Of a DNA stretch of 64,000 nucleotides, positions 1 through 64,000 are shown one piece after another. Source of the DNA: Aurantimicrobium sp. MWH-Uga1 (lineage in GTDB: Bacteria; Actinomycetota; Actinomycetes; Actinomycetales; Microbacteriaceae); NCBI RefSeq assembly GCF_003325955.1, contig NZ_CP030929.1, positions 992,001-1,056,000 of the forward strand, in the 5' to 3' direction. A program made the translations under genes and the position numbers. The notes beneath the pieces are model-generated. The model was not told the DNA's origin, did not search any database, and saw only the letters and a list, made by a program, of their open reading frames with translations. Within the stretch, counting starts at the first letter, position 1; every line of letters begins with the position of its first letter.

Positions 1-213
1 GAGGTTGGCAGCGTTGTGGCCAATGTGAACCTCAACCCCCAGTTCACGAAGTGTCTGAATATGCGAAGAATCTCTCACATCAGTGCCAGTTACCGTGATG
101 CCGTTTGCCAGAAAGAGCCGAGCTATGCCGCTCATCCCTGAGCCACCGATGCCCACCATGTGCACGGTCCCCAAATCTTCTGGGGCGACAACTTTAGGGT
201 CTGGCTTAATCAC
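1..213 (-). CDS. murC: UDP-N-acetylmuramate--L-alanine ligase, N-terminal part only
   Basis: The first 71 codons of MurC, which adds L-alanine to UDP-MurNAc in the cytoplasm; the rest lies beyond the left edge. Reading from a GTG at 213 gives the N-terminal Rossmann motif of the family, [19 protein letters not shown], followed by TGTDVRDS. No clear Shine-Dalgarno or leaderless -10 precedes the GTG. It follows murG on the same strand after 66 bases, the usual actinobacterial order, with ftsQ and ftsZ expected further left. Assignment is secure from the glycine-rich motif and context; the exact start is less so. Confidence 0.93.
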
Positions 214-279
214 GGGTCACTCTTTCGATCGCACACGCGAAAAACGCGCTGACTACCGTTATAACGTAGAAAGCTGGGC

Positions 280-1362
280 CTAAGCCGATGACAGGGCGGC
301 ATCGATGAGATTGATCATGCGCGCAGTCCCGTCTCGCATTCCCACACGGGCAGCAGCATGAGCCATCTGCTCTAAACGTGCTTCATCCCGCATCAGAGGC
401 ACAAGGTTCTGACGTATCCATTCCGGAGTGAATTTGTCATCCTTAACGAGAATTCCCCCACCAGCGTGAACGACTCCTGCGGCGTTGAACTGTTGCTCTC
501 CATTACCAACGGGATAAGGCACATACACCGCTGGTATGCCCAACGCAGAGAGCTCAGAGACGGTTGCAGAACCGGCTCTGGAAACTACGAGTTGCGCCGC
601 AGCTAGGGCAAGGTCCATTCGGTCGCAGTAGTTCACAACGACATAACCAGGAATCTGTGGCAGCACCTCAGGTTTGTTTTGGCCAAGAATGTGAAGAACT
701 TGATAGCCCGCGTCGACGAGCTGTTGAGCGGAGGCGGCAATTGCAGTGTTGATAGACCTCGCTCCCAGAGAACCACTGGTGACAACCAAGACTGGACGAT
801 GATGCTCCAAGCCAAAATAAGCGAGTGCTGCTGATCGCTGAGCTGGAATATCCAACGTCTCAATTTCCTTGCGCAGCGGGGTACCCACCGTCACTGCATG
901 TGGCAGTGGAGTTCCCTCAAAGGTCACGCCTACAAACCGTGTGGATCTTGCTCCCCAGCGGTTGGCCAAACCCGGCTTGGCATTTGCTTCATGAATGACG
1001 TAGGGGATGCGAGTCTTCTTCGCTGCAGCATACGCAGGAGCGGCCGCATAGCCCCCCACCCCAATAACAACATCAACCTTGCGCTGGGTAATCACATCAA
1101 CAACGGTGGCTACTGCTGTGGGCCAGCCGGCAAGAAATATCCGAGAACTCGAAAGGAAATGACGAGCGCGCGGAAAAGGGATTCGGGGAATCGTAATGAG
1201 TTCATATCCTCGAGACGGAACGAGTTGTGCCTCTAGACCCTCCGCTGTTCCCACACAGATAATGGTGGCCTCTGGCTCACGCGTTCTGAGCGCATCAGCG
1301 ATAGCGAGCATGGGGTTGACATGCCCTGCAGTCCCCCCACCAGCTAAGAGATAGGTGGTCAT
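280..1362 (-). CDS. murG: UDP-N-acetylglucosamine--N-acetylmuramyl-(pentapeptide) pyrophosphoryl-undecaprenol GlcNAc transferase
   Basis: MurG converts lipid I to lipid II on the inner face of the membrane. The 360-residue product has the normal family length. The N-terminal glycine loop GGGTAGHVNP (about residues 8-17) and the C-terminal donor site SRAGSATVSELSALGIP with a following GEQQFNA are visible, matching a GT-B glycosyltransferase of family GT28. The ATG overlaps the ftsW stop by 4 bases (ATGA), so translation is probably coupled. It sits in the dcw cluster between ftsW and murC. Confidence 0.97.
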   Translation of the reverse strand: MTTYLLAGGGTAGHVNPMLAIADALRTREPEATIICVGTAEGLEAQLVPSRGYELITIPRIPFPRARHFLSSSRIFLAGWPTAVATVVDVITQRKVDVVIGVGGYAAAPAYAAAKKTRIPYVIHEANAKPGLANRWGARSTRFVGVTFEGTPLPHAVTVGTPLRKEIETLDIPAQRSAALAYFGLEHHRPVLVVTSGSLGARSINTAIAASAQQLVDAGYQVLHILGQNKPEVLPQIPGYVVVNYCDRMDLALAAAQLVVSRAGSATVSELSALGIPAVYVPYPVGNGEQQFNAAGVVHAGGGILVKDDKFTPEWIRQNLVPLMRDEARLEQMAHAAARVGMRDGTARMINLIDAALSSA

Positions 1363-2615
1363 CTGCGGCGCCCTAAAGGTTTCTTAATCGGCTTTTCTTC
1401 TCTGGTAAACGATAAGACAACACCGATGGCTAGCAAGGTCATGACCAAAGCCGAACCACCCGAACTGAGCAAAGGAAGAGGCACCCCGAGAACCGGAAGC
1501 AGTCCCACAACAACACCAATGTTGACGAATGCCTGGCCAACAATCCAGATCATGATTCCGCCGGTAGTGATTCGAACAAGTGGGTCTTTCGCACTTCGAA
1601 TAATGCGTGTGAATGTCACTGCCATCACAACAAACAACACGATGATCAGCAAAGCACCGATTAGCCCCAGCTCTTCACCAATGATGGCAAAGATGTAGTC
1701 ATTATCTGCTGCTGGTAGCCAGGACCATTTTGCTTTGGATTGGCCAAGGCCCACGCCAAAAATTCCTCCGTTAGCTAGAGCCCATTTACCGTGCAGGGGC
1801 TGCCAGCAGGCATTGGTGTAGTCGGTGCAGTTCTCACTGAGGAAGGACATTATTCGGTTCATACGGTTAGGGCTTGTGACAACGTAAAACGCCACTACAG
1901 CAGTCACAGCAACTGTCGGGAGGATAATGACCCGATCTGCGACCCCAGAGAAGGCTATACACCCCATGATGATGGCAAAGATGATGATCGTCGTTCCCAA
2001 GTCTCCGCCGAGCAAAACAAAGAATGCAACGCCATATACCGGGAAAATCGAGAGGAAAATGCGGAAGCTGTATGGTCCCACGCGATTGATAATTTCTGGA
2101 AGATTGACGCCCAGCCATATCGCAACGGTAAGTTTGATAAATTCTGAGGGCTGTACCTGAATACCGATATCAACCCAGTTACGGTTACCACCAGATTCAA
2201 CACCCAGTGGCGTGAATACCAGCAGCTGAAGAGCACCAGAAGCAATGAGCACTAACAATGCCCATCTGCGATAGATCTCAAGAGGGAACCTACTCACAAA
2301 CAACATCAACGGAATAGCAATGATTGCGGAACCAGCTTGCTTGAAGAAACTGCCAAAAAACCCGCCCTGAGTCAGGAACGAATCAACCGCTGATGCCGAA
2401 AGCACCATGATCAAACCGATAAGAACCGTCAGCAGTGTCACACCAGCTAGCCAATAAAAGTTCGGAGACTCAGCCCTGAATTGTTGACCTAGGTTGAAGC
2501 GTGTGGCCAACAGGCCTTTGGCAGCAGGCGCAGAATGCGGAGGGGACTGCCGGGATCGAACAGGAGCAGAAGCAGGCCTTCGGCCCTGAGGGTTAGTGCG
2601 AGGCGGATTCGCCAT
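1359..2615 (-). CDS. ftsW: Peptidoglycan polymerase of the SEDS family, FtsW
   Basis: FtsW polymerises lipid II at the septum together with the class B penicillin-binding protein FtsI, encoded upstream. The 418-residue protein has a basic Pro/Arg-rich cytoplasmic N-terminus (about residues 1-45) and about ten hydrophobic segments. The SEDS signature PLLSSGGSALVMTLLAIGVV is near the C-terminus. I chose the ATG at 2615 because GGGAGG lies 8 bases before it. A GTG at 2624 would place that site on top of the start codon. It overlaps the 3' end of murD by 23 bases. Confidence 0.95.
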   Translation of the reverse strand: MANPPRTNPQGRRPASAPVRSRQSPPHSAPAAKGLLATRFNLGQQFRAESPNFYWLAGVTLLTVLIGLIMVLSASAVDSFLTQGGFFGSFFKQAGSAIIAIPLMLFVSRFPLEIYRRWALLVLIASGALQLLVFTPLGVESGGNRNWVDIGIQVQPSEFIKLTVAIWLGVNLPEIINRVGPYSFRIFLSIFPVYGVAFFVLLGGDLGTTIIIFAIIMGCIAFSGVADRVIILPTVAVTAVVAFYVVTSPNRMNRIMSFLSENCTDYTNACWQPLHGKWALANGGIFGVGLGQSKAKWSWLPAADNDYIFAIIGEELGLIGALLIIVLFVVMAVTFTRIIRSAKDPLVRITTGGIMIWIVGQAFVNIGVVVGLLPVLGVPLPLLSSGGSALVMTLLAIGVVLSFTREEKPIKKPLGRRR

Positions 2616-4092
2616 CCGCCTCACCTCCCAGGTTTGCTTTCACGGCCTCGGCGAACATTCGTCCCCGTTCGGCATAATCCGTAAATTGGTCCATCGAAGC
2701 TGCAGCAGGAGCCAAAAGGACAACATCGCCCGATTGTGCAAGTTCTGCGGCTAAGGTCACAGCCGTAACCATGACATCACTAGTGTCCGCTGACTCCACC
2801 TCGCGAACGCTCACCCCAGGCGCGTGTCGCTCGAATGCTGAGATAACCTCGGAACGGTCAACCCCAATAACAACTGCGCCTCGCAAGCGATCGGCATGTT
2901 GGGCTACAAGCTCATCTATATTGACGCCTTTGAGTAATCCACCAACGATCCAGACAATGGAGTTGTTTGCCGCCAACGATGCCGAAGCCGCGTGAGGATT
3001 AGTTGCTTTGGAGTCATCAATCCAGGTAATGCCGTCTTGGACAGCAACAATTTCAATCCTGTGAGCATCCAGACGAAAGCTCTTGAGAGCTTCTGAAATA
3101 GCTTCAACAGGAACTCCGAAGGATCTAGCTAGGGCACTGGCAGCTAGGACGTTGGCAACGATGTGAGGGGAGCCCAAACCACGCGCTTCTAGCTCTGAGA
3201 CGGTAGTAATTTCTAATGCAGTGTTGTGTCGCTCATCTAAGAATGCTCGGTCACACAAGATTCCGTCCACGATGCCAAAATCACTGCGGCCTGGTGCGCC
3301 GAGATCAAATCCAATAGCCCGAGCACCCTCTTGAACATCTGCGTTTTCAACCATGCGCTCGGTCTGTCTGTCTGCTTTGTTATAGACACAGGCAACCTGT
3401 GTTCCCTCAAAGATGCGGGCTTTAGCGGCAACATATGCTTCTAGCGAGCCATGCCAATCTAAGTGATCGTCAGCGATGTTCAGCACTGCAGCGGCATAGG
3501 GCTGAACCTTCTGCATCCAGTGAAGCTGATAACTAGAAAGTTCAACAACGAAGACGTCAAAGCCCTGAGGGTCTCGAACTGCATCCAGAACAGGAACACC
3601 AATGTTGCCGCAGGGTGCAACCCGATATCCGGCTGTGGCCAACATTGCGGAGGTGAGTTGGACTGTGGTCGTTTTTCCGTTGGTTCCCGTCACGGCAATC
3701 CATGGCGCCGGAGTGCCAACTTTGTCCCGAACGCGCCACGCTAATTCGATATCTCCCCAGATAGGGATGTTTCGGGAGGAGGCCCACTGCAAAATCGGGT
3801 GGTCGGGATGATACCCAGGTGAGACCACGAAAAGCTCAGGGGCAAACTCACTGAGCTCATCTGGAATAGCACCGTCGACAGGCTCATGAACAAATGTCCC
3901 ACCGATAACTTCAAGCATTTTCAGTCGAAGTTCATCAGCTTGTTGCGCACTAACCATTACCTGAGCACCCAGTTCAGACAGTGTGTCCGCCACCGAAAAA
4001 CCGGTGACTCCCAGGCCCAAAACAGCCACGCGCAGTCCAGCCCAATTGGAGTGCCAGCTTGTGAGCTGAGAAAGATCTCGTTGTTCAGACAT
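2593..4092 (-). CDS. murD: UDP-N-acetylmuramoylalanine--D-glutamate ligase
   Basis: MurD adds D-glutamate to UDP-MurNAc-L-Ala using ATP. The three Mur-ligase domains are visible: an N-terminal Rossmann part (VAVLGLGVTGFSVADTL), the ATP loop VTGTNGKTTTVQL near residue 138, and a C-terminal domain ending in LLAPAAASMDQFTDYAERG, the MurD hallmark. The length of about 499 residues is normal for actinobacteria. The ATG at 4092 is preferred, but a GTG one codon upstream is possible and neither has a good ribosome site. It follows mraY after 10 bases. Confidence 0.95.
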   Translation of the reverse strand: MSEQRDLSQLTSWHSNWAGLRVAVLGLGVTGFSVADTLSELGAQVMVSAQQADELRLKMLEVIGGTFVHEPVDGAIPDELSEFAPELFVVSPGYHPDHPILQWASSRNIPIWGDIELAWRVRDKVGTPAPWIAVTGTNGKTTTVQLTSAMLATAGYRVAPCGNIGVPVLDAVRDPQGFDVFVVELSSYQLHWMQKVQPYAAAVLNIADDHLDWHGSLEAYVAAKARIFEGTQVACVYNKADRQTERMVENADVQEGARAIGFDLGAPGRSDFGIVDGILCDRAFLDERHNTALEITTVSELEARGLGSPHIVANVLAASALARSFGVPVEAISEALKSFRLDAHRIEIVAVQDGITWIDDSKATNPHAASASLAANNSIVWIVGGLLKGVNIDELVAQHADRLRGAVVIGVDRSEVISAFERHAPGVSVREVESADTSDVMVTAVTLAAELAQSGDVVLLAPAAASMDQFTDYAERGRMFAEAVKANLGGEADGESASH

Positions 4093-4102
4093 CACAAAAG
4101 CT

Positions 4103-5197
4103 TTATTGGGTCAGCCACTCGAGGTAGAACATACCAACACCGGCAATCACAAACAGAGCGGAAATAATCCAGAATCGAACGACGACGGTAACTTCAGGCC
4201 AGCCCTTGAGTTCAAAGTGATGATGGATGGGCGACATCAAGAAGATGCGCTTTCCCCTGGTGAGCTTGAAGTATCCGCGTTGGACAATCACTGAGCCTGT
4301 GTCAATGACAAAAAGACCAGCAAGGATAACCAGGAGAAGTTCGGTTTGGCTCAGAATAGCCAATGCAGCTAATGCGCCACCCAGTGCCATGGACCCGGTA
4401 TCTCCGAGGAAGATTTGTGCAGGAGAGGTGTTCCACCACAAGAATCCAATCAAACCTCCGACAATGGCAGCTGCCACAATGGCCAAATCCAGAGGATCAC
4501 GGACGTCATAACACTTATATGCAACCTGAGGGTCTAGTCGTGACGAGAAACATGACTGGTTTTGCTGCCAGAAGTTCATGATGACGAAAGAACCGATTGT
4601 GAAGATTGAAGCACCCGTGGCTAATCCATCTAAACCGTCTGTCAGGTTCACCGCATTAGATGTGCTGGTCACAATCAAAATAATCCAGACCAAGAACAGG
4701 AAGATTCCCAAACCGGCACCCAGCGCAGCAAAATCAAGATTGGTATCGCGAATAAACGAGATACTCATGGAGGCTGGAGTGATGCCATTTTCGTCAGGGA
4801 AATTAATGGCAAGCAGGGCAAAAATGACCGCAACAATGATTTGGCCCACAACCTTTGGCCAGCCGCTTAGACCGAGGGAGCGTCGTTTGTGAGTTTTGAT
4901 GAAGTCGTCAATAAATCCAACGAGGCCCAAGCCGGTCATCATCAACAAGACCAAAATGGCGGGAAGCTCAACACTGTGACCGGTGAGGGGTGTTGCTATG
5001 AAGTACGAAACAAGAACACCAACGATGACGACAATGCCACCCATTGTGGGGGTTCCTTTTTTAGCGTGGTGCGCATCCGGGCCACCATCGCTGATGAACT
5101 GACCCCAGCCAATTTTGCGAAACAACCGAATAAACACCGGCGTCATGAGCAGGGTGAAGATAAGTGAGAGTGCACCGGCTAGAAGTAGGGTACTCAC
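4103..5197 (-). CDS. mraY: Phospho-N-acetylmuramoyl-pentapeptide transferase
   Basis: MraY transfers phospho-MurNAc-pentapeptide to undecaprenyl phosphate, forming lipid I. The 364-residue membrane protein has about ten hydrophobic segments and the family motifs [20 protein letters not shown] and [13 protein letters not shown], which carry the catalytic aspartates and histidines. The start is a GTG overlapping the murF stop by 4 bases (GTGA), implying coupling. Gene order murF-mraY-murD is the standard dcw order. Confidence 0.97.
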
Positions 5198-6603
5198 GCG
5201 TAGGCCTCTCCTAATCGATCTCCTAAGAACCGGAGCTTCGCCGAGTTAGACGATTTCACCAGAACTATGTCTCCTGCGCGAAGCAGGCTCGATAGGTAAT
5301 CGTAGGCCTCATCAGGGGTTGAGAAGAACTTCGACTCACCATCCCACGAACCCTCGTTGATGGCAGAAATATGAAGTCTGCGTGCCCCATCACCGACAAC
5401 GACGAGTTGATCGATACCTAAACGAACAATGAGCAAGGCAAGCTTGTCTTGTTCTTCACCGGAAAACTCGCCCAGTTCGGCCATTTCACCCAGCACAGCA
5501 ATAGTGCGGTTCTCGTCTGTCGCAATCTGTCGCAACGTCTTTATTGCAGCTGCCATCGAGTCTGGACTGGCGTTATAGGCATCGTTAATGATGACAACGT
5601 CATCATTGCCTAGAACTTGCATTCTCCAACGTTCAGCTTGCGTTACTGACTCGAGGCTGGTCGCGATGTAATCCAGGGGGAACCCTAATTCCACTACAAC
5701 AGCAGCTGCCGCTGCCGCATTCATGACGTGGTGCTCTCCCAAGACAGAAAATGCAACGTGAGTAAGTTCTCCCGAGCTCAGACACAGATCGAACTGCGTG
5801 CCTTGCATACTCGAAGTCACATTCTCCACGCGGACGGTAGCATGTGCGGCATAACCAAATGTTCGCACTGCTCCCGGGGCGGCAGAGGCCATTGACATCA
5901 CGCGGTGGTCATCAGCATTCAATATTGCGACGCCCTGAGGCCCCAATGCTTCTACGATTTCTCGTTTGGCAACAACAGTGGTCTCTACACCGCCAAATTC
6001 TCCTGCGTGTGCAAGCCCAATCATCAGGACAACGCTGATATCAGGTTGCACCATATCGGTTAGCAGCTTAATGTTGCCTGGACCACTAGCTCCCATCTCC
6101 AGGATCAGATACTCGGTGTCTTCGCGCACCTGCAACATCGTGATGGGTGCGCCCACTTCATTGTTGAAGGATGCGCGCGGAAAAACGGTCTGACCTTTGC
6201 CACTACACAGGGAAGCAACAAGATTCTTCGTGGTGGTTTTTCCGTTAGAACCAGTTATGGCAACAACTTTGAGTTTGCCCAGGGAACGAACGCGGGCAAC
6301 CACCTCACGAGCAAGTGCGCCCAGTGCGACTACGGCGTTGCTAACAACAATCTGAGGAATAGAAACCTCAACGGTGTGCTCCACGATTGCCAAGCTGGCA
6401 CCGTTTTCGAGTGCAGCCGCAACGAAGAGGTGCCCGTCTGTCTCTTCCCCGGGCTTAGCAATAAAGATGTCACCAGGAGTTATCAAGCGAGAGTCTGTGT
6501 CGGCAACACCACTGATAACGGTGTTTTCAGTAGCGCCAGAGTCTCCCAGGTAAAGCTCACCGTCAATAGCGAGTGCTATGTCAGCAAGGGTGAGTTCAAT
6601 CAT
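5194..6603 (-). CDS. murF: UDP-N-acetylmuramoyl-tripeptide--D-alanyl-D-alanine ligase
   Basis: MurF adds D-Ala-D-Ala to complete the muropeptide. From the ATG at 6603 the product is 469 residues, starting [10 protein letters not shown]. An 11-codon upstream extension is open but does not look like family sequence. The ATP loop [14 protein letters not shown] and the substrate motif [11 protein letters not shown] are clear. It lies 16 bases after ftsI. In most actinobacteria murE sits between ftsI and murF; here it does not, so the diamino-acid ligase must be elsewhere. Confidence 0.95.
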
Positions 6604-6619
6604 GTTCTTATTCTGGTGC

Positions 6620-8386
6620 TTAGAAGCGCACAGCAAGCGCAGGAGATGCAGAAGTTGAAGGTTGAATTCGATATTCCTTGATGACCTGAGCCATCACGTC
6701 TCGAAATACCGGTGGGGACGCCATGAATGTGTTTCCATCTGGATAGGCAATCACTACGTAGACAACGTATTGCGGATCATCGGCGGGAATAAGACCCGCG
6801 TTGGAGACGATGTATTTCTCGCCATATTTTCCACTGCCGTCAGACTGCTGTGCTGTACCCGTCTTGAGTGCACTGCGATAGCCCGGAATTTGCACCACGG
6901 AGGTGAGGGCGCCCTGGGTGACCACGTTTTCTAACATGTCTAAAGTGGTGCGGGCTGCTTCAGGTGAGACAACCTGTGTTCCCTTTGATTGCTCAGGCTT
7001 GACCACGGTTCCATCTGCTTTGACGCACTCTTCGACAAGCGAGGCAGGTAAATGCACTCCCCCGTTGCCAAGAGTTTGATACGCCCCTGCAACCTGAACT
7101 GCGGTGGTAGCTAAGCCTTGGCCAAACATGGTGTTGTAGGTGGTTTGGTTGTCCCACTCTTCGTAGGGATGCAAAATACCGCCGGACTCACCAGGAAAGT
7201 TCACCGCTGAGGTCTCGCCAAAACCAAAAGCACGGAGATAGTCGTAGCGGGTTTTCGCATCAAGCGCTTGGCCTAGTTGCGTAATCCCGGTGTTAGAGGA
7301 TTCTTGAAGAACACCTGTAAGCGTCAACGGCCAGGAACCGTGGGGCACAGCATCGTTGACTTTCGCTCCGTTAGGGAATGTGAGGGCGTATGGAGCAATT
7401 ACTTGAGTTGAAGGATCTGCGGCGCCGGAGTTGATTAATCCAGCAGCGGTGAGTGCCTTAATCGTTGAGCCCGGTTCGTAGGGAGAGGTAAAGGCGCGAG
7501 AACCTCGAGCACTCTCGTCAGAACCATTGACGTTATTGGGATCAACGGTGGGATAGTCCGCAACAGTCAGCAGCTTTCCTGTTTTGACCTCTTGAACGAT
7601 AACGATTCCCCACTGGGCGTTGGTTTCAGTTACACGCTTGGCCAACACCTGCTGGGAGTACCACTGCAGGTCAGAGTTGATGGTCAGTTTGAGACTTCCA
7701 CCGTTTTCTGCAGCAACACTGGTGACAGTGCTGCCAGGAATGCGAATTCCATCAGCACCGCGCTGATATACCTCTTCCCCATTGGTGCCGGCGAGACAGT
7801 CGTTCTGAGCTAGTTCGAGTCCTGCCTGCGGCTGTCCGTCTTGACCTACATAACCAAGCAGGTTTCCGCCCACAGCTCCTGCAGGATAAGTACGCCCGGG
7901 TGCCTGTTCAAAAAACAGCCACGGTATCTCCAGGGCATAGAGTGCTCGGAAAGTATCGACATCAACAGCTTTTTTGATGTACGCAAAGTCAGACTTGGGG
8001 TTTTGTGCCAGAGCATCTGCAATGATCTTGAGAATTTCCTCTGGCTTTTGACCAGTGATGGTTCCAATCTCAATAGCGGCCTGCTGCGGCGTGATGGTGA
8101 CCTCAGAACGGTCAGTTTGGCGAAGGAAATCTTTGGCATTCTTGGGGGAAACCGTGATGTTGTAACGCAGAACGCTTTCAGCCATCACTGTCCCCTTGGC
8201 ATCAGTAATCGTTCCGCGTTTCGCCAACACAGTGGAAGGAATAGAGCGCTTCCCTACCGATTCTTCGTTATATGCAGAAGCTCTGATGACTTGAATATCA
8301 ACAAGTTTGATGACGAACAAACCCACAAATATCACGACGAAGAGCATGACGAGGAATGCTCTAAATCGGATGGGGTTTCGCTTCAC
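6620..8386 (-). CDS. ftsI: Class B penicillin-binding protein, septal transpeptidase
   Basis: A D,D-transpeptidase that cross-links septal peptidoglycan and partners with FtsW. The 588-residue protein has an N-terminal signal anchor (about residues 10-30, LVMLFVVIFVGLFVIKLV), a PBP dimerisation domain, and a transpeptidase domain. All three active-site motifs are present: EPGSTIKAL (SxxK), ESSNTG (SxN) and LKTGTAQ (KTG). No PASTA domain follows. It lies 37 bases after the FtsL-like gene and directly before murF. Confidence 0.96.
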   Translation of the reverse strand: MKRNPIRFRAFLVMLFVVIFVGLFVIKLVDIQVIRASAYNEESVGKRSIPSTVLAKRGTITDAKGTVMAESVLRYNITVSPKNAKDFLRQTDRSEVTITPQQAAIEIGTITGQKPEEILKIIADALAQNPKSDFAYIKKAVDVDTFRALYALEIPWLFFEQAPGRTYPAGAVGGNLLGYVGQDGQPQAGLELAQNDCLAGTNGEEVYQRGADGIRIPGSTVTSVAAENGGSLKLTINSDLQWYSQQVLAKRVTETNAQWGIVIVQEVKTGKLLTVADYPTVDPNNVNGSDESARGSRAFTSPYEPGSTIKALTAAGLINSGAADPSTQVIAPYALTFPNGAKVNDAVPHGSWPLTLTGVLQESSNTGITQLGQALDAKTRYDYLRAFGFGETSAVNFPGESGGILHPYEEWDNQTTYNTMFGQGLATTAVQVAGAYQTLGNGGVHLPASLVEECVKADGTVVKPEQSKGTQVVSPEAARTTLDMLENVVTQGALTSVVQIPGYRSALKTGTAQQSDGSGKYGEKYIVSNAGLIPADDPQYVVYVVIAYPDGNTFMASPPVFRDVMAQVIKEYRIQPSTSASPALAVRF

Positions 8387-8423
8387 TGATATTCCTTAGC
8401 AGGGGCGTAATCGCGACCTGTAA

Positions 8424-9146
8424 TTAGTGGGTTGCGATGCCTGGCAGTCCGTTTGTCAAAGCTACTGGACCGGCAGGGACAGCTGCCGCAGGCGCGCTGT
8501 CAGTTACTGGGGCAACCTTGGCAGCTTCGGCAGCAGCCTTCTTTGCTGCTTCTGCTTTAGCTTCAGATTCTTTCTGAGTAACCAGTGAGACTTCTGAGAG
8601 CAAAGAGTTTGGAATTGCTCCGGCTGCAGACCCTGCAATCACTCCAGCATTGGCAGCAGCGGGAACAGGTGTCCCGAGAACTGCTCCGTCAGAAATACGA
8701 AGATACACGGGAGTGTTATTGATCACCATGCCCAATGCTTCCGCATTGGCTGCAAGATTTTGGGGTGACGAAAGCCGATCTAGATCTTGATTCATGGTTT
8801 GGTAGGTGCGAGAAAGCTCTTTATTCGACTGCTGTAAGGACGCAATCTCATAGGCACCTGCAGAAACAGCCACAGAAAGAAGAAGTTGAGCGACAATGAT
8901 GCCAAAAACAACTCCCATGCTGACCAGAGCGTAAAAGACTCGTGGTCGGGCTTTGCGCTGAGCCCGGGTTGCCACAACCTGTATGGAGGGACGCCACTGA
9001 GCTGCCGAGGAGAGAGTGGAACGAGCCTTGAGTGCCAAGTTGCCCTGGGTTGTGGTTGTTGATGATTTACGAGCCTGGTTCGCCCGTGAGGAAACCTGCG
9101 GACGAGTCTGCGGACGGTTCATCCGAGTGGAGTTGACGGAGCTCAT
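8424..9146 (-). CDS. FtsL-like bitopic division protein
   Basis: A 240-residue membrane protein at the ftsL position between rsmH and ftsI. The N-terminal about 70 residues are basic and Arg/Thr/Ser-rich, then comes one membrane segment (about residues 76-100). After it comes a heptad-like coiled coil containing [22 protein letters not shown]. The C-terminal half is Ala/Val-rich and low-complexity, unusually long for FtsL. It probably corresponds to the divergent actinobacterial FtsL that bridges FtsQ/FtsB-type partners. Its ATG overlaps the rsmH stop by 4 bases. Function is inferred from topology and position only. Confidence 0.75.
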
Positions 9147-10096
9147 GCCGCCTCCTTGATTCGTTCGGCTGCACGCAATCGCACAGGTGTGGCACGAGGA
9201 TTACGAAGCTTTTCTTCATCACTGGCTAGTTCGGCACCGCGAACAAGCAAACGTAGCTCTGGTTTGTGCTGTTCAAGCTCGACGGGAAGCCCCACAGGTG
9301 CCGAAGAGGAAGCAGCGGTTTGGAAAAAACCTTTGACAATGCGGTCTTCGAGTGACTGGTAGGACATCACCACGATGCGACCACCGAGGGCAAGTTTGCT
9401 CAGCGCTGCAGGAATCGCTCGTTCTAGGACGGAAAGTTCTTGGTTGACCTCAATGCGGAGCGCTTGAAAGATACGCTTGGCGGGGTGTCCCGCGTGAGAA
9501 AGGGCTGCGGGGGTGGCAGCAGTGAGAATGTGCACAAGTTGGCCAGAGCGCGTAATGGGCTCCACCTCACGCTGCGTAACGATAGCTCTGGCATAGCGAG
9601 CAGATAGTTTTTCATCACCGTATTTGTGGAATATGGTTCGAAGTTCCTGCTCACTGTAGGTAGCAATCACCTCAGCTGCTGTCAAACCCTCTGACTGGTT
9701 CATACGCATATCCAGTGGGGCATCTTGTGCGTAAGCAAATCCGCGTTCGGGACGATCGAGTTGCAATGAAGAAACACCGAGGTCAAAGAGAATTCCGTCG
9801 ACGGCTGAGATGCCCAATTCATCCAACGCCTCTGCGATGCCGTCATACACAGTGTGAACAAGGTGAACACGGTCACCAAAGCGAGAAAGGCGCTCACCGG
9901 CTATTGCGAGTGCATCTGTGTCTCGGTCTAGTCCAACAAGGGTGAGTTCGGGGAAACGAGCGAGAAAAGCTTCCGAGTGTCCGCCCATTCCCAAAGTGGC
10001 ATCTACGAGGACCGCACCTGGCTTCTCCAAGGCAGGAGCTAGTAGTTCAACGCAACGCTCGAGAAGGACGGGGGTGTGGATCTGATTGAGTTCCAT
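9143..10096 (-). CDS. rsmH: 16S rRNA (cytosine1402-N4)-methyltransferase
   Basis: RsmH (MraW) methylates N4 of C1402 in 16S rRNA with S-adenosylmethionine. The 317-residue product is of family length. It shows the SAM site [15 protein letters not shown] near residue 30, the motif [13 protein letters not shown], and the C-terminal [11 protein letters not shown]. It is the second gene of the dcw cluster. A 102-base spacer with a long imperfect hairpin separates it from mraZ. Confidence 0.96.
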
Positions 10097-10113
10097 AACA
10101 ATTGAGGCCCGAG

Positions 10114-10197
10114 CCTTAGATTCTGGTTCCCCTCCAGATCAACCTGCTTCCGGGGAAGTGGATTCAGGGTGATACGGCTGGGAGCCGGAATCTAAGG
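10114..10197 (-). other. Long imperfect hairpin between mraZ and rsmH
   Basis: The arms at 10114-10131 and 10180-10197 are 18 bases each and pair fully if two G-U pairs are allowed. The 48-base loop contains a smaller CTTCC/GGAAG dyad. In the transcript the structure begins 2 bases after the mraZ stop and there is no U-tract. It could attenuate or stabilise the message between mraZ and rsmH; this is inference. Confidence 0.5.
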
Positions 10198-10198
10198 A

Positions 10199-10630
10199 TT
10201 AGAAAAGACCAGGAATCACCTCCTCCGTGGTGTTGGAGAAAGCTTCTTCGTGTGAAGAGAGGTATGCATTCCAGGCGTCGGTGTCCCAGATTTCAACACG
10301 GTTACCGGCACCAATGACGGTGAGGTCGCGATCAAGTCCTGCGTACTGGCGCAGGTTTGCCGGAAGAGTGATGCGGTTTTGGCTATCTGGCGTTTCCGCG
10401 CTTGCTCCGGAAAGGAATACACGGAGGAAGTCTCGAGCTGACTTGCTGGTCACGGGAGCCTGTCGAATCTTCTCGTGAAGGTCGTTGAACTCAGCAGCGC
10501 TGAAAACGTACAAACAGTTTTCTTGACCGCGGGTGACAACAATTCCTTCGGCTAATTCGTTGCGGAATTTAGCGGGAAGGATGACGCGCCCCTTGTCGTC
10601 GAGTTTGGGTGAGTGGGTTCCGAGGAACAT
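10199..10630 (-). CDS. mraZ: Transcriptional regulator MraZ
   Basis: MraZ is the AbrB-fold repressor of the dcw operon. The 143-residue product begins [19 protein letters not shown] and contains two SpoVT/AbrB-like repeats, the second around [13 protein letters not shown] place the start at ATG 10630 because a GGGGG ribosome site lies 8 bases before it. An in-frame GTG at 10639 would fall on that site. A three-repeat MraZ box lies 40-65 bases upstream, so autoregulation is expected. Confidence 0.95.
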
Positions 10631-10669
10631 CTGCGTCACCCCCTTTCACAACCGGCCTTGTGGTGATTT

Positions 10670-10695
10670 CTCCACTTTACTCCACTTTCAACCAC
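10670..10695 (-). promoter_or_regulatory. MraZ box upstream of mraZ
   Basis: On the minus strand three direct repeats follow each other: GTGGTT, GTGGAG, GTGGAG, each separated by 4 bases (GAAA, TAAA), giving a 10-bp period. Regularly spaced G-rich repeats are the known MraZ binding pattern. The box ends 40 bases before the mraZ start. I cannot place the promoter hexamers with confidence. Confidence 0.8.
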
Positions 10696-10766
10696 ATATG
10701 TTAAAAATTTGCACAAATTTGCGGTCGGCGTGTCGATACTTCCGCTAATTTACAGGGTTTAAGTAA

Positions 10767-10792
10767 GTGGAGGGAAATGGAGCAATGGGGAT
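10767..10792 (+). promoter_or_regulatory. Possible second, reversed MraZ-like box
   Basis: The plus strand reads GTGGAG, GGAA, ATGGAG, CAAT, GGGGAT: again three hexamers with 4-base spacers, in the opposite orientation and about 70 bp upstream of the first box. It is more degenerate. It may be a weaker MraZ site for looping, or chance in purine-rich sequence. Confidence 0.3.
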
Positions 10793-10814
10793 TAATTGAG
10801 AGCAGCATTGAGAA

Positions 10815-10842
10815 ACAAAAAAGCCGCCATTTCTGGCGGCTT
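10815..10842 (-). terminator. Rho-independent terminator of the DUF3040 gene
   Basis: A perfect 7-bp stem (10823-10829 with 10834-10840, GCCGCCA/TGGCGGC) with a 4-base loop is followed on the minus strand by six T residues (10817-10822). It lies 23 bases after the DUF3040 stop and separates that gene from the mraZ promoter region. Confidence 0.85.
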
Positions 10843-10862
10843 AGTGTGAAGCTACGTAGATA

Positions 10863-11228
10863 TTACAAACGGCCGTTGTCTCGCTCGTCCCAGCGCTGTT
10901 CCATGCGCTTGATGAAGGATGATCCGGAAGACTTTTGTGAACGCGTGCTTGTTGATGGTGCTGGAGCAGGCTCTCCAGGGCGAGACGCAACAAGGACCCC
11001 AGCGAACATCGCGGCAAAACCTGCGATACCAATGAAAACGTTCTGGAGCATGACACCAGCAATCAACCCGCCCAGACCGGCGAGCGCAATAATTACTCCC
11101 AGGATGATGGCACGGTAGTTCGGCCGCGGCATTCCAACGAACGAGGTTGAGGTGACATCTGCATCGTGGCCATAGAGATTGCGTTCCATTTCATCAAGTA
11201 GGCGCTGCTCATGCTCAGATAAGGGCAT
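10863..11228 (-). CDS. DUF3040 family membrane protein
   Basis: A 121-residue protein starting MPLSEHEQRLLDEMERNLY, the DUF3040 signature. It has two hydrophobic segments around residues 48-90 and a Ser/Pro-rich basic C-terminus. The ATG at 11228 is preceded by GAGGAGG at good spacing, so the longer open frame upstream is discarded. In mycobacteria a DUF3040 gene also lies just upstream of mraZ. Biochemical function is unknown. It is divergent from the prenyl diphosphate synthase gene. Confidence 0.88.
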   Translation of the reverse strand: MPLSEHEQRLLDEMERNLYGHDADVTSTSFVGMPRPNYRAIILGVIIALAGLGGLIAGVMLQNVFIGIAGFAAMFAGVLVASRPGEPAPAPSTSTRSQKSSGSSFIKRMEQRWDERDNGRL

Positions 11229-11292
11229 TGTGACCTCCTCAAGTTTTTCGAAATGGTGGTGCGGATTCCAAGTGTACCCCCGCTGGCCTAGA

Positions 11293-11298
11293 TAGGCT
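11293..11298 (+). promoter_or_regulatory. -10 element for a leaderless prenyl synthase transcript
   Basis: TAGGCT occupies exactly -12 to -7 relative to the ATG at 11305, and no Shine-Dalgarno sequence is present. Confidence 0.65.
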
Positions 11299-11304
11299 AG
11301 GCGC

Positions 11305-12384
11305 ATGCGTGACCAGGACACTTGGGTTGAGCGAGTCAATGCTCGAATCGAGCACTTCATCACTGACCGTGAATCTATTGTGCTTGAGGTTTCACCCGAT
11401 TTGAAACCATTTATTGAGTTTTCACGGCTCTTTCTCAGCGGCGGAAAACGTTTCCGCGCACGCTGTGCACTCCTGGGCTACGGTACACAACATGACCAGA
11501 CCCCTGAAAATGTCATCGATGTCGCAAGCGCGCTTGAAATCTTTCATGCTGCAGCCTTAGTCCACGACGACATCATGGATAAGTCTGATACTCGTCGTGG
11601 AGCACCTTCAGCGCATCGTCGTTTTGAGTCTTTACATCAGCAATCAGGTTGGGCAGGCACTGGGGATGACTTTGGGACATCCTCGGCGCTTCTACTAGGT
11701 GATCTGTTGCTGGCATTTAGTGATGAACTGTTTTCACAGGGACTATCGGCATCAGGAAACATTACTGCAGCCCAAGCCTCTCGGCGCGAATTTGACCGAA
11801 TGAGAATTGATGTCACGGCGGGGCAATATCTCGACATTGTCGAAGAGCGAGCATGGCCTGTGGTCGACAAACTTGATGCCCTCACTCGAGCTCAACGGGT
11901 TGTCGTATATAAGTCAGCCAAATACTCAATCGAAGCCCCCTTGGTTATTGGGGCCGCCTTGGGCGGCGCTAGCATCCAGCAGCTGACGTCTTTGCGTGAA
12001 ATTGGCCTACCCCTGGGTATAGCTTTCCAGTTACGTGATGATCTTCTTGGAGTTTTTGGTGACCCAGCCGTAACGGGTAAGCCAGCTGGAGATGACCTTC
12101 GCGAAGGTAAACGAACCGTGCTGATTGCCTTAGCACAACAGGAACTTACCTCTACTGCCATCCGACTGATGGATGAACTTCTCGGCGATGAATCCCTTGA
12201 TGGCAAGCAGATTGCTACGCTGCAGGCCACCCTTACCAACACAGGGGCAGTGGACAAACTTGAAGCAATCATTGAGGAACAAGTTGCACTTGCCCGCTCG
12301 GTTATTGCACAAGCAGGTTTCAATCAGGATGCAACCACAGGGTTACTCAATCTTGCCGAGTTAGTTTCTCAGCGCTCTGCTTAG
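11305..12384 (+). CDS. idsA: Polyprenyl (geranylgeranyl-type) diphosphate synthase
   Basis: A trans-isoprenyl diphosphate synthase that condenses isopentenyl diphosphate with allylic diphosphates, for quinones, carotenoids or other prenyl lipids. The 359-residue helical protein shows the first Asp-rich motif HDDIMDKSDTRRG and the second LRDDLLGVFGDP. Product chain length cannot be read from the sequence, so geranylgeranyl is a family-level guess. The start has a -10 hexamer at leaderless distance. The gene order with the Rv2175c-like regulator and a PASTA kinase resembles Mycobacterium tuberculosis Rv2173-Rv2176. Confidence 0.87.
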   Translation: MRDQDTWVERVNARIEHFITDRESIVLEVSPDLKPFIEFSRLFLSGGKRFRARCALLGYGTQHDQTPENVIDVASALEIFHAAALVHDDIMDKSDTRRGAPSAHRRFESLHQQSGWAGTGDDFGTSSALLLGDLLLAFSDELFSQGLSASGNITAAQASRREFDRMRIDVTAGQYLDIVEERAWPVVDKLDALTRAQRVVVYKSAKYSIEAPLVIGAALGGASIQQLTSLREIGLPLGIAFQLRDDLLGVFGDPAVTGKPAGDDLREGKRTVLIALAQQELTSTAIRLMDELLGDESLDGKQIATLQATLTNTGAVDKLEAIIEEQVALARSVIAQAGFNQDATTGLLNLAELVSQRSA

Positions 12385-12391
12385 GGTTGCC

Positions 12392-12739
12392 CTAGAGAAG
12401 TGCTTGAGCAACTCGGCGCACTTCTGCCTTACGTCCAGCCTTGAGTGCATTTACTGGTGAAGTTCCCAGAGATTCTTCATCTGTGATGAGCCACGTGACA
12501 AGTTCGTCACCGTCGAAACCGCAATCACGCAATAAAACGATTGTTCCTTGAAGCGGATGAAGCGGCTCGCCCTCGTGAATGAAGTCAGAGGGCACTTTGA
12601 GAACTCCATCAACTCGCGTTGCAGCCAACACATTGTCTTCGAGCATGCGACGCACATTGCTTTGGGTAACACCAAGCAGTTCGACGAGATCTGGAACGGT
12701 GAGCCATTGAGTTTCGGGGTGTTCTTGAGCTTTAACCAC
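12392..12739 (-). CDS. Rv2175c-like winged-helix DNA-binding protein
   Basis: A 115-residue protein with an N-terminal helix-turn-helix (TVPDLVELLGVTQSNVRRMLEDN) and a C-terminal four-helix part. It matches the Rv2175c family, DNA-binding proteins phosphorylated by the neighbouring kinase PknL in mycobacteria. The start is GTG without a recognisable ribosome site. It is transcribed toward idsA and away from the LysM and kinase genes. An 18-bp dyad lies in the region between it and the LysM gene. It may control the kinase locus; this is inferred from context. Confidence 0.85.
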   Translation of the reverse strand: MVKAQEHPETQWLTVPDLVELLGVTQSNVRRMLEDNVLAATRVDGVLKVPSDFIHEGEPLHPLQGTIVLLRDCGFDGDELVTWLITDEESLGTSPVNALKAGRKAEVRRVAQALL

Positions 12740-12811
12740 AACACAAGAGTGCCACAGGTCGCGCAGGAGAACGAACTGAGGCCTTTTTTCGACACGCCGA
12801 ATTCACTCACA

Positions 12812-12829
12812 CTTAACCTTCAAGTTAAG
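12812..12829. promoter_or_regulatory. Dyad operator candidate between the Rv2175c-like and LysM genes
   Basis: CTTAAC-CTTCAA-GTTAAG is a perfect 6-bp inverted repeat with a 6-base spacer, flanked by a further partial repeat (AAGGT). It lies between divergent genes, 43 bp before the LysM start. The spacing resembles operators of MerR-type or small dimeric regulators. The neighbouring Rv2175c-like protein is one candidate to bind it. Confidence 0.45.
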
Positions 12830-12872
12830 GTAAAGACTTAGCCAATCTTTTAATGGGGAGAGGAGCGTGCAC

Positions 12873-13481
12873 ATGGCTGAACATACCTATCGTTCAAACC
12901 ACGAAACGCTTTCTTCCTCGACCCCTCGTAAAGCTAAGAAATTCAGGAAAATAGCTGCTATCCCCGTCGCCATTGCGACCGCGACAAGCATGCTTTTCAC
13001 TGTCCAATCTGCCCAAGCAGATCAGCTCCCCAAAATTGAGAAGCTTCCCAAAGCAAAAGCAGACCTCCCCCACACGCACAGAGTTACCCATGTCACTCCC
13101 GCTACTTTGCGCTCAGACAAATACACCGTTGCGGAGGGCGACACAGTTCGAAGTATTGCTCAAGCACACGCCATCTCCTCGGCTGAATTACTTGCCGCAA
13201 ACGGCCTGAGCTGGAAAACCATGATTTTTGCCGGCCAACAGCTAAACATTCCAGCATCTTCCAGCGGAACAGAAACGGCAGAAGTTGGCGAAAGCATAAT
13301 TCGTCACTCGGTCATATCAGGGGAAACCTTGGAAGCAATCGCACGCAACTACAACGTTCAACCTCGAGCAATCATGACCGCGAACGGCCTTGACCGCTCT
13401 AGTCGGCTTGTTGTTGGTCAACGTCTCGTCATTCCAGATGCGCAACTGATGAGTAGCCTGCCTGCTGCAGCAAGCGCATAA
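12873..13481 (+). CDS. Secreted protein with two LysM domains
   Basis: A 202-residue exported protein that probably binds peptidoglycan. A basic start is followed by a hydrophobic signal segment ending in AQA about residue 49. Two LysM domains follow at about residues 84-127 (YTVAEGDTVRSIAQAH...) and 145-188 (HSVISGETLEAIARNY...). There is no catalytic domain. The ATG at 12873 has GGAG 7 bases upstream; an in-frame GTG at 12867 lies too close to that site. It precedes the PASTA kinase by 62 bases, so both probably act at the cell wall. Confidence 0.87.
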   Translation: MAEHTYRSNHETLSSSTPRKAKKFRKIAAIPVAIATATSMLFTVQSAQADQLPKIEKLPKAKADLPHTHRVTHVTPATLRSDKYTVAEGDTVRSIAQAHAISSAELLAANGLSWKTMIFAGQQLNIPASSSGTETAEVGESIIRHSVISGETLEAIARNYNVQPRAIMTANGLDRSSRLVVGQRLVIPDAQLMSSLPAAASA

Positions 13482-13531
13482 ATCCCGACCACATAACGGT
13501 GTTTCACAGCGTTTTACCACTGCTGGCTACA

Positions 13532-13537
13532 TAGACT
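13532..13537 (+). promoter_or_regulatory. -10 element for a leaderless PASTA kinase transcript
   Basis: TAGACT sits at -12 to -7 of the GTG at 13544; no Shine-Dalgarno sequence precedes that start. Confidence 0.6.
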
Positions 13538-13543
13538 TTCGTT

Positions 13544-15454
13544 GTGACTACTGCCTCAGAAGACCCCATGATCGGTCGTCTCATCGACGGCAGGTATCAA
13601 GTCAAGTCACGTATTGCCCGCGGAGGCATGGCCACCGTTTATCTGGCTACAGATTTGCGTCTGGAACGTCGCGTAGCCGTCAAAATCATGCACGGGCATC
13701 TCGCAGATGACAGCGCATTCAAAGCTCGCTTCGTTCAAGAAGCCCGCTCTGCAGCTCGGCTAGCACACCCCAATGTTGTTAACGTTTTCGATCAGGGACA
13801 AGATTCTGAGATGGCCTATCTGGTCATGGAATACCTCCCTGGGATTACACTGCGAGATCTCCTCAAGGACTATGGCAAGCTCACTCCTGAACAAACCGTT
13901 GACATTATGGATGCCGTCCTCCGGGGGCTAGCTGCAGCTCACGAATCAGGCATAGTTCACCGAGACCTCAAACCTGAAAACGTACTATTGGCCGATGACG
14001 GCCGTATCAAACTGGGTGATTTTGGTTTAGCCCGTGCAACGACAGCAAATACTGCCTCCGGACAGGCCCTACTAGGAACTATCGCGTACCTCTCCCCCGA
14101 ACTTCTCACTCGCGGGGTGGCAGATGCACGAAGTGACATCTATGCCATCGGCATCATGATGTACGAGATGCTCACCGGCGAACAACCCTTCAAAGGCGAG
14201 CAGCCCATGGCTGTGGCATACCAGCACGCCAATGACAAAGTACCAGCACCCTCCTCTGCCAACCCGGCAATCCCTGTCGAACTTGATGAGATTGTTGCCT
14301 GGGCAACAACACGGTCGCCTGAGGGGCGCCCAGAGAACGCCGGAGTTCTTCTCGATAAACTGCTCCAAGCCGAAAAGGTCATTCGGACTGGTTCCTCCTA
14401 CCAAGACCTCTCGACACAGCAGACCATGGTCATGCCTGCCGGAATCTTGGCCACCGCTGACGACGAGACAAAAGTATTCTCCACAGGCGCGCTTGCCGGC
14501 TTGAACCGCAAAGCAGCCACTGATGATCCTGTGGGCTCCCTCAAAGAGGTTTCGGATTCACGGAGAGTACGTGGCTTTTGGATTTTTGGCATCACGATTG
14601 TGTTAGCGATACTCGGCGCTACTGCCGGTTGGTTCTTTAGCGTCGGTCCAGGCTCACTCGCTTCAGTACCTGCCGTTGCAGGTATGGCGCCGGCCGATGC
14701 CCGAAAGATTGTCGAAGAAGCTGGATTCACAACCGCGCTTGTAGAGGCGAACGACTCCACAGTCCCTGCAGGCAAAGTTATTGGAACTGATCCCCCAGAG
14801 AATACTTCTGTCACCAAAGGCTCTGAGATCAAGGTCATTGTTTCCTTAGGACCCAAGATCATTGACACTCCAGCTTTTGCTGGGATGACAGAAGCAGATG
14901 CTACAAAACAGGCCAAAGAACTGGGATTGAAACCAAAGACAGCCTCCAAACAGTTCTCTGCAGATGTTGCTGCAGGAAGCGTCATTGCAGCTCTGGATGC
15001 TGCAGGTGCCCCGCTTCCTGCAAAATACCCAGCCGGCTCGGAAGTTCAGTTTGTTGTCTCCTTGGGTGCTATTCCTCAAGTAGCAGGTTTGAGCGTGACT
15101 GACGCTACCAAAGCACTCACCGATGTTGGTCTAGTTGTTGGAGCCAGCTCTGAGGAATTCAGTGACAGCGTCCCCGCAGGAACTGTCATCTCTCTCTCAG
15201 TTCCCGAAGGTGTGGTCACCACGGGAACGAACGTGACCCTCATCGTCTCTAAAGGACCTGACCTGGTTCAAGTGCCCAATGTTTCTGCCGGAAGCATGGA
15301 CTTCAATGAGGCGATTTCCAAGCTTCAGTCCGCAGGATTTACCTATTCCACAGATGTCGATCCTGCTTTGTTCTCAAAGCGCACAGTGAAGACACAAACA
15401 CCTGCAGCAGGAACCATGGCTAAGCGTGGTTCGAACGTGTTCATCTCGTTCTAA
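13544..15454 (+). CDS. PASTA-domain Ser/Thr protein kinase (PknL/PknB type)
   Basis: A transmembrane Hanks-type kinase that senses muropeptides or lipid II outside and phosphorylates division and wall proteins inside. Of the 636 residues, about 15-275 form the kinase domain: glycine loop RGGMATVYLA, Lys47, catalytic HRDLKPEN at 139-146, DFGLA at 159. One membrane helix (about 344-366) is followed by four PASTA-like repeats to the C-terminus. The location next to an Rv2175c-like protein suggests the PknL orthologue, though the PASTA repeats are more PknB-like. The GTG start fits a leaderless message; ATG 13568 is an alternative. Confidence 0.93.
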   Translation: MTTASEDPMIGRLIDGRYQVKSRIARGGMATVYLATDLRLERRVAVKIMHGHLADDSAFKARFVQEARSAARLAHPNVVNVFDQGQDSEMAYLVMEYLPGITLRDLLKDYGKLTPEQTVDIMDAVLRGLAAAHESGIVHRDLKPENVLLADDGRIKLGDFGLARATTANTASGQALLGTIAYLSPELLTRGVADARSDIYAIGIMMYEMLTGEQPFKGEQPMAVAYQHANDKVPAPSSANPAIPVELDEIVAWATTRSPEGRPENAGVLLDKLLQAEKVIRTGSSYQDLSTQQTMVMPAGILATADDETKVFSTGALAGLNRKAATDDPVGSLKEVSDSRRVRGFWIFGITIVLAILGATAGWFFSVGPGSLASVPAVAGMAPADARKIVEEAGFTTALVEANDSTVPAGKVIGTDPPENTSVTKGSEIKVIVSLGPKIIDTPAFAGMTEADATKQAKELGLKPKTASKQFSADVAAGSVIAALDAAGAPLPAKYPAGSEVQFVVSLGAIPQVAGLSVTDATKALTDVGLVVGASSEEFSDSVPAGTVISLSVPEGVVTTGTNVTLIVSKGPDLVQVPNVSAGSMDFNEAISKLQSAGFTYSTDVDPALFSKRTVKTQTPAAGTMAKRGSNVFISF

Positions 15455-15463
15455 GAAAGGGCC

Positions 15464-17983
15464 CTAAGCCGAAGGCTTGGTTGCAATACTGACGATCTTG
15501 GGCGCTCGAACAATCACGTTCACAATCTCGCGGCCTTCTAGAGCTCTGACTACTCCAGGAAGTTCCCGAGCTTGAGTCTCCAGATCTGCTTCTGCAATAT
15601 CTGGAGAAACTTCAAGACGGTCTCGAACTTTGCCATCAACCTGAACGACACAGGTCACAGAGTCTTCCACCAAGAGTGCAGCATCTGCTTCTGGCCACAC
15701 TGCGTGGGCAACAGTGGGCTGGTGCCCTAATGCAGCCCACATATCCTCGGCGGTATAGGGCGCGTAGAGATCCAACATCATGGCAATAGTCTCTGCGGAT
15801 TCACGAACAGCCGGATCAGCGGCTCCCACACCTGAGTCAATAGCCTTACGGGTTACATTGACGTGTTCCATCAGTCGCGCAACCAGAACATTGAACTTAA
15901 AGCTTTCAACAAGACCTGGCGCTTCTGCTAGCAGGTGGTGCGTTGCCTTTCGCAAAGCAACATCACCTGTAGAGAAATCAACTCCGGGGGCGCTGGCAAC
16001 ATCTTGTGCAATACGCCATGCGCGAGCCAAGAAGCGGTTAGAAGCAGCAGGTGAAACATCTGCCCAGTCGATGTCGTCCTCAGGAGGACCAGCAAACGCC
16101 ATAGTCAAACGAACGGCGTCAACGCCATGCTCCTCAAGCTGCTCTGAGAGCTTGACAATATTGCCCTTGGACTTGCTCATTGCTGAGCCTTCCATCAAGA
16201 CCATGCCCTGGTTGAGGAGGTTAGTGAAGGGCTCTTCAAAGTCGATATAACCAAGGTCAAAGAGTACCTTGGTGATGAAACGCGCATAGAGCAGGTGCAA
16301 AATGGCGTGGGTCACACCGCCAACATATTGGTCGACAGGAGCCCACTTCTTAGCCAGTTCGGGATCAAAGGCCTGCGTGTCATCGTGAGGGGAAAGGAAG
16401 CGTAAGAAATACCACGAGCTATCGACAAAGGTGTCCATCGTGTCCGGGTCACGACGTGCAGGTGAACCGTCTAGTGGGCTGGGGACGTTCACCCAGTCTT
16501 CAGCTGCCCCCAGAGGCGAGGAGCCCTTGGGCTGTAAGTTCAAGCCTTCTGTGGGGGGAAGAACAACAGGGAGCTGGTCTTCTGGAACAGGAATCTCGGT
16601 GCCATCTTCAGCGTGAATAATCGGGATTGGGGTTCCCCAGTAACGCTGTCGAGAAATCAGCCAGTCACGCAGACGGAAGTTCTTAGCAGCCTTACCCGTA
16701 CCACGCTCGGCGAGGATTTCAATTGCTTTCGCTATTGCTTCTTTTTTGGTCAAGCCGTTAAGTTCAGCAGAGTTGATGAGTTTGCCCTCACCACCGGTAG
16801 CAATACCGGTCACAGCTGGGTTGTTGTCAATGACGTTGCCATCTTCATCAGTTCCTGCAGGGACATCGACGACAATCTTGATGGGCAGGTCATATGCTCG
16901 GGCAAAGTCCAAGTCGCGCTGGTCATGCGCAGGGACGGCCATAACAGCGCCATGTCCGTAGTCCGCGAGCACGTAATCTGCAGCCCAAATAGGCAAACGC
17001 TCTCCGTTGACTGGGTTGACGGCATATCGACCTAAGAAAACACCGGTCTTGGGGCGATCGGTAGCCTGACGTTCAATTTCTGTCGCCTTTTGAACTTCAG
17101 TGAGGTATTCCTCGAAGGCTGCTTGAATCTCTGGTGGTGCACCGGCTGCAAGCTCAGAAGCAAGGTCCGCATCTGGAGCTACAACCATGAAGGTTGCACC
17201 GTGAAGAGTATCTGGACGCGTCGTGAACACAGTTACCGGGTTGTCGCGGCCTTCGATAACAAAATCCACATCCGCACCAATAGAGCGACCGATCCAGTTT
17301 CGCTGCATGGTGAGTACTTTTGCTGGCCATTGTCCTTCGAGAGTGTCAAGGTCATCCAGTAAGCGATCTGCGTAGTCGGTGATACGGAAGTACCACTGAG
17401 TGAGTTTCTTCTTGACCACAATCGCGCCAGAACGCTCGGAGGTACCATCAGGAAGAACCTGCTCGTTAGCCAGAACGGTCTGGTCCACAGGATCCCAGTT
17501 AACCCAACTGTCTTTGCGGTATGCCAAACCCTTTTTGTACATCTGCAGAAACAGCCACTGGTTCCACTTGTAATACTCGGGGTCTGAAGTATGGATAACA
17601 CGAGACCAATCAAAACTCGTTGCGTAGCGACGCATCGAGCGCTTCTGCTGGTCGATGTTGTCATACGTCCAGGTCACAGGGTTGAGTCCGCGTTTGATTG
17701 CAGCGTTCTCCGCAGGGAGCCCAAAGGAGTCCCATCCAATTGGGTGCAATACGTTGTGGTCACGGTGACGCCAGTAACGGGCAATCACGTCACCCAGGGC
17801 ATATGCCTCTGCGTGCCCCATGTGCAGGTCACCAGAAGGGTAAGGGAACATGTCTAGGACATATTTGCGTGGGCGTTCATCAGTGGGGTCGTCAGAGCGA
17901 AACGGCTCGATTTTGTCCCAGATAGGAAGCCATTTTTCTTGTATTTCCGCGAAGTTATAGGTCGCGCCCTCGTTCTCAGACAT
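15464..17983 (-). CDS. leuS: Leucyl-tRNA synthetase
   Basis: Charges tRNA-Leu. The 839-residue class I synthetase has the HIGH-type motif HMGH at about residue 54 and the KMSKS-type motif AMSKSKGN, with a CP1 editing domain between them ([15 protein letters not shown]). The anticodon-binding domain and a C-terminal domain complete the bacterial type. It converges on the kinase gene with only 9 bases between stops. The start codon has a TATTCT hexamer at leaderless distance that lies in the last codons of pabB. Confidence 0.98.
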
Positions 17984-17987
17984 CCCT

Positions 17988-19343
17988 CTAAGAATACCGG
18001 TTTGAATCGACCCCTAATGCCTTCAACAGCGGAGTTATCTTGATTCTGGTCTCTTCCAGCTCTGCGTCAGGAATTGAACCACTGGTTATTCCCCCACCTG
18101 TGCCAATCATTGCTCCCTGGTCCGTCAGAACAATGCTCCGAATAACCATGGCAAAGTTGGCAGCGCCATCAATCCCCAAGTAACCAAAGGCGCCTGAATA
18201 GATGCCTCGAGGACCTTGTTCCAAGTGATGAAGCAAGGTCATTGCGCTGATTTTGGGGGCACCCGTCATCGATCCTGCAGGGAATGACGCCTCCAGAGCA
18301 TCAATAGCGGTCATTCCCGGGGACAACTGCGCGGTGACGGTGGAGACAAGCTGATGCACATTTTCATAGCTCTCAACGGTCAAAAGCTCCTCAACTGTGA
18401 CTGTTCCCAGTTGAGCAACTTTGCCAATATCATTACGCATCAAGTCAACAATCATCAGATTTTCAGCGCGTTCTTTTTCGCTAGTCACGAGCTCTTCCGC
18501 GAGCGCAGCATCATCATCAGAATTATGTCCACGCTTGCGGGTTCCCTTGATGGGTTTAGTCGTGATTTTGCCTGCTGTATCAACGGTGAGGAAAACTTCG
18601 GGACTACTCGAAAGTAATGCGACATCCTCAAAAACAAGGATTCCCCCATGGTGGCTGGGGTTTTCTTGGCGTAGTGAGAGATAAACCTGTGTGGGATTAA
18701 ATGTCCCCGAAACTAGGGCCTGGTTAGTCAAGCAAAGCTGGTACGCATCTCCTGCAGTGATGGCATCCAAACATTCTTGAACCATCTGCTTATAGCGATC
18801 TGGCTGGTGTCGCCACACCACGCTTCGGTCAGAGCTTATGTCAGCTTCCTTGTGTGGTTTGGGTTGTGCGATGAGGTGTTGAATCTCTACACACTTCTGG
18901 AGGGCCTGTTCTTCGTTGCCAAGATAAAGAAGATCAACTACCTGGCGAGAATGATCAAATTCAAGCGCCCAGTCCAGGTAAACGAAATAGGCATCGGGGG
19001 TTAGAGAATCTGCCGTTGGAACACCTGCAGTATGGGAAGCAAGCTCATAACCTAACCAACCGACCCAGCCCAGAGCAAAACCGTTTTCTGCGGCGACAGT
19101 GGTGTCCCACACGAAATCTCCTGCAAGCTCACTTCTGAGCCGTTCAAAGATGGTGACCTCACCATGGGTGACATTTTCCTTCAGAACTTGTGAGGTGGGA
19201 AGAGAGATGTAAGACAGTCCAGTGGTTGCGTCAGGCCCGGCATCAAGCCAAATTGACCGAGGCTCGTCCGATGAAAGAGCACGATAGACCTCAGCAGGAT
19301 CAACCCACTTGTGCAGCGGCACTCGCCGTAAACGTTCGGTCAC
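17988..19343 (-). CDS. pabB: Aminodeoxychorismate synthase component I
   Basis: Chorismate-using enzyme that makes 4-amino-4-deoxychorismate for folate. The 451-residue protein carries the chorismate-binding domain with [32 protein letters not shown] and [11 protein letters not shown]. Anthranilate synthase TrpE is a close relative. The pabB reading is favoured because a class IV lyase (pabC-like) is divergently encoded 17 bp away. No glutaminase subunit is adjacent. The GTG start lies at leaderless distance from a -10 shared with pabC. Confidence 0.85.
17991..17996 (-). promoter_or_regulatory. -10 element for leuS inside the pabB 3' end
   Basis: TATTCT lies at -13 to -8 of the leuS ATG (17983) and directly precedes the pabB stop codon. 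GAGGG abuts the ATG with no spacing, so it is unlikely to act as a ribosome site. Confidence 0.5.
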
Positions 19344-19348
19344 CGTAC

Positions 19349-19355
19349 TAGCCTA
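19349..19355. promoter_or_regulatory. Shared bidirectional -10 core of pabB and pabC
   Basis: TAGCCTA reads TAGCCT on the plus strand (-12 to -7 of pabC GTG 19361) and TAGGCT on the minus strand (-12 to -7 of pabB GTG 19343). Both genes lack ribosome sites, so two leaderless transcripts could start 17 bp apart from one near-symmetric core. Confidence 0.6.
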
Positions 19356-19360
19356 GGGCT

Positions 19361-20131
19361 GTGGATGTCTTACGTTTGCGCTGGAATGGCTCTGTACTCG
19401 TGGATATCACTGGGGCGCCTGAAATACCCCTCTATGTCGGAGATTCATTCTTTCTGGAAGACGGGAAGGTTGTTGGTTACCAGCGCCATCTTGAACGCTT
19501 CATCTCCTCCTCGCAACGTCAAGGTTTGGTTCGCTCGGTGGATACTTTTCTGGAAAAGGTCACTGCAACGCTTCCTCGGGAGGGGAGCTGGTTTCCACGT
19601 ATAGATCTCACCGAGCGCGGAGAGCTCGAGTTGTGGATACGGCCAGCTCCACCACGAAAAGAAACTATTGTCCTCACAACCTCAGCAACGGATCCACGGC
19701 GTGAACCAACAATCAAAGGGCCTGATATCCCTGCTTTGAACGAAATACGCGTTCAGGCAGAAGAACAAGGTGCTGATGACGCAGTCATTCTCGATGCGCA
19801 GGGACGAATTGTTGATGGTTCAACCACCTGCCTTGTCTGGGTAGAAGGAGAAAGGGTAGTTATTCCCCCGTTAGAAGCTTTACGAGTCGACAGCATTACC
19901 GTGAGTATCCTCAAAGACTTTCTTCGAGCCCAAGGCACCTCTGTCGAGGAACGATGGGCAACACCTGCCGATATTCAAGGATGCGAGCTGTATGCGCTCA
20001 ATGCACTTCACGGCATACGTTCAGCTCTTTCTTGGGTTAATGGTCCAACATTAAGAGTGAATCATGAGCGCCTGAACCAGTGGCGCAATATTTATGCTGG
20101 CCAAACTGAAAAACTTCCGGTGACCTCATGA
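19361..20131 (+). CDS. pabC: Class IV aminotransferase family, likely aminodeoxychorismate lyase
   Basis: A PLP enzyme of fold type IV that would release pyruvate from aminodeoxychorismate to give 4-aminobenzoate. The 256-residue protein contains a candidate Schiff-base lysine in PTIKGPDIP and the following DAVILDAQGRIVDGSTTCLVW cofactor region. Conservation is weaker than in typical PabC, so D-amino-acid or branched-chain transaminase activity cannot be excluded. The divergent pabB neighbour supports the lyase role. Its end overlaps the DedA gene by 4 bases. Confidence 0.8.
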   Translation: MDVLRLRWNGSVLVDITGAPEIPLYVGDSFFLEDGKVVGYQRHLERFISSSQRQGLVRSVDTFLEKVTATLPREGSWFPRIDLTERGELELWIRPAPPRKETIVLTTSATDPRREPTIKGPDIPALNEIRVQAEEQGADDAVILDAQGRIVDGSTTCLVWVEGERVVIPPLEALRVDSITVSILKDFLRAQGTSVEERWATPADIQGCELYALNALHGIRSALSWVNGPTLRVNHERLNQWRNIYAGQTEKLPVTS

Positions 20132-20811
20132 ATGACATCATCAACTACCTGCTCGCTTTAGTTGCATCCATAGACCCGGTAACCAGAACGCTTTTAGCTT
20201 CTTTCCTCATCATGTTGGAAACTTCCTTCCTGGTGGGGCTTGTGATTCCGGGTGACACGGTTGTCATCATTTCTTCAACAGCAATTAGCTCCTTTCCGGA
20301 ATACATTTTCATGGTCGTCATGGTCATCATTGGATCGCTCACAGGTGAAACCATTGGTTTCTTTGTCGGAAAGTATTTTGGCCCACATATTCGTCGAAGC
20401 TGGCTTGGCAAAAAGATAGGTCACCATCGTTGGGAACAGGCCGAAAACTACATCGACCGACGTGGTGGGATTGCTGTGTTTGTCAGCAGGTTTTTACCCA
20501 TCCTGCATTCGATGGTGCCGCTGACCGTAGGCATGACACGAATGACCTATAAGAAATTCATCGCCTGGACGAGTGCTTCCTGCACAATTTGGGCCGTGGT
20601 CTATGTCACTCTGGCCGCAGTGCTCAAAGATCAATATGAGGCCTTTGCCGCTAAGTATGACTGGGCTGGCTTCTTATTCTTAGGTATTGTCGTCGTCATC
20701 ATCATTGGGTTTGCCCTGATCAAGAAACGAATCGAAAAGAGCCAAGAGCGCTACATGGACGAGCCTGGAGATCACGACCCTCGCACGGTCGAGAATCCTC
20801 TCGGTTCCTAA
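20128..20811 (+). CDS. DedA family membrane protein
   Basis: A 227-residue polytopic protein of the DedA/VTT family, linked in other bacteria to lipid-carrier flipping and membrane homeostasis. Motifs GDTVVIISS, GETIGFFVGKYFG and the conserved arginine region FVSRFLPILHSMVPLTVGMTRM are present, with four to five hydrophobic segments and a charged C-terminal tail. The ATG overlaps the pabC stop (ATGA), which suggests co-translation, although no functional link to folate is apparent. Confidence 0.9.
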   Translation: MNDIINYLLALVASIDPVTRTLLASFLIMLETSFLVGLVIPGDTVVIISSTAISSFPEYIFMVVMVIIGSLTGETIGFFVGKYFGPHIRRSWLGKKIGHHRWEQAENYIDRRGGIAVFVSRFLPILHSMVPLTVGMTRMTYKKFIAWTSASCTIWAVVYVTLAAVLKDQYEAFAAKYDWAGFLFLGIVVVIIIGFALIKKRIEKSQERYMDEPGDHDPRTVENPLGS

Positions 20812-20831
20812 TTCATGGCAAACTGAACGAC

Positions 20832-21902
20832 GTGAAGCGCAAAAAACCCTCGACCGCAGCAGAGCTGACTCAAGATGTCATGCACCGCGCAGCACGCATC
20901 GAGGACCGTTTTCACGCCTACCGGGAAAAGCGCGCCCGCAGGCGCGGTTATGCTGTCACAGTCGTCCCCTACCCCGGATATGGCACAACCGAATGGGTTC
21001 GTGTTCTCTGTCGTGTACTTCTTACGAGAAACCCTCGACCTGGTTCGCGTGCAGCAAAGAAAATGCAAAAACGTTCTGAAAGCGTCAGAGGCTGGCGTTC
21101 TTTCACTTCTGTTCCCATCAATGAAGTTAGTGTGAACATTGCCATCAATGGCTACGAAACAACAGTCTCAGCAGACCGTGGCGGTGTCGTAGATGTACGG
21201 CTTCCTATGAAACTTTCCCCCGGTGAGCACATCGTCAAGATTCATTCCGAAGATTCTGAGATTGCAGAAGCAACAATTTATGTCATCTCACCCACAGCTT
21301 CAGTAGGTTTGGTCTGTGACGTCGACGACACCGTCATGGTGACAGCACTTCCACGGCCTTTCTTGGCTGCCTGGAACTCCTTTGTGTTGGACGAACACGC
21401 CCGTGTCCCAACTCCTGGAATGGCTGTCTTTCTCTCCCGTGTAGCTCATATTCAAGACGGCATGCCTGTGGTTTATCTCTCAACCGGTGCTTGGAATGTG
21501 GCTCCGACCTTACGCAGATTCCTTGGCCGTAACTTATATCCGCAAGGAACACTGCTTCTGACGGACTGGGGCCCCACTCATGATCGGATGTTTCGCTCAG
21601 GGCGCCAACACAAAGAAACACAACTTCGCCGGCTGGCTTCAGAATTTCCTCATGTTCAATGGATTCTTGTCGGAGATGATGGCCAGCATGACGAGTCCAT
21701 TTATGCCGCTTTCGAAAAAGATGTTCCTTCCAGTGTGAGAGCTGTTGCAATACGCCAGCTCTCCAACGGTGAAGCAGTTCTTGCCGGAGGTCGAAAGAAA
21801 GCTGAAGAACACAGCAAAGCAGGGAATGCACCGTGGGTCTACGCCCCAGACGGTGCTGGCTTAGCAGCACAATTCAAAGAATTAGGGATTCTGCCAGACT
21901 AA
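20832..21902 (+). CDS. App1-like phosphatase domain protein (DUF2183)
   Basis: A 356-residue protein whose central region (about residues 155-330) matches the App1/DUF2183 family: VGLVCDVDDTVMVTALPRPF supplies the DxDxT-type HAD motif, followed by YLSTGAWN and WILVGDDGQHDE. Yeast App1 is a phosphatidate phosphatase. The N-terminal half has an immunoglobulin-like character (EVSVNIAINGYETTVSADRGG). The GTG start is weakly supported. It ends tail to tail with hflX, sharing 4 bases. Substrate is unknown. Confidence 0.8.
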   Translation: MKRKKPSTAAELTQDVMHRAARIEDRFHAYREKRARRRGYAVTVVPYPGYGTTEWVRVLCRVLLTRNPRPGSRAAKKMQKRSESVRGWRSFTSVPINEVSVNIAINGYETTVSADRGGVVDVRLPMKLSPGEHIVKIHSEDSEIAEATIYVISPTASVGLVCDVDDTVMVTALPRPFLAAWNSFVLDEHARVPTPGMAVFLSRVAHIQDGMPVVYLSTGAWNVAPTLRRFLGRNLYPQGTLLLTDWGPTHDRMFRSGRQHKETQLRRLASEFPHVQWILVGDDGQHDESIYAAFEKDVPSSVRAVAIRQLSNGEAVLAGGRKKAEEHSKAGNAPWVYAPDGAGLAAQFKELGILPD

Positions 21903-23410
21903 GCAGAGATAAATTCCTCAAACTGAGGCAAATCTGACTTTTTGACACGGGCATGAATGAGTGTTCCCTCTTCGCGATATTCAGTTGACTCAATCACTGC
22001 TTTAGCGTGAAGGGCAGAAACAACGTCTCCTCTGTCATAGGGAATAACGAGAACAACCGGAACATCAGGTGTTGGAATTCGGTCGGCAATCTTCTGAAGA
22101 ACTTCATTAATGCCTTCCCCGGTCCGGGCTGAAGCAAAAAGCGCGGAGGGTTCTAGTCCACGAAGGAGAAGCCTGGTGTTGTCATCAATGAGGTCAGATT
22201 TATTGAAAACAATCTGCTCAGGGATGTCGGAAGCTCCAGCTTCACCAATGACGTCCCTGACTGTCCGAATTTGTGAAGCAGGATCTGGGTGGGACGCGTC
22301 AACGACGTGAATGATCAGGTCAGCATCAGCTACCTCTTCGATCGTGGAACGAAAGGCTTCAACGAGTTGGTGAGGAAGATTTCGGACAAAGCCCACAGTG
22401 TCAACGAGAGTGTAATTTCTCCCGTCAGCAGTTTTTGCTTGGCGAACAGTCGCATCCAAGGTGGCAAATAAGGCATTCTCAACGAGCACACCCGCTCGTG
22501 TAATGCGATTGAGAAGTGAAGATTTACCGGCATTGGTGTAGCCGGCGATGGCTACAGATGGAATGGCGTTGCGTTTACGGTTTGCTCGCTTGGTATCACG
22601 AGCGGGTTTCATCGCGGCAATCTGCTTACGCAATTTAGCCATGCGTGTGTTGATTCGACGTCGATCTAGCTCGATCTTGGTTTCACCAGGACCACGAGAA
22701 CCCATACCTGCCCCAGCGCTACCGACCTGACCACCGGCCTGGCGAGACATCGATTCACCCCAACCACGCAACCGCGGGAGCATGTACTGCATTTGGGCCA
22801 ATTCGACCTGAGCTTTACCCTCTCGGCTTTTGGCGTGCTGGCTAAAAATATCCAAAATGACGGCAGTTCGGTCAATGACTTTGACCTTTACTTCGTCTTC
22901 CAAAGCACGACGCTGAGAAGGTGCAAGCTCAGTATCTGCCACGACAGTGTCGGCCCCGAGTGCAGCAACGAGATCTCTCAGTTCTTGAGTTTTTCCTCGA
23001 CCTAAATATGTTGCAGGATCTGGCATTGGGCGCATTTGGATGACACCGTCAAGCACGCGCGCACCTGCTGTTTCGCACAAAGCCGCAAGTTCACGCAGAG
23101 AGTTTTCACCATCCTCCGTTTGACCTTTGGGATACACCCCGATGAGGACAACGTTTTCAAGCCGAACCTGACGATATTCAACCTCAGTGACATCTTCGAG
23201 TTCAGTAGAGAGACCTTGAACTCGGCGCAGCGAAATACGGTCTGCTAAATCCTGTTGTTGGCCGTCAAAAGAATCATCATGCGTTAAAGAAACATCATCG
23301 CTCAAAGCCTGCGCCCGGCCAGAAGAAAAGACGGAAACACGTGCAGGATTTTTAGCACTGGCGCGAGCAAGCACGCGCTCTACGATTTCATCGGAGGATT
23401 CACTACTCAT
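21899..23410 (-). CDS. hflX: Ribosome-associated GTPase HflX
   Basis: HflX is a GTPase that splits or rescues stalled ribosomes. The 503-residue protein has the HflX N-terminal domain (MRPMPDPATYLGRGKTQEL), a glycine-rich linker (GGQVGSAGAGMGSRGPGETK), and a G domain. The G domain shows G1 GYTNAGKSSL, G3 DTVGFVRNLP and G4 NKSD. I use ATG 23410, with TATCTT at -13 to -8 and a GGAGG too close for normal use. A TTG 21 bases upstream is possible. In mycobacteria hflX follows dapF; here three genes separate them. Confidence 0.95.
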   Translation of the reverse strand: MSSESSDEIVERVLARASAKNPARVSVFSSGRAQALSDDVSLTHDDSFDGQQQDLADRISLRRVQGLSTELEDVTEVEYRQVRLENVVLIGVYPKGQTEDGENSLRELAALCETAGARVLDGVIQMRPMPDPATYLGRGKTQELRDLVAALGADTVVADTELAPSQRRALEDEVKVKVIDRTAVILDIFSQHAKSREGKAQVELAQMQYMLPRLRGWGESMSRQAGGQVGSAGAGMGSRGPGETKIELDRRRINTRMAKLRKQIAAMKPARDTKRANRKRNAIPSVAIAGYTNAGKSSLLNRITRAGVLVENALFATLDATVRQAKTADGRNYTLVDTVGFVRNLPHQLVEAFRSTIEEVADADLIIHVVDASHPDPASQIRTVRDVIGEAGASDIPEQIVFNKSDLIDDNTRLLLRGLEPSALFASARTGEGINEVLQKIADRIPTPDVPVVLVIPYDRGDVVSALHAKAVIESTEYREEGTLIHARVKKSDLPQFEEFISA

Positions 23411-23417
23411 TACCTCC

Positions 23418-23423
23418 AAGATA
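23418..23423 (-). promoter_or_regulatory. -10 element candidate of hflX
   Basis: TATCTT lies at -13 to -8 of the ATG at 23410, compatible with a leaderless or nearly leaderless message. Confidence 0.4.
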
Positions 23424-23459
23424 GCGCTCAATGCTGGGTATTTACCCCAGGGCTGTGGT

Positions 23460-23465
23460 TAGGAT
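23460..23465 (+). promoter_or_regulatory. -10 element for the small zinc-ribbon gene
   Basis: TAGGAT lies at -12 to -7 of ATG 23472. The in-frame GTG at 23466 has no such element, which decides the start. Confidence 0.6.
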
Positions 23466-23471
23466 GTGAGC

Positions 23472-23669
23472 ATGAGCACACAGACTTGCCCACACTGTGG
23501 GGCCGCGCTTGTGCCTATCGTCTATGGCTTTCCAGCACCAGATGCTTTTGAGCAGGTCGCCAGGGGCGAAATTGTTCTCGGTGGCTGCATGATGTACCCG
23601 GGAGCGCCCGACGATGGCTGCCCCACAAAGGGATGTGCTGGCCCGGAACTCTTACCCGAAAAGGTGTAA
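23472..23669 (+). CDS. Small zinc-ribbon-like protein
   Basis: A 65-residue protein with CPHCG at residues 6-10, a single Cys in GGCMM, and CPTKGC near residue 52, so four or more cysteines could bind zinc. I do not recognise a named family. It is divergent from hflX and precedes the Thr/Pro-rich membrane protein by 60 bases. Its own -10 at leaderless distance supports it as a real gene. A role in nucleic-acid or protein binding is possible but not shown. Confidence 0.7.
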   Translation: MSTQTCPHCGAALVPIVYGFPAPDAFEQVARGEIVLGGCMMYPGAPDDGCPTKGCAGPELLPEKV

Positions 23670-23729
23670 GCAAGTACACTTGGAACACGGTCTGCGTCCT
23701 TACGTGGGCTTTTTCTTTGAGGAGTACTT

Positions 23730-24602
23730 GTGTCTGTACCAACGCCTAAACCAGCTTCATCCAAACTTCCCTGGATCATTGTCAGCGCGCTTGCCGCCGT
23801 CATTGTGATTGCATTGGTTGTTTTTGTTGCAGTGTCTAACTCGACCCCCAAACCAGAGCCCACAAACACTGGCATTCCCACCGTGACCCCAACTCCTCAC
23901 CCCACCGCAACTCCAACTAAAACTCCCACCCCGACGGTGACCCCAACTCCGACGCCAACCCCCACACCCACAAAAACATCAAGCCCAACTCCTAGTCCCA
24001 CCGTGACTCCGGTATCAACTTGGGCAGAAAAAACCTATGGAACTTTCTCTCCCGTTAGTCGCCTCAACCAAACCGGAACAAAAGTAGTCGACTTCGGAAA
24101 CAACATCACTGCTGGTCTGGTCAAGATTGATACCACCAACCTCAGCAACGACTCCTTTACTGTTGAAGTTCTTGCAACCGACAACACGACAGTTATCGAC
24201 ACTCTCGTGGTCAGCGAAGATTCCTACACCGGCACCACAGCTTTTGGTTTGGTTGCGACTGCAGGACAAACCCCAGGCGCTTTGAAAATTACAACCAATC
24301 AGAATGTCACTTGGTCTGTTCTGATCTCCCCGATTTCAAGTGCTACACAGGGCCCGCTCGCCATGTCAACTGACACGCAGAATGACACGGTTTACCTCTA
24401 CGGTGGCGGTGCTGCAACACTGCACGCACAAACCTTCACGCCTAGCCAAGGCATTGTTGTCACCCAATACTTTGGTCCTTCCACATCTGCTCTCACGTTG
24501 GTGAACTCCCCCACCATGGTTGACCAGCGTGGGCCGATTTCTGCTGGACCTTCAGTTGTCACTATCCAGGCCAACGGGTCCTGGAATGTGACTGTCGGCT
24601 AG
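23730..24602 (+). CDS. Membrane-anchored Thr/Pro-rich surface protein, unknown function
   Basis: A 290-residue protein: short cytoplasmic N-terminus, one membrane helix (about residues 14-35), a Thr/Pro-repeat stalk (about 39-94), then a Thr/Ser/Val-rich extracellular domain of about 190 residues with beta character. GTG 23730 has GAGGAG 5 bases upstream. The stalk suggests a wall-spanning, possibly glycosylated linker. The C-terminal domain has no motif I can name. It is not a transporter or enzyme by any visible sign. Confidence 0.72.
23844..24011 (+). repeat. Low-complexity Thr-Pro coding repeat
   Basis: Imperfect ACNCCN-type codon repeats encode about 56 residues of TPT/TPK units in the stalk of the surface protein. 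Such tracts can change length by slippage. Confidence 0.8.
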
Positions 24603-24614
24603 TTTTCTCACCAG

Positions 24615-24620
24615 TAGCCT
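24615..24620 (+). promoter_or_regulatory. -10 element for the methyltransferase gene
   Basis: TAGCCT lies at -12 to -7 of ATG 24627, with no Shine-Dalgarno sequence. Confidence 0.6.
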
Positions 24621-24626
24621 GTTGAT

Positions 24627-25247
24627 ATGACCGAAAAGAAGACCGAACACTACTTTTCGGCACAACCAGCTGGTGATTTTGCTGCGACAGAAATCAAAGT
24701 TCGTCTCGCGCACGGTGATTACACCGTTGAGACGGCTGGTGGCATATTTAGCCCAGATCATATTGATGCTGGGACGGAACAGCTGCTGTACAGCGTTCCA
24801 AAGCCACCTCATGCCGGTAATTTTCTCGACATTGGGTGTGGATGGGGCCCGCTTGCCCTGACGTTGGCTCTTGAAGCGCCTGCGGCACATATCTACGCCG
24901 TTGATGTCAATCAGCGTGCACTTGAGCTGACAAGACGCAATGCAGAACGTTTGAACCTCGATAACATCACCACCTCAACGCCGGATGAGATAGATCCCCA
25001 GCTCAGTTTTGATCTGATGTGGTCAAATCCCCCAATTCGGGTTGGCAAAGCTGAATTACATGCCATTATGTGCACCTGGCTTCCTCGCCTGAACATCGGT
25101 GGTCAGGCTTATCTGGTCGTAGCAAAACACCTTGGAGCCGACTCATTTGAGAAGTGGCTCAGCAGCGAATTTGCTTCAACCCACAGCGCTACACGCGAGG
25201 ACACTCGAAAAGGATTTCGCATCATTAACGTGACGCGCGTCTCCTAA
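24627..25247 (+). CDS. Class I SAM-dependent methyltransferase, RsmC/RlmG-like
   Basis: A 206-residue methyltransferase with SAM motif I FLDIGCGWGPLAL, acidic loop AVDVNQRALEL and the catalytic-type motif MWSNPPIRVG (NPP), typical of N2-guanine rRNA methylases of the MTS family. Only the catalytic domain is present, shorter than E. coli RsmC. The exact target is not determinable. It converges on the lipoprotein gene, sharing 4 bases (CTAA) that contain both stop codons. Confidence 0.86.
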   Translation: MTEKKTEHYFSAQPAGDFAATEIKVRLAHGDYTVETAGGIFSPDHIDAGTEQLLYSVPKPPHAGNFLDIGCGWGPLALTLALEAPAAHIYAVDVNQRALELTRRNAERLNLDNITTSTPDEIDPQLSFDLMWSNPPIRVGKAELHAIMCTWLPRLNIGGQAYLVVAKHLGADSFEKWLSSEFASTHSATREDTRKGFRIINVTRVS

Positions 25248-25651
25248 GGAATTTGGGGCAACTGGAGGTCAACTGTTGCCCCCAAGATTGCACACCGCGC
25301 TGAGATTCCTACGCCGGAGGCAACCAAGGCACTCACGTCAGGTTGGTTCCCATCCACAATGGATTGAACCTGTGACTTCAAACCGGTGAGTGATTCTTTG
25401 AGTTGCTGATCTGTTGCTCCAGAAAGCACCTGATCGAGTTGACTGGGAACGCTCACAATCGCTGCTGGCAAACCGAGAATATCTCCACTGCTAAATGCTG
25501 CGTTGAGAGTTTCCCACGTTGTACTCACAGACTCACAGGCTGCTGTGTTCGCGGCTTTATCGTTTGCATCAAAACTTGGAATTTGATTACAGCCCGTCAA
25601 CGCAAGTGAAGCAACAATGACGGTTGTTCCTAAATGGACGGATTTATGCAA
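25244..25651 (-). CDS. Putative lipoprotein, unknown function
   Basis: A 135-residue protein with a lipoprotein signal: basic start, hydrophobic stretch, and lipobox LALTGC at about residue 21. The mature part is helical ([37 protein letters not shown]). The only reasonable start is a TTG at 25651 that overlaps the dapF stop by 8 bases, so it may depend on dapF translation. I do not recognise the family. Confidence 0.7.
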
Positions 25652-26561
25652 GTTCAACAACTCCCGTGTAAACAAGTTCGGCAGGTCCAGACAAAGCGAC
25701 GTGTTCGCCTTCCTCAGTAGGGAACATACGTACCGCAAGCGTTCCTCCGGGAACATCAACCTTCCAGTTATGGGGGGCTCCTTCACCAGCCCAGTGGCGG
25801 GTTGCCAGGGCTGCAGCCACAACTCCAGTTCCACACGAGAGGGTCTCCCCGGAGCCACGTTCGTGAACTCGCATACGGATATGGCCGACACCATCTTTGA
25901 CCAGCGGGTCACGAGGAACAACCAGTTCCACATTTGCACCTTCAGGAAGTGCTGGTTCTAAACGTGGAGCATGCGAAAGATCTGCCGTATCGAGCTCAGT
26001 ATCATCAGCAAAAGCCGCAATGACGTGAGGGTTGCCCACGCTAATTCCCAGACCAGGCCTTGCGACGGGAACACCGTCAACTTTGACGACTGGTTCACCG
26101 CCAGCAAAACTCCAGCGCCCCATGTCAACTTGAAAGCTGGCACCTTGGGCGGTGAGATCACGGACCCCTGCGCGCGTGCCAATGGCCAGAGTTTCGCCGG
26201 GATTAATCGCGGTCAGGCCGGTTTCAAGAAGATATTTGGCAAAAACACGTATCCCGTTTCCACACATTTCACTCAGAGAACCATCTGAGTTGTAGTAATC
26301 CATAAACCACTCAGCTGCTGCATCTTCTTCCAGCGCTGCTGAACCAGCAGGATCTGAAACAATCTGTCCAGGCTCATGTTTGCGATTGAGTTTGCTACTT
26401 TTCACGGCACGAATCACGCCGTCTGCACCAATTCCAAAGTGTCGGTCACACAGTGCAGCTATCTGACTTGGAGTCAGCGGTAGTTCACCCTCAGGGTCGG
26501 TGTAGAGCACAAAGTCATTACCTGTGCCGTGACCTTTGGTGAAATGGAGCGAAATAGCCAT
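25644..26561 (-). CDS. dapF: Diaminopimelate epimerase
   Basis: Converts LL- to meso-diaminopimelate in the lysine pathway. The 305-residue product has both catalytic cysteines in [13 protein letters not shown] and [12 protein letters not shown], and the start motif [13 protein letters not shown]. dapA is also in this window. It lies exactly 9 bases after the miaA stop; that stop codon forms the first half of TAAACT at the leaderless distance, so dapF may have its own promoter. Confidence 0.97.
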
Positions 26562-26567
26562 GTGTTC

Positions 26568-26573
26568 AGTTTA
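26568..26573 (-). promoter_or_regulatory. -10 element for dapF formed by the miaA stop codon
   Basis: TAAACT lies at -12 to -7 of the dapF ATG; its first three bases are the TAA stop of miaA. No Shine-Dalgarno sequence fits in the 9-base gap. Confidence 0.55.
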
Positions 26574-27500
26574 AGTGTGAATCCTGTGAAGAACTTCACG
26601 AACGTTGTGAGGATTACCAGCAGGCAGCCACACGATGTCTGCATATCGCTTGAACCAACTCACTTGTCTGCGAGCATATCTGCGTGTAATGCTCTGTGTT
26701 TCTGTGATTGCTTCTTCCTGGGTCATTTCACCAGCTAGCTGAGCTAAAGCTTGGGCATACCCTATGGCGCGACGAGCAGTTATCCCTTGTTCGATCCCTT
26801 GGGGAATCAAACTTTCAACCTCATCGAGTAACCCTTCTTCCCACATTTTCTCGACACGAGCATCAAGTCGTTGAACGAGGACATCGCGGTCCTCTGCTAA
26901 CCCGAAAATTACTGTGGGCTTCCAATATCGAGTTTCCTCAGGCAATGTGCCCAACGATGCAGTACTACCTGTGACCTCAAGGACTTCCAAAGCCCTGATC
27001 ACTCGACGTGAATTCTGAGGATCAATGCGCTCAGCTGCTTCGGGAGCCATCTCTTTCAGGCGAGCAAAGAGTGGCTTGATGCCCTCTCGCTCAAATTCAC
27101 GCTCAAGCTCTTGACGAACCTGGTCATCATGTCCGGGGAACTCGAAATCAAACAGGACACTGCTGACATACAGACCCGATCCCCCAACGAGAATGGGAAT
27201 GCTTCCACGAGAGTGGATCTCTTCAATAATGTGACGAGCTTGTTGTTGATAATCGGCAACTGCCGCTTCTGTCGTGACACTCAACACGTCAAACATATGA
27301 TGAGGAATCCCCTCACGCTGTGTTTCAGGAAGCTTGGCAGTCCCAATATTCATCCCAACATAAAGCTGCATTGCGTCTGCATTTACAACTTCAGCAATGT
27401 GACCCTGCTCGGCGAGAGCGTGCGCCACATCTAATGAAAGTTCGGTTTTTCCGGTTCCGGTTGCGCCCACAATCGCGATGATTTGGGTGTTGGCTGTCAC
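26571..27500 (-). CDS. miaA: tRNA dimethylallyltransferase
   Basis: MiaA prenylates A37 of tRNAs reading UNN codons; MiaB (next gene upstream) then thiomethylates the product. The 309-residue protein has the P-loop GATGTGKTELS at the N-terminus, the tRNA-binding IPILVGGSGLYV, and the C-terminal TITRRYARRQVSWFKR-type region. The start is a GTG immediately after the miaB stop. The pair miaB-miaA-dapF is conserved in actinobacteria. Confidence 0.97.
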   Translation of the reverse strand: MTANTQIIAIVGATGTGKTELSLDVAHALAEQGHIAEVVNADAMQLYVGMNIGTAKLPETQREGIPHHMFDVLSVTTEAAVADYQQQARHIIEEIHSRGSIPILVGGSGLYVSSVLFDFEFPGHDDQVRQELEREFEREGIKPLFARLKEMAPEAAERIDPQNSRRVIRALEVLEVTGSTASLGTLPEETRYWKPTVIFGLAEDRDVLVQRLDARVEKMWEEGLLDEVESLIPQGIEQGITARRAIGYAQALAQLAGEMTQEEAITETQSITRRYARRQVSWFKRYADIVWLPAGNPHNVREVLHRIHT

Positions 27501-27501
27501 C

Positions 27502-29142
27502 CTAACGCTGCCCGTCTTCGACGTCGTAAATAGGTGTGGTTGAGACGCGAAAAGTGGGCATACCTAAACCGACAACAGGAATAGAAGTTGAACCCAGGTT
27601 CCTCGCACCACCGGTTGAGGGAACTCCACAACTTTCCGCTTGTTCACGATCCCATGCGTCACCAGCAATTGTGCGACGAACCTTGACGGGTGCTCCGGAA
27701 GGATCATCTGCGAGAAGGTGGAAGGGAGCTGCTTCAGTAATTGTGACCGTGACAACATCACCAGGGCGCGGGATTTCACTTCCTGGGGTCACCTCAAAGT
27801 GCACTAAACGTGAATCTTCTGCACGACCACTCATCCGCTCTGTAGCAGCGTCCTTGCGACCTTCCCCGTTTGCTACAAGGACGTGCACTTCGCGACCAAT
27901 TTGCTTCTTGTTTTCTTGCCATGCAATGTCATTTTGAAGTTCAACTAGTCGCTCATAGCGCTCTTGAACAACAGCTTTAGGAACTTGGTTGTCCATATCT
28001 GCAGCCGGTGTTCCGGGACGCTTGGAGTATTGGAAAGTGAATGCGGTTGCGAAACGTGCTTCACGAACCACGCGAAGTGTTTCTTCAAAATCTTCATCGG
28101 TTTCTCCAGGGAAACCGACAATGATGTCCGTGCTGATGGCCGCATGAGGCATCGCTTCACGAACACGTTGCAAGATACCCAAAAACTTGTCACTTCGATA
28201 GCTGCGGCGCATGGCTTTCAAAATGGCATCTGAGCCAGATTGCAAAGGCATGTGGAGCTGAGGCATGACGTTGTGTGTTTCTGCCATTGCAGCAATCACA
28301 TCATCAGTAAAGGCAGCAGGGTGAGGGCTTGTGAAACGCACTCGTTCTAAGCCGTCAATCTCTCCACATGCCCGAAGCAGCTTGGCAAAAGCTCCCTTGT
28401 CACCAAACTCAACACCATACGTGTTGACGTTTTGGCCCAGCAAGGTTACTTCAATGGCGCCTTGGTCAACTAAGGCCTTGACCTCGTTGAGTACTTCACC
28501 TGGACGCCGGTCGCGTTCTTTGCCGCGCAAGCTTGGCACGATGCAGAAAGTGCATGTGTTGTTGCATCCAACAGAAATGGATACCCACCCCGAATACGTA
28601 GAGTCACGCTTAGTAGGAAGTGTTGATGGGAAGGTTTCGAGAGATTCCAGAATTTCCAGTTCAGCCTTGTTGTTGTGGCGTGAGCGCTCCAATAAGCCAG
28701 GCAGTGAGCCCATATTGTGGGTACCAAAGACAACATCAACCCAGGGCGCTTTTTTGAGAACGAGAGCTTGATCTTTTTGAGCAAGACACCCGCCTACTGC
28801 GATCTGTAACCCCTTGTGCTTCTCCTTGACACGAGCTAAGTGTCCGAGGTTTCCATAGAGCTTGTTATCCGCGTTTTCCCGCACAGCACAGGTGTTGATG
28901 ACAACGACATCAGGTTGTGGCGAGCTGGCGCTTCGTTTGAGGTCAGGATTAGCTTCCGCTTCGGCAGCTAGATCAAACTTGATGTACCCAGCGGCTTCCA
29001 TAGCCCCAGCAAGGCGTTCACTATCGTGAACGTTCATCTGGCAGCCAAATGTTCGTACCTCATAGGTACGCCGACGACCAGATTCATCAACTGCCGCCTC
29101 TGAGGCGGGGATGAATGTGGGAGCTTCACTCGGACTGGACAT
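27502..29142 (-). CDS. miaB: tRNA-2-methylthio-N6-dimethylallyladenosine synthase
   Basis: A radical-SAM methylthiotransferase acting on i6A37 of tRNA. From ATG 29142 the protein is 546 residues: N-terminal UPF0004 domain ([17 protein letters not shown]), radical-SAM cluster site CNNTCTFC, and a TRAM domain. A C-terminal extension of about 50 residues continues past the TRAM domain. The longer open frame upstream is not family sequence. TAAACT lies at -14 to -9, close to but not exactly the leaderless spacing. Confidence 0.95.
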
Positions 29143-29153
29143 AGGAGTCCAGT

Positions 29154-29429
29154 TTACTTTGCCGAGTTTGGTCCCATGTAATGGGACCACAGAGCTGCAA
29201 GTCCCCAGAGAACTCCAACATATCCAGCTGCGTAGCTGGCAAACATCCAGGGTGTAGCGACCTCTGAAGGAAGTACGGCTGCAACGACACCAAGCACAAC
29301 ACACAGCACGCCGCAGATAATCACAGCAACAACGTTTCGCTTTGTGGCTTTTATACGTGCAGCTTGTTGTTTGGGCGTAAGAGGTTTAGCAGGAGTTTCA
29401 GCTTGTTCTTCTGGAGTGGGATCAAACAT
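29154..29429 (-). CDS. Small two-helix membrane protein, unknown function
   Basis: A 91-residue protein starting MFDPTPEEQ with a charged N-terminus ([13 protein letters not shown]) and two hydrophobic segments (about residues 37-58 and 64-84). AGGAAG lies 8 bases before the ATG. The open frame extends upstream to 29522 but that part overlaps the remnant of another small gene. It lies between recX and miaB, as small membrane genes do in related genomes. Function unknown. Confidence 0.7.
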
Positions 29430-29434
29430 AGTTT

Positions 29435-29529
29435 CTACTTCCTGCGGCGATAGCCCCATGTGATGTACACGATGATGACAAGTAATGCGGCAACGACCCA
29501 TAGGGGCTGTTGAGAATGTCATTGAGCAC
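29435..29529 (-). pseudogene. Possibly frameshifted tiny membrane protein gene
   Basis: On the minus strand one frame reads QQPLWVVAALLVIIVYITW then GYRRRK and a TAG at 29437-29435, a convincing single-helix peptide with a basic tail, but it has no start codon after the in-frame TGA. A GTG at 29529 opens another frame (MLNDILNS). A single -1 shift near 29512 would join them into about 31 residues. This is either a decayed gene, programmed slippage, or a sequencing error. Confidence 0.35.
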
Positions 29530-29539
29530 TCTTGAAAGC

Positions 29540-30181
29540 TTAGGACCTAGAACTCAAAGCTTCTTTACACGCCGCACGAACGATGTCTCCGGAATATCCC
29601 CGCCTACTGAGAAAACCAACCAATCGGCGTTCTGCCGTAACGTCGTCAAGTCGTGAAAATTGGCGAACTCTCTGTACGGCAAGTTCAGTTGCTTTGTGTA
29701 ATTCATCATCATCATTGATAGATTCCACGGCAGCGCTGATCAGTGCAGTTGAGATTCCTCGTTGACGTAACTCTCTGATAATTACGCTTTTACTTTTACC
29801 TTTGCGCTCGCTCAGTCGTGAAACAAGCTCATACGCTAATCGTTCATCGTTGAGATAGTTCAAACGCTCGCATTTTGCTACCAATTCGGCCGCATCCGCT
29901 TCAGGGGCATCCTTACTGGCGAGCCACTGTTGAACCTCAAACACAGACAGATCCTGGGAGTTGAGTTTTCTGAGCAAACTCTGCTCCAGCGCATCAAGAT
30001 CCAAACCTGCTGCAGAAACTTCTTCTATTTCTTCAGCGTCTGTAAACAAAACTGTGCTCAAACGAGAGACCCCTTCAGGAATATCGTGTGAGTTAGCCGT
30101 TGCCTCACCTGCAGTCACAGATGAGGCAACGGGCTGATTCTGTTCTGGGTCAACCCAGGGTAAGAATGTGACGTTTGTCAC
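29540..30181 (-). CDS. recX: Regulatory protein RecX
   Basis: RecX modulates RecA filaments. The 213-residue protein has an N-terminal extension of about 70 residues and the RecX helical repeats (LRKLNSQDLSVFEVQQWLASK, ISTALISAAVESI, RRLVGFLSRRGYSGDIVRAAC). The GTG start lies 5 bases after the recA stop, so it is co-transcribed. A small GTGAC/GTCAC dyad spans its start. The order recA-recX is standard. Confidence 0.92.
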   Translation of the reverse strand: MTNVTFLPWVDPEQNQPVASSVTAGEATANSHDIPEGVSRLSTVLFTDAEEIEEVSAAGLDLDALEQSLLRKLNSQDLSVFEVQQWLASKDAPEADAAELVAKCERLNYLNDERLAYELVSRLSERKGKSKSVIIRELRQRGISTALISAAVESINDDDELHKATELAVQRVRQFSRLDDVTAERRLVGFLSRRGYSGDIVRAACKEALSSRS

Positions 30182-30186
30182 GAAAC

Positions 30187-31278
30187 TCAGGCTCCCTTGC
30201 GGACCTCTTCAACTGCCTCGAAGTCTGGTTCGACCTCTGTCGCAGTTGCGGCTGCTTCAACAGCAGCAGCTTCCGCTGCCGCAGCACCAACTCCGAGCTT
30301 TGCAAGAATCTTCTGTTCGATCTCTAGAGCCACGGCAGGGTTTTCAATAAGGAAGTTACGTGAATTTTCTTTACCCTGACCAAGCTGGTCTGCTTCGTAG
30401 GTGTACCACGCTCCAGACTTCTTCACGATTCCCTGATCGACACCAAAGTCCAAAAGGCTTCCTTCACGAGAGATACCAGTCCCGTAAAGAATGTCGAATT
30501 CAGCCTGCTTGAAGGGCGGGGCCATCTTGTTCTTAACGACCTTGACGCGAGTGCGGTTACCGACGGCATCGGTACCATCCTTGAGGGTTTCAATGCGGCG
30601 AATGTCCAGACGCACAGAAGCATAGAACTTCAATGCCTTACCACCAGCAGTAGTTTCTGGGCTTCCGAAGAACACACCAATCTTCTCGCGTAGCTGGTTG
30701 ATGAAAATCATGGTGGTGTTGGTGGAGTTCAATCCACCGGTGAGCTTACGCAACGCCTGAGACATCAAACGTGCCTGCAGACCAACGTGAGAGTCTCCCA
30801 TTTCACCTTCAATTTCAGCGCGAGGAACCAAAGCCGCGACAGAGTCAATGACAATGAGATCAATAGATCCTGAGCGGACGAGCATGTCTGCAATCTCAAG
30901 TGCTTGTTCACCAGTATCAGGCTGAGAAACAAGAAGAGCATCGATATCAACACCAAGCTTCTTGGCATATTCAGGGTCGAGTGCATGTTCAGCGTCGATA
31001 AATGCGGCGATGCCACCCTGCTTCTGCACATTAGCAATAGCGTGGAGTGTCAGTGTGGTTTTACCCGATGACTCTGGACCGTAAATCTCGACGATACGGC
31101 CACGAGGAAGTCCCCCGATACCGAGAGCAACATCAAGTGCGATTGATCCTGTCGGAATCACCTCGACGGGAGCGCGTTCGTCGCTTCCCAGGCGCATGAC
31201 GGAACCTTTACCGAACTGGCGGTCGATTTGGGCTAGTGCTGTTTCTAGTGCTTTTTCGCGGTCAGCGGCGGATGCCAT
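30187..31278 (-). CDS. recA: Recombinase RecA
   Basis: The strand-exchange recombinase and SOS co-protease. The 363-residue protein has Walker [14 protein letters not shown], the [19 protein letters not shown]alker B and L1 region, and an Ala/Glu-rich acidic C-terminus. The ATG has AAAGGAGA at good spacing. An SOS box and TAGTCT -10 lie about 220 bases upstream, giving a long leader that contains a possible 75-codon ORF overlapping the recA start. Confidence 0.99.
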
Positions 31279-31489
31279 GGCCGTCTCCTTTACATATCGA
31301 GGGTGATTCGCCTATCGGCTGTCGTGCTACTCCTCCGCTACCGACCGGCCGGTGAAGGCGGGGCGGGCGCTGCGGGGCGCTTACGACAAGGCGGATGCTC
31401 CTATTCGGACGTATCTCACCGTAGAAGTAGCCACGGACATTGACTGCCTGCAGCGCTTCTTCGGGGATAACACGTGCAAATAAGTGCAT
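31262..31489 (-). CDS. Candidate leaderless upstream ORF of recA
   Basis: A 75-codon open frame beginning ATG at 31489 and ending TGA at 31264-31262, so it overlaps the recA start by 17 bases in another frame. TAGTCT, the likely recA -10, lies at -13 to -8 of this ATG, so transcription would start at the ORF. The first 35 residues ([18 protein letters not shown]...) have ordinary codon use; the rest is Pro/Arg-rich. There is no known homologue to my knowledge. It may be a regulatory leader peptide or just an open frame. Confidence 0.3.
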
Positions 31490-31496
31490 GTGTAGG

Positions 31497-31502
31497 AGAC
31501 TA
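31497..31502 (-). promoter_or_regulatory. -10 element of the recA promoter
   Basis: TAGTCT lies 7 bases downstream of the SOS box (31509-31526); initiation would be near 31489-31490. A hairpin (31470-31478 with 31485-31493, 9 bp with one G-U) lies at the transcript 5' end. Confidence 0.5.
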
Positions 31503-31508
31503 GCCGTT

Positions 31509-31526
31509 TTCGAATACATATTCGAA
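31509..31526. promoter_or_regulatory. SOS (LexA) box of recA
   Basis: TTCGAATA-CA-TATTCGAA is an 18-bp near-perfect palindrome that fits the actinobacterial LexA pattern TCGAAC-N4-GTTCGA with C/G changed to T/A. It overlaps the expected -35 region, so LexA would block the recA-recX promoter. Confidence 0.75.
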
Positions 31527-31547
31527 CAAATATCGGCGTGTTGGAAA

Positions 31548-31772
31548 TTACTTCTTTGGCTCAGGTAAGCCGACTCCATACCACCGTGACTCGGGAACGT
31601 CAGCCGCTTTGACAAGTGCGAGCCATACAGAACGGGCAGGAATACCTTTACGCAAAGCCTCCGCAGAGGTAAGTGAACCCAGTTCAGACAAAACCAAGTC
31701 ATTGACGAGGACACGTCCGTATGCCTCACCGAACTCGTCTGAGACGGCGCGCCAAAATTCGCTGAGGCGCAA
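31548..31772 (-). CDS. DUF3046 family protein
   Basis: A 74-residue protein (MRLSEFWRAVSDEFGEAYGRVLVNDLVL... RWYGVGLPEPKK) matching DUF3046, a short actinobacterial family encoded next to recA. The start is a TTG with AGAAG upstream. It follows clgR by 7 bases, and its stop lies 22 bases from the SOS box. Function is unknown; the fixed position beside recA hints at a DNA-repair or regulatory role. Confidence 0.85.
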   Translation of the reverse strand: MRLSEFWRAVSDEFGEAYGRVLVNDLVLSELGSLTSAEALRKGIPARSVWLALVKAADVPESRWYGVGLPEPKK

Positions 31773-31779
31773 AATACTT

Positions 31780-32088
31780 CTAGCGAGTAGCTACGAAATC
31801 GTTGACGAACTCGTCCGGAACAGTGTCAGGGATTGCGCGCATAGGCTCAATACCTTCAATGACTGCTAAACGATCGCCCACTTCACGCATAATTTGTGAA
31901 ATTGGAGTGTCGAGAGCATCTGCCACAGCAGCAAGAATCTCAGAACTCGCTTCCTTTTGCCCGCGTTCGACCTCACTCAGATACCCAAGTGCAACGCTAG
32001 CCTTGCTCGCAACCTGTCGCAGTGTGCGACCTTTCTGCAAGCGGTAGTCGCGCAGAACATCGCCGATTTCCTGTCGAACAAGAATCAT
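31780..32088 (-). CDS. clgR: Transcriptional regulator ClgR
   Basis: A 102-residue XRE/Cro-type regulator. The helix-turn-helix LRQVASKASVALGYLSEVERGQKEASSEIL is the ClgR signature. In corynebacteria, streptomycetes and mycobacteria ClgR activates clp protease and other stress genes. The ATG has GGAGG at good spacing. The C-terminal tail ends VATR; in some relatives the C-terminus is a Clp degron, here not obvious. It lies upstream of DUF3046 and recA in a conserved order. Confidence 0.9.
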   Translation of the reverse strand: MILVRQEIGDVLRDYRLQKGRTLRQVASKASVALGYLSEVERGQKEASSEILAAVADALDTPISQIMREVGDRLAVIEGIEPMRAIPDTVPDEFVNDFVATR

Positions 32089-32224
32089 GGTGCCTCCCTA
32101 CGCTGGTGAACCTGTCGGTTCCTCTTCATCTACATCACTATGTTAGTCACTCAAACCTGAAAACAAGATGTGAGTCTTCTTGTATCAACTTAAGTTACTC
32201 GAGATTTATTCCCGAGAATGACAC

Positions 32225-32683
32225 CTAATTGATGTGCCTTGCAAGAAGTGCGAGTGCAGCTTGAACGGTGAGTGCGCGGATTTCATTTCTTGTGCCCTCA
32301 AAATGGTGTTCTTCAACTGTTTCGCTCCCCTGCCCCACGCAGGCAATGAAGACAGTCCCCACCTCGGCACCGCCTTGCGAATCTGGTCCAGCAACCCCGG
32401 TAGTTGCGAGCCCGATGTCTGCCGAAAGTTTGTTTGCAATACCGACAGCCATCAGTTTGGCGACTTTCGAGTCAACGGGACCACGTTGCTCAAGAAGAGC
32501 ACTGTCAATGCCTAACAACTCATGTTTAAGATCAGTCGCGTAGGCAACAATTCCACCGCGAAAGACAGCAGATGCGCCGGGAACTTCGGTGAGACGAGCT
32601 GCAAGCAGGCCACCGGTCAAGGATTCGGCAACAGCAACAGTCATTCCTCGTTGGGTGAGGCGCTGGATCAGCTCAGAGGTCAT
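32225..32683 (-). CDS. cinA: CinA C-terminal domain family nicotinamide-nucleotide amidohydrolase
   Basis: A 152-residue protein containing only the CinA C-terminal (PncC-like) domain: VAVAESLTGGLLAARLTEVPGASAVFRGG and TTGVAGPDSQGGAEVGTVFIA. The family deamidates nicotinamide mononucleotide and has been linked to competence. The N-terminal COG1058 domain is absent, as in many actinobacteria. The ATG follows the pgsA stop by 2 bases. A 136-base spacer before clgR holds no gene I can see. Confidence 0.9.
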   Translation of the reverse strand: MTSELIQRLTQRGMTVAVAESLTGGLLAARLTEVPGASAVFRGGIVAYATDLKHELLGIDSALLEQRGPVDSKVAKLMAVGIANKLSADIGLATTGVAGPDSQGGAEVGTVFIACVGQGSETVEEHHFEGTRNEIRALTVQAALALLARHIN

Positions 32684-32685
32684 GA

Positions 32686-33255
32686 CTAGTCCTTTTTTGT
32701 GGCAAGTTTCTTTGTTTGCCTTCGGGCATCAAGAAGATAGTCGATACCCGTCCAAACGGTGATGATGGTGGCTACAGACATCAAGATTGTGTTCAACACA
32801 TCAGCTGCAGTGCCCATAAATATCTGAAGGGGAAGCAACGCGCAGGTAATGGCAACAAACTGAGTAATTGTCTTGAATTTACCGCCACGAGAAGCAGGGA
32901 TGACATGATCACTGAGCACAGCAAATCGATAGACCGTAATGCCAATTTCGCGAAGCAGAATCAAGCCGGTGACCCACCAAGGAAGTTCACCGAGTATCGA
33001 CAGTGTAATGAGGGCGCCGCCGGTCAGTACTTTGTCAGCAATAGGGTCAAGAAGCTTCCCGAAATCGCTGACTACGTTGTATTTACGAGCTAGGTAGCCA
33101 TCAATTCCATCTGTTGCCATGCCTAAAACAAAAAGTCCGGCACCCCACCAACGCAAAGGCGAGTTCAGGTCATCACCTGCTGTCAGGAGCATCCCAATAA
33201 AGACTGGCGCAAAAAAGATGCGAACAATGGTGATGATGTTTGGTACGTGCTTCAT
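32686..33255 (-). CDS. pgsA: CDP-alcohol phosphatidyltransferase, likely phosphatidylglycerophosphate synthase
   Basis: A 189-residue membrane enzyme with the CDP-alcohol phosphotransferase motif DGIDGYLARKYNVVSDFGKLLDPIADK (pattern DGx2ARx8Gx3Dx3D, slightly shifted). It would make phosphatidylglycerol phosphate from CDP-diacylglycerol. It lies exactly 9 bases after the ftsK stop. That TAG is the first half of TAGCCT at leaderless distance, so pgsA probably has its own start of transcription. Confidence 0.92.
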   Translation of the reverse strand: MKHVPNIITIVRIFFAPVFIGMLLTAGDDLNSPLRWWGAGLFVLGMATDGIDGYLARKYNVVSDFGKLLDPIADKVLTGGALITLSILGELPWWVTGLILLREIGITVYRFAVLSDHVIPASRGGKFKTITQFVAITCALLPLQIFMGTAADVLNTILMSVATIITVWTGIDYLLDARRQTKKLATKKD

Positions 33256-33261
33256 AGCTTC

Positions 33262-33267
33262 AGGCTA
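33262..33267 (-). promoter_or_regulatory. -10 element for pgsA formed by the ftsK stop codon
   Basis: TAGCCT is at -12 to -7 of ATG 33255; its first three bases are the ftsK TAG stop. No Shine-Dalgarno sequence is present in the gap. Confidence 0.6.
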
Positions 33268-35982
33268 GTCCCGGCCTGTGAGTTGCCATGCGTCTTCATT
33301 GCCGTCATCCCCATCAACTTCCTCATGACCCGACGTCATGGATGCAACGGGATCATGCCCGTAAGGGTCTTCAGAAGCCATCACAGTGATGTTTCCCGTG
33401 GGAGCAACTACAGTGGGAACATCTTCTCCGCGGAGAGTGGCGAGAACACCAGCAAGTTGTTCCTGAGAAACTAGAACATCTCGAGCTTTGGACCCTTCAG
33501 AAGGACCAACGATTCCCCGACTTTCCATCAGATCCATCAAGCGTCCAGCTTTGGCGAAACCAACACGTAGTTTGCGTTGCAGCATCGATGTCGAACCAAA
33601 CTGCGTGGAGACGACAAGTTCAACAGCTTGAAGCAGTACGTCTAAGTCATCACCGATGTCTGCATCGATTTCTTTGCGCTCTGCTGCTGCGGCAACATCC
33701 TGACGATATTCAGGTCGTGCTTGTCTAGTGACATGGGTGACAACTTTATGGATTTCCTCTTCCGAGACCCATGCACCCTGAACCCGAATGGGCTTATTGG
33801 CGCCCATGGGTAGGAAGAGAGCGTCACCTTGCCCGATGAGCTTGTCAGCGCCCGGTTGGTCGAGAATAACGCGCGAATCTGTAACGCTCGTTACCGCAAA
33901 TGCTAGACGCGAGGGAACATTGGCCTTAATCAAACCGGTAACCACATCTACCGAGGGTCGCTGGGTTGCCAACACCAAGTGAATTCCGGAAGCACGTGCA
34001 AGTTGAGTAATTCGCACCACGGAATCTTCGACATCTCGAGGAGCAACCATCATCAGGTCCGCGAGCTCATCAACAACGACGAGGAGATAAGGATAAGGAC
34101 GCAGTTCTCTCTCACTGCCAGGGGGCAGCACGATGTCATTATTGATAACAGCCCGGTTGAAATCATCGATGTGACGGAACCCAAAACTTGCCAGGTCGTC
34201 ATAACGCATATCCATCTCTTTTACGACCCACTGAAGAGCTTCTGCAGCTTTTTTGGGGTTTGTAATGATGGGGGTAATCAGGTGTGGAACACCGGCATAG
34301 GGCGCTAACTCGACGCGTTTGGGATCTACAAGAACCATGCGTACTTCTGCGGGAGTTGAGCGCATCAGGATGCTGGTAATCATGGAGTTAACGAAGCTTG
34401 ACTTACCAGAACCGGTTGAACCTGCGACAAGAAGGTGGGGCATTTTGGCCAGGTTCGCTACGACGAAGCCGCCCTCAACGTCTTTACCCACGCCAATAGT
34501 CATGGGGTGCTCACTAGAAGAGGAAGCGTTAGAGCGCAGTACGTCACCCAAAGTGACGATTTCTCTGTCTGTATTTGGAATCTCAATACCGATGGCACTC
34601 TTGCCGGGAATCGGCGAGAGGATGCGTACCTCATTAGAAGCAACGGCATAGGAGAGATTCTTCGACAGCGCAGTGACGCGTTCGACCTTCACGCCAGGCC
34701 CAAGTTCAATTTCGTAGCGTGTCACTGTTGGTCCACGGCTAAATCCGGTAACGGTGGCGTCTACTGCGAATTGTTTAAGTACTTCTGTGATTGCCCTGAC
34801 AGCCTCATCATTCGCTGCAGAACGAGTCTTTGCAGGGGCTCCTGCGGACAGTGAATTGGCGGGAGGTAGGCGGTACACGGCAGGTGGCGCCTTGGGAGCG
34901 GAAACACGAGGGACAACAGATTCATCAACACCAGCCTCTTCAGCCGTTGCGGCAACAATCGCTACCGGAGCTGTAGAAACGTTGTCCTGAGAAGCTACAG
35001 ATTCAGGATCTGTGACGACCTCTCCTGTATGGAATGCGCGCACTGCTTCTTCTGCGTTGGCTAATTCTTCAATGATGTCCACGTCTGAGATCTCGCGGGT
35101 GGCGGCTAAATCAACTGCATGTGCCGCAGGATCAGTTATCACCGGTGTATCAAAAGCTGCTTCGGTTTCACGCTTGCTCGCGTTTCTGCGCCACCACGGC
35201 AACGAGGACGCCTCAACTGGATCAAGCTCGAGAATCTCAATTGAGCCAGTTTCTTTGCTTTCAGCCCCAGCATGTGAACCAAAAAGATACTCATACAGTT
35301 CACGTAAACGAGCACCGATGCGGTTTGGTGGAGTCTTGGTGATGATCAGTAGTGACAGCACAATGAGCGCAATCATCACAGCAACAGCACCTACCGGAGT
35401 GATGATGAGAGCTAATGGAGCCGCGATGACCCAGCCCAATACGCCGCCTGCATCAGCGAGGGCTGCAATTCCTTGAGAAGGGTCTGGTTGGCCACCGAAA
35501 ATTTGTGCCAAACCAGAGGATGCCATCAGGAGCAGGAATACGCCAACACCGATGCGGTTGTTGTCATTGACCGAGCTTGGGTGACGAAATAGCCACATTG
35601 CCATCAGCAGCATCACTACCGGAAGGGCATAGGCAATCCGGCCAAATAAACCACCAAATGTCCAGTCGTTGATGGTTTGAGCAATCTCATTGTTGGGCAG
35701 AAACCACTGCGTAATGGCACCAATAACCGCTAAAACAACGAGCGTGAAAGGCACGCCATCACGACGTTCTTCTTTAGAAAACTTTTCAGGTCCTAGCATG
35801 CGTGCGGCACCACCAGCAAGATGAGCCATGCTCATCCAAAGCCACGCGATTCCGGTGTACTGGCTTCCTCCGTTAGAGGACGTTGATCGACTTCCGGATG
35901 CAGGCTGAGACTTCTTGCTGCTCGAGGCACGCGAACGAGAGCCACCACTACTGCGACCACGCGATTGAGAGCCTGAAGCCAT
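33265..35982 (-). CDS. ftsK: DNA translocase FtsK
   Basis: A septal DNA pump that segregates chromosome termini. The protein of about 905 residues has a Ser/Arg-rich N-terminus, four membrane segments within about 60-220, a linker, and a RecA-like motor with [14 protein letters not shown] (Walker A) and [13 protein letters not shown] (Walker B). A C-terminal winged-helix gamma domain ([21 protein letters not shown]) reads KOPS-type sites. ATG 35982 has TAGTTT at leaderless distance; GTG 36006, eight codons upstream, has a GGGGA ribosome site and cannot be excluded. Confidence 0.96.
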
Positions 35983-35989
35983 GCCTTCA

Positions 35990-35995
35990 AAACTA
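35990..35995 (-). promoter_or_regulatory. -10 element candidate of ftsK
   Basis: TAGTTT lies at -13 to -8 of ATG 35982. If GTG 36006 is the true start this hexamer is only coding sequence. Confidence 0.35.
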
Positions 35996-36015
35996 CGCGA
36001 GGGCACCGACTTTCC

Positions 36016-36028
36016 CCTGTATTACAGG
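36016..36028. repeat. Short palindrome CCTGTA-T-TACAGG
   Basis: A 6-bp inverted repeat with a 1-base centre that repeats the CCTGTA core of the larger stem at 36045-36081, 23 bp before the distal ftsK start. Confidence 0.5.
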
Positions 36029-36044
36029 CGAGTGTTCAGATATA

Positions 36045-36081
36045 CGAATGGCCTGTAATCACATGAATTACAGGCTATTCG
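36045..36081. terminator. Stem-loop between the GH13 gene and ftsK
   Basis: Arms 36045-36059 and 36067-36081 are 15 bases each and pair throughout with one G-U or G-T mismatch; the loop is 7 bases. It follows the GH13 stop by 19 bases on the minus strand but lacks a T-tract. It may act as a U-less terminator or mRNA 3' end structure at the boundary of the sugar cassette. Confidence 0.5.
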
Positions 36082-36100
36082 AACGGAGGGAGGGAACCCC

Positions 36101-37750
36101 TTATTCTGTGATCCAGGCTGTGGCGTTGCCGGGTAGCTTGCCATCAACCAGGGGTGCACTAGTGAGTTGAACCGTGCCCGCAGGAAGAGCGATTGGCTTC
36201 TTCCCGAAGTTTGTAATGTTGTGCCAACCGTTTTCCCGCTTGAAGTGCACAACCTTGCGCTTACTAGGAACCCATTCAAGAGTTTCAGTGCTCAACAGTT
36301 GCTTTCTAAGCTTCAATGCGGCGCGGTAGAGCTTCAATGTGGAGTCCTCTTGAGTTTCTTCAAACTCAACGGAGTAACCACCGAACCACGTGGGTTGGGG
36401 CAGATGTGCACCAGCAGAACCGAATCCGAAAGAACTTCCCGTCTTTTCCCATGGCAATGGAACTCGGCAACCGTCTCGACCCTTGCGGACTCCCCCATCA
36501 CGAAGCCAGATGGGGTCTTGCAAACTGTCAGTTGGAAGGTCTGCTACCTCAAATAAACCAAGCTCTTCACCTTGGTATAAGTACGTGCTGCCGGGCAAAG
36601 CTAACAAAAGCATGGTAGCTGCACGGGCACGCGAAAGACCTAACCCGAGATCAAGTTCTGGAGTTTTCCCGCCTGAAAGTAGCCACTTTTCAAAATCAGT
36701 CTTTTTGGGAAGTCCATATCTACTGGCGTGACGAACAACATCATGGTTTGAGAGAACCCATGTAGAGGAGGATCCTGATTTTTCCGAGAGATCAAGGTTG
36801 AAGGTAATGCTCTTCTTGAATTTCTTAGCGGACCAAGGAGCGACCAGTAGATCGAAATTGAATGCTTGGCCCAACGTCTCTGGACTTGCATAGCGAGGTC
36901 GACGCTCAGCCGGAACCCAGGCCTCAGCAACAGCTACACGAGGTGGGTTGTAGGAGTTAAATATTTCACGCCATCCTCGATAAATGTCGATGACGTCATC
37001 CCTGTCAAACAAATGGTGGGAACCGTCGAGAGGGATGTGTTCAACCCCATAATTTTCGAAATGGGGGTAGGGCTCAGACATGTCCTTCTTCAGTGCATGC
37101 GCCACATCGATGCGGAATCCGTCTACACCGCGGTCAGACCAAAAACGCATGGTTTTCTTAAAGTCCTCGATGACCTCTTCGTTATCCCAGTTGAAGTCGG
37201 GTTGCTCTGGAGCAAAGAGGTGAAGGTACCACTGACCTGGAGTTCCATCGGGGTTGGTTGTTCGCGTCCATCCTCGTGGCCCAAAGTGCGAAGGCCAGTC
37301 GTTGGGAGGAAGCTCTCCATTTTCACCTTTGCCGTCGCGGAAAATATAGCGATCGCGAGCTGCAGATCCAGGTTCAGAGGCAAGAGCCTCCTGGAACCAC
37401 ACATGAAGATCAGACGAGTGGTTGGGGACGACATCAACAAAAACTCGAATATCGCGATCATGGTAGGCCTTTATCATCGCGTCGAAGTCATCAAGGTTTC
37501 CTAGTTTGGGGTCAACGTCTCGGTAATCCGCAACATCGTATCCGCCGTCTGCTAGTGCAGAAGGGTAAAAGGGGCTCAACCAGATAGCGTCAATACCGAG
37601 TTCCGCAAGGTAATCAGCTTTGGATGTAATTCCCTGAATGTCTCCGAGGCCATCTCCGTTGGAGTCCTTGAACGATCGTGGGTATACCTGGTACACCACT
37701 GCTTGACGCCACCAGTTCTCATCTCCGGCGAGGAAAACTGAATCTGACAT
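36101..37750 (-). CDS. GH13 alpha-glucosidase
   Basis: A cytoplasmic alpha-glucosidase or sucrose/oligosaccharide hydrolase of glycoside hydrolase family 13. The 549-residue product has the four conserved regions: VDVVPNHSSD, GFRIDVAHAL (nucleophile Asp215), AVAEAW (acid/base Glu276) and VLSNHDVVRH (Asp337). No signal peptide is present, so it acts on imported sugar. It shares the cassette with an ABC importer, a GH32/68-like enzyme and a LacI regulator. An operator lies 53 bp upstream with TAATAT next to it. Substrate is uncertain. Confidence 0.92.
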   Translation of the reverse strand: MSDSVFLAGDENWWRQAVVYQVYPRSFKDSNGDGLGDIQGITSKADYLAELGIDAIWLSPFYPSALADGGYDVADYRDVDPKLGNLDDFDAMIKAYHDRDIRVFVDVVPNHSSDLHVWFQEALASEPGSAARDRYIFRDGKGENGELPPNDWPSHFGPRGWTRTTNPDGTPGQWYLHLFAPEQPDFNWDNEEVIEDFKKTMRFWSDRGVDGFRIDVAHALKKDMSEPYPHFENYGVEHIPLDGSHHLFDRDDVIDIYRGWREIFNSYNPPRVAVAEAWVPAERRPRYASPETLGQAFNFDLLVAPWSAKKFKKSITFNLDLSEKSGSSSTWVLSNHDVVRHASRYGLPKKTDFEKWLLSGGKTPELDLGLGLSRARAATMLLLALPGSTYLYQGEELGLFEVADLPTDSLQDPIWLRDGGVRKGRDGCRVPLPWEKTGSSFGFGSAGAHLPQPTWFGGYSVEFEETQEDSTLKLYRAALKLRKQLLSTETLEWVPSKRKVVHFKRENGWHNITNFGKKPIALPAGTVQLTSAPLVDGKLPGNATAWITE

Positions 37751-37802
37751 ATGAACTACTTTCCATTGAAAACACGAGCAAAAACCGATGTAATAGCAAA
37801 CT

Positions 37803-37818
37803 ATCGACGCGCGTCGAT
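37803..37818. promoter_or_regulatory. LacI-type operator between the two hydrolase genes
   Basis: ATCGACGCGCGTCGAT is a perfect 16-bp palindrome with the central CG of LacI-family operators. It is shared with the sites at 42192-42218 and 43370-43385. TAATAT (37817-37822, minus strand) overlaps its edge and could be the -10 of the GH13 gene. Confidence 0.85.
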
Positions 37819-37912
37819 ATTATCGAGGATACTTGATGAAACGCATTGAATCACAATCCTTTGACACACAGTTTCGGATTTATTTTTCACCCCTGCCCAG
37901 CATAGAAAGAAA

Positions 37913-38830
37913 ATGCATATGATCTCGCGAGAACATGAATGGATTTGGGACTCGTGGTACGTCGTCGAAGATGAAACGCTCCATGCTTTTTATCTCATGG
38001 CACCAAAATCCCTCGGAAATCCAGACCTGAGACACATCAATGCGAGGGTGGGGCATTCCATTTCACACGATGGGTATTCCTGGATTCACCTTCCTGAAGC
38101 ACTTGGACCAACCCTCGGTGAAAGCTTTGACAACCAAGCCATTTGGACCGGAAGCATTGTCAAACACAACAACAATTGGCACATGTTCTATACCGGTATC
38201 AACACCAGCACTAAAGAAAGACAGCAAGCTCTCGGACACGCTGTTTCTGATGACCTGACAACGTGGAAACGAGTCAGCGACTCCCCCATACTCTCGGCTG
38301 CCGCTCCGTATGCACTTCTGGGCAATGACAGAGATGGCGCAGAGCACTTCCGTGATCCTTGGGTCTTTTTCCACGACGATTTCTGGCACATGCTCATCAC
38401 AGCAAGTGACGAAGATGGCTGGGGCACAGTGGCTCATGCAACTTCTCCGGATTTAGAAACCTGGCAGCTCAAAGAGCCACTGATTGCAGATAGTCAATTT
38501 AGACAGTGTGAAGTGACTGAAACCATCCAGATAGATGGCGAATGGTTCCTCTTTTTCTGCATGGGGCCTCGCGATGTGGAACGCCCAGGGATCGCACAAG
38601 GTTTCGGAACTTATTGCGTTCCAGCTGCAGGACCATTAGGTCCTTTCGACTTAGATCGAACAACCCTTGTTGCAGATGAAATCTATGCTGCCCGGGTGGT
38701 CGAGTTTAAGGGCGAGTGGTTACTTCTTGGCTTTGGCGACACAGGTAACCCCGGAGGATTTACCGGCGTGATCTGTGACCCGATCAAGCTCGAACGCTCA
38801 TCCGAAGGATTGATTCATCGCATAGGTTGA
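37913..38830 (+). CDS. GH32/GH68-like beta-fructosidase family protein
   Basis: A 305-residue five-bladed beta-propeller hydrolase. Residues that fit the GH32/68/43 superfamily are WDSW (13, nucleophile Asp), RDPW (147-150, stabiliser Asp148) and CEVTE (199-203, acid/base Glu). It lacks the C-terminal beta-sandwich of classical invertases and has no signal peptide, so it is likely intracellular and may cleave sucrose or a fructoside. It starts at ATG 37913 or 37919 behind a weak GAAAG. It is divergent from the GH13 gene across a LacI operator. Confidence 0.75.
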   Translation: MHMISREHEWIWDSWYVVEDETLHAFYLMAPKSLGNPDLRHINARVGHSISHDGYSWIHLPEALGPTLGESFDNQAIWTGSIVKHNNNWHMFYTGINTSTKERQQALGHAVSDDLTTWKRVSDSPILSAAAPYALLGNDRDGAEHFRDPWVFFHDDFWHMLITASDEDGWGTVAHATSPDLETWQLKEPLIADSQFRQCEVTETIQIDGEWFLFFCMGPRDVERPGIAQGFGTYCVPAAGPLGPFDLDRTTLVADEIYAARVVEFKGEWLLLGFGDTGNPGGFTGVICDPIKLERSSEGLIHRIG

Positions 38831-38839
38831 TGCCAGATG

Positions 38840-38881
38840 GAGAATGGGCCCCAGCGACTGATGTCACTGGGGCCCATTCTC
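38840..38881. terminator. Bidirectional hairpin between convergent sugar genes
   Basis: A perfect 15-bp stem (38840-38854 with 38867-38881) and a 12-base loop separate the GH32/68-like gene (plus) from the permease gene (minus). No T-tract follows on either strand. U-less hairpin terminators are known in actinobacteria. Confidence 0.7.
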
Positions 38882-38894
38882 GTGTGCACTGAAC

Positions 38895-39725
38895 TTACTT
38901 CACTGCACCTGCAGAGATACCTGAAATGATTCTCTTCTGCATGAGGAAGTAGAAAATCAGAATCGGAATGATGGATAGCAGAAGACCTGCCATGGCAAGA
39001 CCGTAGTCTGAGGTGTACTTTCCATAGAAGACGAAAGTACGCAGCGGAAGAGTCTTCTGGTCGGAATCAATCAAAACTACTGAAGGCAAGAGGAAGTCGT
39101 TCCACACCCACAAAGCGTTGATGATGGCAACCGTTGCCGTGACAGGTCCCAACATAGGGAAGATGATCTTCCTAAATGTTTTGAACGGAGAAGCACCATC
39201 AATAGCTGCGGCTTCATCAAGTTCGTAGGGGATGTTCGAAATAAACCCGTGATACAAAAAGGTGGATAACGCGACACCAAAGCCCACATAGAAGAATGCG
39301 ATGGTTATTTGGTTTCCGGGAAGGTTCAAGCCGCGCTCTCCGAAAAGACCAACGAATGGAATCATCAGTGCTTGGAAGGGCACAATCATCGATGCCACCA
39401 GAACGAGGAAAGTGATCGCAGAAAACTTAGTCTTTGAGCGTGAAAGGTAATAGGCCAACATCGACGAGGTGATGATGATGGCAATAACACTGATGATTGT
39501 AATGATCAATGAGTTGGTTAGAGCTTGCCAGTAGCCCATCTTCTTGATGGCATCAGTGAAGTTTTCCCACTGCCACTCAACTGGAAGAGAGAGAGGGTCA
39601 TTGAGTACCGCACGCTTTTCCTTTGCGGAGTTAAGAACCACCAAGAGGAAGGGGAATGCATAAATTACAGCCAGCACACTGGCGAAGATGAAGAAAAAGA
39701 TATTAATTCGTTTTGCGCGTTTCAT
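38895..39725 (-). CDS. Carbohydrate ABC transporter permease (MalG/CUT1 type)
   Basis: The second inner-membrane subunit of a CUT1 sugar importer. The 276-residue protein has six hydrophobic segments and the EAA loop GFISNIPYELDEAAAIDGASPFKTFRKIIFPM-type region (YELDEAAAIDGAS), which docks the ATPase. Its ATG overlaps the upstream permease stop by 4 bases. No ATPase is encoded in the cassette; a shared MsiK/UgpC-like ATPase elsewhere is expected. Confidence 0.93.
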   Translation of the reverse strand: MKRAKRINIFFFIFASVLAVIYAFPFLLVVLNSAKEKRAVLNDPLSLPVEWQWENFTDAIKKMGYWQALTNSLIITIISVIAIIITSSMLAYYLSRSKTKFSAITFLVLVASMIVPFQALMIPFVGLFGERGLNLPGNQITIAFFYVGFGVALSTFLYHGFISNIPYELDEAAAIDGASPFKTFRKIIFPMLGPVTATVAIINALWVWNDFLLPSVVLIDSDQKTLPLRTFVFYGKYTSDYGLAMAGLLLSIIPILIFYFLMQKRIISGISAGAVK

Positions 39726-40600
39726 CGCTGGACCTCCATCCTCTTAGAAATGACGACTTGTGTGAGAGCGGCAATCGCGATGACAACGAACATGATGATT
39801 GCTTGGGACTGCCCAGCAGTGAAGTTTCCGTAGCCGAAAGCTTCACGGAACACATGAAGCGAGATCAGCTCTGTGGTTCGGTATGGTCCGCCACCGGTCA
39901 ACGCAAGGTTGAGGTCATATGCCATAAATGCGTTACGGATGGTGAGGAACAGCGAGATGGTGAAGGCCTGAGCCATCAGGGGAAGCTTGATGTAATACAA
40001 GGTCTGCGCGTTGCTTGCTCCATCAATAAAGGATGCCTCAAGAACATCTTTTTCGATGCTCATCAACGCTGTGACGTAAATGATCATCATGTAACCGGAC
40101 ATCTGCCACACGGTCACAATGACCATCGCCCAAAATGCTGTGGTTGTATCCAGTAGCCAGTTCTTTTCAAAAATGGGAATACCAGATGCTTTGGCCATAA
40201 CTGGAAGGGCTTGACCGAAAATAAATTGCCAAATCAAACCGAGGATAACTCCACCGATAAGGTTTGGCACAAAGAATGTGGTGCGCAGGACGTTGACACC
40301 GCGCAGAGGAATTGTCACCAGCAGAGCAAGACCGAAAGCTACGACGTTAACAAGAACGAGGGAAGCAGCCACATAGGCAATAGTCAAGCTGAGGGACGCC
40401 CAGAATGATTCGTTTTGGAAGGACTGGATGTAGTTGTCGAAACCGACGAACTTCGTGACATCGAAGCCGTTCCAGTCAGTGAAGCTGAAGTAAAGTCCGC
40501 GAGTGAAAGGGACTACAAGTACGAGGGTGAAGATGGCCAGCGGGATCAGTGCAAACACTGCAAAACGCTTGATTTCTTCTGTACGTCTTCTCATCTTCAT
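39722..40600 (-). CDS. Carbohydrate ABC transporter permease (MalF/CUT1 type)
   Basis: The first permease subunit. The 292-residue protein has six hydrophobic segments and the EAA loop EKDVLEASFIDGASNAQTLY. It lacks the large periplasmic loop of E. coli MalF, like most Gram-positive CUT1 permeases. It follows the binding-protein gene after a 101-base spacer that holds two stem-loops, probably lowering permease expression relative to the binding protein. Confidence 0.93.
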   Translation of the reverse strand: MKMRRRTEEIKRFAVFALIPLAIFTLVLVVPFTRGLYFSFTDWNGFDVTKFVGFDNYIQSFQNESFWASLSLTIAYVAASLVLVNVVAFGLALLVTIPLRGVNVLRTTFFVPNLIGGVILGLIWQFIFGQALPVMAKASGIPIFEKNWLLDTTTAFWAMVIVTVWQMSGYMMIIYVTALMSIEKDVLEASFIDGASNAQTLYYIKLPLMAQAFTISLFLTIRNAFMAYDLNLALTGGGPYRTTELISLHVFREAFGYGNFTAGQSQAIIMFVVIAIAALTQVVISKRMEVQR

Positions 40601-40619
40601 TGACCTTAGCTGTGAGGGC

Positions 40620-40653
40620 GAGTTGCCCGGGGCCCTAAGGCCCCGGGCAACTC
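40620..40653 (-). other. Strong intercistronic stem-loop before the permease genes
   Basis: Arms GAGTTGCCCGGGGCC (40620-40634) and its exact complement (40639-40653) form a 15-bp GC-rich stem with a 4-base loop. It lies 19 bases before the permease ATG and has no T-tract. It probably stabilises the binding-protein message or attenuates read-through. Confidence 0.65.
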
Positions 40654-40670
40654 TTTTACCACTGTTGTTA

Positions 40671-40689
40671 GATTAGGGGATTCCTAATC
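40671..40689 (-). other. Second intercistronic stem-loop
   Basis: GATTAGG (40671-40677) pairs with CCTAATC (40683-40689), a 7-bp stem with a 5-base loop, 12 bases after the binding-protein stop. Confidence 0.55.
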
Positions 40690-40701
40690 AGAGAAGAAGT
40701 G

Positions 40702-42030
40702 TTACTTCTTCCAGGCTGCTTCGAGCTCTGCAGCGAATGCAGCGCGGTCGATCTGGCCATCGTAGTACTTCTGAGCTGCAGCACCGTATGCGTCCTGCAG
40801 ACCAGCTGGGTAAGCGCTGTTGACCCACTGCAGAGTCTTACCTGCAGCGATGTACTTAGCGATTTCCTGTGCCATGTAAGTAGCTGGCTCAACTTCGAAG
40901 CCCTCGTAAACGGGGATGAAGTTCATGCCGTCCTTCTCAACTGGACCAGCCCAGAATGCCTGACCCTCAGGAGTGGTGAGGAACCAGGTCAGTACAGCAA
41001 TAGCGGACTTCTGCTGCGCTTCGGTGGACTGCTCGGTGTCGATCATGATGTAGAAAGGAACACCAACGGAGATGTTCTCGTTCGCAGCCGAACCAGCGTT
41101 GTCGTTGATTGGCAAAGGCATGATGCCGAATTCACCATCAGGAGTGGTGGTGAGGAGGTTTGGCTCTGCCCAGTTACCCATGAACCAGAAAGCGGTCTGA
41201 CCGGTTGCAAGGTTCTCAACAGCGACATCGTAGTCAGAGTCAGCGATGGTTGCGGTGTCAATGGTGTTTGCCTTCAGAAGATCGAAGGTGTCCAGCCAGT
41301 TGATGAATGCAGGGTCATCCATGAGTGACTTACCACCAGCGGTGAGCTCGTCAAGAACAGCAAGCTGTCCTTCAGCGGTCTCAGCTGCGTTTGCGTGGTA
41401 AACGTTGGTGAGGTGAGCACCCAGTGACCACCACAGACCGGAGAAGTGCATTGGCGAAACACCAGTTGCTTCAACAGCTGCGAATGCGTTAGCAAGGTCA
41501 GAGCGGGTCTTGATTGCTGCGGGGTCTACACCAGCTGCGTCAAGAACTGCCTTGTTGTAGAGAAGACCGAAAGCTTCAGCAGTAACGGGGATACCGACCT
41601 GCTTGCCATCGATGTTTGCTACGTCAAGGGTTCCAGGAGCTGCGAGCTCAGCCAGAGGCTGACCGGTCCAGTCCATAACCTTGTCTGCCATGTCAGGAAG
41701 TTCCTGAAGAGCAGTCATGATGGTTGGTGCTTCACCAGCTTCGTACATGGTGGTGACGGTCTGGAGGAATGGCTGGTCAGGAGACTCAACGATGGTTACG
41801 GTGGTGCAATCGGTGTTAGTTGCGTTGTAGGTGTCGATTGCGTTGGTGAACTGGTCCTGGATCTCAACCTTGATGGTTCCAAGCCATGTGATGTCGGTTA
41901 CTTCCTTGCAGTCCGCAAAGTTTGGGTTGCTGGAATCGCTTGTTGCACATCCGCTCAGCATGAGGGAGGCGGCAACAGCAGTAACAGCAATACCGGCAAC
42001 GGCTGCTTTCTTACGGCTAAAAACTGCCAT
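40702..42030 (-). CDS. Sugar-binding lipoprotein of a CUT1 ABC transporter
   Basis: A 442-residue extracellular solute-binding protein, family 1. The N-terminus is a lipoprotein signal with lipobox LSGC near residue 28. The mature part begins DITWLGTIKVEIQDQF and has the usual two-lobe pattern, with aromatic residues such as WWSLGAHL and FWFMGNWAEPN that stack on sugars. It is the first gene of the transporter operon, behind two LacI operators and a 160-base leader. GGA precedes the ATG. The ligand is probably a glucose/fructose oligosaccharide, by context. Confidence 0.92.
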   Translation of the reverse strand: MAVFSRKKAAVAGIAVTAVAASLMLSGCATSDSSNPNFADCKEVTDITWLGTIKVEIQDQFTNAIDTYNATNTDCTTVTIVESPDQPFLQTVTTMYEAGEAPTIMTALQELPDMADKVMDWTGQPLAELAAPGTLDVANIDGKQVGIPVTAEAFGLLYNKAVLDAAGVDPAAIKTRSDLANAFAAVEATGVSPMHFSGLWWSLGAHLTNVYHANAAETAEGQLAVLDELTAGGKSLMDDPAFINWLDTFDLLKANTIDTATIADSDYDVAVENLATGQTAFWFMGNWAEPNLLTTTPDGEFGIMPLPINDNAGSAANENISVGVPFYIMIDTEQSTEAQQKSAIAVLTWFLTTPEGQAFWAGPVEKDGMNFIPVYEGFEVEPATYMAQEIAKYIAAGKTLQWVNSAYPAGLQDAYGAAAQKYYDGQIDRAAFAAELEAAWKK

Positions 42031-42191
42031 AGTTTTTTCCTTTCGTAGCGAAGGGGTTTACGGCCTCAATCCCCCGAAGGGTTTCTCTCGCTTTCACGAG
42101 TGGTGAGTAAGACCGTGTACTTTCCTTCTTCTGTGATTACCTATCTCATTGGTGGCCTTGCGGTCACGCAACATCATTGGTGCTTCTAGGT

Positions 42192-42218
42192 TCGACGCGC
42201 GTCGTCGACGCGCGTCGA
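42192..42218. promoter_or_regulatory. Tandem LacI-type operators of the ABC transporter operon
   Basis: Two copies of CGACGCGCGTCG (42193-42204 and 42206-42217) lie head to tail with centres 13 bp apart. They are too close for two dimers on the same face, so they may compete or bind on different faces. They lie about 160 bp before the binding-protein start. The rest of the 42031-42307 spacer holds an AT-rich hairpin after lacI and no gene I can see. Confidence 0.82.
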
Positions 42219-42307
42219 TAAAGACAAATCTATCGCGTCTTGCTGAGCTCTGTCTACAAATTTTGGGCAATTTCTTGATTTGTAACCAAAATGTGATTCT
42301 GCGGTTG

Positions 42308-43348
42308 TCAGCGAGAAGGCGAAGCCGTGCTTCCGCGATCAACAAAGTGGGGGGCAGACAAGTGTTGAAGAACTGATTTGGTATCCCCGTTCAGACGTGC
42401 AACTAAATACTGTCCGGCCATTCGGCCTAAATCCTTACCCTCCACACCAATGGTGCTTTGAGCAGGAACGGTGAGGTTTGCAGCAATTTCCGAAAGACCC
42501 AGAGACATGATGGACATGTCGCGAGGAATCTCGAAGCCAGCAGTCGCGATCACCTCGAGCGCACCAATCATGGCTGGTTCGTTAAAGCCAATAACTGCCG
42601 TCACTTCTGGGTGTTCTTCGAGGAGTTCTGTCATCGCTGCACGACCAGATCGAATCGTCGCTGGCATGTGCTTCATGTGCATGTTGATACCAGCCCGTCG
42701 AGCTTCTTCAGTCAAACCTGACTCTGTTCTGACTGCAGGACCATATCCAGCAGCCACCAACTCATCACCAATACCAATGAAACCGATGTGCTTATGCCCC
42801 AGATCCCCCAGGTGTCTGATTGCCATGGGTCCCCACTGTGAAAAGTCAGCGTCTACGTAGGTCAAATTATCTGAATGATCTGTTCTACCGATGAGGCAAA
42901 AAGGCATTCCTGCCTGCTCCAGCACGTCAACGCGAGGGTCATCGGCGCGGACCTCCATCAGGAGAACACCCTCAACAAGTCCCTGATTGACAATCTTCGT
43001 CAGAGAATCAATGTCTTCCACCGCATTGGGCCACAGCAGAAGTTGATAACCCTCTTCAGAAACCGCCTCATTAGCAGCTTGAACATATTCGAAGTCAGTC
43101 TCATTAAATCCACGCTCACCGACGGGAAAGAGCAAAGCAAGAATTCCAGATTTTTTTCCTGCGAGCGCCTGAGCCATGGCGTTGGGAACATAACCGAGTT
43201 CTTCCATCGCGGCAAAAATGCGTTCTCTCGTTTGCTCACCGATGGGCCTGACACCAGTCAGCGCGTAACTCACAGTGCTCTCCGAAACACCAGCTAGACG
43301 CGCAACGTCTGCACGGGTTGCCTGCTTTGGCTTGACGGGTGTTGACAT
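42308..43348 (-). CDS. LacI family transcriptional repressor of the sugar cassette
   Basis: A 346-residue regulator with an N-terminal helix-turn-helix and hinge (RADVARLAGVSESTVSYAL ... ELGYVPNAMAQALAG) and a periplasmic-binding-protein-like effector domain. Operators of one pattern (CGACGCGCGTCG) occur before the hydrolases, the transporter and this gene itself, so it probably represses the cassette and itself until sugar is present. TATGCT at -12 to -7 suggests a leaderless message. A perfect 14-bp palindrome covers the start codon. Confidence 0.93.
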   Translation of the reverse strand: MSTPVKPKQATRADVARLAGVSESTVSYALTGVRPIGEQTRERIFAAMEELGYVPNAMAQALAGKKSGILALLFPVGERGFNETDFEYVQAANEAVSEEGYQLLLWPNAVEDIDSLTKIVNQGLVEGVLLMEVRADDPRVDVLEQAGMPFCLIGRTDHSDNLTYVDADFSQWGPMAIRHLGDLGHKHIGFIGIGDELVAAGYGPAVRTESGLTEEARRAGINMHMKHMPATIRSGRAAMTELLEEHPEVTAVIGFNEPAMIGALEVIATAGFEIPRDMSIMSLGLSEIAANLTVPAQSTIGVEGKDLGRMAGQYLVARLNGDTKSVLQHLSAPHFVDRGSTASPSR

Positions 43349-43354
43349 GTCAAC
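43341..43354. promoter_or_regulatory. Perfect palindrome over the lacI-type start codon
   Basis: GTTGACATGTCAAC is a 14-bp perfect palindrome whose centre contains the ATG (43348-43346). If the message is leaderless it spans the transcription start. It is different from the CGACGCGCGTCG operator. Confidence 0.5.
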
Positions 43355-43360
43355 AGCATA
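43355..43360 (-). promoter_or_regulatory. -10 element of the lacI-type gene
   Basis: TATGCT at -12 to -7 of ATG 43348. The operator at 43370-43385 covers about -22 to -37, the -35 region. Confidence 0.6.
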
Positions 43361-43369
43361 AACCTTGTC

Positions 43370-43385
43370 GTCGACACGCGTCGAC
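43370..43385. promoter_or_regulatory. LacI-type operator for autoregulation
   Basis: GTCGACACGCGTCGAC matches the other cassette operators except for one central base (CGACACGCGTCG). It lies in the -35 region of the regulator gene, just past the rnj stop at 43401. Confidence 0.75.
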
Positions 43386-43400
43386 TACTTATTCGATGAA

Positions 43401-45077
43401 TTACGCCTCAATGACAAGTGGAATAATCATGGGGCGGCGTCGATAGCTCTTGGACACCCACTGACCAACAGTTCGTCGAATGACCTGCTGCAAAGAATGC
43501 GTGTCACGGACACCGTTATGCGCTGCCTCTTGGAGTGCCTTGGCAATAGCGGGCTTGATCTCATCAAAGACAGCATCATCTTCTGCGAAGCCCTTGGCGT
43601 GAATCTCAGGCCCAACAATGATCTTGCCCGTGGCAGGATCCACCACCACGATGATGGAGATAAATCCCTCCTCGGCAAGAATGCGACGGTCCTTGAGATC
43701 GTTATCGGTAATCTCGCCCACGCTGGATCCATCGACATAGACATAGCCGATGTCGAGCTGCCCAACTACTCGAGCGATTCCTTCCTTGAGGTCAATGACT
43801 GTTCCGTCTTCGCCCAGGATGGTGCGATGCGCATCAACACCAGAATCAATAGCGAGGTTGGCGTTGGCAACCAGGTGACGGTATTCGCCATGAACAGGAA
43901 AAACATTCTTTGGCTGAAGGATGTTGTAGCAGTAAAGCAACTCCCCCGCTGCTGCGTGACCTGAAACATGCACTTTGGCATTGCCTTTATGAACAACTTT
44001 GGCGCCTAGCTTAGTCAGGCCGTCAATGACCCGGAATACCGCATTCTCATTGCCGGGAATCAAACTCGACGCAAGGATCACCGTATCCCCTGGGCCCACC
44101 TCAATCTGATGTTCCAGGTTTGCCATACGAGCTAAGACCGCCATGGGCTCACCCTGTGAACCAGTGGACATATAGACCAAGCGGTCATCGGGAAGCTCTG
44201 CTGCCTTTTTGGCATCGATGATGGTTCCTTCCGGAACTTCCAGGTAGCCCAGCTCTGCCGCGATGCCCATGTTGCGCACCATTGAACGCCCCATCAAAAC
44301 AACATGTCGACCGTTTGCCACCGCAGCATCAATAACCTGCTGCACACGGTGGACATGAGAGGAGAAGCTAGCCACGATAACACGGCGCTTTGAACGATGA
44401 ATCACACTCTCCAAAACAGGACCAATGTCACGTTCTAGTGGGGTGAATCCGGGGACATCCGCATTCGTCGAGTCTGGGAGGAACAGATCAACACCTTCTT
44501 CACCGAGACGCGCAAATGCACGAAGGTCTGTCAGGCGACCATCAAGGGGAAGTTGATCCATCTTGAAGTCGCCTGTGTGAAGAACAAGTCCAGCTTCTGA
44601 ACGAATAGCGACAGCAAGCGCATCGGGGATGGAGTGATTGACCGCAACAAATTCGAGTTCATAGGGACCGAACTGCTCCCTATCCCCCTCCTTAACCTGA
44701 AGCGTATATGGCTGAATGCGGTGCTCTTTGAGTTTCGCTTCAATCAACGCAAGCGTCAGGCCAGAGCCCACCAAAGGAATGTCGTTTTTCAAACGCAAAA
44801 GATAAGGAACAGCACCAATGTGGTCCTCATGCCCATGCGTGAGAACAATGGCAAGGATGTCATCCATCCGGTCTCGGATGTAGCTGAAGTCGGGGAGGAT
44901 GAGGTCCACACCTGGCTGGGTCTCTTCAGGGAAAAGAACACCGCAATCAACAACGAGAAGCTTCCCGTTGAGCTCATAGACAGTCATGTTGCGACCGATT
45001 TCACCCACTCCACCGAGTGGGACTACGCGCAGCGTTCCGGGTTCTAAAGCAGGTGGGTCAAATAATTCGTTAGGCAT
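43401..45077 (-). CDS. rnj: Ribonuclease J
   Basis: A metallo-beta-lactamase/beta-CASP ribonuclease with 5'-3' exo- and endonuclease activity, central to mRNA decay and rRNA maturation. The 558-residue product has the zinc motif LTHGHEDHIGAVPYLL, the second motif DSTNAD, the beta-CASP part VIVASFSSHVHRVQQV, and HVSGHAAAGELL. ATG 45077 has AGAGGA a few bases upstream. The 71-base leader after dapA carries a hairpin. dapA-rnj order is conserved in actinobacteria. Confidence 0.97.
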   Translation of the reverse strand: MPNELFDPPALEPGTLRVVPLGGVGEIGRNMTVYELNGKLLVVDCGVLFPEETQPGVDLILPDFSYIRDRMDDILAIVLTHGHEDHIGAVPYLLRLKNDIPLVGSGLTLALIEAKLKEHRIQPYTLQVKEGDREQFGPYELEFVAVNHSIPDALAVAIRSEAGLVLHTGDFKMDQLPLDGRLTDLRAFARLGEEGVDLFLPDSTNADVPGFTPLERDIGPVLESVIHRSKRRVIVASFSSHVHRVQQVIDAAVANGRHVVLMGRSMVRNMGIAAELGYLEVPEGTIIDAKKAAELPDDRLVYMSTGSQGEPMAVLARMANLEHQIEVGPGDTVILASSLIPGNENAVFRVIDGLTKLGAKVVHKGNAKVHVSGHAAAGELLYCYNILQPKNVFPVHGEYRHLVANANLAIDSGVDAHRTILGEDGTVIDLKEGIARVVGQLDIGYVYVDGSSVGEITDNDLKDRRILAEEGFISIIVVVDPATGKIIVGPEIHAKGFAEDDAVFDEIKPAIAKALQEAAHNGVRDTHSLQQVIRRTVGQWVSKSYRRRPMIIPLVIEA

Positions 45078-45085
45078 ATTCCTCT

Positions 45086-45113
45086 TACGAGTGTGAGTCA
45101 GTTAAGACTCGTA
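45086..45113 (-). other. Hairpin in the rnj leader
   Basis: TACGAGT (45086-45092) pairs with ACTCGTA (45107-45113); an alternative inner GAGTC/GACTC pairing overlaps it. It ends 8 bases before the rnj ATG and could mask the ribosome site. Confidence 0.45.
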
Positions 45114-45148
45114 TTCACGCCCTGGCGGTTGCCCTGACGAGTGTGGCG

Positions 45149-46126
45149 CTACCGTGTAGTGCCGGCGATTTTGGGCAATGCTCCGCCTGCGGCGGCATTG
45201 CGATCTGGACGGAAGTTAGAGAAATCAACGCCCTCAATTGCTCCAACGAGAGCAATCTCGTCTTCAATCTTTGCTGCTTCCCACTCTTCAGGACCAACAA
45301 GTGGCAGACGAACACGGGGACTACCAATTCTGCCCAAACCGTGGAGAACATATTTAGCGGCAACAGTGCCAGGCACGTGTGTCATGATGGCGCGAACCAG
45401 AGGCTCCAATGCCATGTGTTGCTGCGTTGCTGAAGTGAGGTCACCGCGATTGACCGCATCCACTATTGCACGGTAGGGAGCCGGGGCGACGTTGGCTGTG
45501 ACACCAATCAAGCCGGAAGCTCCGATAGCCATGTGCGGTAAAACGTTGGCGTCATCGCCCGAGAAGTACAACAGGTCTGTCTGGTTGAGCACACGGCTGA
45601 CCTCACTGAAGTCCCCCTTGGCATCTTTGACTGCAACGATGTTGGGGTGCTTGGCCAAACGCAGAATTGTTTCGTACTGAATCTGGATACCTGCACGACC
45701 AGGGATGTCATACATGATGAAGGGCAGGTCAGTTGCATCCGCCACCATACGGAAGTGGGTGAGGACACCAGCTTGTGTGGGCTTGTTGTAATAGGGCGTG
45801 ACAGCCATGATGCCGTCAGCACCAGCCTTGGCGCTCTTCTTTGCTAGTTCTATGGCGTGCGCTGTCTCATTTGAGGGACCACCCATAATGATCTTGGCGC
45901 GATTTCCAGCAACCTTCTTGCCAACCTCAACCAGCTTGACCTTTTCATCGTCGGTCAACGTGCTGGTTTCACCGGTGGTACCGGTGACAACAATGCCGTC
46001 GGCGCCGTTGGAAACAACACTGTCGATATGTTTTTCAACATCGTTCCAGTCGACTTCACCGTCTGCGGTGAAGGGAGTTACGAGCGCGACAAGGACCTGT
46101 CCGAAGGGGTTTTCTGCTGTAGCCAC
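45149..46126 (-). CDS. dapA: 4-hydroxy-tetrahydrodipicolinate synthase
   Basis: Condenses pyruvate and aspartate semialdehyde, the first lysine/diaminopimelate-specific step. The 325-residue TIM-barrel protein shows TGTTGETSTL, the tyrosine region IMYDIPGRAG and the Schiff-base lysine in VAVKDAKGD. The GTG start at 46126 has TACGCT at -12 to -7 and no ribosome site, so it may be leaderless although it follows thyX by 25 bases. The order thyX-dapA-rnj is conserved in actinobacteria. Confidence 0.97.
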   Translation of the reverse strand: MATAENPFGQVLVALVTPFTADGEVDWNDVEKHIDSVVSNGADGIVVTGTTGETSTLTDDEKVKLVEVGKKVAGNRAKIIMGGPSNETAHAIELAKKSAKAGADGIMAVTPYYNKPTQAGVLTHFRMVADATDLPFIMYDIPGRAGIQIQYETILRLAKHPNIVAVKDAKGDFSEVSRVLNQTDLLYFSGDDANVLPHMAIGASGLIGVTANVAPAPYRAIVDAVNRGDLTSATQQHMALEPLVRAIMTHVPGTVAAKYVLHGLGRIGSPRVRLPLVGPEEWEAAKIEDEIALVGAIEGVDFSNFRPDRNAAAGGALPKIAGTTR

Positions 46127-46132
46127 AAATTA

Positions 46133-46138
46133 AGCGTA
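46133..46138 (-). promoter_or_regulatory. -10 element for dapA
   Basis: TACGCT at -12 to -7 of GTG 46126, in the short thyX-dapA spacer. Confidence 0.5.
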
Positions 46139-46151
46139 TCGCTGGAGCTGA

Positions 46152-46889
46152 TTAGGGCGAAACACGGCCGTGCTCATTGAACGCCTCATAGGTCAGCGGC
46201 ATGAGCTTTGCCCACTCGTCTTCCATCTTTTCAGCAACCATTTCAATCTCTCGCTGAGGGAAGGAAGGAAAGTGCGTTCCTTCTCGCTTAGTGCGCAACG
46301 AAAGGAAGTTCATCAACGAACGAGCGTTCATGGTGACGTACATCGAAGAGTATGTCGCTACCGGCAGAACGCCACGTGCGACCTCACGAGCGATACCTGC
46401 TTCGAGCATGCGCTCGTACTCTTGGTAGGCCACAGTGACGGCATGAATAGTTGCTTCACGGGTGAGGGCAGCTTGTTCTGCAGTCCCGGGAACAAAGTCA
46501 TACGCACCTGGTTTACCGACCTGAATGAGGTTACGGTCTGGGGCTGGAACATAAAACACAGGGTTCAGCTCACGGTAACGAGCAGACTCTTCGTTGTATG
46601 AGGCAATGCGGTGACGCATGAACTCACGGAAGACGAAGATAGGAGCCTGCACATAAAAAGTCATCGAGTTGTGTTCAAAAGGAGAGCCGTGGCGATCACG
46701 CATCAGGTAGTTGATAAGACCCTTGTCGCGCTTCTCATCCTCTGCACGTGACTCAGGAGTGTGCATGGACTCTTCGAGAGTCTGCTCCCCCTGGGTCGAT
46801 ACACGTGCCGCAAAAAGCACATCAGAGTCATGGGCACTCGAGCGCACCAATTCAACAGTTACATCTGAACGAAATTCAATCTCAGCCAC
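46152..46889 (-). CDS. thyX: Flavin-dependent thymidylate synthase
   Basis: ThyX makes dTMP using FAD and NADPH. The signature RHRIASYNEESARY (RHRx7S) is intact, with the C-terminal FLSLRTKREGTHFPSFPQREI region. From GTG 46889 (MAEIEFRSDVTVELV) the product is 245 residues, and TAAGGT lies at -13 to -8. A GTG at 46913 would add eight residues and has no better signal, so the start is uncertain. Confidence 0.93.
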   Translation of the reverse strand: MAEIEFRSDVTVELVRSSAHDSDVLFAARVSTQGEQTLEESMHTPESRAEDEKRDKGLINYLMRDRHGSPFEHNSMTFYVQAPIFVFREFMRHRIASYNEESARYRELNPVFYVPAPDRNLIQVGKPGAYDFVPGTAEQAALTREATIHAVTVAYQEYERMLEAGIAREVARGVLPVATYSSMYVTMNARSLMNFLSLRTKREGTHFPSFPQREIEMVAEKMEDEWAKLMPLTYEAFNEHGRVSP

Positions 46890-46896
46890 GGATAAA

Positions 46897-46902
46897 ACCT
46901 TA
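46897..46902 (-). promoter_or_regulatory. -10 element candidate of thyX
   Basis: TAAGGT at -13 to -8 of GTG 46889. It is coding sequence if the start is GTG 46913. Confidence 0.35.
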
Positions 46903-46965
46903 CCCGTCGTCACGTTACGTCATACTCGGCACGACGAAGATAAAGAGAAATAGTCTTTAACCACC

Positions 46966-47415
46966 ATGGATCTCTCACTCATTCTGCTGCTGATCGGCGG
47001 ACTCATTGTGGTCTCGACCGCAATAGGTTTTCTCGTCAAAGCAACTGAGGGGCGTGCCAAAAAACAAGATGGCTTGACCCGAGTCAACCCTGCGAACCTG
47101 GGTGAAGGTATCCAATTTGGAAAAATCGGAACCCTTCTCCAATTCAGCTCTGAATTTTGTACAAAGTGCCCAGGAACACGTAAATACCTGACTCAGGTCG
47201 CATCCCAATACCCGGGTGTTACTCATGTGGATGTAGACCTCACACACCGGCAAGATCTCGCTCAACAATTCAATATTCTCCAAACCCCGACAACCTTCAT
47301 CCTCGATGACAGTGGTGCTATCGCCGCTCGCATTGGAGGATCCCCCAGACCTGAGGCAGTAATCTCTGCCTTAGAAATCGCAATCAAGAGAGAGCACGAC
47401 AGCTATGTCATCTAA
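46966..47415 (+). CDS. Membrane-anchored thioredoxin-like protein
   Basis: A 149-residue protein with one N-terminal membrane segment (about residues 4-22) and a thioredoxin fold. The active site is SEFCTKCPGTRKYL (CTKC), followed by the cis-proline region LQTPTTFILD. The fold would lie in the cytoplasm or outside depending on topology. It overlaps the DUF4395 gene by 11 bases; such pairs are common in actinobacteria and suggest a two-protein redox unit. TAGTCT at -15 to -10 gives a leader of only about 3 bases. Confidence 0.85.
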   Translation: MDLSLILLLIGGLIVVSTAIGFLVKATEGRAKKQDGLTRVNPANLGEGIQFGKIGTLLQFSSEFCTKCPGTRKYLTQVASQYPGVTHVDVDLTHRQDLAQQFNILQTPTTFILDDSGAIAARIGGSPRPEAVISALEIAIKREHDSYVI

Positions 47416-47941
47416 GAAGCCCAACCCGCTGGCAGCTCAGCCTGGAACCCGAGGCATCGATCCACGTGGCCCCCGCTTTGGTGCCACCCTCACCCTCATC
47501 ACGCTCACCATAGAGCTCATTGTGTTACTGGCTAACCCCACCGCCCTTTCTGCGAGCAATTCTGTATTCCAAAATCTCTTCACTCCGGCCGGTTTACTGC
47601 TTGCGTACATCACCGTCATTTTTGCCATTGGTGCGTTTGGCGGTATTTCCAAGCACCCCTACGGCTCTATCTTCAAAGCTTTGGTTCGACCTCGTCTTTC
47701 CGCACCCGAGGAACTTGAAGACCCCAAGCCACCAACATTCGCCCAACTTATTGGTTTCATCATTTCGCTGGCAGGTCTGGTCTTCGCAGTGCTCGGGATT
47801 ACTACCGGCGCAGTAATTGCCGTTGCCTTTGCCTTTATCGCGGCATTCTTGAACTCGGTGTTTGGTTACTGCCTGGGATGCCAAATCTATGTTCTGCTCG
47901 TTCGCGCAGGTATCGTGGGACGCGGAGGCGCATCCGCGTAA
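47405..47941 (+). CDS. DUF4395 family membrane protein
   Basis: A 178-residue protein with four hydrophobic segments. It begins KKPNPLAAQPGTRGIDPRGPRFGATL, the DUF4395 signature, and has a conserved GYCLGCQIYVLL with CxxC near the C-terminus. The start ATG overlaps the thioredoxin-like gene by 11 bases, so the two are translationally coupled. The paired cysteines suggest it passes or accepts electrons with the thioredoxin-like partner. Function is not established. Confidence 0.85.
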   Translation: MSSKKPNPLAAQPGTRGIDPRGPRFGATLTLITLTIELIVLLANPTALSASNSVFQNLFTPAGLLLAYITVIFAIGAFGGISKHPYGSIFKALVRPRLSAPEELEDPKPPTFAQLIGFIISLAGLVFAVLGITTGAVIAVAFAFIAAFLNSVFGYCLGCQIYVLLVRAGIVGRGGASA

Positions 47942-47983
47942 CTCGAAATATATTCGAGCCACGGCCGCCTTCTCAAGGAGGTT

Positions 47984-48907
47984 GTGGTGGCTCGTGCGTT
48001 AACGGTTCTCATCGCTGGTGGGTCAGGGATGATTGGCTCAGCTCTTTCAGTGCTATTGCAGGAACAAGGTCACGTTGTTTGCCATCTCTCGCGAAATCCC
48101 TCCAGCTCCGCTTCCAGTGTTCAGTCATTTTCCTGGGCTCCTGGGGCGGATCCTTTGGACTTAGACCAGCTAGCACAAGGCATCGGAAAACCCATTGATG
48201 TGATTGTCAATCTGGCAGGATCAACCATCAGCAAAATGCCGTGGACAGCCACACGCAAGAAAATAATTCTCGACTCTCGCATTGCATCGACGAGCACCAT
48301 TGTGGACGCGATTGCCCGAGCTCAATACAAACCCGAGGTGCTGATTAACGGCTCTGCTGTCGGATTTTATGGAGACCGCGACAACGAGATTTTGACTGAA
48401 TCTTCTTCACAAGGGGTTGGTTTCCTCGCTGAAGTTGTTGCCAAGTGGGAAGAAGCAGCGATGCCGGCAACACAACACACTCGAGTTGTCTTGGCTCGAA
48501 CTGGGCTTGTCCTCGGTGACCATGGAGCTTTAGGCCCTTTGAAACTCATCACAAAATTCTTTGCATCCGGCCCACTAGCCGGCGGCAAGGACTGGTGGCC
48601 GTGGATCAGCTTGGAGGACGAAGTCCGCGCGCTGGCATTTTTGATTGACCACGATGTCACTGGCCCGGTCAATCTCGTTGGCCCTGAATCTGCAACCTCT
48701 GCGACCGTCATGAAAGAGCTTGCCCATCAACTCAAACGGCCATTCTGGCTACCAGCGCCTGGCTTCGCCATTTCGCTACTGTTAGGTCAAGCAGGTCGTG
48801 AACTTCTTCTCTCCAGCCAACATATTGTTCCAGAGGTTCTGTTAAGTTCTGGTTTCAGCTTCACTGATCAGACAATTTCTGAGGGTGTGCGCTCAGCTCT
48901 GAGATAA
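47984..48907 (+). CDS. TIGR01777 family SDR epimerase-like protein
   Basis: A 307-residue extended short-chain dehydrogenase of the SDR39U1/YfcH type. The NAD(P)-binding motif GGSGMIGSALSVLLQEQGH is at the N-terminus; NLAGSTI and LINGSAVGFYGDR follow, and the C-terminal DUF1731 region (FWLPAPGFAISLLLGQAGRELLLSSQ) identifies the family. AGGAGG precedes the GTG start. Its TAA stop overlaps the -10 of the next gene. The substrate is unknown. Confidence 0.9.
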   Translation: MVARALTVLIAGGSGMIGSALSVLLQEQGHVVCHLSRNPSSSASSVQSFSWAPGADPLDLDQLAQGIGKPIDVIVNLAGSTISKMPWTATRKKIILDSRIASTSTIVDAIARAQYKPEVLINGSAVGFYGDRDNEILTESSSQGVGFLAEVVAKWEEAAMPATQHTRVVLARTGLVLGDHGALGPLKLITKFFASGPLAGGKDWWPWISLEDEVRALAFLIDHDVTGPVNLVGPESATSATVMKELAHQLKRPFWLPAPGFAISLLLGQAGRELLLSSQHIVPEVLLSSGFSFTDQTISEGVRSALR

Positions 48908-48910
48908 CGT
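48905..48910 (+). promoter_or_regulatory. -10 element formed by the SDR gene stop codon
   Basis: TAACGT at -12 to -7 of ATG 48917; its first three bases are the TAA stop of the SDR gene. A GGAGG lies only 1 base from the ATG. Confidence 0.45.
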
Positions 48911-48916
48911 GGAGGT

Positions 48917-49411
48917 ATGGGTGTACGCATCGAAAAAATTGACCTGCCCGGTATTGGTGTTCGACACGACGTCGTAACTCAAGAGGGACAACGCATCGGG
49001 GTATTGAGTTACCGAGATGGTAACCGTGAGGTTGCCCTCTACGATCCAGAAGATCCCGACGCCATCTTGGGCTCTGTGGAACTCACTGGCGATGAAGCGG
49101 CAGCACTATCTGACCTCCTCGGTCACGCAGCACTTCTGAGCCAACTCTCTGGATTGGGTGGCGGCACGATAGGGCTATATACCGAACAGCTCATGCTTCC
49201 TGCAGATTCCAGATTCCTCGATCGTCCTCTTGGAGATACTCAAGCCCGAACCAGAACTGGAACCTCCATTGTTGCCATCCTGCGTGGCAAAGATGTGATT
49301 GCCTCACCTACTCCTGCAGAAATTCTGCGACTAGATGACCTCATCGTTGCCGTAGGAACCCGCGAAGGTTTGGACAAACTGGACTCATTGCTCGCACACA
49401 GCCAGGTATAG
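48917..49411 (+). CDS. TrkA-C (RCK_C) domain regulator, KhtT-like
   Basis: A 164-residue soluble protein. The C-terminal part (about 80-160) is an RCK_C domain (GTSIVAILRGKDVIASPTPAEILRLDDLIVAVGTREGLDKL), which binds nucleotides. The N-terminal part resembles KhtT. It lies 3 bases before a CPA2 antiporter, as in the Bacillus KhtTU potassium exporter, so it probably gates that antiporter. It lacks an RCK_N Rossmann domain. Confidence 0.87.
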   Translation: MGVRIEKIDLPGIGVRHDVVTQEGQRIGVLSYRDGNREVALYDPEDPDAILGSVELTGDEAAALSDLLGHAALLSQLSGLGGGTIGLYTEQLMLPADSRFLDRPLGDTQARTRTGTSIVAILRGKDVIASPTPAEILRLDDLIVAVGTREGLDKLDSLLAHSQV

Positions 49412-49414
49412 CCC

Positions 49415-50614
49415 ATGCACGACGAAACCTGGATGCTGATTGAGGTTGGAGCTTTGCTCCTTGGCCTCAGTCTGCTCGGTCGCGTCGCAATCAGGTTCGG
49501 CCAATCCCCCATCCCGCTGTATATGACAGCAGGGTTAATTTTTGGTTCTGGCGGAATACTTCCTCTTCATGCCAGCAACGACTTCTTAAGCTCAGGCGCT
49601 GAGCTAGGCGTTGTCTTGTTACTTGTCATGCTTGGTTTGGAATATTCACCTGCTGAACTTGTGGGCAACCTCAAATCCTCCGCACGAGCCGGAGTATGGG
49701 ATGCCTTACTCAATGCCATCCCTGGTGCATTATTTGCCCTTATATTGGGCTGGGGCCCCGTTGCCGCACTGGCCATGGCTGGAGTCACGTGGGTTTCTTC
49801 CTCCGGGGTTATCGCCAAAGTATTGAGAGATCTCGGACGTCTGGGTAACCGTGAGACGCCGATTGTGCTGTCAGTGTTGGTTCTAGAAGACCTAGCCATG
49901 GCGTTCTATCTGCCGATCTTGTCCGCCGTTGTGGTCGGGGCTAGTTTGGCTCAGGGTGCGATTACAGTCGCAATTGCTGTCGGCTCTGTTTCCATTGTCT
50001 TGTTCCTTGCAGTTCGCCAAGGTAAGAAGCTCTCTCGCATCTTTCACGCCGAACAACCAGAATCACTGTTGCTTGGTGTTTTGGGGCTCACAATGTTGGT
50101 GGCCGGACTTGCCGCCGCTGTTCAGGTTTCCGCAGCTGTTGGCGCGTTCCTGGTTGGTATTGCCCTCTCAGGACAGGTTGCACACAATGCAGAAAAACTT
50201 CTAGCACCACTGCGTGATCTTTTTGCCGCTATCTTCTTTGTCTTTTTTGGCCTGACCACAAACCCTGCAGACATCCCACAAGTTTTCATTCCTGCTTTGA
50301 TTTTGGCCATCATCACGATGTCGACCAAGGTTGCGACCGGTTACCTGGCAGCAAAGAGCGCAGGAATTGGTCGCCCAGGTCGCTGGCGTACCGGTGTGGC
50401 TCTCATGCCGCGTGGAGAATTCACGGTGATCATCGCTGGTCTTGCTGTCTCTGCTGGTGTTCAGCCACTGATTGCGCCCATGGCGGCAACCTATATGCTC
50501 ATCACGGTGATATCTGGCCCAGTACTTGCCAGAATCACCGACACAGCTTGGTTCAAGCAGCGCATGAAGCTTGCCGCTAAGCGCGAGGGTGCGCTTGCTG
50601 GTAGCTCGAAGTAA
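49415..50614 (+). CDS. CPA2-family K+/H+ (or Na+/H+) antiporter, KhtU-like
   Basis: A 399-residue membrane protein with about 12-13 hydrophobic segments of the monovalent cation:proton antiporter-2 family. GLEYSPAELVGNL, GVTWVSSSGVIAKVLRDLG and LVLEDLAMAFYLPIL with its acidic ion-binding residues are visible. There is no C-terminal RCK domain; the adjacent KhtT-like protein supplies it. It probably exports potassium at high pH or after stress. Its last 38 bases overlap the 3' end of xerC on the opposite strand. Confidence 0.88.
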   Translation: MHDETWMLIEVGALLLGLSLLGRVAIRFGQSPIPLYMTAGLIFGSGGILPLHASNDFLSSGAELGVVLLLVMLGLEYSPAELVGNLKSSARAGVWDALLNAIPGALFALILGWGPVAALAMAGVTWVSSSGVIAKVLRDLGRLGNRETPIVLSVLVLEDLAMAFYLPILSAVVVGASLAQGAITVAIAVGSVSIVLFLAVRQGKKLSRIFHAEQPESLLLGVLGLTMLVAGLAAAVQVSAAVGAFLVGIALSGQVAHNAEKLLAPLRDLFAAIFFVFFGLTTNPADIPQVFIPALILAIITMSTKVATGYLAAKSAGIGRPGRWRTGVALMPRGEFTVIIAGLAVSAGVQPLIAPMAATYMLITVISGPVLARITDTAWFKQRMKLAAKREGALAGSSK

Positions 50615-51485
50615 GTCGCTCCATAGAGACGTGAGTATATATCTGGGTTGTTCCCATACTCGCGTGACCGAGCATTTCCTGAACTATTCGCAAATCAGCG
50701 CCGCCATCTAAGAGGTGAGTCGCTGCGGTATGCCTGAGAGCATGGGGGCCGGCAGGCCCTGAACCGCTTAGAGGTTCCAGTAATGATGCGACGAGCCCAT
50801 AGACAGCTCGGGTGCTCAACCGAGCACCTCGGGCCCCAACAAAAAAAGCTGAGGTTGCTGCTTTACCTTCCACCAGGATTGTGCGCGCGCGAAGAAGATA
50901 GTCCGATAATGCAATAGCTGCAGGATTACCAAAAGGAACAACGCGCTCCTTTGAACCTTTACCCAAGACTCGAACTGTCAGCCGATCTAAATCGATATCC
51001 CCCAGATTCAACCCAACCAGTTCTGATACACGAAGACCTGATGCATATAGAAGCTCCACAATTGCCAGATCACGCAACGCAACCGGCTCTCCATCAGCAG
51101 CATTACTGGTGAGGACGTCAAAGACGTCCTGCAGTTGGGGTTGTGAAATAACGCGAGGAAGAGACTGGTCGGCTTTTGGAGATTTCAGGCGTGATGCTGG
51201 ATCTGTTTCCAGGAAACCCTGTCGCCTGAGCCACTGTGTGAAGCTTCGAGCACTGGCTGTGCGCCTGGCCAATGTTGTCTTCGACAACCCTGCCTGAGCA
51301 GACTCATAGAGCCAATCTCTTAAGAAAGCGAGAGTGACATCGGAGACAGCTTCGCGATTTTTGCGTTCAGCAAATGAGCTGAGATCTTTCAAGTCTGAGG
51401 AATACGCCTTGATGGTGTGCTCCGAATAGCCGCGTTCAGCACTGAGGTACTGCATGAAGCCATCCAGAGCACTGTCGATACGCAT
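50577..51485 (-). CDS. xerC: Tyrosine recombinase XerC
   Basis: Resolves chromosome dimers at dif. The 302-residue protein has the SAM-like N-terminal domain (FMQYLSAERGYSEHTIKAYSSDL) and all catalytic residues: Arg in ASGLRVSELVGL, HALRHTAATHLL, LGHASMGTTQIYTHV with the nucleophile Tyr. It follows dprA by 14 bases and converges with the antiporter gene. CATTCT at -12 to -7 is a weak leaderless -10. dprA-xerC order is conserved in actinobacteria. Confidence 0.94.
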   Translation of the reverse strand: MRIDSALDGFMQYLSAERGYSEHTIKAYSSDLKDLSSFAERKNREAVSDVTLAFLRDWLYESAQAGLSKTTLARRTASARSFTQWLRRQGFLETDPASRLKSPKADQSLPRVISQPQLQDVFDVLTSNAADGEPVALRDLAIVELLYASGLRVSELVGLNLGDIDLDRLTVRVLGKGSKERVVPFGNPAAIALSDYLLRARTILVEGKAATSAFFVGARGARLSTRAVYGLVASLLEPLSGSGPAGPHALRHTAATHLLDGGADLRIVQEMLGHASMGTTQIYTHVSMERLTSSYQQAHPRA

Positions 51486-51499
51486 AGCTCAAGAATGCC

Positions 51500-52555
51500 T
51501 CATTCAACCTCATCGAGCATGTCAGCTGGCGGAGTGTGCTGTGGAAGTAATTCACACATCTCAGCTGCTGTTGTCACGCAGATGGCGTCGTATTCACGAA
51601 GCAGGCGATGACATCCAGCCGAGGAGGCGCTCGTGACAGGTCCCGGCACGACTCCCAGTGGCCGATTGAGGGTGGCCGCATGGTTTGCCGTGTTCAAGGA
51701 ACCAGAACGCCATCCTGCCTCCATAACAACCGTGGCTTGGGTCGAAGCAGCAATAAGCCGGTTTCGTAAGAGGAACCGCCACTTGGTTGGCGAGTACCCA
51801 CAGGGTGACTCTGCAAGAACAAGACCACTTTCGATGATCCTGCTCAGAAGTGCATCATGTCCGCTGGGATAGAACCGATCAACACCCCCGGCGAGAAAGG
51901 CCATCGTGGTTCCTCCCACTGCCAAAGCGGAACGATGCGCCATGCCGTCAATGCCATAGGCAGCGCCAGAAACGATGGCTATGTCCTGTTGCGCAAGAGT
52001 GGAAACCGTTTCCATCGTGACATGCTCGCCATATCCCGTTGATGCCCGTGCGCCGACAACCCCTAGCGATCGAGCGAATTTGCTTAGGGCATCACGATTC
52101 CCCCTCGCCCACAGAGCCAGGGGTGCGTGAGCCGCTAAATCATCAAAACCTCGTGGCCAATCCTCATCTTCTGGGGTGAGGAGAAATGCACCAAAATGTC
52201 CAGCATGGACAACTGCATTGAGTGCATCTCTCGAGCTCAATCGGGGTATCCACCGCTGTAAGCCTTCAGCGATGTCTTCAACGAGGTCCGCGAACTCTTG
52301 CTGGAACTCAATTCGAGATTGAACGATACGGGCAATCTCATAGGCTGTGCGGCATTGTATGAGCAGTTCAATTGAGTCTTGTGCTCCCACAGCACTAACA
52401 AGCAGGCCGGCAACTCTGTCCCCTGCTTCTGTGAGGGTGCCCCACACTGCTCGAGCAAAGGACGTGGCAAAATCACTGCTTCCTGAATCTTGTTGTCGAA
52501 CAGGTTTCATGTATTCGGTAACGGCAGATTCAGGTAGTCCGCAAATTGTTGTCAT
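51500..52555 (-). CDS. dprA: DNA processing protein DprA
   Basis: DprA protects incoming single strands and loads RecA. The 351-residue protein has a Rossmann-like core with SLGVVGARASTGYGEHVT, IVSGAAYGIDGMAHRSALA and FYPSGHDALL; the C-terminal winged helix of some homologues is reduced. ATG 52555 has GGAGGT 6 bases upstream. Residues 1-27 do not resemble other DprA starts. comM (yifB) and yraN, which normally precede dprA in actinobacteria, are absent. Confidence 0.92.
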   Translation of the reverse strand: MTTICGLPESAVTEYMKPVRQQDSGSSDFATSFARAVWGTLTEAGDRVAGLLVSAVGAQDSIELLIQCRTAYEIARIVQSRIEFQQEFADLVEDIAEGLQRWIPRLSSRDALNAVVHAGHFGAFLLTPEDEDWPRGFDDLAAHAPLALWARGNRDALSKFARSLGVVGARASTGYGEHVTMETVSTLAQQDIAIVSGAAYGIDGMAHRSALAVGGTTMAFLAGGVDRFYPSGHDALLSRIIESGLVLAESPCGYSPTKWRFLLRNRLIAASTQATVVMEAGWRSGSLNTANHAATLNRPLGVVPGPVTSASSAGCHRLLREYDAICVTTAAEMCELLPQHTPPADMLDEVE

Positions 52556-52652
52556 GATGACCTCCGAAGAGAATCAACCATGGAGGCACCATCAGGAAGA
52601 GAACAACATTGTCTTCTGTTGACGAAACTTCTCTGAGTGTTGTTGTTGAGAA

Positions 52653-52976
52653 CTATTCGTCGAGTGCGAGTTCTTTAGGTAGTTCAAACTCTTTGGATGA
52701 GAGTTCCTCTACGTTGACATCTTTGAATGTCAGTACCCGAACGCTTTTGACGAAGCGATCTGCACGGTAAACGTCCCACACCCACACGTCAGTCATCGTG
52801 AGCTCGAAATAGAAGTCGTGTTCTGCATCAATGCGCTTTACATCAACTTCGTTGGCTAGATAAAAGCGGCGTTCTGTCTCGATGACATAAGAAAATTGCC
52901 CTACAACGTCACGATATTCGCGATAGAGCGCCAGTTCGGCCTCGCGGTCGTAGTCATCGAAGTCTTCTTCATCCAT
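52653..52976 (-). CDS. DUF2469 family protein
   Basis: A 107-residue acidic protein (MDEEDFDDYDREAELALYREYRDVV ... FYFELTMTDVWVWDVYRADRFV) of the actinobacterial DUF2469 family, encoded next to rnhB as in mycobacteria (Rv2901c). No motif suggests an enzyme. It follows rnhB by 23 bases and precedes dprA by 97 bases. Confidence 0.9.
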   Translation of the reverse strand: MDEEDFDDYDREAELALYREYRDVVGQFSYVIETERRFYLANEVDVKRIDAEHDFYFELTMTDVWVWDVYRADRFVKSVRVLTFKDVNVEELSSKEFELPKELALDE

Positions 52977-52999
52977 GGTGAATCAATCCTATGATGTTT

Positions 53000-53629
53000 T
53001 TACTTCACCCAACTTGCGCGGTGATATGGGGTGAGGCCTCTCGTTTTGATGGCTTCCATGTGCACTGCAGCACCGTAGCCTTTATTTGACGCCCAGCCAT
53101 ACTCAGGATGTTCACTATCCAGAGAAACCATCAATTCGTCACGAGTCACTTTGGCAACAATTGATGCAGCAGAAACTACTGCACAATCCTGATCTGCTTT
53201 CACCCTCGTGACGACAGGAAGTTTGCTGCTTAAAGCGGGGTTGAGCCAATCGTGCGAACCATCCAACAAGACTGTGGCCTCCCCCACAGAAACACCGTCA
53301 TGGTGAAGCATCGTCAGTGCTCGTTTTGCCGCTAGTCCCAAACAAGCAGTGATCCCCAGCTCATCAATCTCAAGCGCAGATGCTTCGCCAACGGCAGTGG
53401 GCGCCCAGGCCTGAACTTCAGGAAAGAGTGCAGTGCGCTTCTTTGCAGAAACGAGTTTTGAGTCACGCAGTCCCGAGGGAAACTCTGTAACTGAAGGGCC
53501 AATGGCACACACCCCCACCATGACTGGTCCTGCCATTGCTCCACGGCCGACCTCATCTATCCCGATAATCAGCCTGGCTCCAGAAGCAAACATTTCCGCC
53601 TCGACACGAAGGGATGGTTCAACTGGCAT
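53000..53629 (-). CDS. rnhB: Ribonuclease HII
   Basis: Removes ribonucleotides and RNA from RNA-DNA hybrids. The 209-residue product has the active-site motifs IIGIDEVGRGAMAGPV (Asp, Glu), VLLDGSHDWL (Asp) and DQDCAVVSAASIVAKVTRD (Asp). It lies 5 bases after lepB. The gene order rplS-lepB-rnhB-DUF2469 is the conserved actinobacterial one. Confidence 0.96.
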   Translation of the reverse strand: MPVEPSLRVEAEMFASGARLIIGIDEVGRGAMAGPVMVGVCAIGPSVTEFPSGLRDSKLVSAKKRTALFPEVQAWAPTAVGEASALEIDELGITACLGLAAKRALTMLHHDGVSVGEATVLLDGSHDWLNPALSSKLPVVTRVKADQDCAVVSAASIVAKVTRDELMVSLDSEHPEYGWASNKGYGAAVHMEAIKTRGLTPYHRASWVK

Positions 53630-53634
53630 CTGAT

Positions 53635-54360
53635 CTACTGCGCTGCTGGGGCCGGTGGAACATCGGCAAAGACTTCAGGATAGTTCGACAACCATTCCCA
53701 GCGACTCATTGGCCAGCTCAGGACAAAAGCTCGACCGACAACGTGATCGATACCTACAAAACCTTTGCTGGGGGTTTCCGTGTTATACCGGGAATCTTTT
53801 GAGTTGTAGCGGTTATCACCCATGACAAACAAGGAATGAGCTGGAACAGTTACATTGAAGTCGATGGCCGAGGCACGTGTTTCACCCGGTGGGATGGTGA
53901 TGTAGGGCTCCGAGATGGGGACACCATTGACAATGATCTGTCCCTCAGCAGTGCAGCACTGCACCGTGTCACCAGGCATACCAATAACCCGTTTGATCAA
54001 GTGATCGTTACTATCTGGCGAAGCTAAACCGAAAAGTGACAGCACCCACTCCACGCCGGCCTGAGTTGGGCTGACCTCAACAGGCGGCCTTGCTGGTAGC
54101 CAGCCCCCTGGGTCTTTGAAAACGACAATGTCACCGTGTTCAACACTGACAACCTGGGGAACAAGCTCATTCACAATAACCCGGTCGTCAATCATCAGAG
54201 TCTGTTCCATCGAAGCTGAAGGAATGAAGAATGAGCGAATGAGAAAGGTTTTCACAACGAATGAGACCACGATGGCGATACCAAATATCACCAAGACATC
54301 GCGGACAAAAAACAACACTGAACGCCAGAAATGGCGCGTTTGTGTTGTGGTGTCTGTCAT
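53635..54360 (-). CDS. lepB: Signal peptidase I
   Basis: Cleaves Sec and Tat signal peptides outside the membrane. The 241-residue protein has one N-terminal membrane anchor (about residues 13-35), the catalytic serine in IPSASMEQTL, the lysine in LIKRVIGMPGDTVQC, and the later box GDNRYNSKDSR. It lies after the rplS terminator and so needs its own promoter, which I cannot place. Confidence 0.95.
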   Translation of the reverse strand: MTDTTTQTRHFWRSVLFFVRDVLVIFGIAIVVSFVVKTFLIRSFFIPSASMEQTLMIDDRVIVNELVPQVVSVEHGDIVVFKDPGGWLPARPPVEVSPTQAGVEWVLSLFGLASPDSNDHLIKRVIGMPGDTVQCCTAEGQIIVNGVPISEPYITIPPGETRASAIDFNVTVPAHSLFVMGDNRYNSKDSRYNTETPSKGFVGIDHVVGRAFVLSWPMSRWEWLSNYPEVFADVPPAPAAQ

Positions 54361-54445
54361 CTGGTCAGTTCTCCCCTGCAGGTCAAGTCTAGGTTGCTGA
54401 TTCCGTCAAAAGCCTGTGTGGCGTGTGTGAAACTCCCAAAAGAGG

Positions 54446-54478
54446 CAAAAAGATAACCCCCACTGGGTGGGGGTTATC
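54446..54478 (-). terminator. Rho-independent terminator after rplS
   Basis: A perfect 11-bp stem (54452-54462 with 54468-54478) and a 5-base loop are followed on the minus strand by five T residues (54447-54451). It lies 12 bases after the rplS stop and ends the rpsP-rplS transcript. Confidence 0.92.
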
Positions 54479-54490
54479 GTGATGAAGATT

Positions 54491-54838
54491 TTAGAAGTCG
54501 CGCTTCTCTTTGATTTTCGCCTTCTTACCGCGCAGGTTACGCAGGTAGTACAGCTTGGCGCGACGAACGTCACCGCGAGATACGACCTCGATGTGGTCAA
54601 TAACTGGCGAGTGCACGGGGAACTTACGCTCCACACCAACCTGGAATGAAACCTTACGAACCGTGAAAGTTTCGCGAACGCCCTCACCGGAACGACCGAT
54701 AACAACACCCTGGAATACCTGGATACGAGAGCGGTTACCTTCGATGATGTTTACGTGAACCTTTACAGTGTCACCGGCGCGGAACTCTGGAATGTCGCTA
54801 CGCAACGATGGTGCGTCTACAGCGTCAAGAATGTGCAT
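54491..54838 (-). CDS. rplS: 50S ribosomal protein L19
   Basis: L19 lies at the subunit interface. The 115-residue protein has the family pattern [31 protein letters not shown] and ends [24 protein letters not shown] 54838 begins [13 protein letters not shown]; the seven upstream codons are not conserved. It follows trmD by 132 bases and is followed by a strong terminator. Confidence 0.98.
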
Positions 54839-54970
54839 GATGTATCTCAATCTGTACAAGCCACAGGTCTCATACGTGAATGATGAAAAGAGAGTGTGCT
54901 GTGATGAAAGTTTCAGTGCCCCCTGTGGCAGGGTGAAACCAACGGCACAAGTGATAATTCTGCCAGAAAT

Positions 54971-55666
54971 TTACTCAGGAAGTAAATCGGGCCGAATCCG
55001 CTTGGTGCGCTCCAGCTGTTGTTCGTGCCGCCATGCAGCAATAGCTGCATGGTTTCCCGACAGTAATACTTGAGGAACTTCGAGATCGCGCCATACAGCA
55101 GGCTTGGTATAGCTGGGATATTCCAGCAACCCATCCTCGTGACTTTCTTCAACAAGAGAGTCCGGATTGCCCACAACACCTGGTATGAGACGTCCAATCG
55201 CCTCAATCATGGCTAGAGATGCCACTTCCCCGCCGTTGAGAACATAATCTCCCAACGAAATGGGGCGCACTGTCATTCGGGTAGCAAAGTGGTCACTGAC
55301 ACGCTGGTCGATACCCTCGTATCGCCCACAGGCAAAGATGAGTTGTTCTTCCTGAGAAAGTTCTTTTGCTACTACTTGCGTAAAGGGCTCCCCCGCAGGT
55401 GAAGGAACAATCAAAACAGGACGCTGCGAGCTATCTGGATCAGCCAGAATGGCGTCCAGAGTGTCACCCCAGGGCTCTGGCTTCATCACCATGCCAGCGC
55501 CTCCGCCATAGGGAGTGTCATCGACGGTTCGGTGCTTATCTGTTGTCACGTCACGTAGATCATGCACGTGCGTTTGGAGGAGGCCAGACTGCCGAGCTTT
55601 ACCCAGGAGCGACACATCCAAGGTTGCGAAGAACTCAGGGAAAATTGTGACGATATCAATGCGCAT
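54971..55666 (-). CDS. trmD: tRNA (guanine37-N1)-methyltransferase
   Basis: Methylates G37 to prevent frameshifting. The 231-residue SPOUT protein has the knot motif [29 protein letters not shown] and the N-terminal [10 protein letters not shown]. Its ATG shares one base with the rimM stop (TAATG), so translation is coupled. The rpsP-KH-rimM-trmD-rplS order is standard. Confidence 0.97.
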
Positions 55667-56253
55667 TAGGCCTCGCGGGAATCCTCAGGGAGATTGTCGT
55701 CTTCATCATCGGGAAGTTCTTCAAACAAGCCTCCCGGTGGAGTGAGAGTCACGATCCCTTTCTCGATATCCACTTCAGGAACAATTGCCTTCACAAAAGG
55801 AACCATGACTTCGCCCTGAGCGGTTTTGACTACGAGGAGGTCCTGGGCGGGCAGATGGTCAACACGAGCAATAGTGCCAACCTCGATACCATCACGAACA
55901 GCCTTCAAACCAGTGAGCTGGTGGTCGTACCAGGCTTCTGGTTCTTCAGGAAGAACAGAACTGTCGTGTTCTACCCACAAGATTGCTTTGATGAGAGACT
56001 CGGCAGCTGTGCGATCGGGCACATCTTTGAAAAAAGCTACGGGGTGTGAGTTGTACCAACGGAGTTCACTGAGCTCAATAGTTTTCCCGTGCCAGGGTGA
56101 CTCTTCAGGAACCTGAAGTGAGAAAACAGCTCCTGGAACAAAGCGCTTCTCAGGTTCGTCAGTGTACAGCTCAACTTTGATTGCGCCTTTGAGGCCGTGA
56201 GCCTTTGTCAGACGCCCGACGCGAAGTTGGGTCTGCCTGGGTTCAGTGGTCAC
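55666..56253 (-). CDS. rimM: Ribosome maturation factor RimM
   Basis: Helps assemble the 30S head by binding S19. The 195-residue protein has the N-terminal domain [23 protein letters not shown] and a C-terminal PRC-barrel ([18 protein letters not shown]). The GTG at 56253 is one base after the KH gene stop; codons further upstream overlap that gene and are not conserved. An acidic tail ([12 protein letters not shown]) ends the protein. Confidence 0.96.
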
Positions 56254-56254
56254 G

Positions 56255-56491
56255 TTAGGCGTCAGTGTCGACGACGTCGACACGAACCTTGCGACCATCA
56301 GCTAGGGCGTTCACAACTGTGCGAAGAGCCTTAGCAGTGCGGCCAGAACGGCCGATAACGCGGCCAAGGTCCTCGGGGTTCACATGAACCTCGAGGACCT
56401 CACCACGATTGTTTGAACGCACAGCAACTTCAACGTCATCAGGGTGTTCAACGATTCCCTTGACGAGGTGCTTGACTGCTGATGCGAGCAT
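56255..56491 (-). CDS. khpA: KH-domain RNA-binding protein (KhpA/YlqC type)
   Basis: A 78-residue single KH domain with VHVNPEDLGRVIGRSGRTAKALRTVV carrying the GxxG-type loop (GRSG). It binds RNA, and in several Gram-positives partners KhpB to regulate division and translation. It lies 5 bases after rpsP and 1 base before rimM, the usual place. Confidence 0.95.
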   Translation of the reverse strand: MLASAVKHLVKGIVEHPDDVEVAVRSNNRGEVLEVHVNPEDLGRVIGRSGRTAKALRTVVNALADGRKVRVDVVDTDA

Positions 56492-56496
56492 GTGTG

Positions 56497-57063
56497 TTAG
56501 GCCTGTTCCTCGCCAGCTGCTTCTTCGGCAGCCTCAACAATTTCCTCAGCCTCGGCAACAACCTCAGCTGCTGCCTCTTCGACGACAGCCTCGGCTACTG
56601 CTTCTTCAGTAACTTCTTCAGCTACTGCTTCAATAACGGCTTCCTCAGCTGCGGCCTCTACGACGGCTTCTTCAGCAGCTTCAACAGCTGCCTCTTCCTT
56701 CTTAGGTGCCTTTTCAGTCTTAGGAACGAGTACTGGCTTCTTCTTGGTGTCGACAACGAAGGCAGCCTTGGGCTCAGCAACCTTGATGGTGCTCTTTGCA
56801 TTCTTGTCGCCCTTGAAGATTCCCCAGTCACCGGAGAGCTTCAGAAGTGCTTCAACCTGCTCGGTTGGCTGTGCGCCAACGGAGAGCCAGTACTGAGCAC
56901 GCTCTGAGTTAACTTCGATGAAAGAAGGGTTCTCAGTGGGGTGGTACTTACCGATCTCCTCAATAACACGACCGTCACGCTTTGTGCGTGAGTCTGCTAC
57001 GACGATGCGGTAGTAAGGCGCACGGATTTTTCCGAGGCGCTTCAAACGGATTTTGACAGCCAC
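56497..57063 (-). CDS. rpsP: 30S ribosomal protein S16 with Ala/Glu-rich tail
   Basis: S16 helps assemble the 30S body. The first about 85 residues are a standard S16 ([26 protein letters not shown] ... GDWGIFKG). A C-terminal extension of about 100 residues follows, ending in about 70 residues rich in Ala, Glu and Val. GTG 57063 has CAGGAG 4-5 bases upstream. The open frame upstream of it is not S16-like. The tail is known in actinobacteria but is long here. Confidence 0.97.
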
Positions 57064-57191
57064 AATTCTCCTGTGAGTGATGTGTAGTGGATGAACTGAC
57101 GACCGTGAGCGTGGGGGCACACTCGGTACAAGCTCTAGGGATTCAAGACATATCTGATTAGAGGGTCGGATATGAATCAAACTCGACTTCC

Positions 57192-57197
57192 TATTCT
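57192..57197 (+). promoter_or_regulatory. -10 candidate upstream of the gshA-like gene
   Basis: TATTCT lies 12-7 bases before a TTG (57204) that opens the reading frame 40 codons upstream of the family-like start. It could drive a 120-base leader or an N-terminally extended protein. Confidence 0.35.
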
Positions 57198-57323
57198 GGC
57201 AGATTGTGGCGTTGTATTGCTAATCGTTACGCCCGGTTCGGCGAGCTCTTCCGCTTTCGTGTCACCATGAACCAAGCGAAACATCTGTTTAGCGTTATTC
57301 AATGTCTGGGTTGGGGTGCACTA

Positions 57324-58457
57324 GTGAACGTTTCTTTTGCACCTTCAGCACGCTCAACCGTTGGTATCGAATGGGAAATCGCACTGATTGATAAGCAATC
57401 AGGGGAATTGCAGAATGTCGCCGACAAGGTGCTTGGAGAGCTCTACGGCCCCGATTTCTCGGCGCATCCCTTCATCACAGGTGAATTACTGATGAACACC
57501 GTTGAGCTGGTTTCTGACGTGCACAATACCGTGGGCGGTGCTGTTCAGGATCTACGAGGACAACTTGCTGAAGTCCGACACGTTACAGACCCACTCGACA
57601 TTGACTTGATTTGCTCGGGAAGTCACCCCTTTGCACAGTGGCAGGAACAGGTGGTCTCTAACAAGGCCCGATATCACAAGCTGATTGAGCGAACTCAGTG
57701 GTGGGGTCGCAACATGATGATTTGGGGAATCCATGTTCACGTTGGCATTGAAGATAAGTCAAAAGTTTTCCCCCTCCTCAACGCACTTTTGTCCTACTAT
57801 CCACACCTGCAAGCACTATCTGCTTCAAGTCCGTTTTGGGCTGGCGAGGCTACCGGCTATGCCTCTAATCGTGCTTTGATGTTTCAGCAGCTCCCTACCG
57901 CGGGACTCCCCTATGACCTCCCCAACTGGGAATCATTCGAACACTATGTGGATGACCTCACTCGCACTGGAATCATTGATGTGGTCTCTGAGGTGCGCTG
58001 GGACGTTCGCCCTGCCCCCAAATGGGGCACGATTGAGTTCCGCGCCTGTGACGGCCTTTCCACTGCGGAAGAAATCGGCGCGGTAGCTGCGTTAACGCAG
58101 TCACTGACCGAATGGTTCTCTGCCAAACTCGACGCTGGTAAAGAACTCCCCCACCTCAAGCCATGGTTCGTGCGTGAAAACAAGTGGCGCTCTGCCCGTT
58201 ATGGCCTTGATGCAACAATCATCATCGATAATCGCGGCACAGAAGTGCCTGTGCGAGAACACATTCATGCTCTACTGAGCCAGCTGCATCCGACAGCTGA
58301 AAAGTTGGGATGTGCCCAGGAACTCGAACATATCAACTTAATTCTGGGGAAAGGCGCCAGCTATCAGCGCCAACTTGCCGTCTTTGAAGAAACTAAAGGT
58401 GATTTGCGGGATGTGACACTCTCGTTAGCTCGCGAATTGCGCAACGGGCTGTCGTAG
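57324..58457 (+). CDS. Glutamate--cysteine ligase-like carboxylate-amine ligase (YbdK family)
   Basis: An ATP-grasp-like ligase of the GCS2/YbdK family, forming gamma-glutamyl amide bonds. The product from GTG 57324 is 377 residues, starting with the family pattern FAPSARSTVGIEWEIALID. The motifs TGELLMNTVELVSDVH, WGIHVHVGI and GTIEFRACDGLS are visible. The frame is open for 40 more codons upstream but these do not look like family sequence. It is divergent from rpsP. The physiological thiol product is uncertain. Confidence 0.88.
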   Translation: MNVSFAPSARSTVGIEWEIALIDKQSGELQNVADKVLGELYGPDFSAHPFITGELLMNTVELVSDVHNTVGGAVQDLRGQLAEVRHVTDPLDIDLICSGSHPFAQWQEQVVSNKARYHKLIERTQWWGRNMMIWGIHVHVGIEDKSKVFPLLNALLSYYPHLQALSASSPFWAGEATGYASNRALMFQQLPTAGLPYDLPNWESFEHYVDDLTRTGIIDVVSEVRWDVRPAPKWGTIEFRACDGLSTAEEIGAVAALTQSLTEWFSAKLDAGKELPHLKPWFVRENKWRSARYGLDATIIIDNRGTEVPVREHIHALLSQLHPTAEKLGCAQELEHINLILGKGASYQRQLAVFEETKGDLRDVTLSLARELRNGLS

Positions 58458-58460
58458 AGT
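58455..58460 (+). promoter_or_regulatory. -10 element formed by the gshA-like stop codon
   Basis: TAGAGT at -12 to -7 of GTG 58467; its first three bases are the TAG stop of the upstream gene. No ribosome site is present. Confidence 0.55.
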
Positions 58461-58466
58461 TTTCAC

Positions 58467-59264
58467 GTGTGTCGACTCCTCGGTTATGCTGCTCCGGTGC
58501 CTCGAACGGTGGCATCTGTGCTTGGTGGCGCCCAGTCGCGAGTCTTTCTTGACATGGCAAAACTTCACCGTGACGGCTGGGGTTCATCCTGGATTGATGA
58601 ATCCGGTGACGTGGAGCTCGAATCGGTCAAACAAAACAGCTCTGGGTTGGAAGATCAGCAGCTTCTCGACGCCCTAAGTCGTTTTTCAGCCAAGGCCAAA
58701 ATCATTCACCTCCGCCTGGCAACAGGTGGCATGGCCTGCGAGCCAGAAAACACCCACCCGTTTGTTTCAGGCAACATTTCTTTTGCTCACAACGGTTCTT
58801 TCCCTGACCTCGCCGTCGTGGAGGAGATGCTCTCTCCCAGCGTGAAGGCGGGAATCAAGGGCGATACCGATAGCGAACGCTATTTCGGCCTGATTCAAAC
58901 CTATAGAGAGCATGGAAGTACGCTCTCCAAAGCAGCACAGAAAGCTGCAGGCATGCTGCGTTCGCTTTTCCCCACATCAAGCCTGAATGCGCTGGTTCTC
59001 TCCGAAACGCAGCTCATTGCCGTGCATGCATCATCGGGAGCCCCGAGCCCCATCGAAGAGTTCGACAAGCGCGGTATCGACAAGAGCACCTTGCCAGCAG
59101 ACCACGATGATTCCTACTACCTCATGCGCATGAAACAGCGCGTAGATGGAACCATCGTCTTTGCCTCCAGTGGCTTAGATATTGACGACTGGGAACCACT
59201 GGAACACGACAGTGTCACCACCGTGGATCTGAAAACTTTGAAGTTTGAAACAGTCTCGATCTAG
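58467..59264 (+). CDS. Class II glutamine amidotransferase (YafJ type)
   Basis: A stand-alone Ntn-hydrolase-like glutaminase of 265 residues. The catalytic Cys is residue 2 (MCRLLGYAAP), exposed after Met removal. HLRLATGG, NTHPFVSGNISFAHNG and GDTDSERYF match the type II amidotransferase fold. In mycobacteria a related enzyme (EgtC) acts in ergothioneine synthesis beside a gamma-glutamylcysteine ligase. The adjacent YbdK-like gene is reminiscent, but no egtB or egtD is visible. It shares its last 4 bases with the convergent gene. Confidence 0.88.
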   Translation: MCRLLGYAAPVPRTVASVLGGAQSRVFLDMAKLHRDGWGSSWIDESGDVELESVKQNSSGLEDQQLLDALSRFSAKAKIIHLRLATGGMACEPENTHPFVSGNISFAHNGSFPDLAVVEEMLSPSVKAGIKGDTDSERYFGLIQTYREHGSTLSKAAQKAAGMLRSLFPTSSLNALVLSETQLIAVHASSGAPSPIEEFDKRGIDKSTLPADHDDSYYLMRMKQRVDGTIVFASSGLDIDDWEPLEHDSVTTVDLKTLKFETVSI

Positions 59265-59827
59265 CGTTCGAGCTTCTTTGCACTGATCACACCCGTGTCA
59301 AAGCCCAGCAGGTGCAATCCACCGTGGAAACGGGCGTGCTCCACCTTGATACAGCGGTCCATCACCACAGTGAGGCCCTTTTCCTCACCATAACGAGCAG
59401 CTTCTTCGTTATAGATACCAAGCTGAACCCAGATGGTCTTTGCCCCAATTGCCACAACATCATCGATAACTGAAGGGATGTCGCTGCCCCTGCGGAAAAC
59501 GTCCACAATGTCTGGAACTTCAGGCAGCGATGCAAGGTCTGGATAGACCTTCTCCCCCAAGATTTCGTCAGCGTTGGGGTTGACGAAATAGACCCGAAAA
59601 TCACTGGAAGAAAGGAGATATGTCCCCACGAAATAGCTCGATCGAGAAGGGTTGGGAGATGCTCCCACAATCGCAACCGACTGAGCATTATTGAGAATAC
59701 GCTGGCGCGCTTTAGCATCCGGACCAACCCAGGTGCGCTGCGACTTGAGCAACTTAGCAAGTGGTGAATTGGCAGGCAATTCACAACTGAGGCCATTAGC
59801 AAGCTGCGCGTTGATTACTTCTGCCAT
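59261..59827 (-). CDS. CoA-binding domain protein
   Basis: A 188-residue protein with a Rossmann-type CoA-binding fold: SVAIVGASPNPSRSSYFVGTYLLSS, then VYPDLASLPEVPDIVDVFRRGSD and IWVQLGIYNEEAARYGEEKGLTVVMDRCIKVEHARF. It resembles the small YccU-like CoA-binding proteins that often accompany O-acetylhomoserine sulfhydrylase genes. Its ATG overlaps the metY stop (TAATG), so the two are translated together. The exact role is unknown. Confidence 0.88.
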   Translation of the reverse strand: MAEVINAQLANGLSCELPANSPLAKLLKSQRTWVGPDAKARQRILNNAQSVAIVGASPNPSRSSYFVGTYLLSSSDFRVYFVNPNADEILGEKVYPDLASLPEVPDIVDVFRRGSDIPSVIDDVVAIGAKTIWVQLGIYNEEAARYGEEKGLTVVMDRCIKVEHARFHGGLHLLGFDTGVISAKKLER

Positions 59828-61119
59828 TATTTGCCCTCCACAGCCTTGGTTAATGCCTGATCGAGGTCATAGATGATGTCTTCAACATCTTCGATGCCCA
59901 CAGACAAGCGAACGATGCCGGGTAGAACACCTGCATCCAGCAGCTGCTGATCGGTGAGCTGAGCGTGTGTCGTTGATGCAGGGTGAATCACCAGAGTCTT
60001 TGCATCACCAATGTTGGCCACATGGCTAGCAAGTTCAACAGATTCGATGAACTTTCTGCCAACTTCACGGCCACCCTTGACGGAGAAGCTAAAGACAGAG
60101 CCGGGACCCAGGGGCAAGTACTTTAACCCACGCTCATAATGCTGGTGGCTGGGCAGACCTGCCCAGTTCACAAACTCAATACGACTGTCCTGAGCCAACC
60201 AGTTTGCAACTTCGCGAGCATTGTCGATGTGAGCTTGCATCCGATATGGAAGCGTCTCAACACCTTGCGCGAGTAAGAAGGCAGAATGCGCAGAAAGTAC
60301 AGGCCCAATGTCGCGAAGCTGTTCCGCACGCAGACGGGTCAAGAAGGCATATTCGCCGAAGTTGCCACCCCAGGTCAAACCACCGTAGGAGGGAACTGGC
60401 TCGTCAAAGAGGGGGAATTTGTCGGTGTTCCAATCGAACCGACCTGACTCCACAACAACACCACCCAGCGTCGTTCCATGGCCACCCAAGAACTTGGTTG
60501 CCGAGTGAATAACCACGTCCGCACCCCATTCAATGGGGCGGCAGAGGTAAGGAGTCGCAATGGTGGAGTCAATGATCAAGGGGATGCCGTGAGAATGAGC
60601 AACTTCAGCAAGTCCCTCGATGTCCGCGATCTCACCAGAAGGGTTTGCCACCGTCTCGGCATAGATCAATTTGGTCGCTGGAGTAATCGCGGCTGCGTAG
60701 TCTTCAGGGTTAGCCGACTGCACAAAAGTGGTTTCCACACCGAAGCGGCGCAGGGTGATATCAAGCTGTGTAATGGATCCGCCGTAGAGGTTGGCGGATG
60801 AAACGATGTGATCTCCTTGCCCAACTAGTGAAGCAAAGGTGATGTACTGCGCCGAGAGCCCACTGGCAGTCGCGACGGCGCCGAGACCACCCTCCAGACT
60901 GGCAACGCGTTCTTCGAAGGAGGCCACCGTTGGATTGGAGACGCGGGAGTAGATGTTCCCATATTTTTGCAAAGCAAAACGCGCAGCGGCATCAGACGTG
61001 TCATCAAAAACGAATGCGCTGGTCTGATAAATCGGAAGAGCCCGGGCACCCGTGGTTGAGTCAGGTATATTCCCTGCGTGGATAGAGCGGGTTTTGAACC
61101 CGTATTCGCGATCTGCCAT
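59827..61119 (-). CDS. metY: O-acetylhomoserine (thiol)-lyase
   Basis: A PLP enzyme that makes homocysteine from O-acetylhomoserine and sulfide. From ATG 61119 (MADREYGFKTRSIHAGNIPD) the protein is 430 residues, normal for the family. The PLP lysine is in HSATKFLGGHGTTLGGVV. The 20 upstream codons are discarded because TAATCT at -13 to -8 marks a leaderless start here. It is followed by the CoA-binding protein and lies near methionine sulfoxide reductase and a sulfonate-type importer, a loose sulfur group. Confidence 0.93.
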   Translation of the reverse strand: MADREYGFKTRSIHAGNIPDSTTGARALPIYQTSAFVFDDTSDAAARFALQKYGNIYSRVSNPTVASFEERVASLEGGLGAVATASGLSAQYITFASLVGQGDHIVSSANLYGGSITQLDITLRRFGVETTFVQSANPEDYAAAITPATKLIYAETVANPSGEIADIEGLAEVAHSHGIPLIIDSTIATPYLCRPIEWGADVVIHSATKFLGGHGTTLGGVVVESGRFDWNTDKFPLFDEPVPSYGGLTWGGNFGEYAFLTRLRAEQLRDIGPVLSAHSAFLLAQGVETLPYRMQAHIDNAREVANWLAQDSRIEFVNWAGLPSHQHYERGLKYLPLGPGSVFSFSVKGGREVGRKFIESVELASHVANIGDAKTLVIHPASTTHAQLTDQQLLDAGVLPGIVRLSVGIEDVEDIIYDLDQALTKAVEGK

Positions 61120-61126
61120 AGCACCA

Positions 61127-61132
61127 AGATTA
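61127..61132 (-). promoter_or_regulatory. -10 element for metY
   Basis: TAATCT at -13 to -8 of ATG 61119; this and family alignment decide the start. Confidence 0.55.
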
Positions 61133-61220
61133 TGGAAGTCACAGAGTTGGCGCACACCACGAATGTCATACTGCGTCACACGAGAAAGTGATGGTGTTCA
61201 GCCTCGGGCAGAATGTTGCT

Positions 61221-61736
61221 ATGGAACAAACTCGCTACCAAGTTCGGTTTGACTGGGCCGCCGCTGGCGCCCATGCCATTGGCACAAATGCAGATGTCAT
61301 CGTCTGGGTCGATGCCATTACCGAACCCGGAAGCGACGTCGATCTGAAGACTCTCCCCCAGGGTCCCGTTGTTGTTTTCACAGATCTCACTTCGGCACAC
61401 GCAGTGGCACAGTGGGTAATTGACCTGCAGGTGAAACTAGCTAAACGCATCTTGATTGCGGTCGTTGCTGCAGGCTCAACTCGTGATGGACAGCTTCGGG
61501 TGACGACAGAGGACCTCCTAGCAGCAGGTGCTGTAGTAGACCAACTTGCTGCGCTGGGCTTGGATGCAACATCCCCCGAAGCTGCTGCGGCTGAGGCTGC
61601 CTACCGTGGCCTCTCCCGGGCTACCTCACACCTTCTTACTGCTGTGACCACAACAGCAAAAACTAAACCCACTTCAGAACAACTAAAGGTAAACCCTCAA
61701 CTCACGGTTGATGACGTGAAGGTTCTCAGAAGCTAG
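61221..61736 (+). CDS. 2-phosphosulfolactate phosphatase (ComB) family protein, short
   Basis: A 171-residue protein starting MEQTRYQVRFDWAAAGAHAIGTNADVIVWVDA, which resembles the N-terminal part of the ComB family (2-phosphosulfolactate phosphatase of coenzyme M synthesis). It is shorter than classical ComB (about 230 residues) and acidic metal-binding residues are partly lost, so another activity is likely; coenzyme M is not expected here. CAGAAT at -12 to -7 hints at a leaderless start. It converges with msrB, 4 bases apart. Confidence 0.65.
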   Translation: MEQTRYQVRFDWAAAGAHAIGTNADVIVWVDAITEPGSDVDLKTLPQGPVVVFTDLTSAHAVAQWVIDLQVKLAKRILIAVVAAGSTRDGQLRVTTEDLLAAGAVVDQLAALGLDATSPEAAAAEAAYRGLSRATSHLLTAVTTTAKTKPTSEQLKVNPQLTVDDVKVLRS

Positions 61737-61740
61737 AGAA

Positions 61741-62145
61741 TTAGTTCTCTTGAGCCTCGAAGTTCAACGAAATCGAGTTCATGCAGTAACGATCGCCTGT
61801 AGGTGTACCAAAGCCATCGGGGAAGACGTGACCGAGGTGAGAGCCACACTTGGCACACAACACTTCGGTTCGCTCGATGCCCAGAGAGTGATCTGGGCGA
61901 AGCTCCACTGCATCTGGTCGAACGGATTCATAAAATGAGGGCCAGCCACAGCCTGAGTCAAACTTGGTGCCGGCAGTGAAGAGTTCGTTGCCACAGGCTT
62001 TGCAGGTGTAGATTCCGGCACGATCTTCATCGAGAAGCTCTCCAGACCATGCACGCTCTGTCGCTGCTTGGCGAAGTACTGCGTATTCTTCAGCAGAAAG
62101 CTCTGCTTTCCACTGCTCGTCGTCTTTTTCTACCTCGTATGCCAT
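61741..62145 (-). CDS. msrB: Peptide-methionine (R)-S-oxide reductase
   Basis: Repairs oxidised methionine. The 134-residue protein has both zinc CxxC pairs (CKACGNELF, CAKCGSHLG), GCGWPSFYE, and the catalytic cysteine in RYCMNSISLNF. TAGAAT lies at -12 to -7 of ATG 62145 with no good ribosome site, so the message is probably leaderless. Confidence 0.97.
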   Translation of the reverse strand: MAYEVEKDDEQWKAELSAEEYAVLRQAATERAWSGELLDEDRAGIYTCKACGNELFTAGTKFDSGCGWPSFYESVRPDAVELRPDHSLGIERTEVLCAKCGSHLGHVFPDGFGTPTGDRYCMNSISLNFEAQEN

Positions 62146-62151
62146 GAGCTC

Positions 62152-62157
62152 ATTCTA
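62152..62157 (-). promoter_or_regulatory. -10 element for msrB
   Basis: TAGAAT at -12 to -7 of ATG 62145. Confidence 0.6.
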
Positions 62158-62178
62158 AAGGAGTTGCCTGAAGGAGCA

Positions 62179-63024
62179 TTAAGCCCAGCGACGAACAGCC
62201 CATTTCTCAAACAAACCCAACAATGCGTCTGTTGTTTTACCAAAGACGGCAAGCAAGATAATCGCAAGGATCACTCTGTCCGTGCGGCCATTGTTTTGGG
62301 AATCTAGGAGTAAGAATCCAAGTCCCGCCGAGGATGCAATCAATTCCGCGGCAACCAGGAAGAGCCAAGATTGAGCTAAAGCAAGACGCAAACCAGAAAT
62401 AACCGAAGGAACTACTGCAGGTAATTGCACAGTTTTAAATAGTTGATAGCCAGATAAACCGAATGCGCGACCGGCTTCCACTAATTGCTTATCTACGTGA
62501 CGAAGCGCCGCGGCAACTGTTGTGTAGACAGGAAAGAATGCGCCTATAGCAATCAGCGTAACTTTGGATTCTTCGCCGATCTTCAACCACAGAAGCAGTA
62601 GCGGAACCCAAGCTAAGGATGGGACAGCGCGAATTGCGCCAAATGTGGAGCCAAAGAAGTAGTCCCACACTTTGGCGAGACCAACAATGGCTCCGAAGAT
62701 CAATCCGAGTGTTGCGCCGATACTGAAGCCGAGCAGTACGCGTTGGACAGAGATACCAATGTATGGCCCCAGCTGCCCACGTTGAATGAGGTCAATAAAT
62801 GCCTGCCACACCATTACTGGTGAGGGAAGCTGCCCAACGGTGAAAACACCCATCATGGTCGTAATTTGCCACAGCAACAAAATTGCCAGAGGCAATATAG
62901 AGCTGATGAGGATTCGACCAGCACGTGTAGACGTCAGAGGAGCACGACGAACTGATCCCCCACCCTTGTGGACATTCTTCCCCCGAGTCTGTGCTCTGGG
63001 TGTGGAATCAGTCGTCGTGCTCAT
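62179..63024 (-). CDS. ABC transporter permease, sulfonate/nitrate/taurine type
   Basis: A 281-residue permease of the SsuC/TauC/NrtB family with a basic N-terminus, six hydrophobic segments, and the ATPase-docking loop VDKQLVEAGRAFGLSGYQLFKTVQLPAVVPSV (EAGRAFGLSG). AGGAAA precedes the ATG. It follows the binding-protein gene by 28 bases. Sulfonate, taurine, thiamine precursor or nitrate are all possible; the metY neighbourhood favours a sulfur compound. Confidence 0.88.
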   Translation of the reverse strand: MSTTTDSTPRAQTRGKNVHKGGGSVRRAPLTSTRAGRILISSILPLAILLLWQITTMMGVFTVGQLPSPVMVWQAFIDLIQRGQLGPYIGISVQRVLLGFSIGATLGLIFGAIVGLAKVWDYFFGSTFGAIRAVPSLAWVPLLLLWLKIGEESKVTLIAIGAFFPVYTTVAAALRHVDKQLVEAGRAFGLSGYQLFKTVQLPAVVPSVISGLRLALAQSWLFLVAAELIASSAGLGFLLLDSQNNGRTDRVILAIILLAVFGKTTDALLGLFEKWAVRRWA

Positions 63025-63052
63025 GCTTGATTTTCCTTAGTGAAACTCTGAC

Positions 63053-64000
63053 TTACTTTGCTTCTGCGGCTTCAGTAGCCTTCACGTCAATTTCCTTGTA
63101 GGACTTCTTGATGAATTTGGTGTCGTACAGAGTCTTGAGAGCGTCATCGACCTGCGCCTGGGTAGCTACGTCACCGTTAGCAACAAAGACCTTGCCAATT
63201 CCCTTGAGGAGCTTGGTCTGCTTCTTTCCAGGAATGGGATTGATATCGATGAGTGTGCGCTCCGTGATGACCTTCTTTGCAACGGGTACTGATAAACCAG
63301 ATGCCGCGGCAAGAACTGCGTAGGTAGCATCAGGGTTAGCAATTGCGTACTGACGTGCCTGCTCGTAGACGTTAGTCACAATCTGAGCAACATCAGGCTT
63401 GTCTGCGATGAAAGATTCCGTGGCGTTGAGGAAGCCATAGCTGTTGAACTCCACGTTGCGGTAAATCAACTGAGCACCTTCGGTTTCTGCTCCAGCAAGG
63501 ATGGGGTCAAGACCTGCCCATGCGTCAACTGAACCGTTGAACAGTGCAGTCTTACCATCTGCGTGAGCGAGGTTTTCAATGGTCACTGTTGCTGGGTCAA
63601 CACCAGCTTCTTCGAGTGCCTGGAGCAGGAAGAAGTAGGTGTCGGTGCCCTTTCGAGCAGCAACCTTCTTGCCTTCCAAATCAGCTACGTCCTTGATCTT
63701 GGAGTCTGGTCCAACAGCAAGAGCTACCCATTCAGGCTGGGTGTAGATTTCGATGGTTTTGATAGGTGAGCCGTTCGCACGTGCGAGAAGCGCGGCAGAA
63801 CCAGCAATAGATCCAACATCGAGAGCACCAGCAAGAAGCTTTGCGTTGGCGTCAGCAGAGGACAATGACTGAACCCAGTTGACCTTGATTCCTGTTTCAG
63901 CGAGTTCTTCTTCCAACCAGCCATAGTTCTTGATCAGGAGAGACAGTGGGTTGTAGGTTGCAAAGTCGATGTTGAGGGTTTCACCGGTACGGTCAACAAC
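63053..64000 (-). CDS. ABC transporter substrate-binding protein, sulfonate/nitrate/taurine type, 5' end missing
   Basis: At least 315 codons of a periplasmic-binding-type lipoprotein or secreted protein; the N-terminus with its signal lies beyond the right edge. The open frame runs to base 64000 (VVDRTGETLNIDFATYNP). NMT1/SsuA-like features are NWVQSLSSADANAKLLAGALDVGSIAGSAAL and the later YRNVEFNSYGFLNATESF. It pairs with the permease downstream; the ATPase gene is presumably outside the window. Confidence 0.88.
   Translation of the reverse strand, partial: VVDRTGETLNIDFATYNPLSLLIKNYGWLEEELAETGIKVNWVQSLSSADANAKLLAGALDVGSIAGSAALLARANGSPIKTIEIYTQPEWVALAVGPDSKIKDVADLEGKKVAARKGTDTYFFLLQALEEAGVDPATVTIENLAHADGKTALFNGSVDAWAGLDPILAGAETEGAQLIYRNVEFNSYGFLNATESFIADKPDVAQIVTNVYEQARQYAIANPDATYAVLAAASGLSVPVAKKVITERTLIDINPIPGKKQTKLLKGIGKVFVANGDVATQAQVDDALKTLYDTKFIKKSYKEIDVKATEAAEAK

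Follow-up and report, generated by a model that had tools for sequence, protein, structure and literature searches.

In the genome of Aurantimicrobium sp. MWH-Uga1, the TAA or TAG stop codon of one gene recurrently forms the first half of a six-base TARNNT box that lies directly upstream of the next gene on the same strand. Very probably this fused box is the promoter element of a leaderless downstream gene, whose first three bases are also used as the upstream stop. Four such junctions are found in the stretch of 64,000 nt analysed here (positions 992001-1056000 of the single-contig genome of 1,609,479 nt, or 1.61 Mb; hereafter the window). A first-pass annotation had described them, including the miaA TAA contained in TAAACT, and all four were present exactly as described; each of them fits the formula TAR NNT N6 start, with 9 bases between stop and start (Table 1). 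The central proposal of that annotation, that such stops recurrently double as the first three bases of a leaderless gene's -10 box, is supported by an excess of 9-base gaps and of the final T outside the window, by the flanking bases, by the choice of stop codon and by conservation of the box. One of the downstream genes encodes a CDP-alcohol phosphatidyltransferase and is called pgsA-like here. In the case of the amidotransferase gene, aligned relatives open with Met-Cys at the place of the GTG start at 58467, while the gene finder alone preferred 58509.

Table 1. Features of the four stop/box junctions in the window (boxes are predicted -10 elements; junctions are written from stop to start codon)
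Feature	Position	Strand	Basis
miaA/dapF junction, TAA ACT GAACAC ATG	26573-26559	-	
TAAACT, miaA stop TAA (26571-26573) + ACT, predicted -10 box of dapF	26568..26573	-	sequence, relatives' loci
dapF, ATG at 26561	25644..26561	-	Pfam DAP_epimerase; N-terminus aligned in relatives
miaA	26571..27500	-	Pfam IPPT
FtsK/pgsA-like junction, TAG CCT GAAGCT ATG	33267-33253	-	
TAGCCT, FtsK-gene stop + CCT, predicted -10 box of pgsA-like gene	33262..33267	-	sequence, relatives' loci
CDP-alcohol phosphatidyltransferase gene (pgsA-like)	32686..33255	-	Pfam
FtsK/SpoIIIE DNA translocase gene (longest ORF)	33265..36006	-	Pfam; gene finder's start = 35829
Epimerase/TrkA_C junction, TAA CGT GGAGGT ATG	48905-48919	+	
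TAACGT, epimerase-gene stop + CGT, predicted -10 box of TrkA_C gene	48905..48910	+	sequence, relatives' loci
NAD-dependent epimerase/DUF1731 gene	47984..48907	+	Pfam
TrkA_C domain gene	48917..49411	+	Pfam
GCS2/glutamine amidotransferase junction, TAG AGT TTTCAC GTG	58455-58469	+	
TAGAGT, GCS2-gene stop + AGT, predicted -10 box of amidotransferase gene	58455..58460	+	sequence, relatives' loci
Glutamate-cysteine ligase family 2 (GCS2) gene (longest ORF)	57204..58457	+	Pfam
Class II glutamine amidotransferase gene, GTG start 58467	58467..59264	+	Pfam; relatives aligned

We looked for leaderless-type boxes at starts that stand apart from other genes. Genes were predicted from hexamer statistics, without the use of any upstream motif; on one 50-kb stretch of E. 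coli, the predictions of this gene finder agreed with the annotation at 41 of 42 stops and, to the exact base, at 30 of 42 starts. The free-standing set comprised 467 starts located at least 25 bases after a same-strand gene or at least 15 bases after an opposite-strand gene. TANNNT was present at -12 in 77 of these 467 clear starts and at -13 in 34, the counts at the remaining offsets between -30 and -5 ranging from 0 to 9. SD-like words were found in 3 of the 77 starts with a -12 box, versus 183 of the 467 clear starts overall. A class of leaderless genes, as predicted from these features, is present in this genome, and its signal is the one already known for such genes in Actinobacteria (PMC3160421, PMC3898074, PMC3890552). 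The second register, at -13, points either to 7-base spacers or to transcription beginning one base ahead of the start codon. Most of the free-standing -12 boxes (59/77) begin with TAG or TAA, i.e. they contain a stop codon word, and the commonest of them is TAGGCT. A search for TTGACA matches at offsets -48 to -23 revealed no -35-like signal at either fused or free-standing boxes; according to the available part of a study of M. tuberculosis promoters, no -35 signal was identified there either (PMC3898074).

The junction statistics were obtained on 864 kb of the genome, containing 546 same-strand gene pairs. As the start choice of the gene finder is imperfect, any in-frame start codon was counted rather than the chosen starts. 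Among same-frame junctions, a start codon occurred at gap 9 in 21 of 76 possible cases, compared with 43 of 672 at gaps of 6, 12, 15, 18, 21, 24, 27 and 30 bases (P = 1.3e-7). The sixth base of the box was T in 17 of the 21 gap-9 junctions and in 32 of 150 controls, which were TAA/TAG junctions with a chosen gap of 5-59 bases except 9 and 10 (P = 1.4e-7). Gap 9 was also compared with its immediate neighbours, as the first-pass annotation had proposed: at gaps of 8, 9 and 10 bases, in-frame start codons were found in 10/196, 21/76 and 10/91 cases, T occupied position -7 in 3/10, 17/21 and 5/10 of those starts, and T completed a stop-initiated box in 0/8, 17/21 and 3/10 TAA/TAG junctions. The share of T at -7 is thus not low at gap 10. 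When the 17 junctions with T were removed, gap 9 fell to 4/76, close to the frequency at the other gaps, indicating that the 9-base excess consists of box-bearing junctions. The choice of stop codon followed the same pattern. TGA was absent from the 21 gap-9 junctions, compared with 103 of 546 overall, and the stop was TAG in 13 of the 17 fused sites versus 144 of 443 TAA/TAG stops overall (P = 3.5e-4), which matches the TAG-rich free-standing boxes.

The stop-start spacing might be a coincidence, the window having been noticed for its four cases. Fused gap-9 sites are indeed about four times denser in the window than elsewhere in the sample (4 in 64 kb, 13 in the remaining 800 kb); four sites per 64 kb are not typical of the genome, and the window is rich by luck. 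Since the window was the discovery set, the test was repeated without it. A start codon was then found at gap 9 in 17/69 cases versus 41/607 (P = 1.5e-5), and T in 13/17 versus 29/137 (P = 1e-5). This persistence, together with an excess of T at gap 9 in two other genera (see below), leads us to reject chance, which we regard as hardly credible. The first-pass claim that a fixed 9-base gap combined with the final T would be unusual by chance thus holds across the genome sample. Its broader suggestion, that every gene could be given its own promoter in this way, goes much too far: the fusion recurs, but of the 546 same-strand pairs it accounts for 17 with a gap of 9 and 3 with a gap of 10, the gap-9 fusions representing about 3% of same-strand junctions.

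We sampled 400 kb from each of two other small-genome genera (G017 and G020) and 250 kb of E. coli. At gap 9, T was found in 6/9 junctions versus 13/88 in G017 (P = 0.0016) and in 7/7 versus 11/54 in G020 (P = 7e-5), the values at gap 10 being 0/3 and 4/6. The start-codon excess at gap 9 was seen in G017 (9/42 versus 23/384, P = 0.002) but was not significant in G020 (7/44 versus 28/359, P = 0.07). The proposed fusion is therefore backed by the T excess in both further genera and by the gap excess in G017 only. Because of the T excess in G017 and G020, the stop/-10 arrangement is not limited to the genus of this genome. On the 250 kb of E. coli, a box-completing T was found at gap 9 in 0/3 junctions. 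Four further samples, half the size of those of G017 and G020, contained few TAA/TAG stops at these gaps: T was present at gap 9 in 0/1 (G013), 0/2 (G022) and 1/1 (G025) junctions, with no case in G027, and at gap 10 in 0/1, 1/1, 2/2 and 0/2, respectively. These comparisons at most suggest that the arrangement may require a small genome. The smallest genome sampled, G022 (0.93 Mb, same family), displayed little -12 box signal (6/98 far starts) and lacked the arrangement at gap 9, indicating that compaction alone does not bring it about. A different compact layout was observed in the first 200 kb of G020 (L081-L090), where the start codon directly follows the stop (gap 0) in 9 of 19 same-frame pairs, all nine with TAA or TAG.

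If fused boxes are promoters, their surroundings should resemble those of free-standing boxes. At fused sites, free-standing boxes and starts without a box, C occupied -8 in 53%, 56% and 13% of cases, A occupied -4 in 71%, 56% and 38%, and C or T occupied -1 in 88%, 75% and 63%, respectively. A flank score for resemblance to free-standing boxes was built from eight positions not used to define the sites, i.e. outside the stop and the T. Its median was 1.47 for the 17 fused sites, compared with -2.42 for 47 junctions with a different gap (P = 2.5e-5), the four gap-9 junctions without T having a median of -2.76; six of the 17 fused sites did not score above zero. SD-like words between -18 and -4 were found in 1 of the 17 fused sites, compared with 19 of the 47 junctions at other gaps, and we rejected on this ground an overlap of the stop with a Shine-Dalgarno motif. 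The start codons of the fused sites were ATG in 13 cases and GTG in 4, with no TTG.

Conservation was followed at six junctions, chosen for having the box, across up to eight genomes of the genus; both registers, with spacers of 6 and 7 bases, were allowed in the junction tables. TARNNT 6 or 7 bases before the start was kept in all 42 within-genus copies, and in 41 of the 42 the box was fused with the stop of the preceding gene, the gap being 9 in 35 copies and 10 in 6. Since the gap of the fused copies is either 9 or 10, the constant element is the fusion of box and stop and not the gap of 9. The first-pass formula, TAR NNT N6 start with a gap of exactly 9, needs to be widened accordingly: the excess does lie at 9, but the spacer may have 6 or 7 bases and the gap 9 or 10. 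This within-genus conservation is partly due to shared descent, and that of the gene starting at 58467 says little, as the gene is present in only two of the eight genus members. At the TrkA_C gene, GGAGG directly precedes the ATG in 8/8 genus members, as GGAGGT or GGAGGC (48911-48916, + strand; L141-L148). This GGAGG lies too near the start for an ordinary Shine-Dalgarno sequence and would be superfluous in the untranscribed spacer of a leaderless gene; it counts against the leaderless-promoter reading.

In the junction tables, loci with incomplete sequence (L320, L327) or no aligned start (L355, L170, L172, L173) were not judged. Outside the genus, the dapF box was kept in 18 of 22 loci, 12 of them with TAGACT or TAGGCT, and no box was found at a usable in-frame start in the other four (L024, L027, L029, L030). 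Of the 18 box-bearing loci, 4 had the miaA stop fused to the box, 5 had it upstream and 6 had it past the point where the box begins, no miaA being found in the other 3. Another form of sharing was seen at one of these 6, the dapF locus of G016 (L022), where the last T of a TAGCCT box is the first base of an upstream TGA stop. The panB locus behaved similarly. Seven genomes of the genus use the TAG of TAGACT as the nadE stop, whereas in the eighth (G004) nadE ends four bases earlier, at a TAA lying 13 bases ahead of the panB start, with TAGACT kept in place; in three other genera TAGACT was kept and the fetched flank contained no nadE match. Because both boxes are kept even at loci whose upstream stop has another position, we consider the box as the older element at dapF and panB, the upstream stop probably moving on and off it. 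This argument rests on these two genes, since the box is often missing outside the genus at the other loci: none stood at a usable in-frame start in 22/22 loci of the pgsA-like gene, 11/13 of the TrkA_C gene, 9/10 readable loci of the 58467 gene and 10/16 rows of a ZIP-like gene, some of these rows being two pieces of one locus. For panB itself, no box was found at a usable start in 11 of 20 readable loci. Some of the boxes detected outside the genus, such as TATGGT and TATCAT, may be chance matches.

These data bear on a reading without any promoter, in which ribosomes would re-initiate translation 9 bases after the stop on a polycistronic mRNA. In favour of this reading, the genome has many closely spaced same-strand pairs (48 with a gap of -4, 43 with -1 and 26 with +2), and most of the fused genes lack SD-like words. 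Re-initiation, however, does not predict T at -7, the absence of TGA, the preference for TAG, C at -8 or A at -4; gap-9 junctions without T are no commoner than junctions elsewhere; and both the dapF and the panB box are retained at loci with the upstream stop in another place or with no neighbour found. In view of the stop codon and T pattern and of the boxes conserved apart from the stop, we rejected pure re-initiation as the main reading and consider it very improbable. Both routes could also operate together, the downstream gene having its own leaderless promoter while read-through transcripts are translated by re-initiation. This would be compatible with the fused box being a promoter: the geometry is the same, and re-initiation at starts near upstream stops has been described, in the available part of the source (PMC4633059). 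Nothing in the sequence requires the second route, and we judge it rather unlikely.

Under the preferred reading, in which the fused box is a leaderless promoter, RNA polymerase carrying the main sigma factor would recognise TARNNT as a TAGNCT/TANNNT -10 box and begin the RNA with the initial base of the downstream start codon, producing a leaderless mRNA onto which ribosomes would load. The first three bases of the box would be read in frame as the stop of the preceding gene, and upstream transcription may also read through the junction. The evolutionary path, for which dapF and panB are the guides, may have started with loss of intergenic DNA or with minor changes of frame close to where the upstream gene ends, through which the TAA or TAG of the box would be captured as a stop, the downstream gene keeping its own promoter within an intergenic space of only 9 or 10 bases. 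The fusion is the commonest single gap among same-strand genes with a -12 box (15/57; no other gap has more than 3), as expected if lost upstream stops were replaced by the next in-frame stop, inside the box. At gap 4, where the last T of the box would be shared with the stop, TANNNT was found in 2 of 11 junctions.

The elements of this arrangement are already known separately. In actinobacterial leaderless (TA-led) genes, a TANNNT -10 box precedes the start by about 12 bp (PMC3160421, PMC3898074, PMC3890552), and the fused sites share with them the box and its distance (TANNNT 6 or 7 bases before the start in 17/21 gap-9 junctions), the scarcity of SD words and the ATG/GTG starts; as far as the available parts of those accounts show, they differ in that the box sits here on the upstream stop codon. 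Stop codons are also reported to overlap a following gene's Shine-Dalgarno motif, stop usage and spacing being adapted (PMC2784483, in its available part). There too the stop doubles as part of a signal for the gene that follows, and both spacing and stop choice adapt, but that signal is an RNA one for ribosome binding with gaps of 5-8, whereas the present one is a predicted DNA promoter box with gaps of 9-10 and TAG as the favoured stop. A compact same-strand layout is shared with junctions of the ATGA or TGATG type, at which overlapping stop and start codons support termination-reinitiation, as the available part of PMC6728339 describes them. The fused sites differ from these in having a gap of +9 or +10 without overlap of stop and start, TAR instead of TGA, and probably an independent promoter rather than coupling. 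Among the open-licence papers listed, judged mostly by title and opening of the abstract, none describes a stop codon that forms the first half of a -10 box. The stop/-10 fusion joins two known facts, leaderless TANNNT genes and stop/Shine-Dalgarno overlap, and reveals no new machinery.

For the family, we lean towards the view that in streamlined Microbacteriaceae the stop word of the box offers a ready-made landing site, so that compaction converges on the fusion as the commonest short-gap internal promoter and the sigma preference for TAGNCT shapes the upstream stop and blocks TGA. If so, the promoter of a downstream gene can fix the stop codon of its neighbour, which could otherwise switch freely between TAA, TAG and TGA. 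Few junctions are affected. Junctions of 9 or 10 bases are usually read as intra-operonic, and the fused pairs observed here probably have separate promoters; three of them (miaA/dapF, ftsK/pgsA-like and nadE/panB) join different functions. Tightly packed genes on the same strand would then not need to form operons, and TARNNT at the stop should be checked for whenever operons are predicted or starts annotated in compact actinobacteria.
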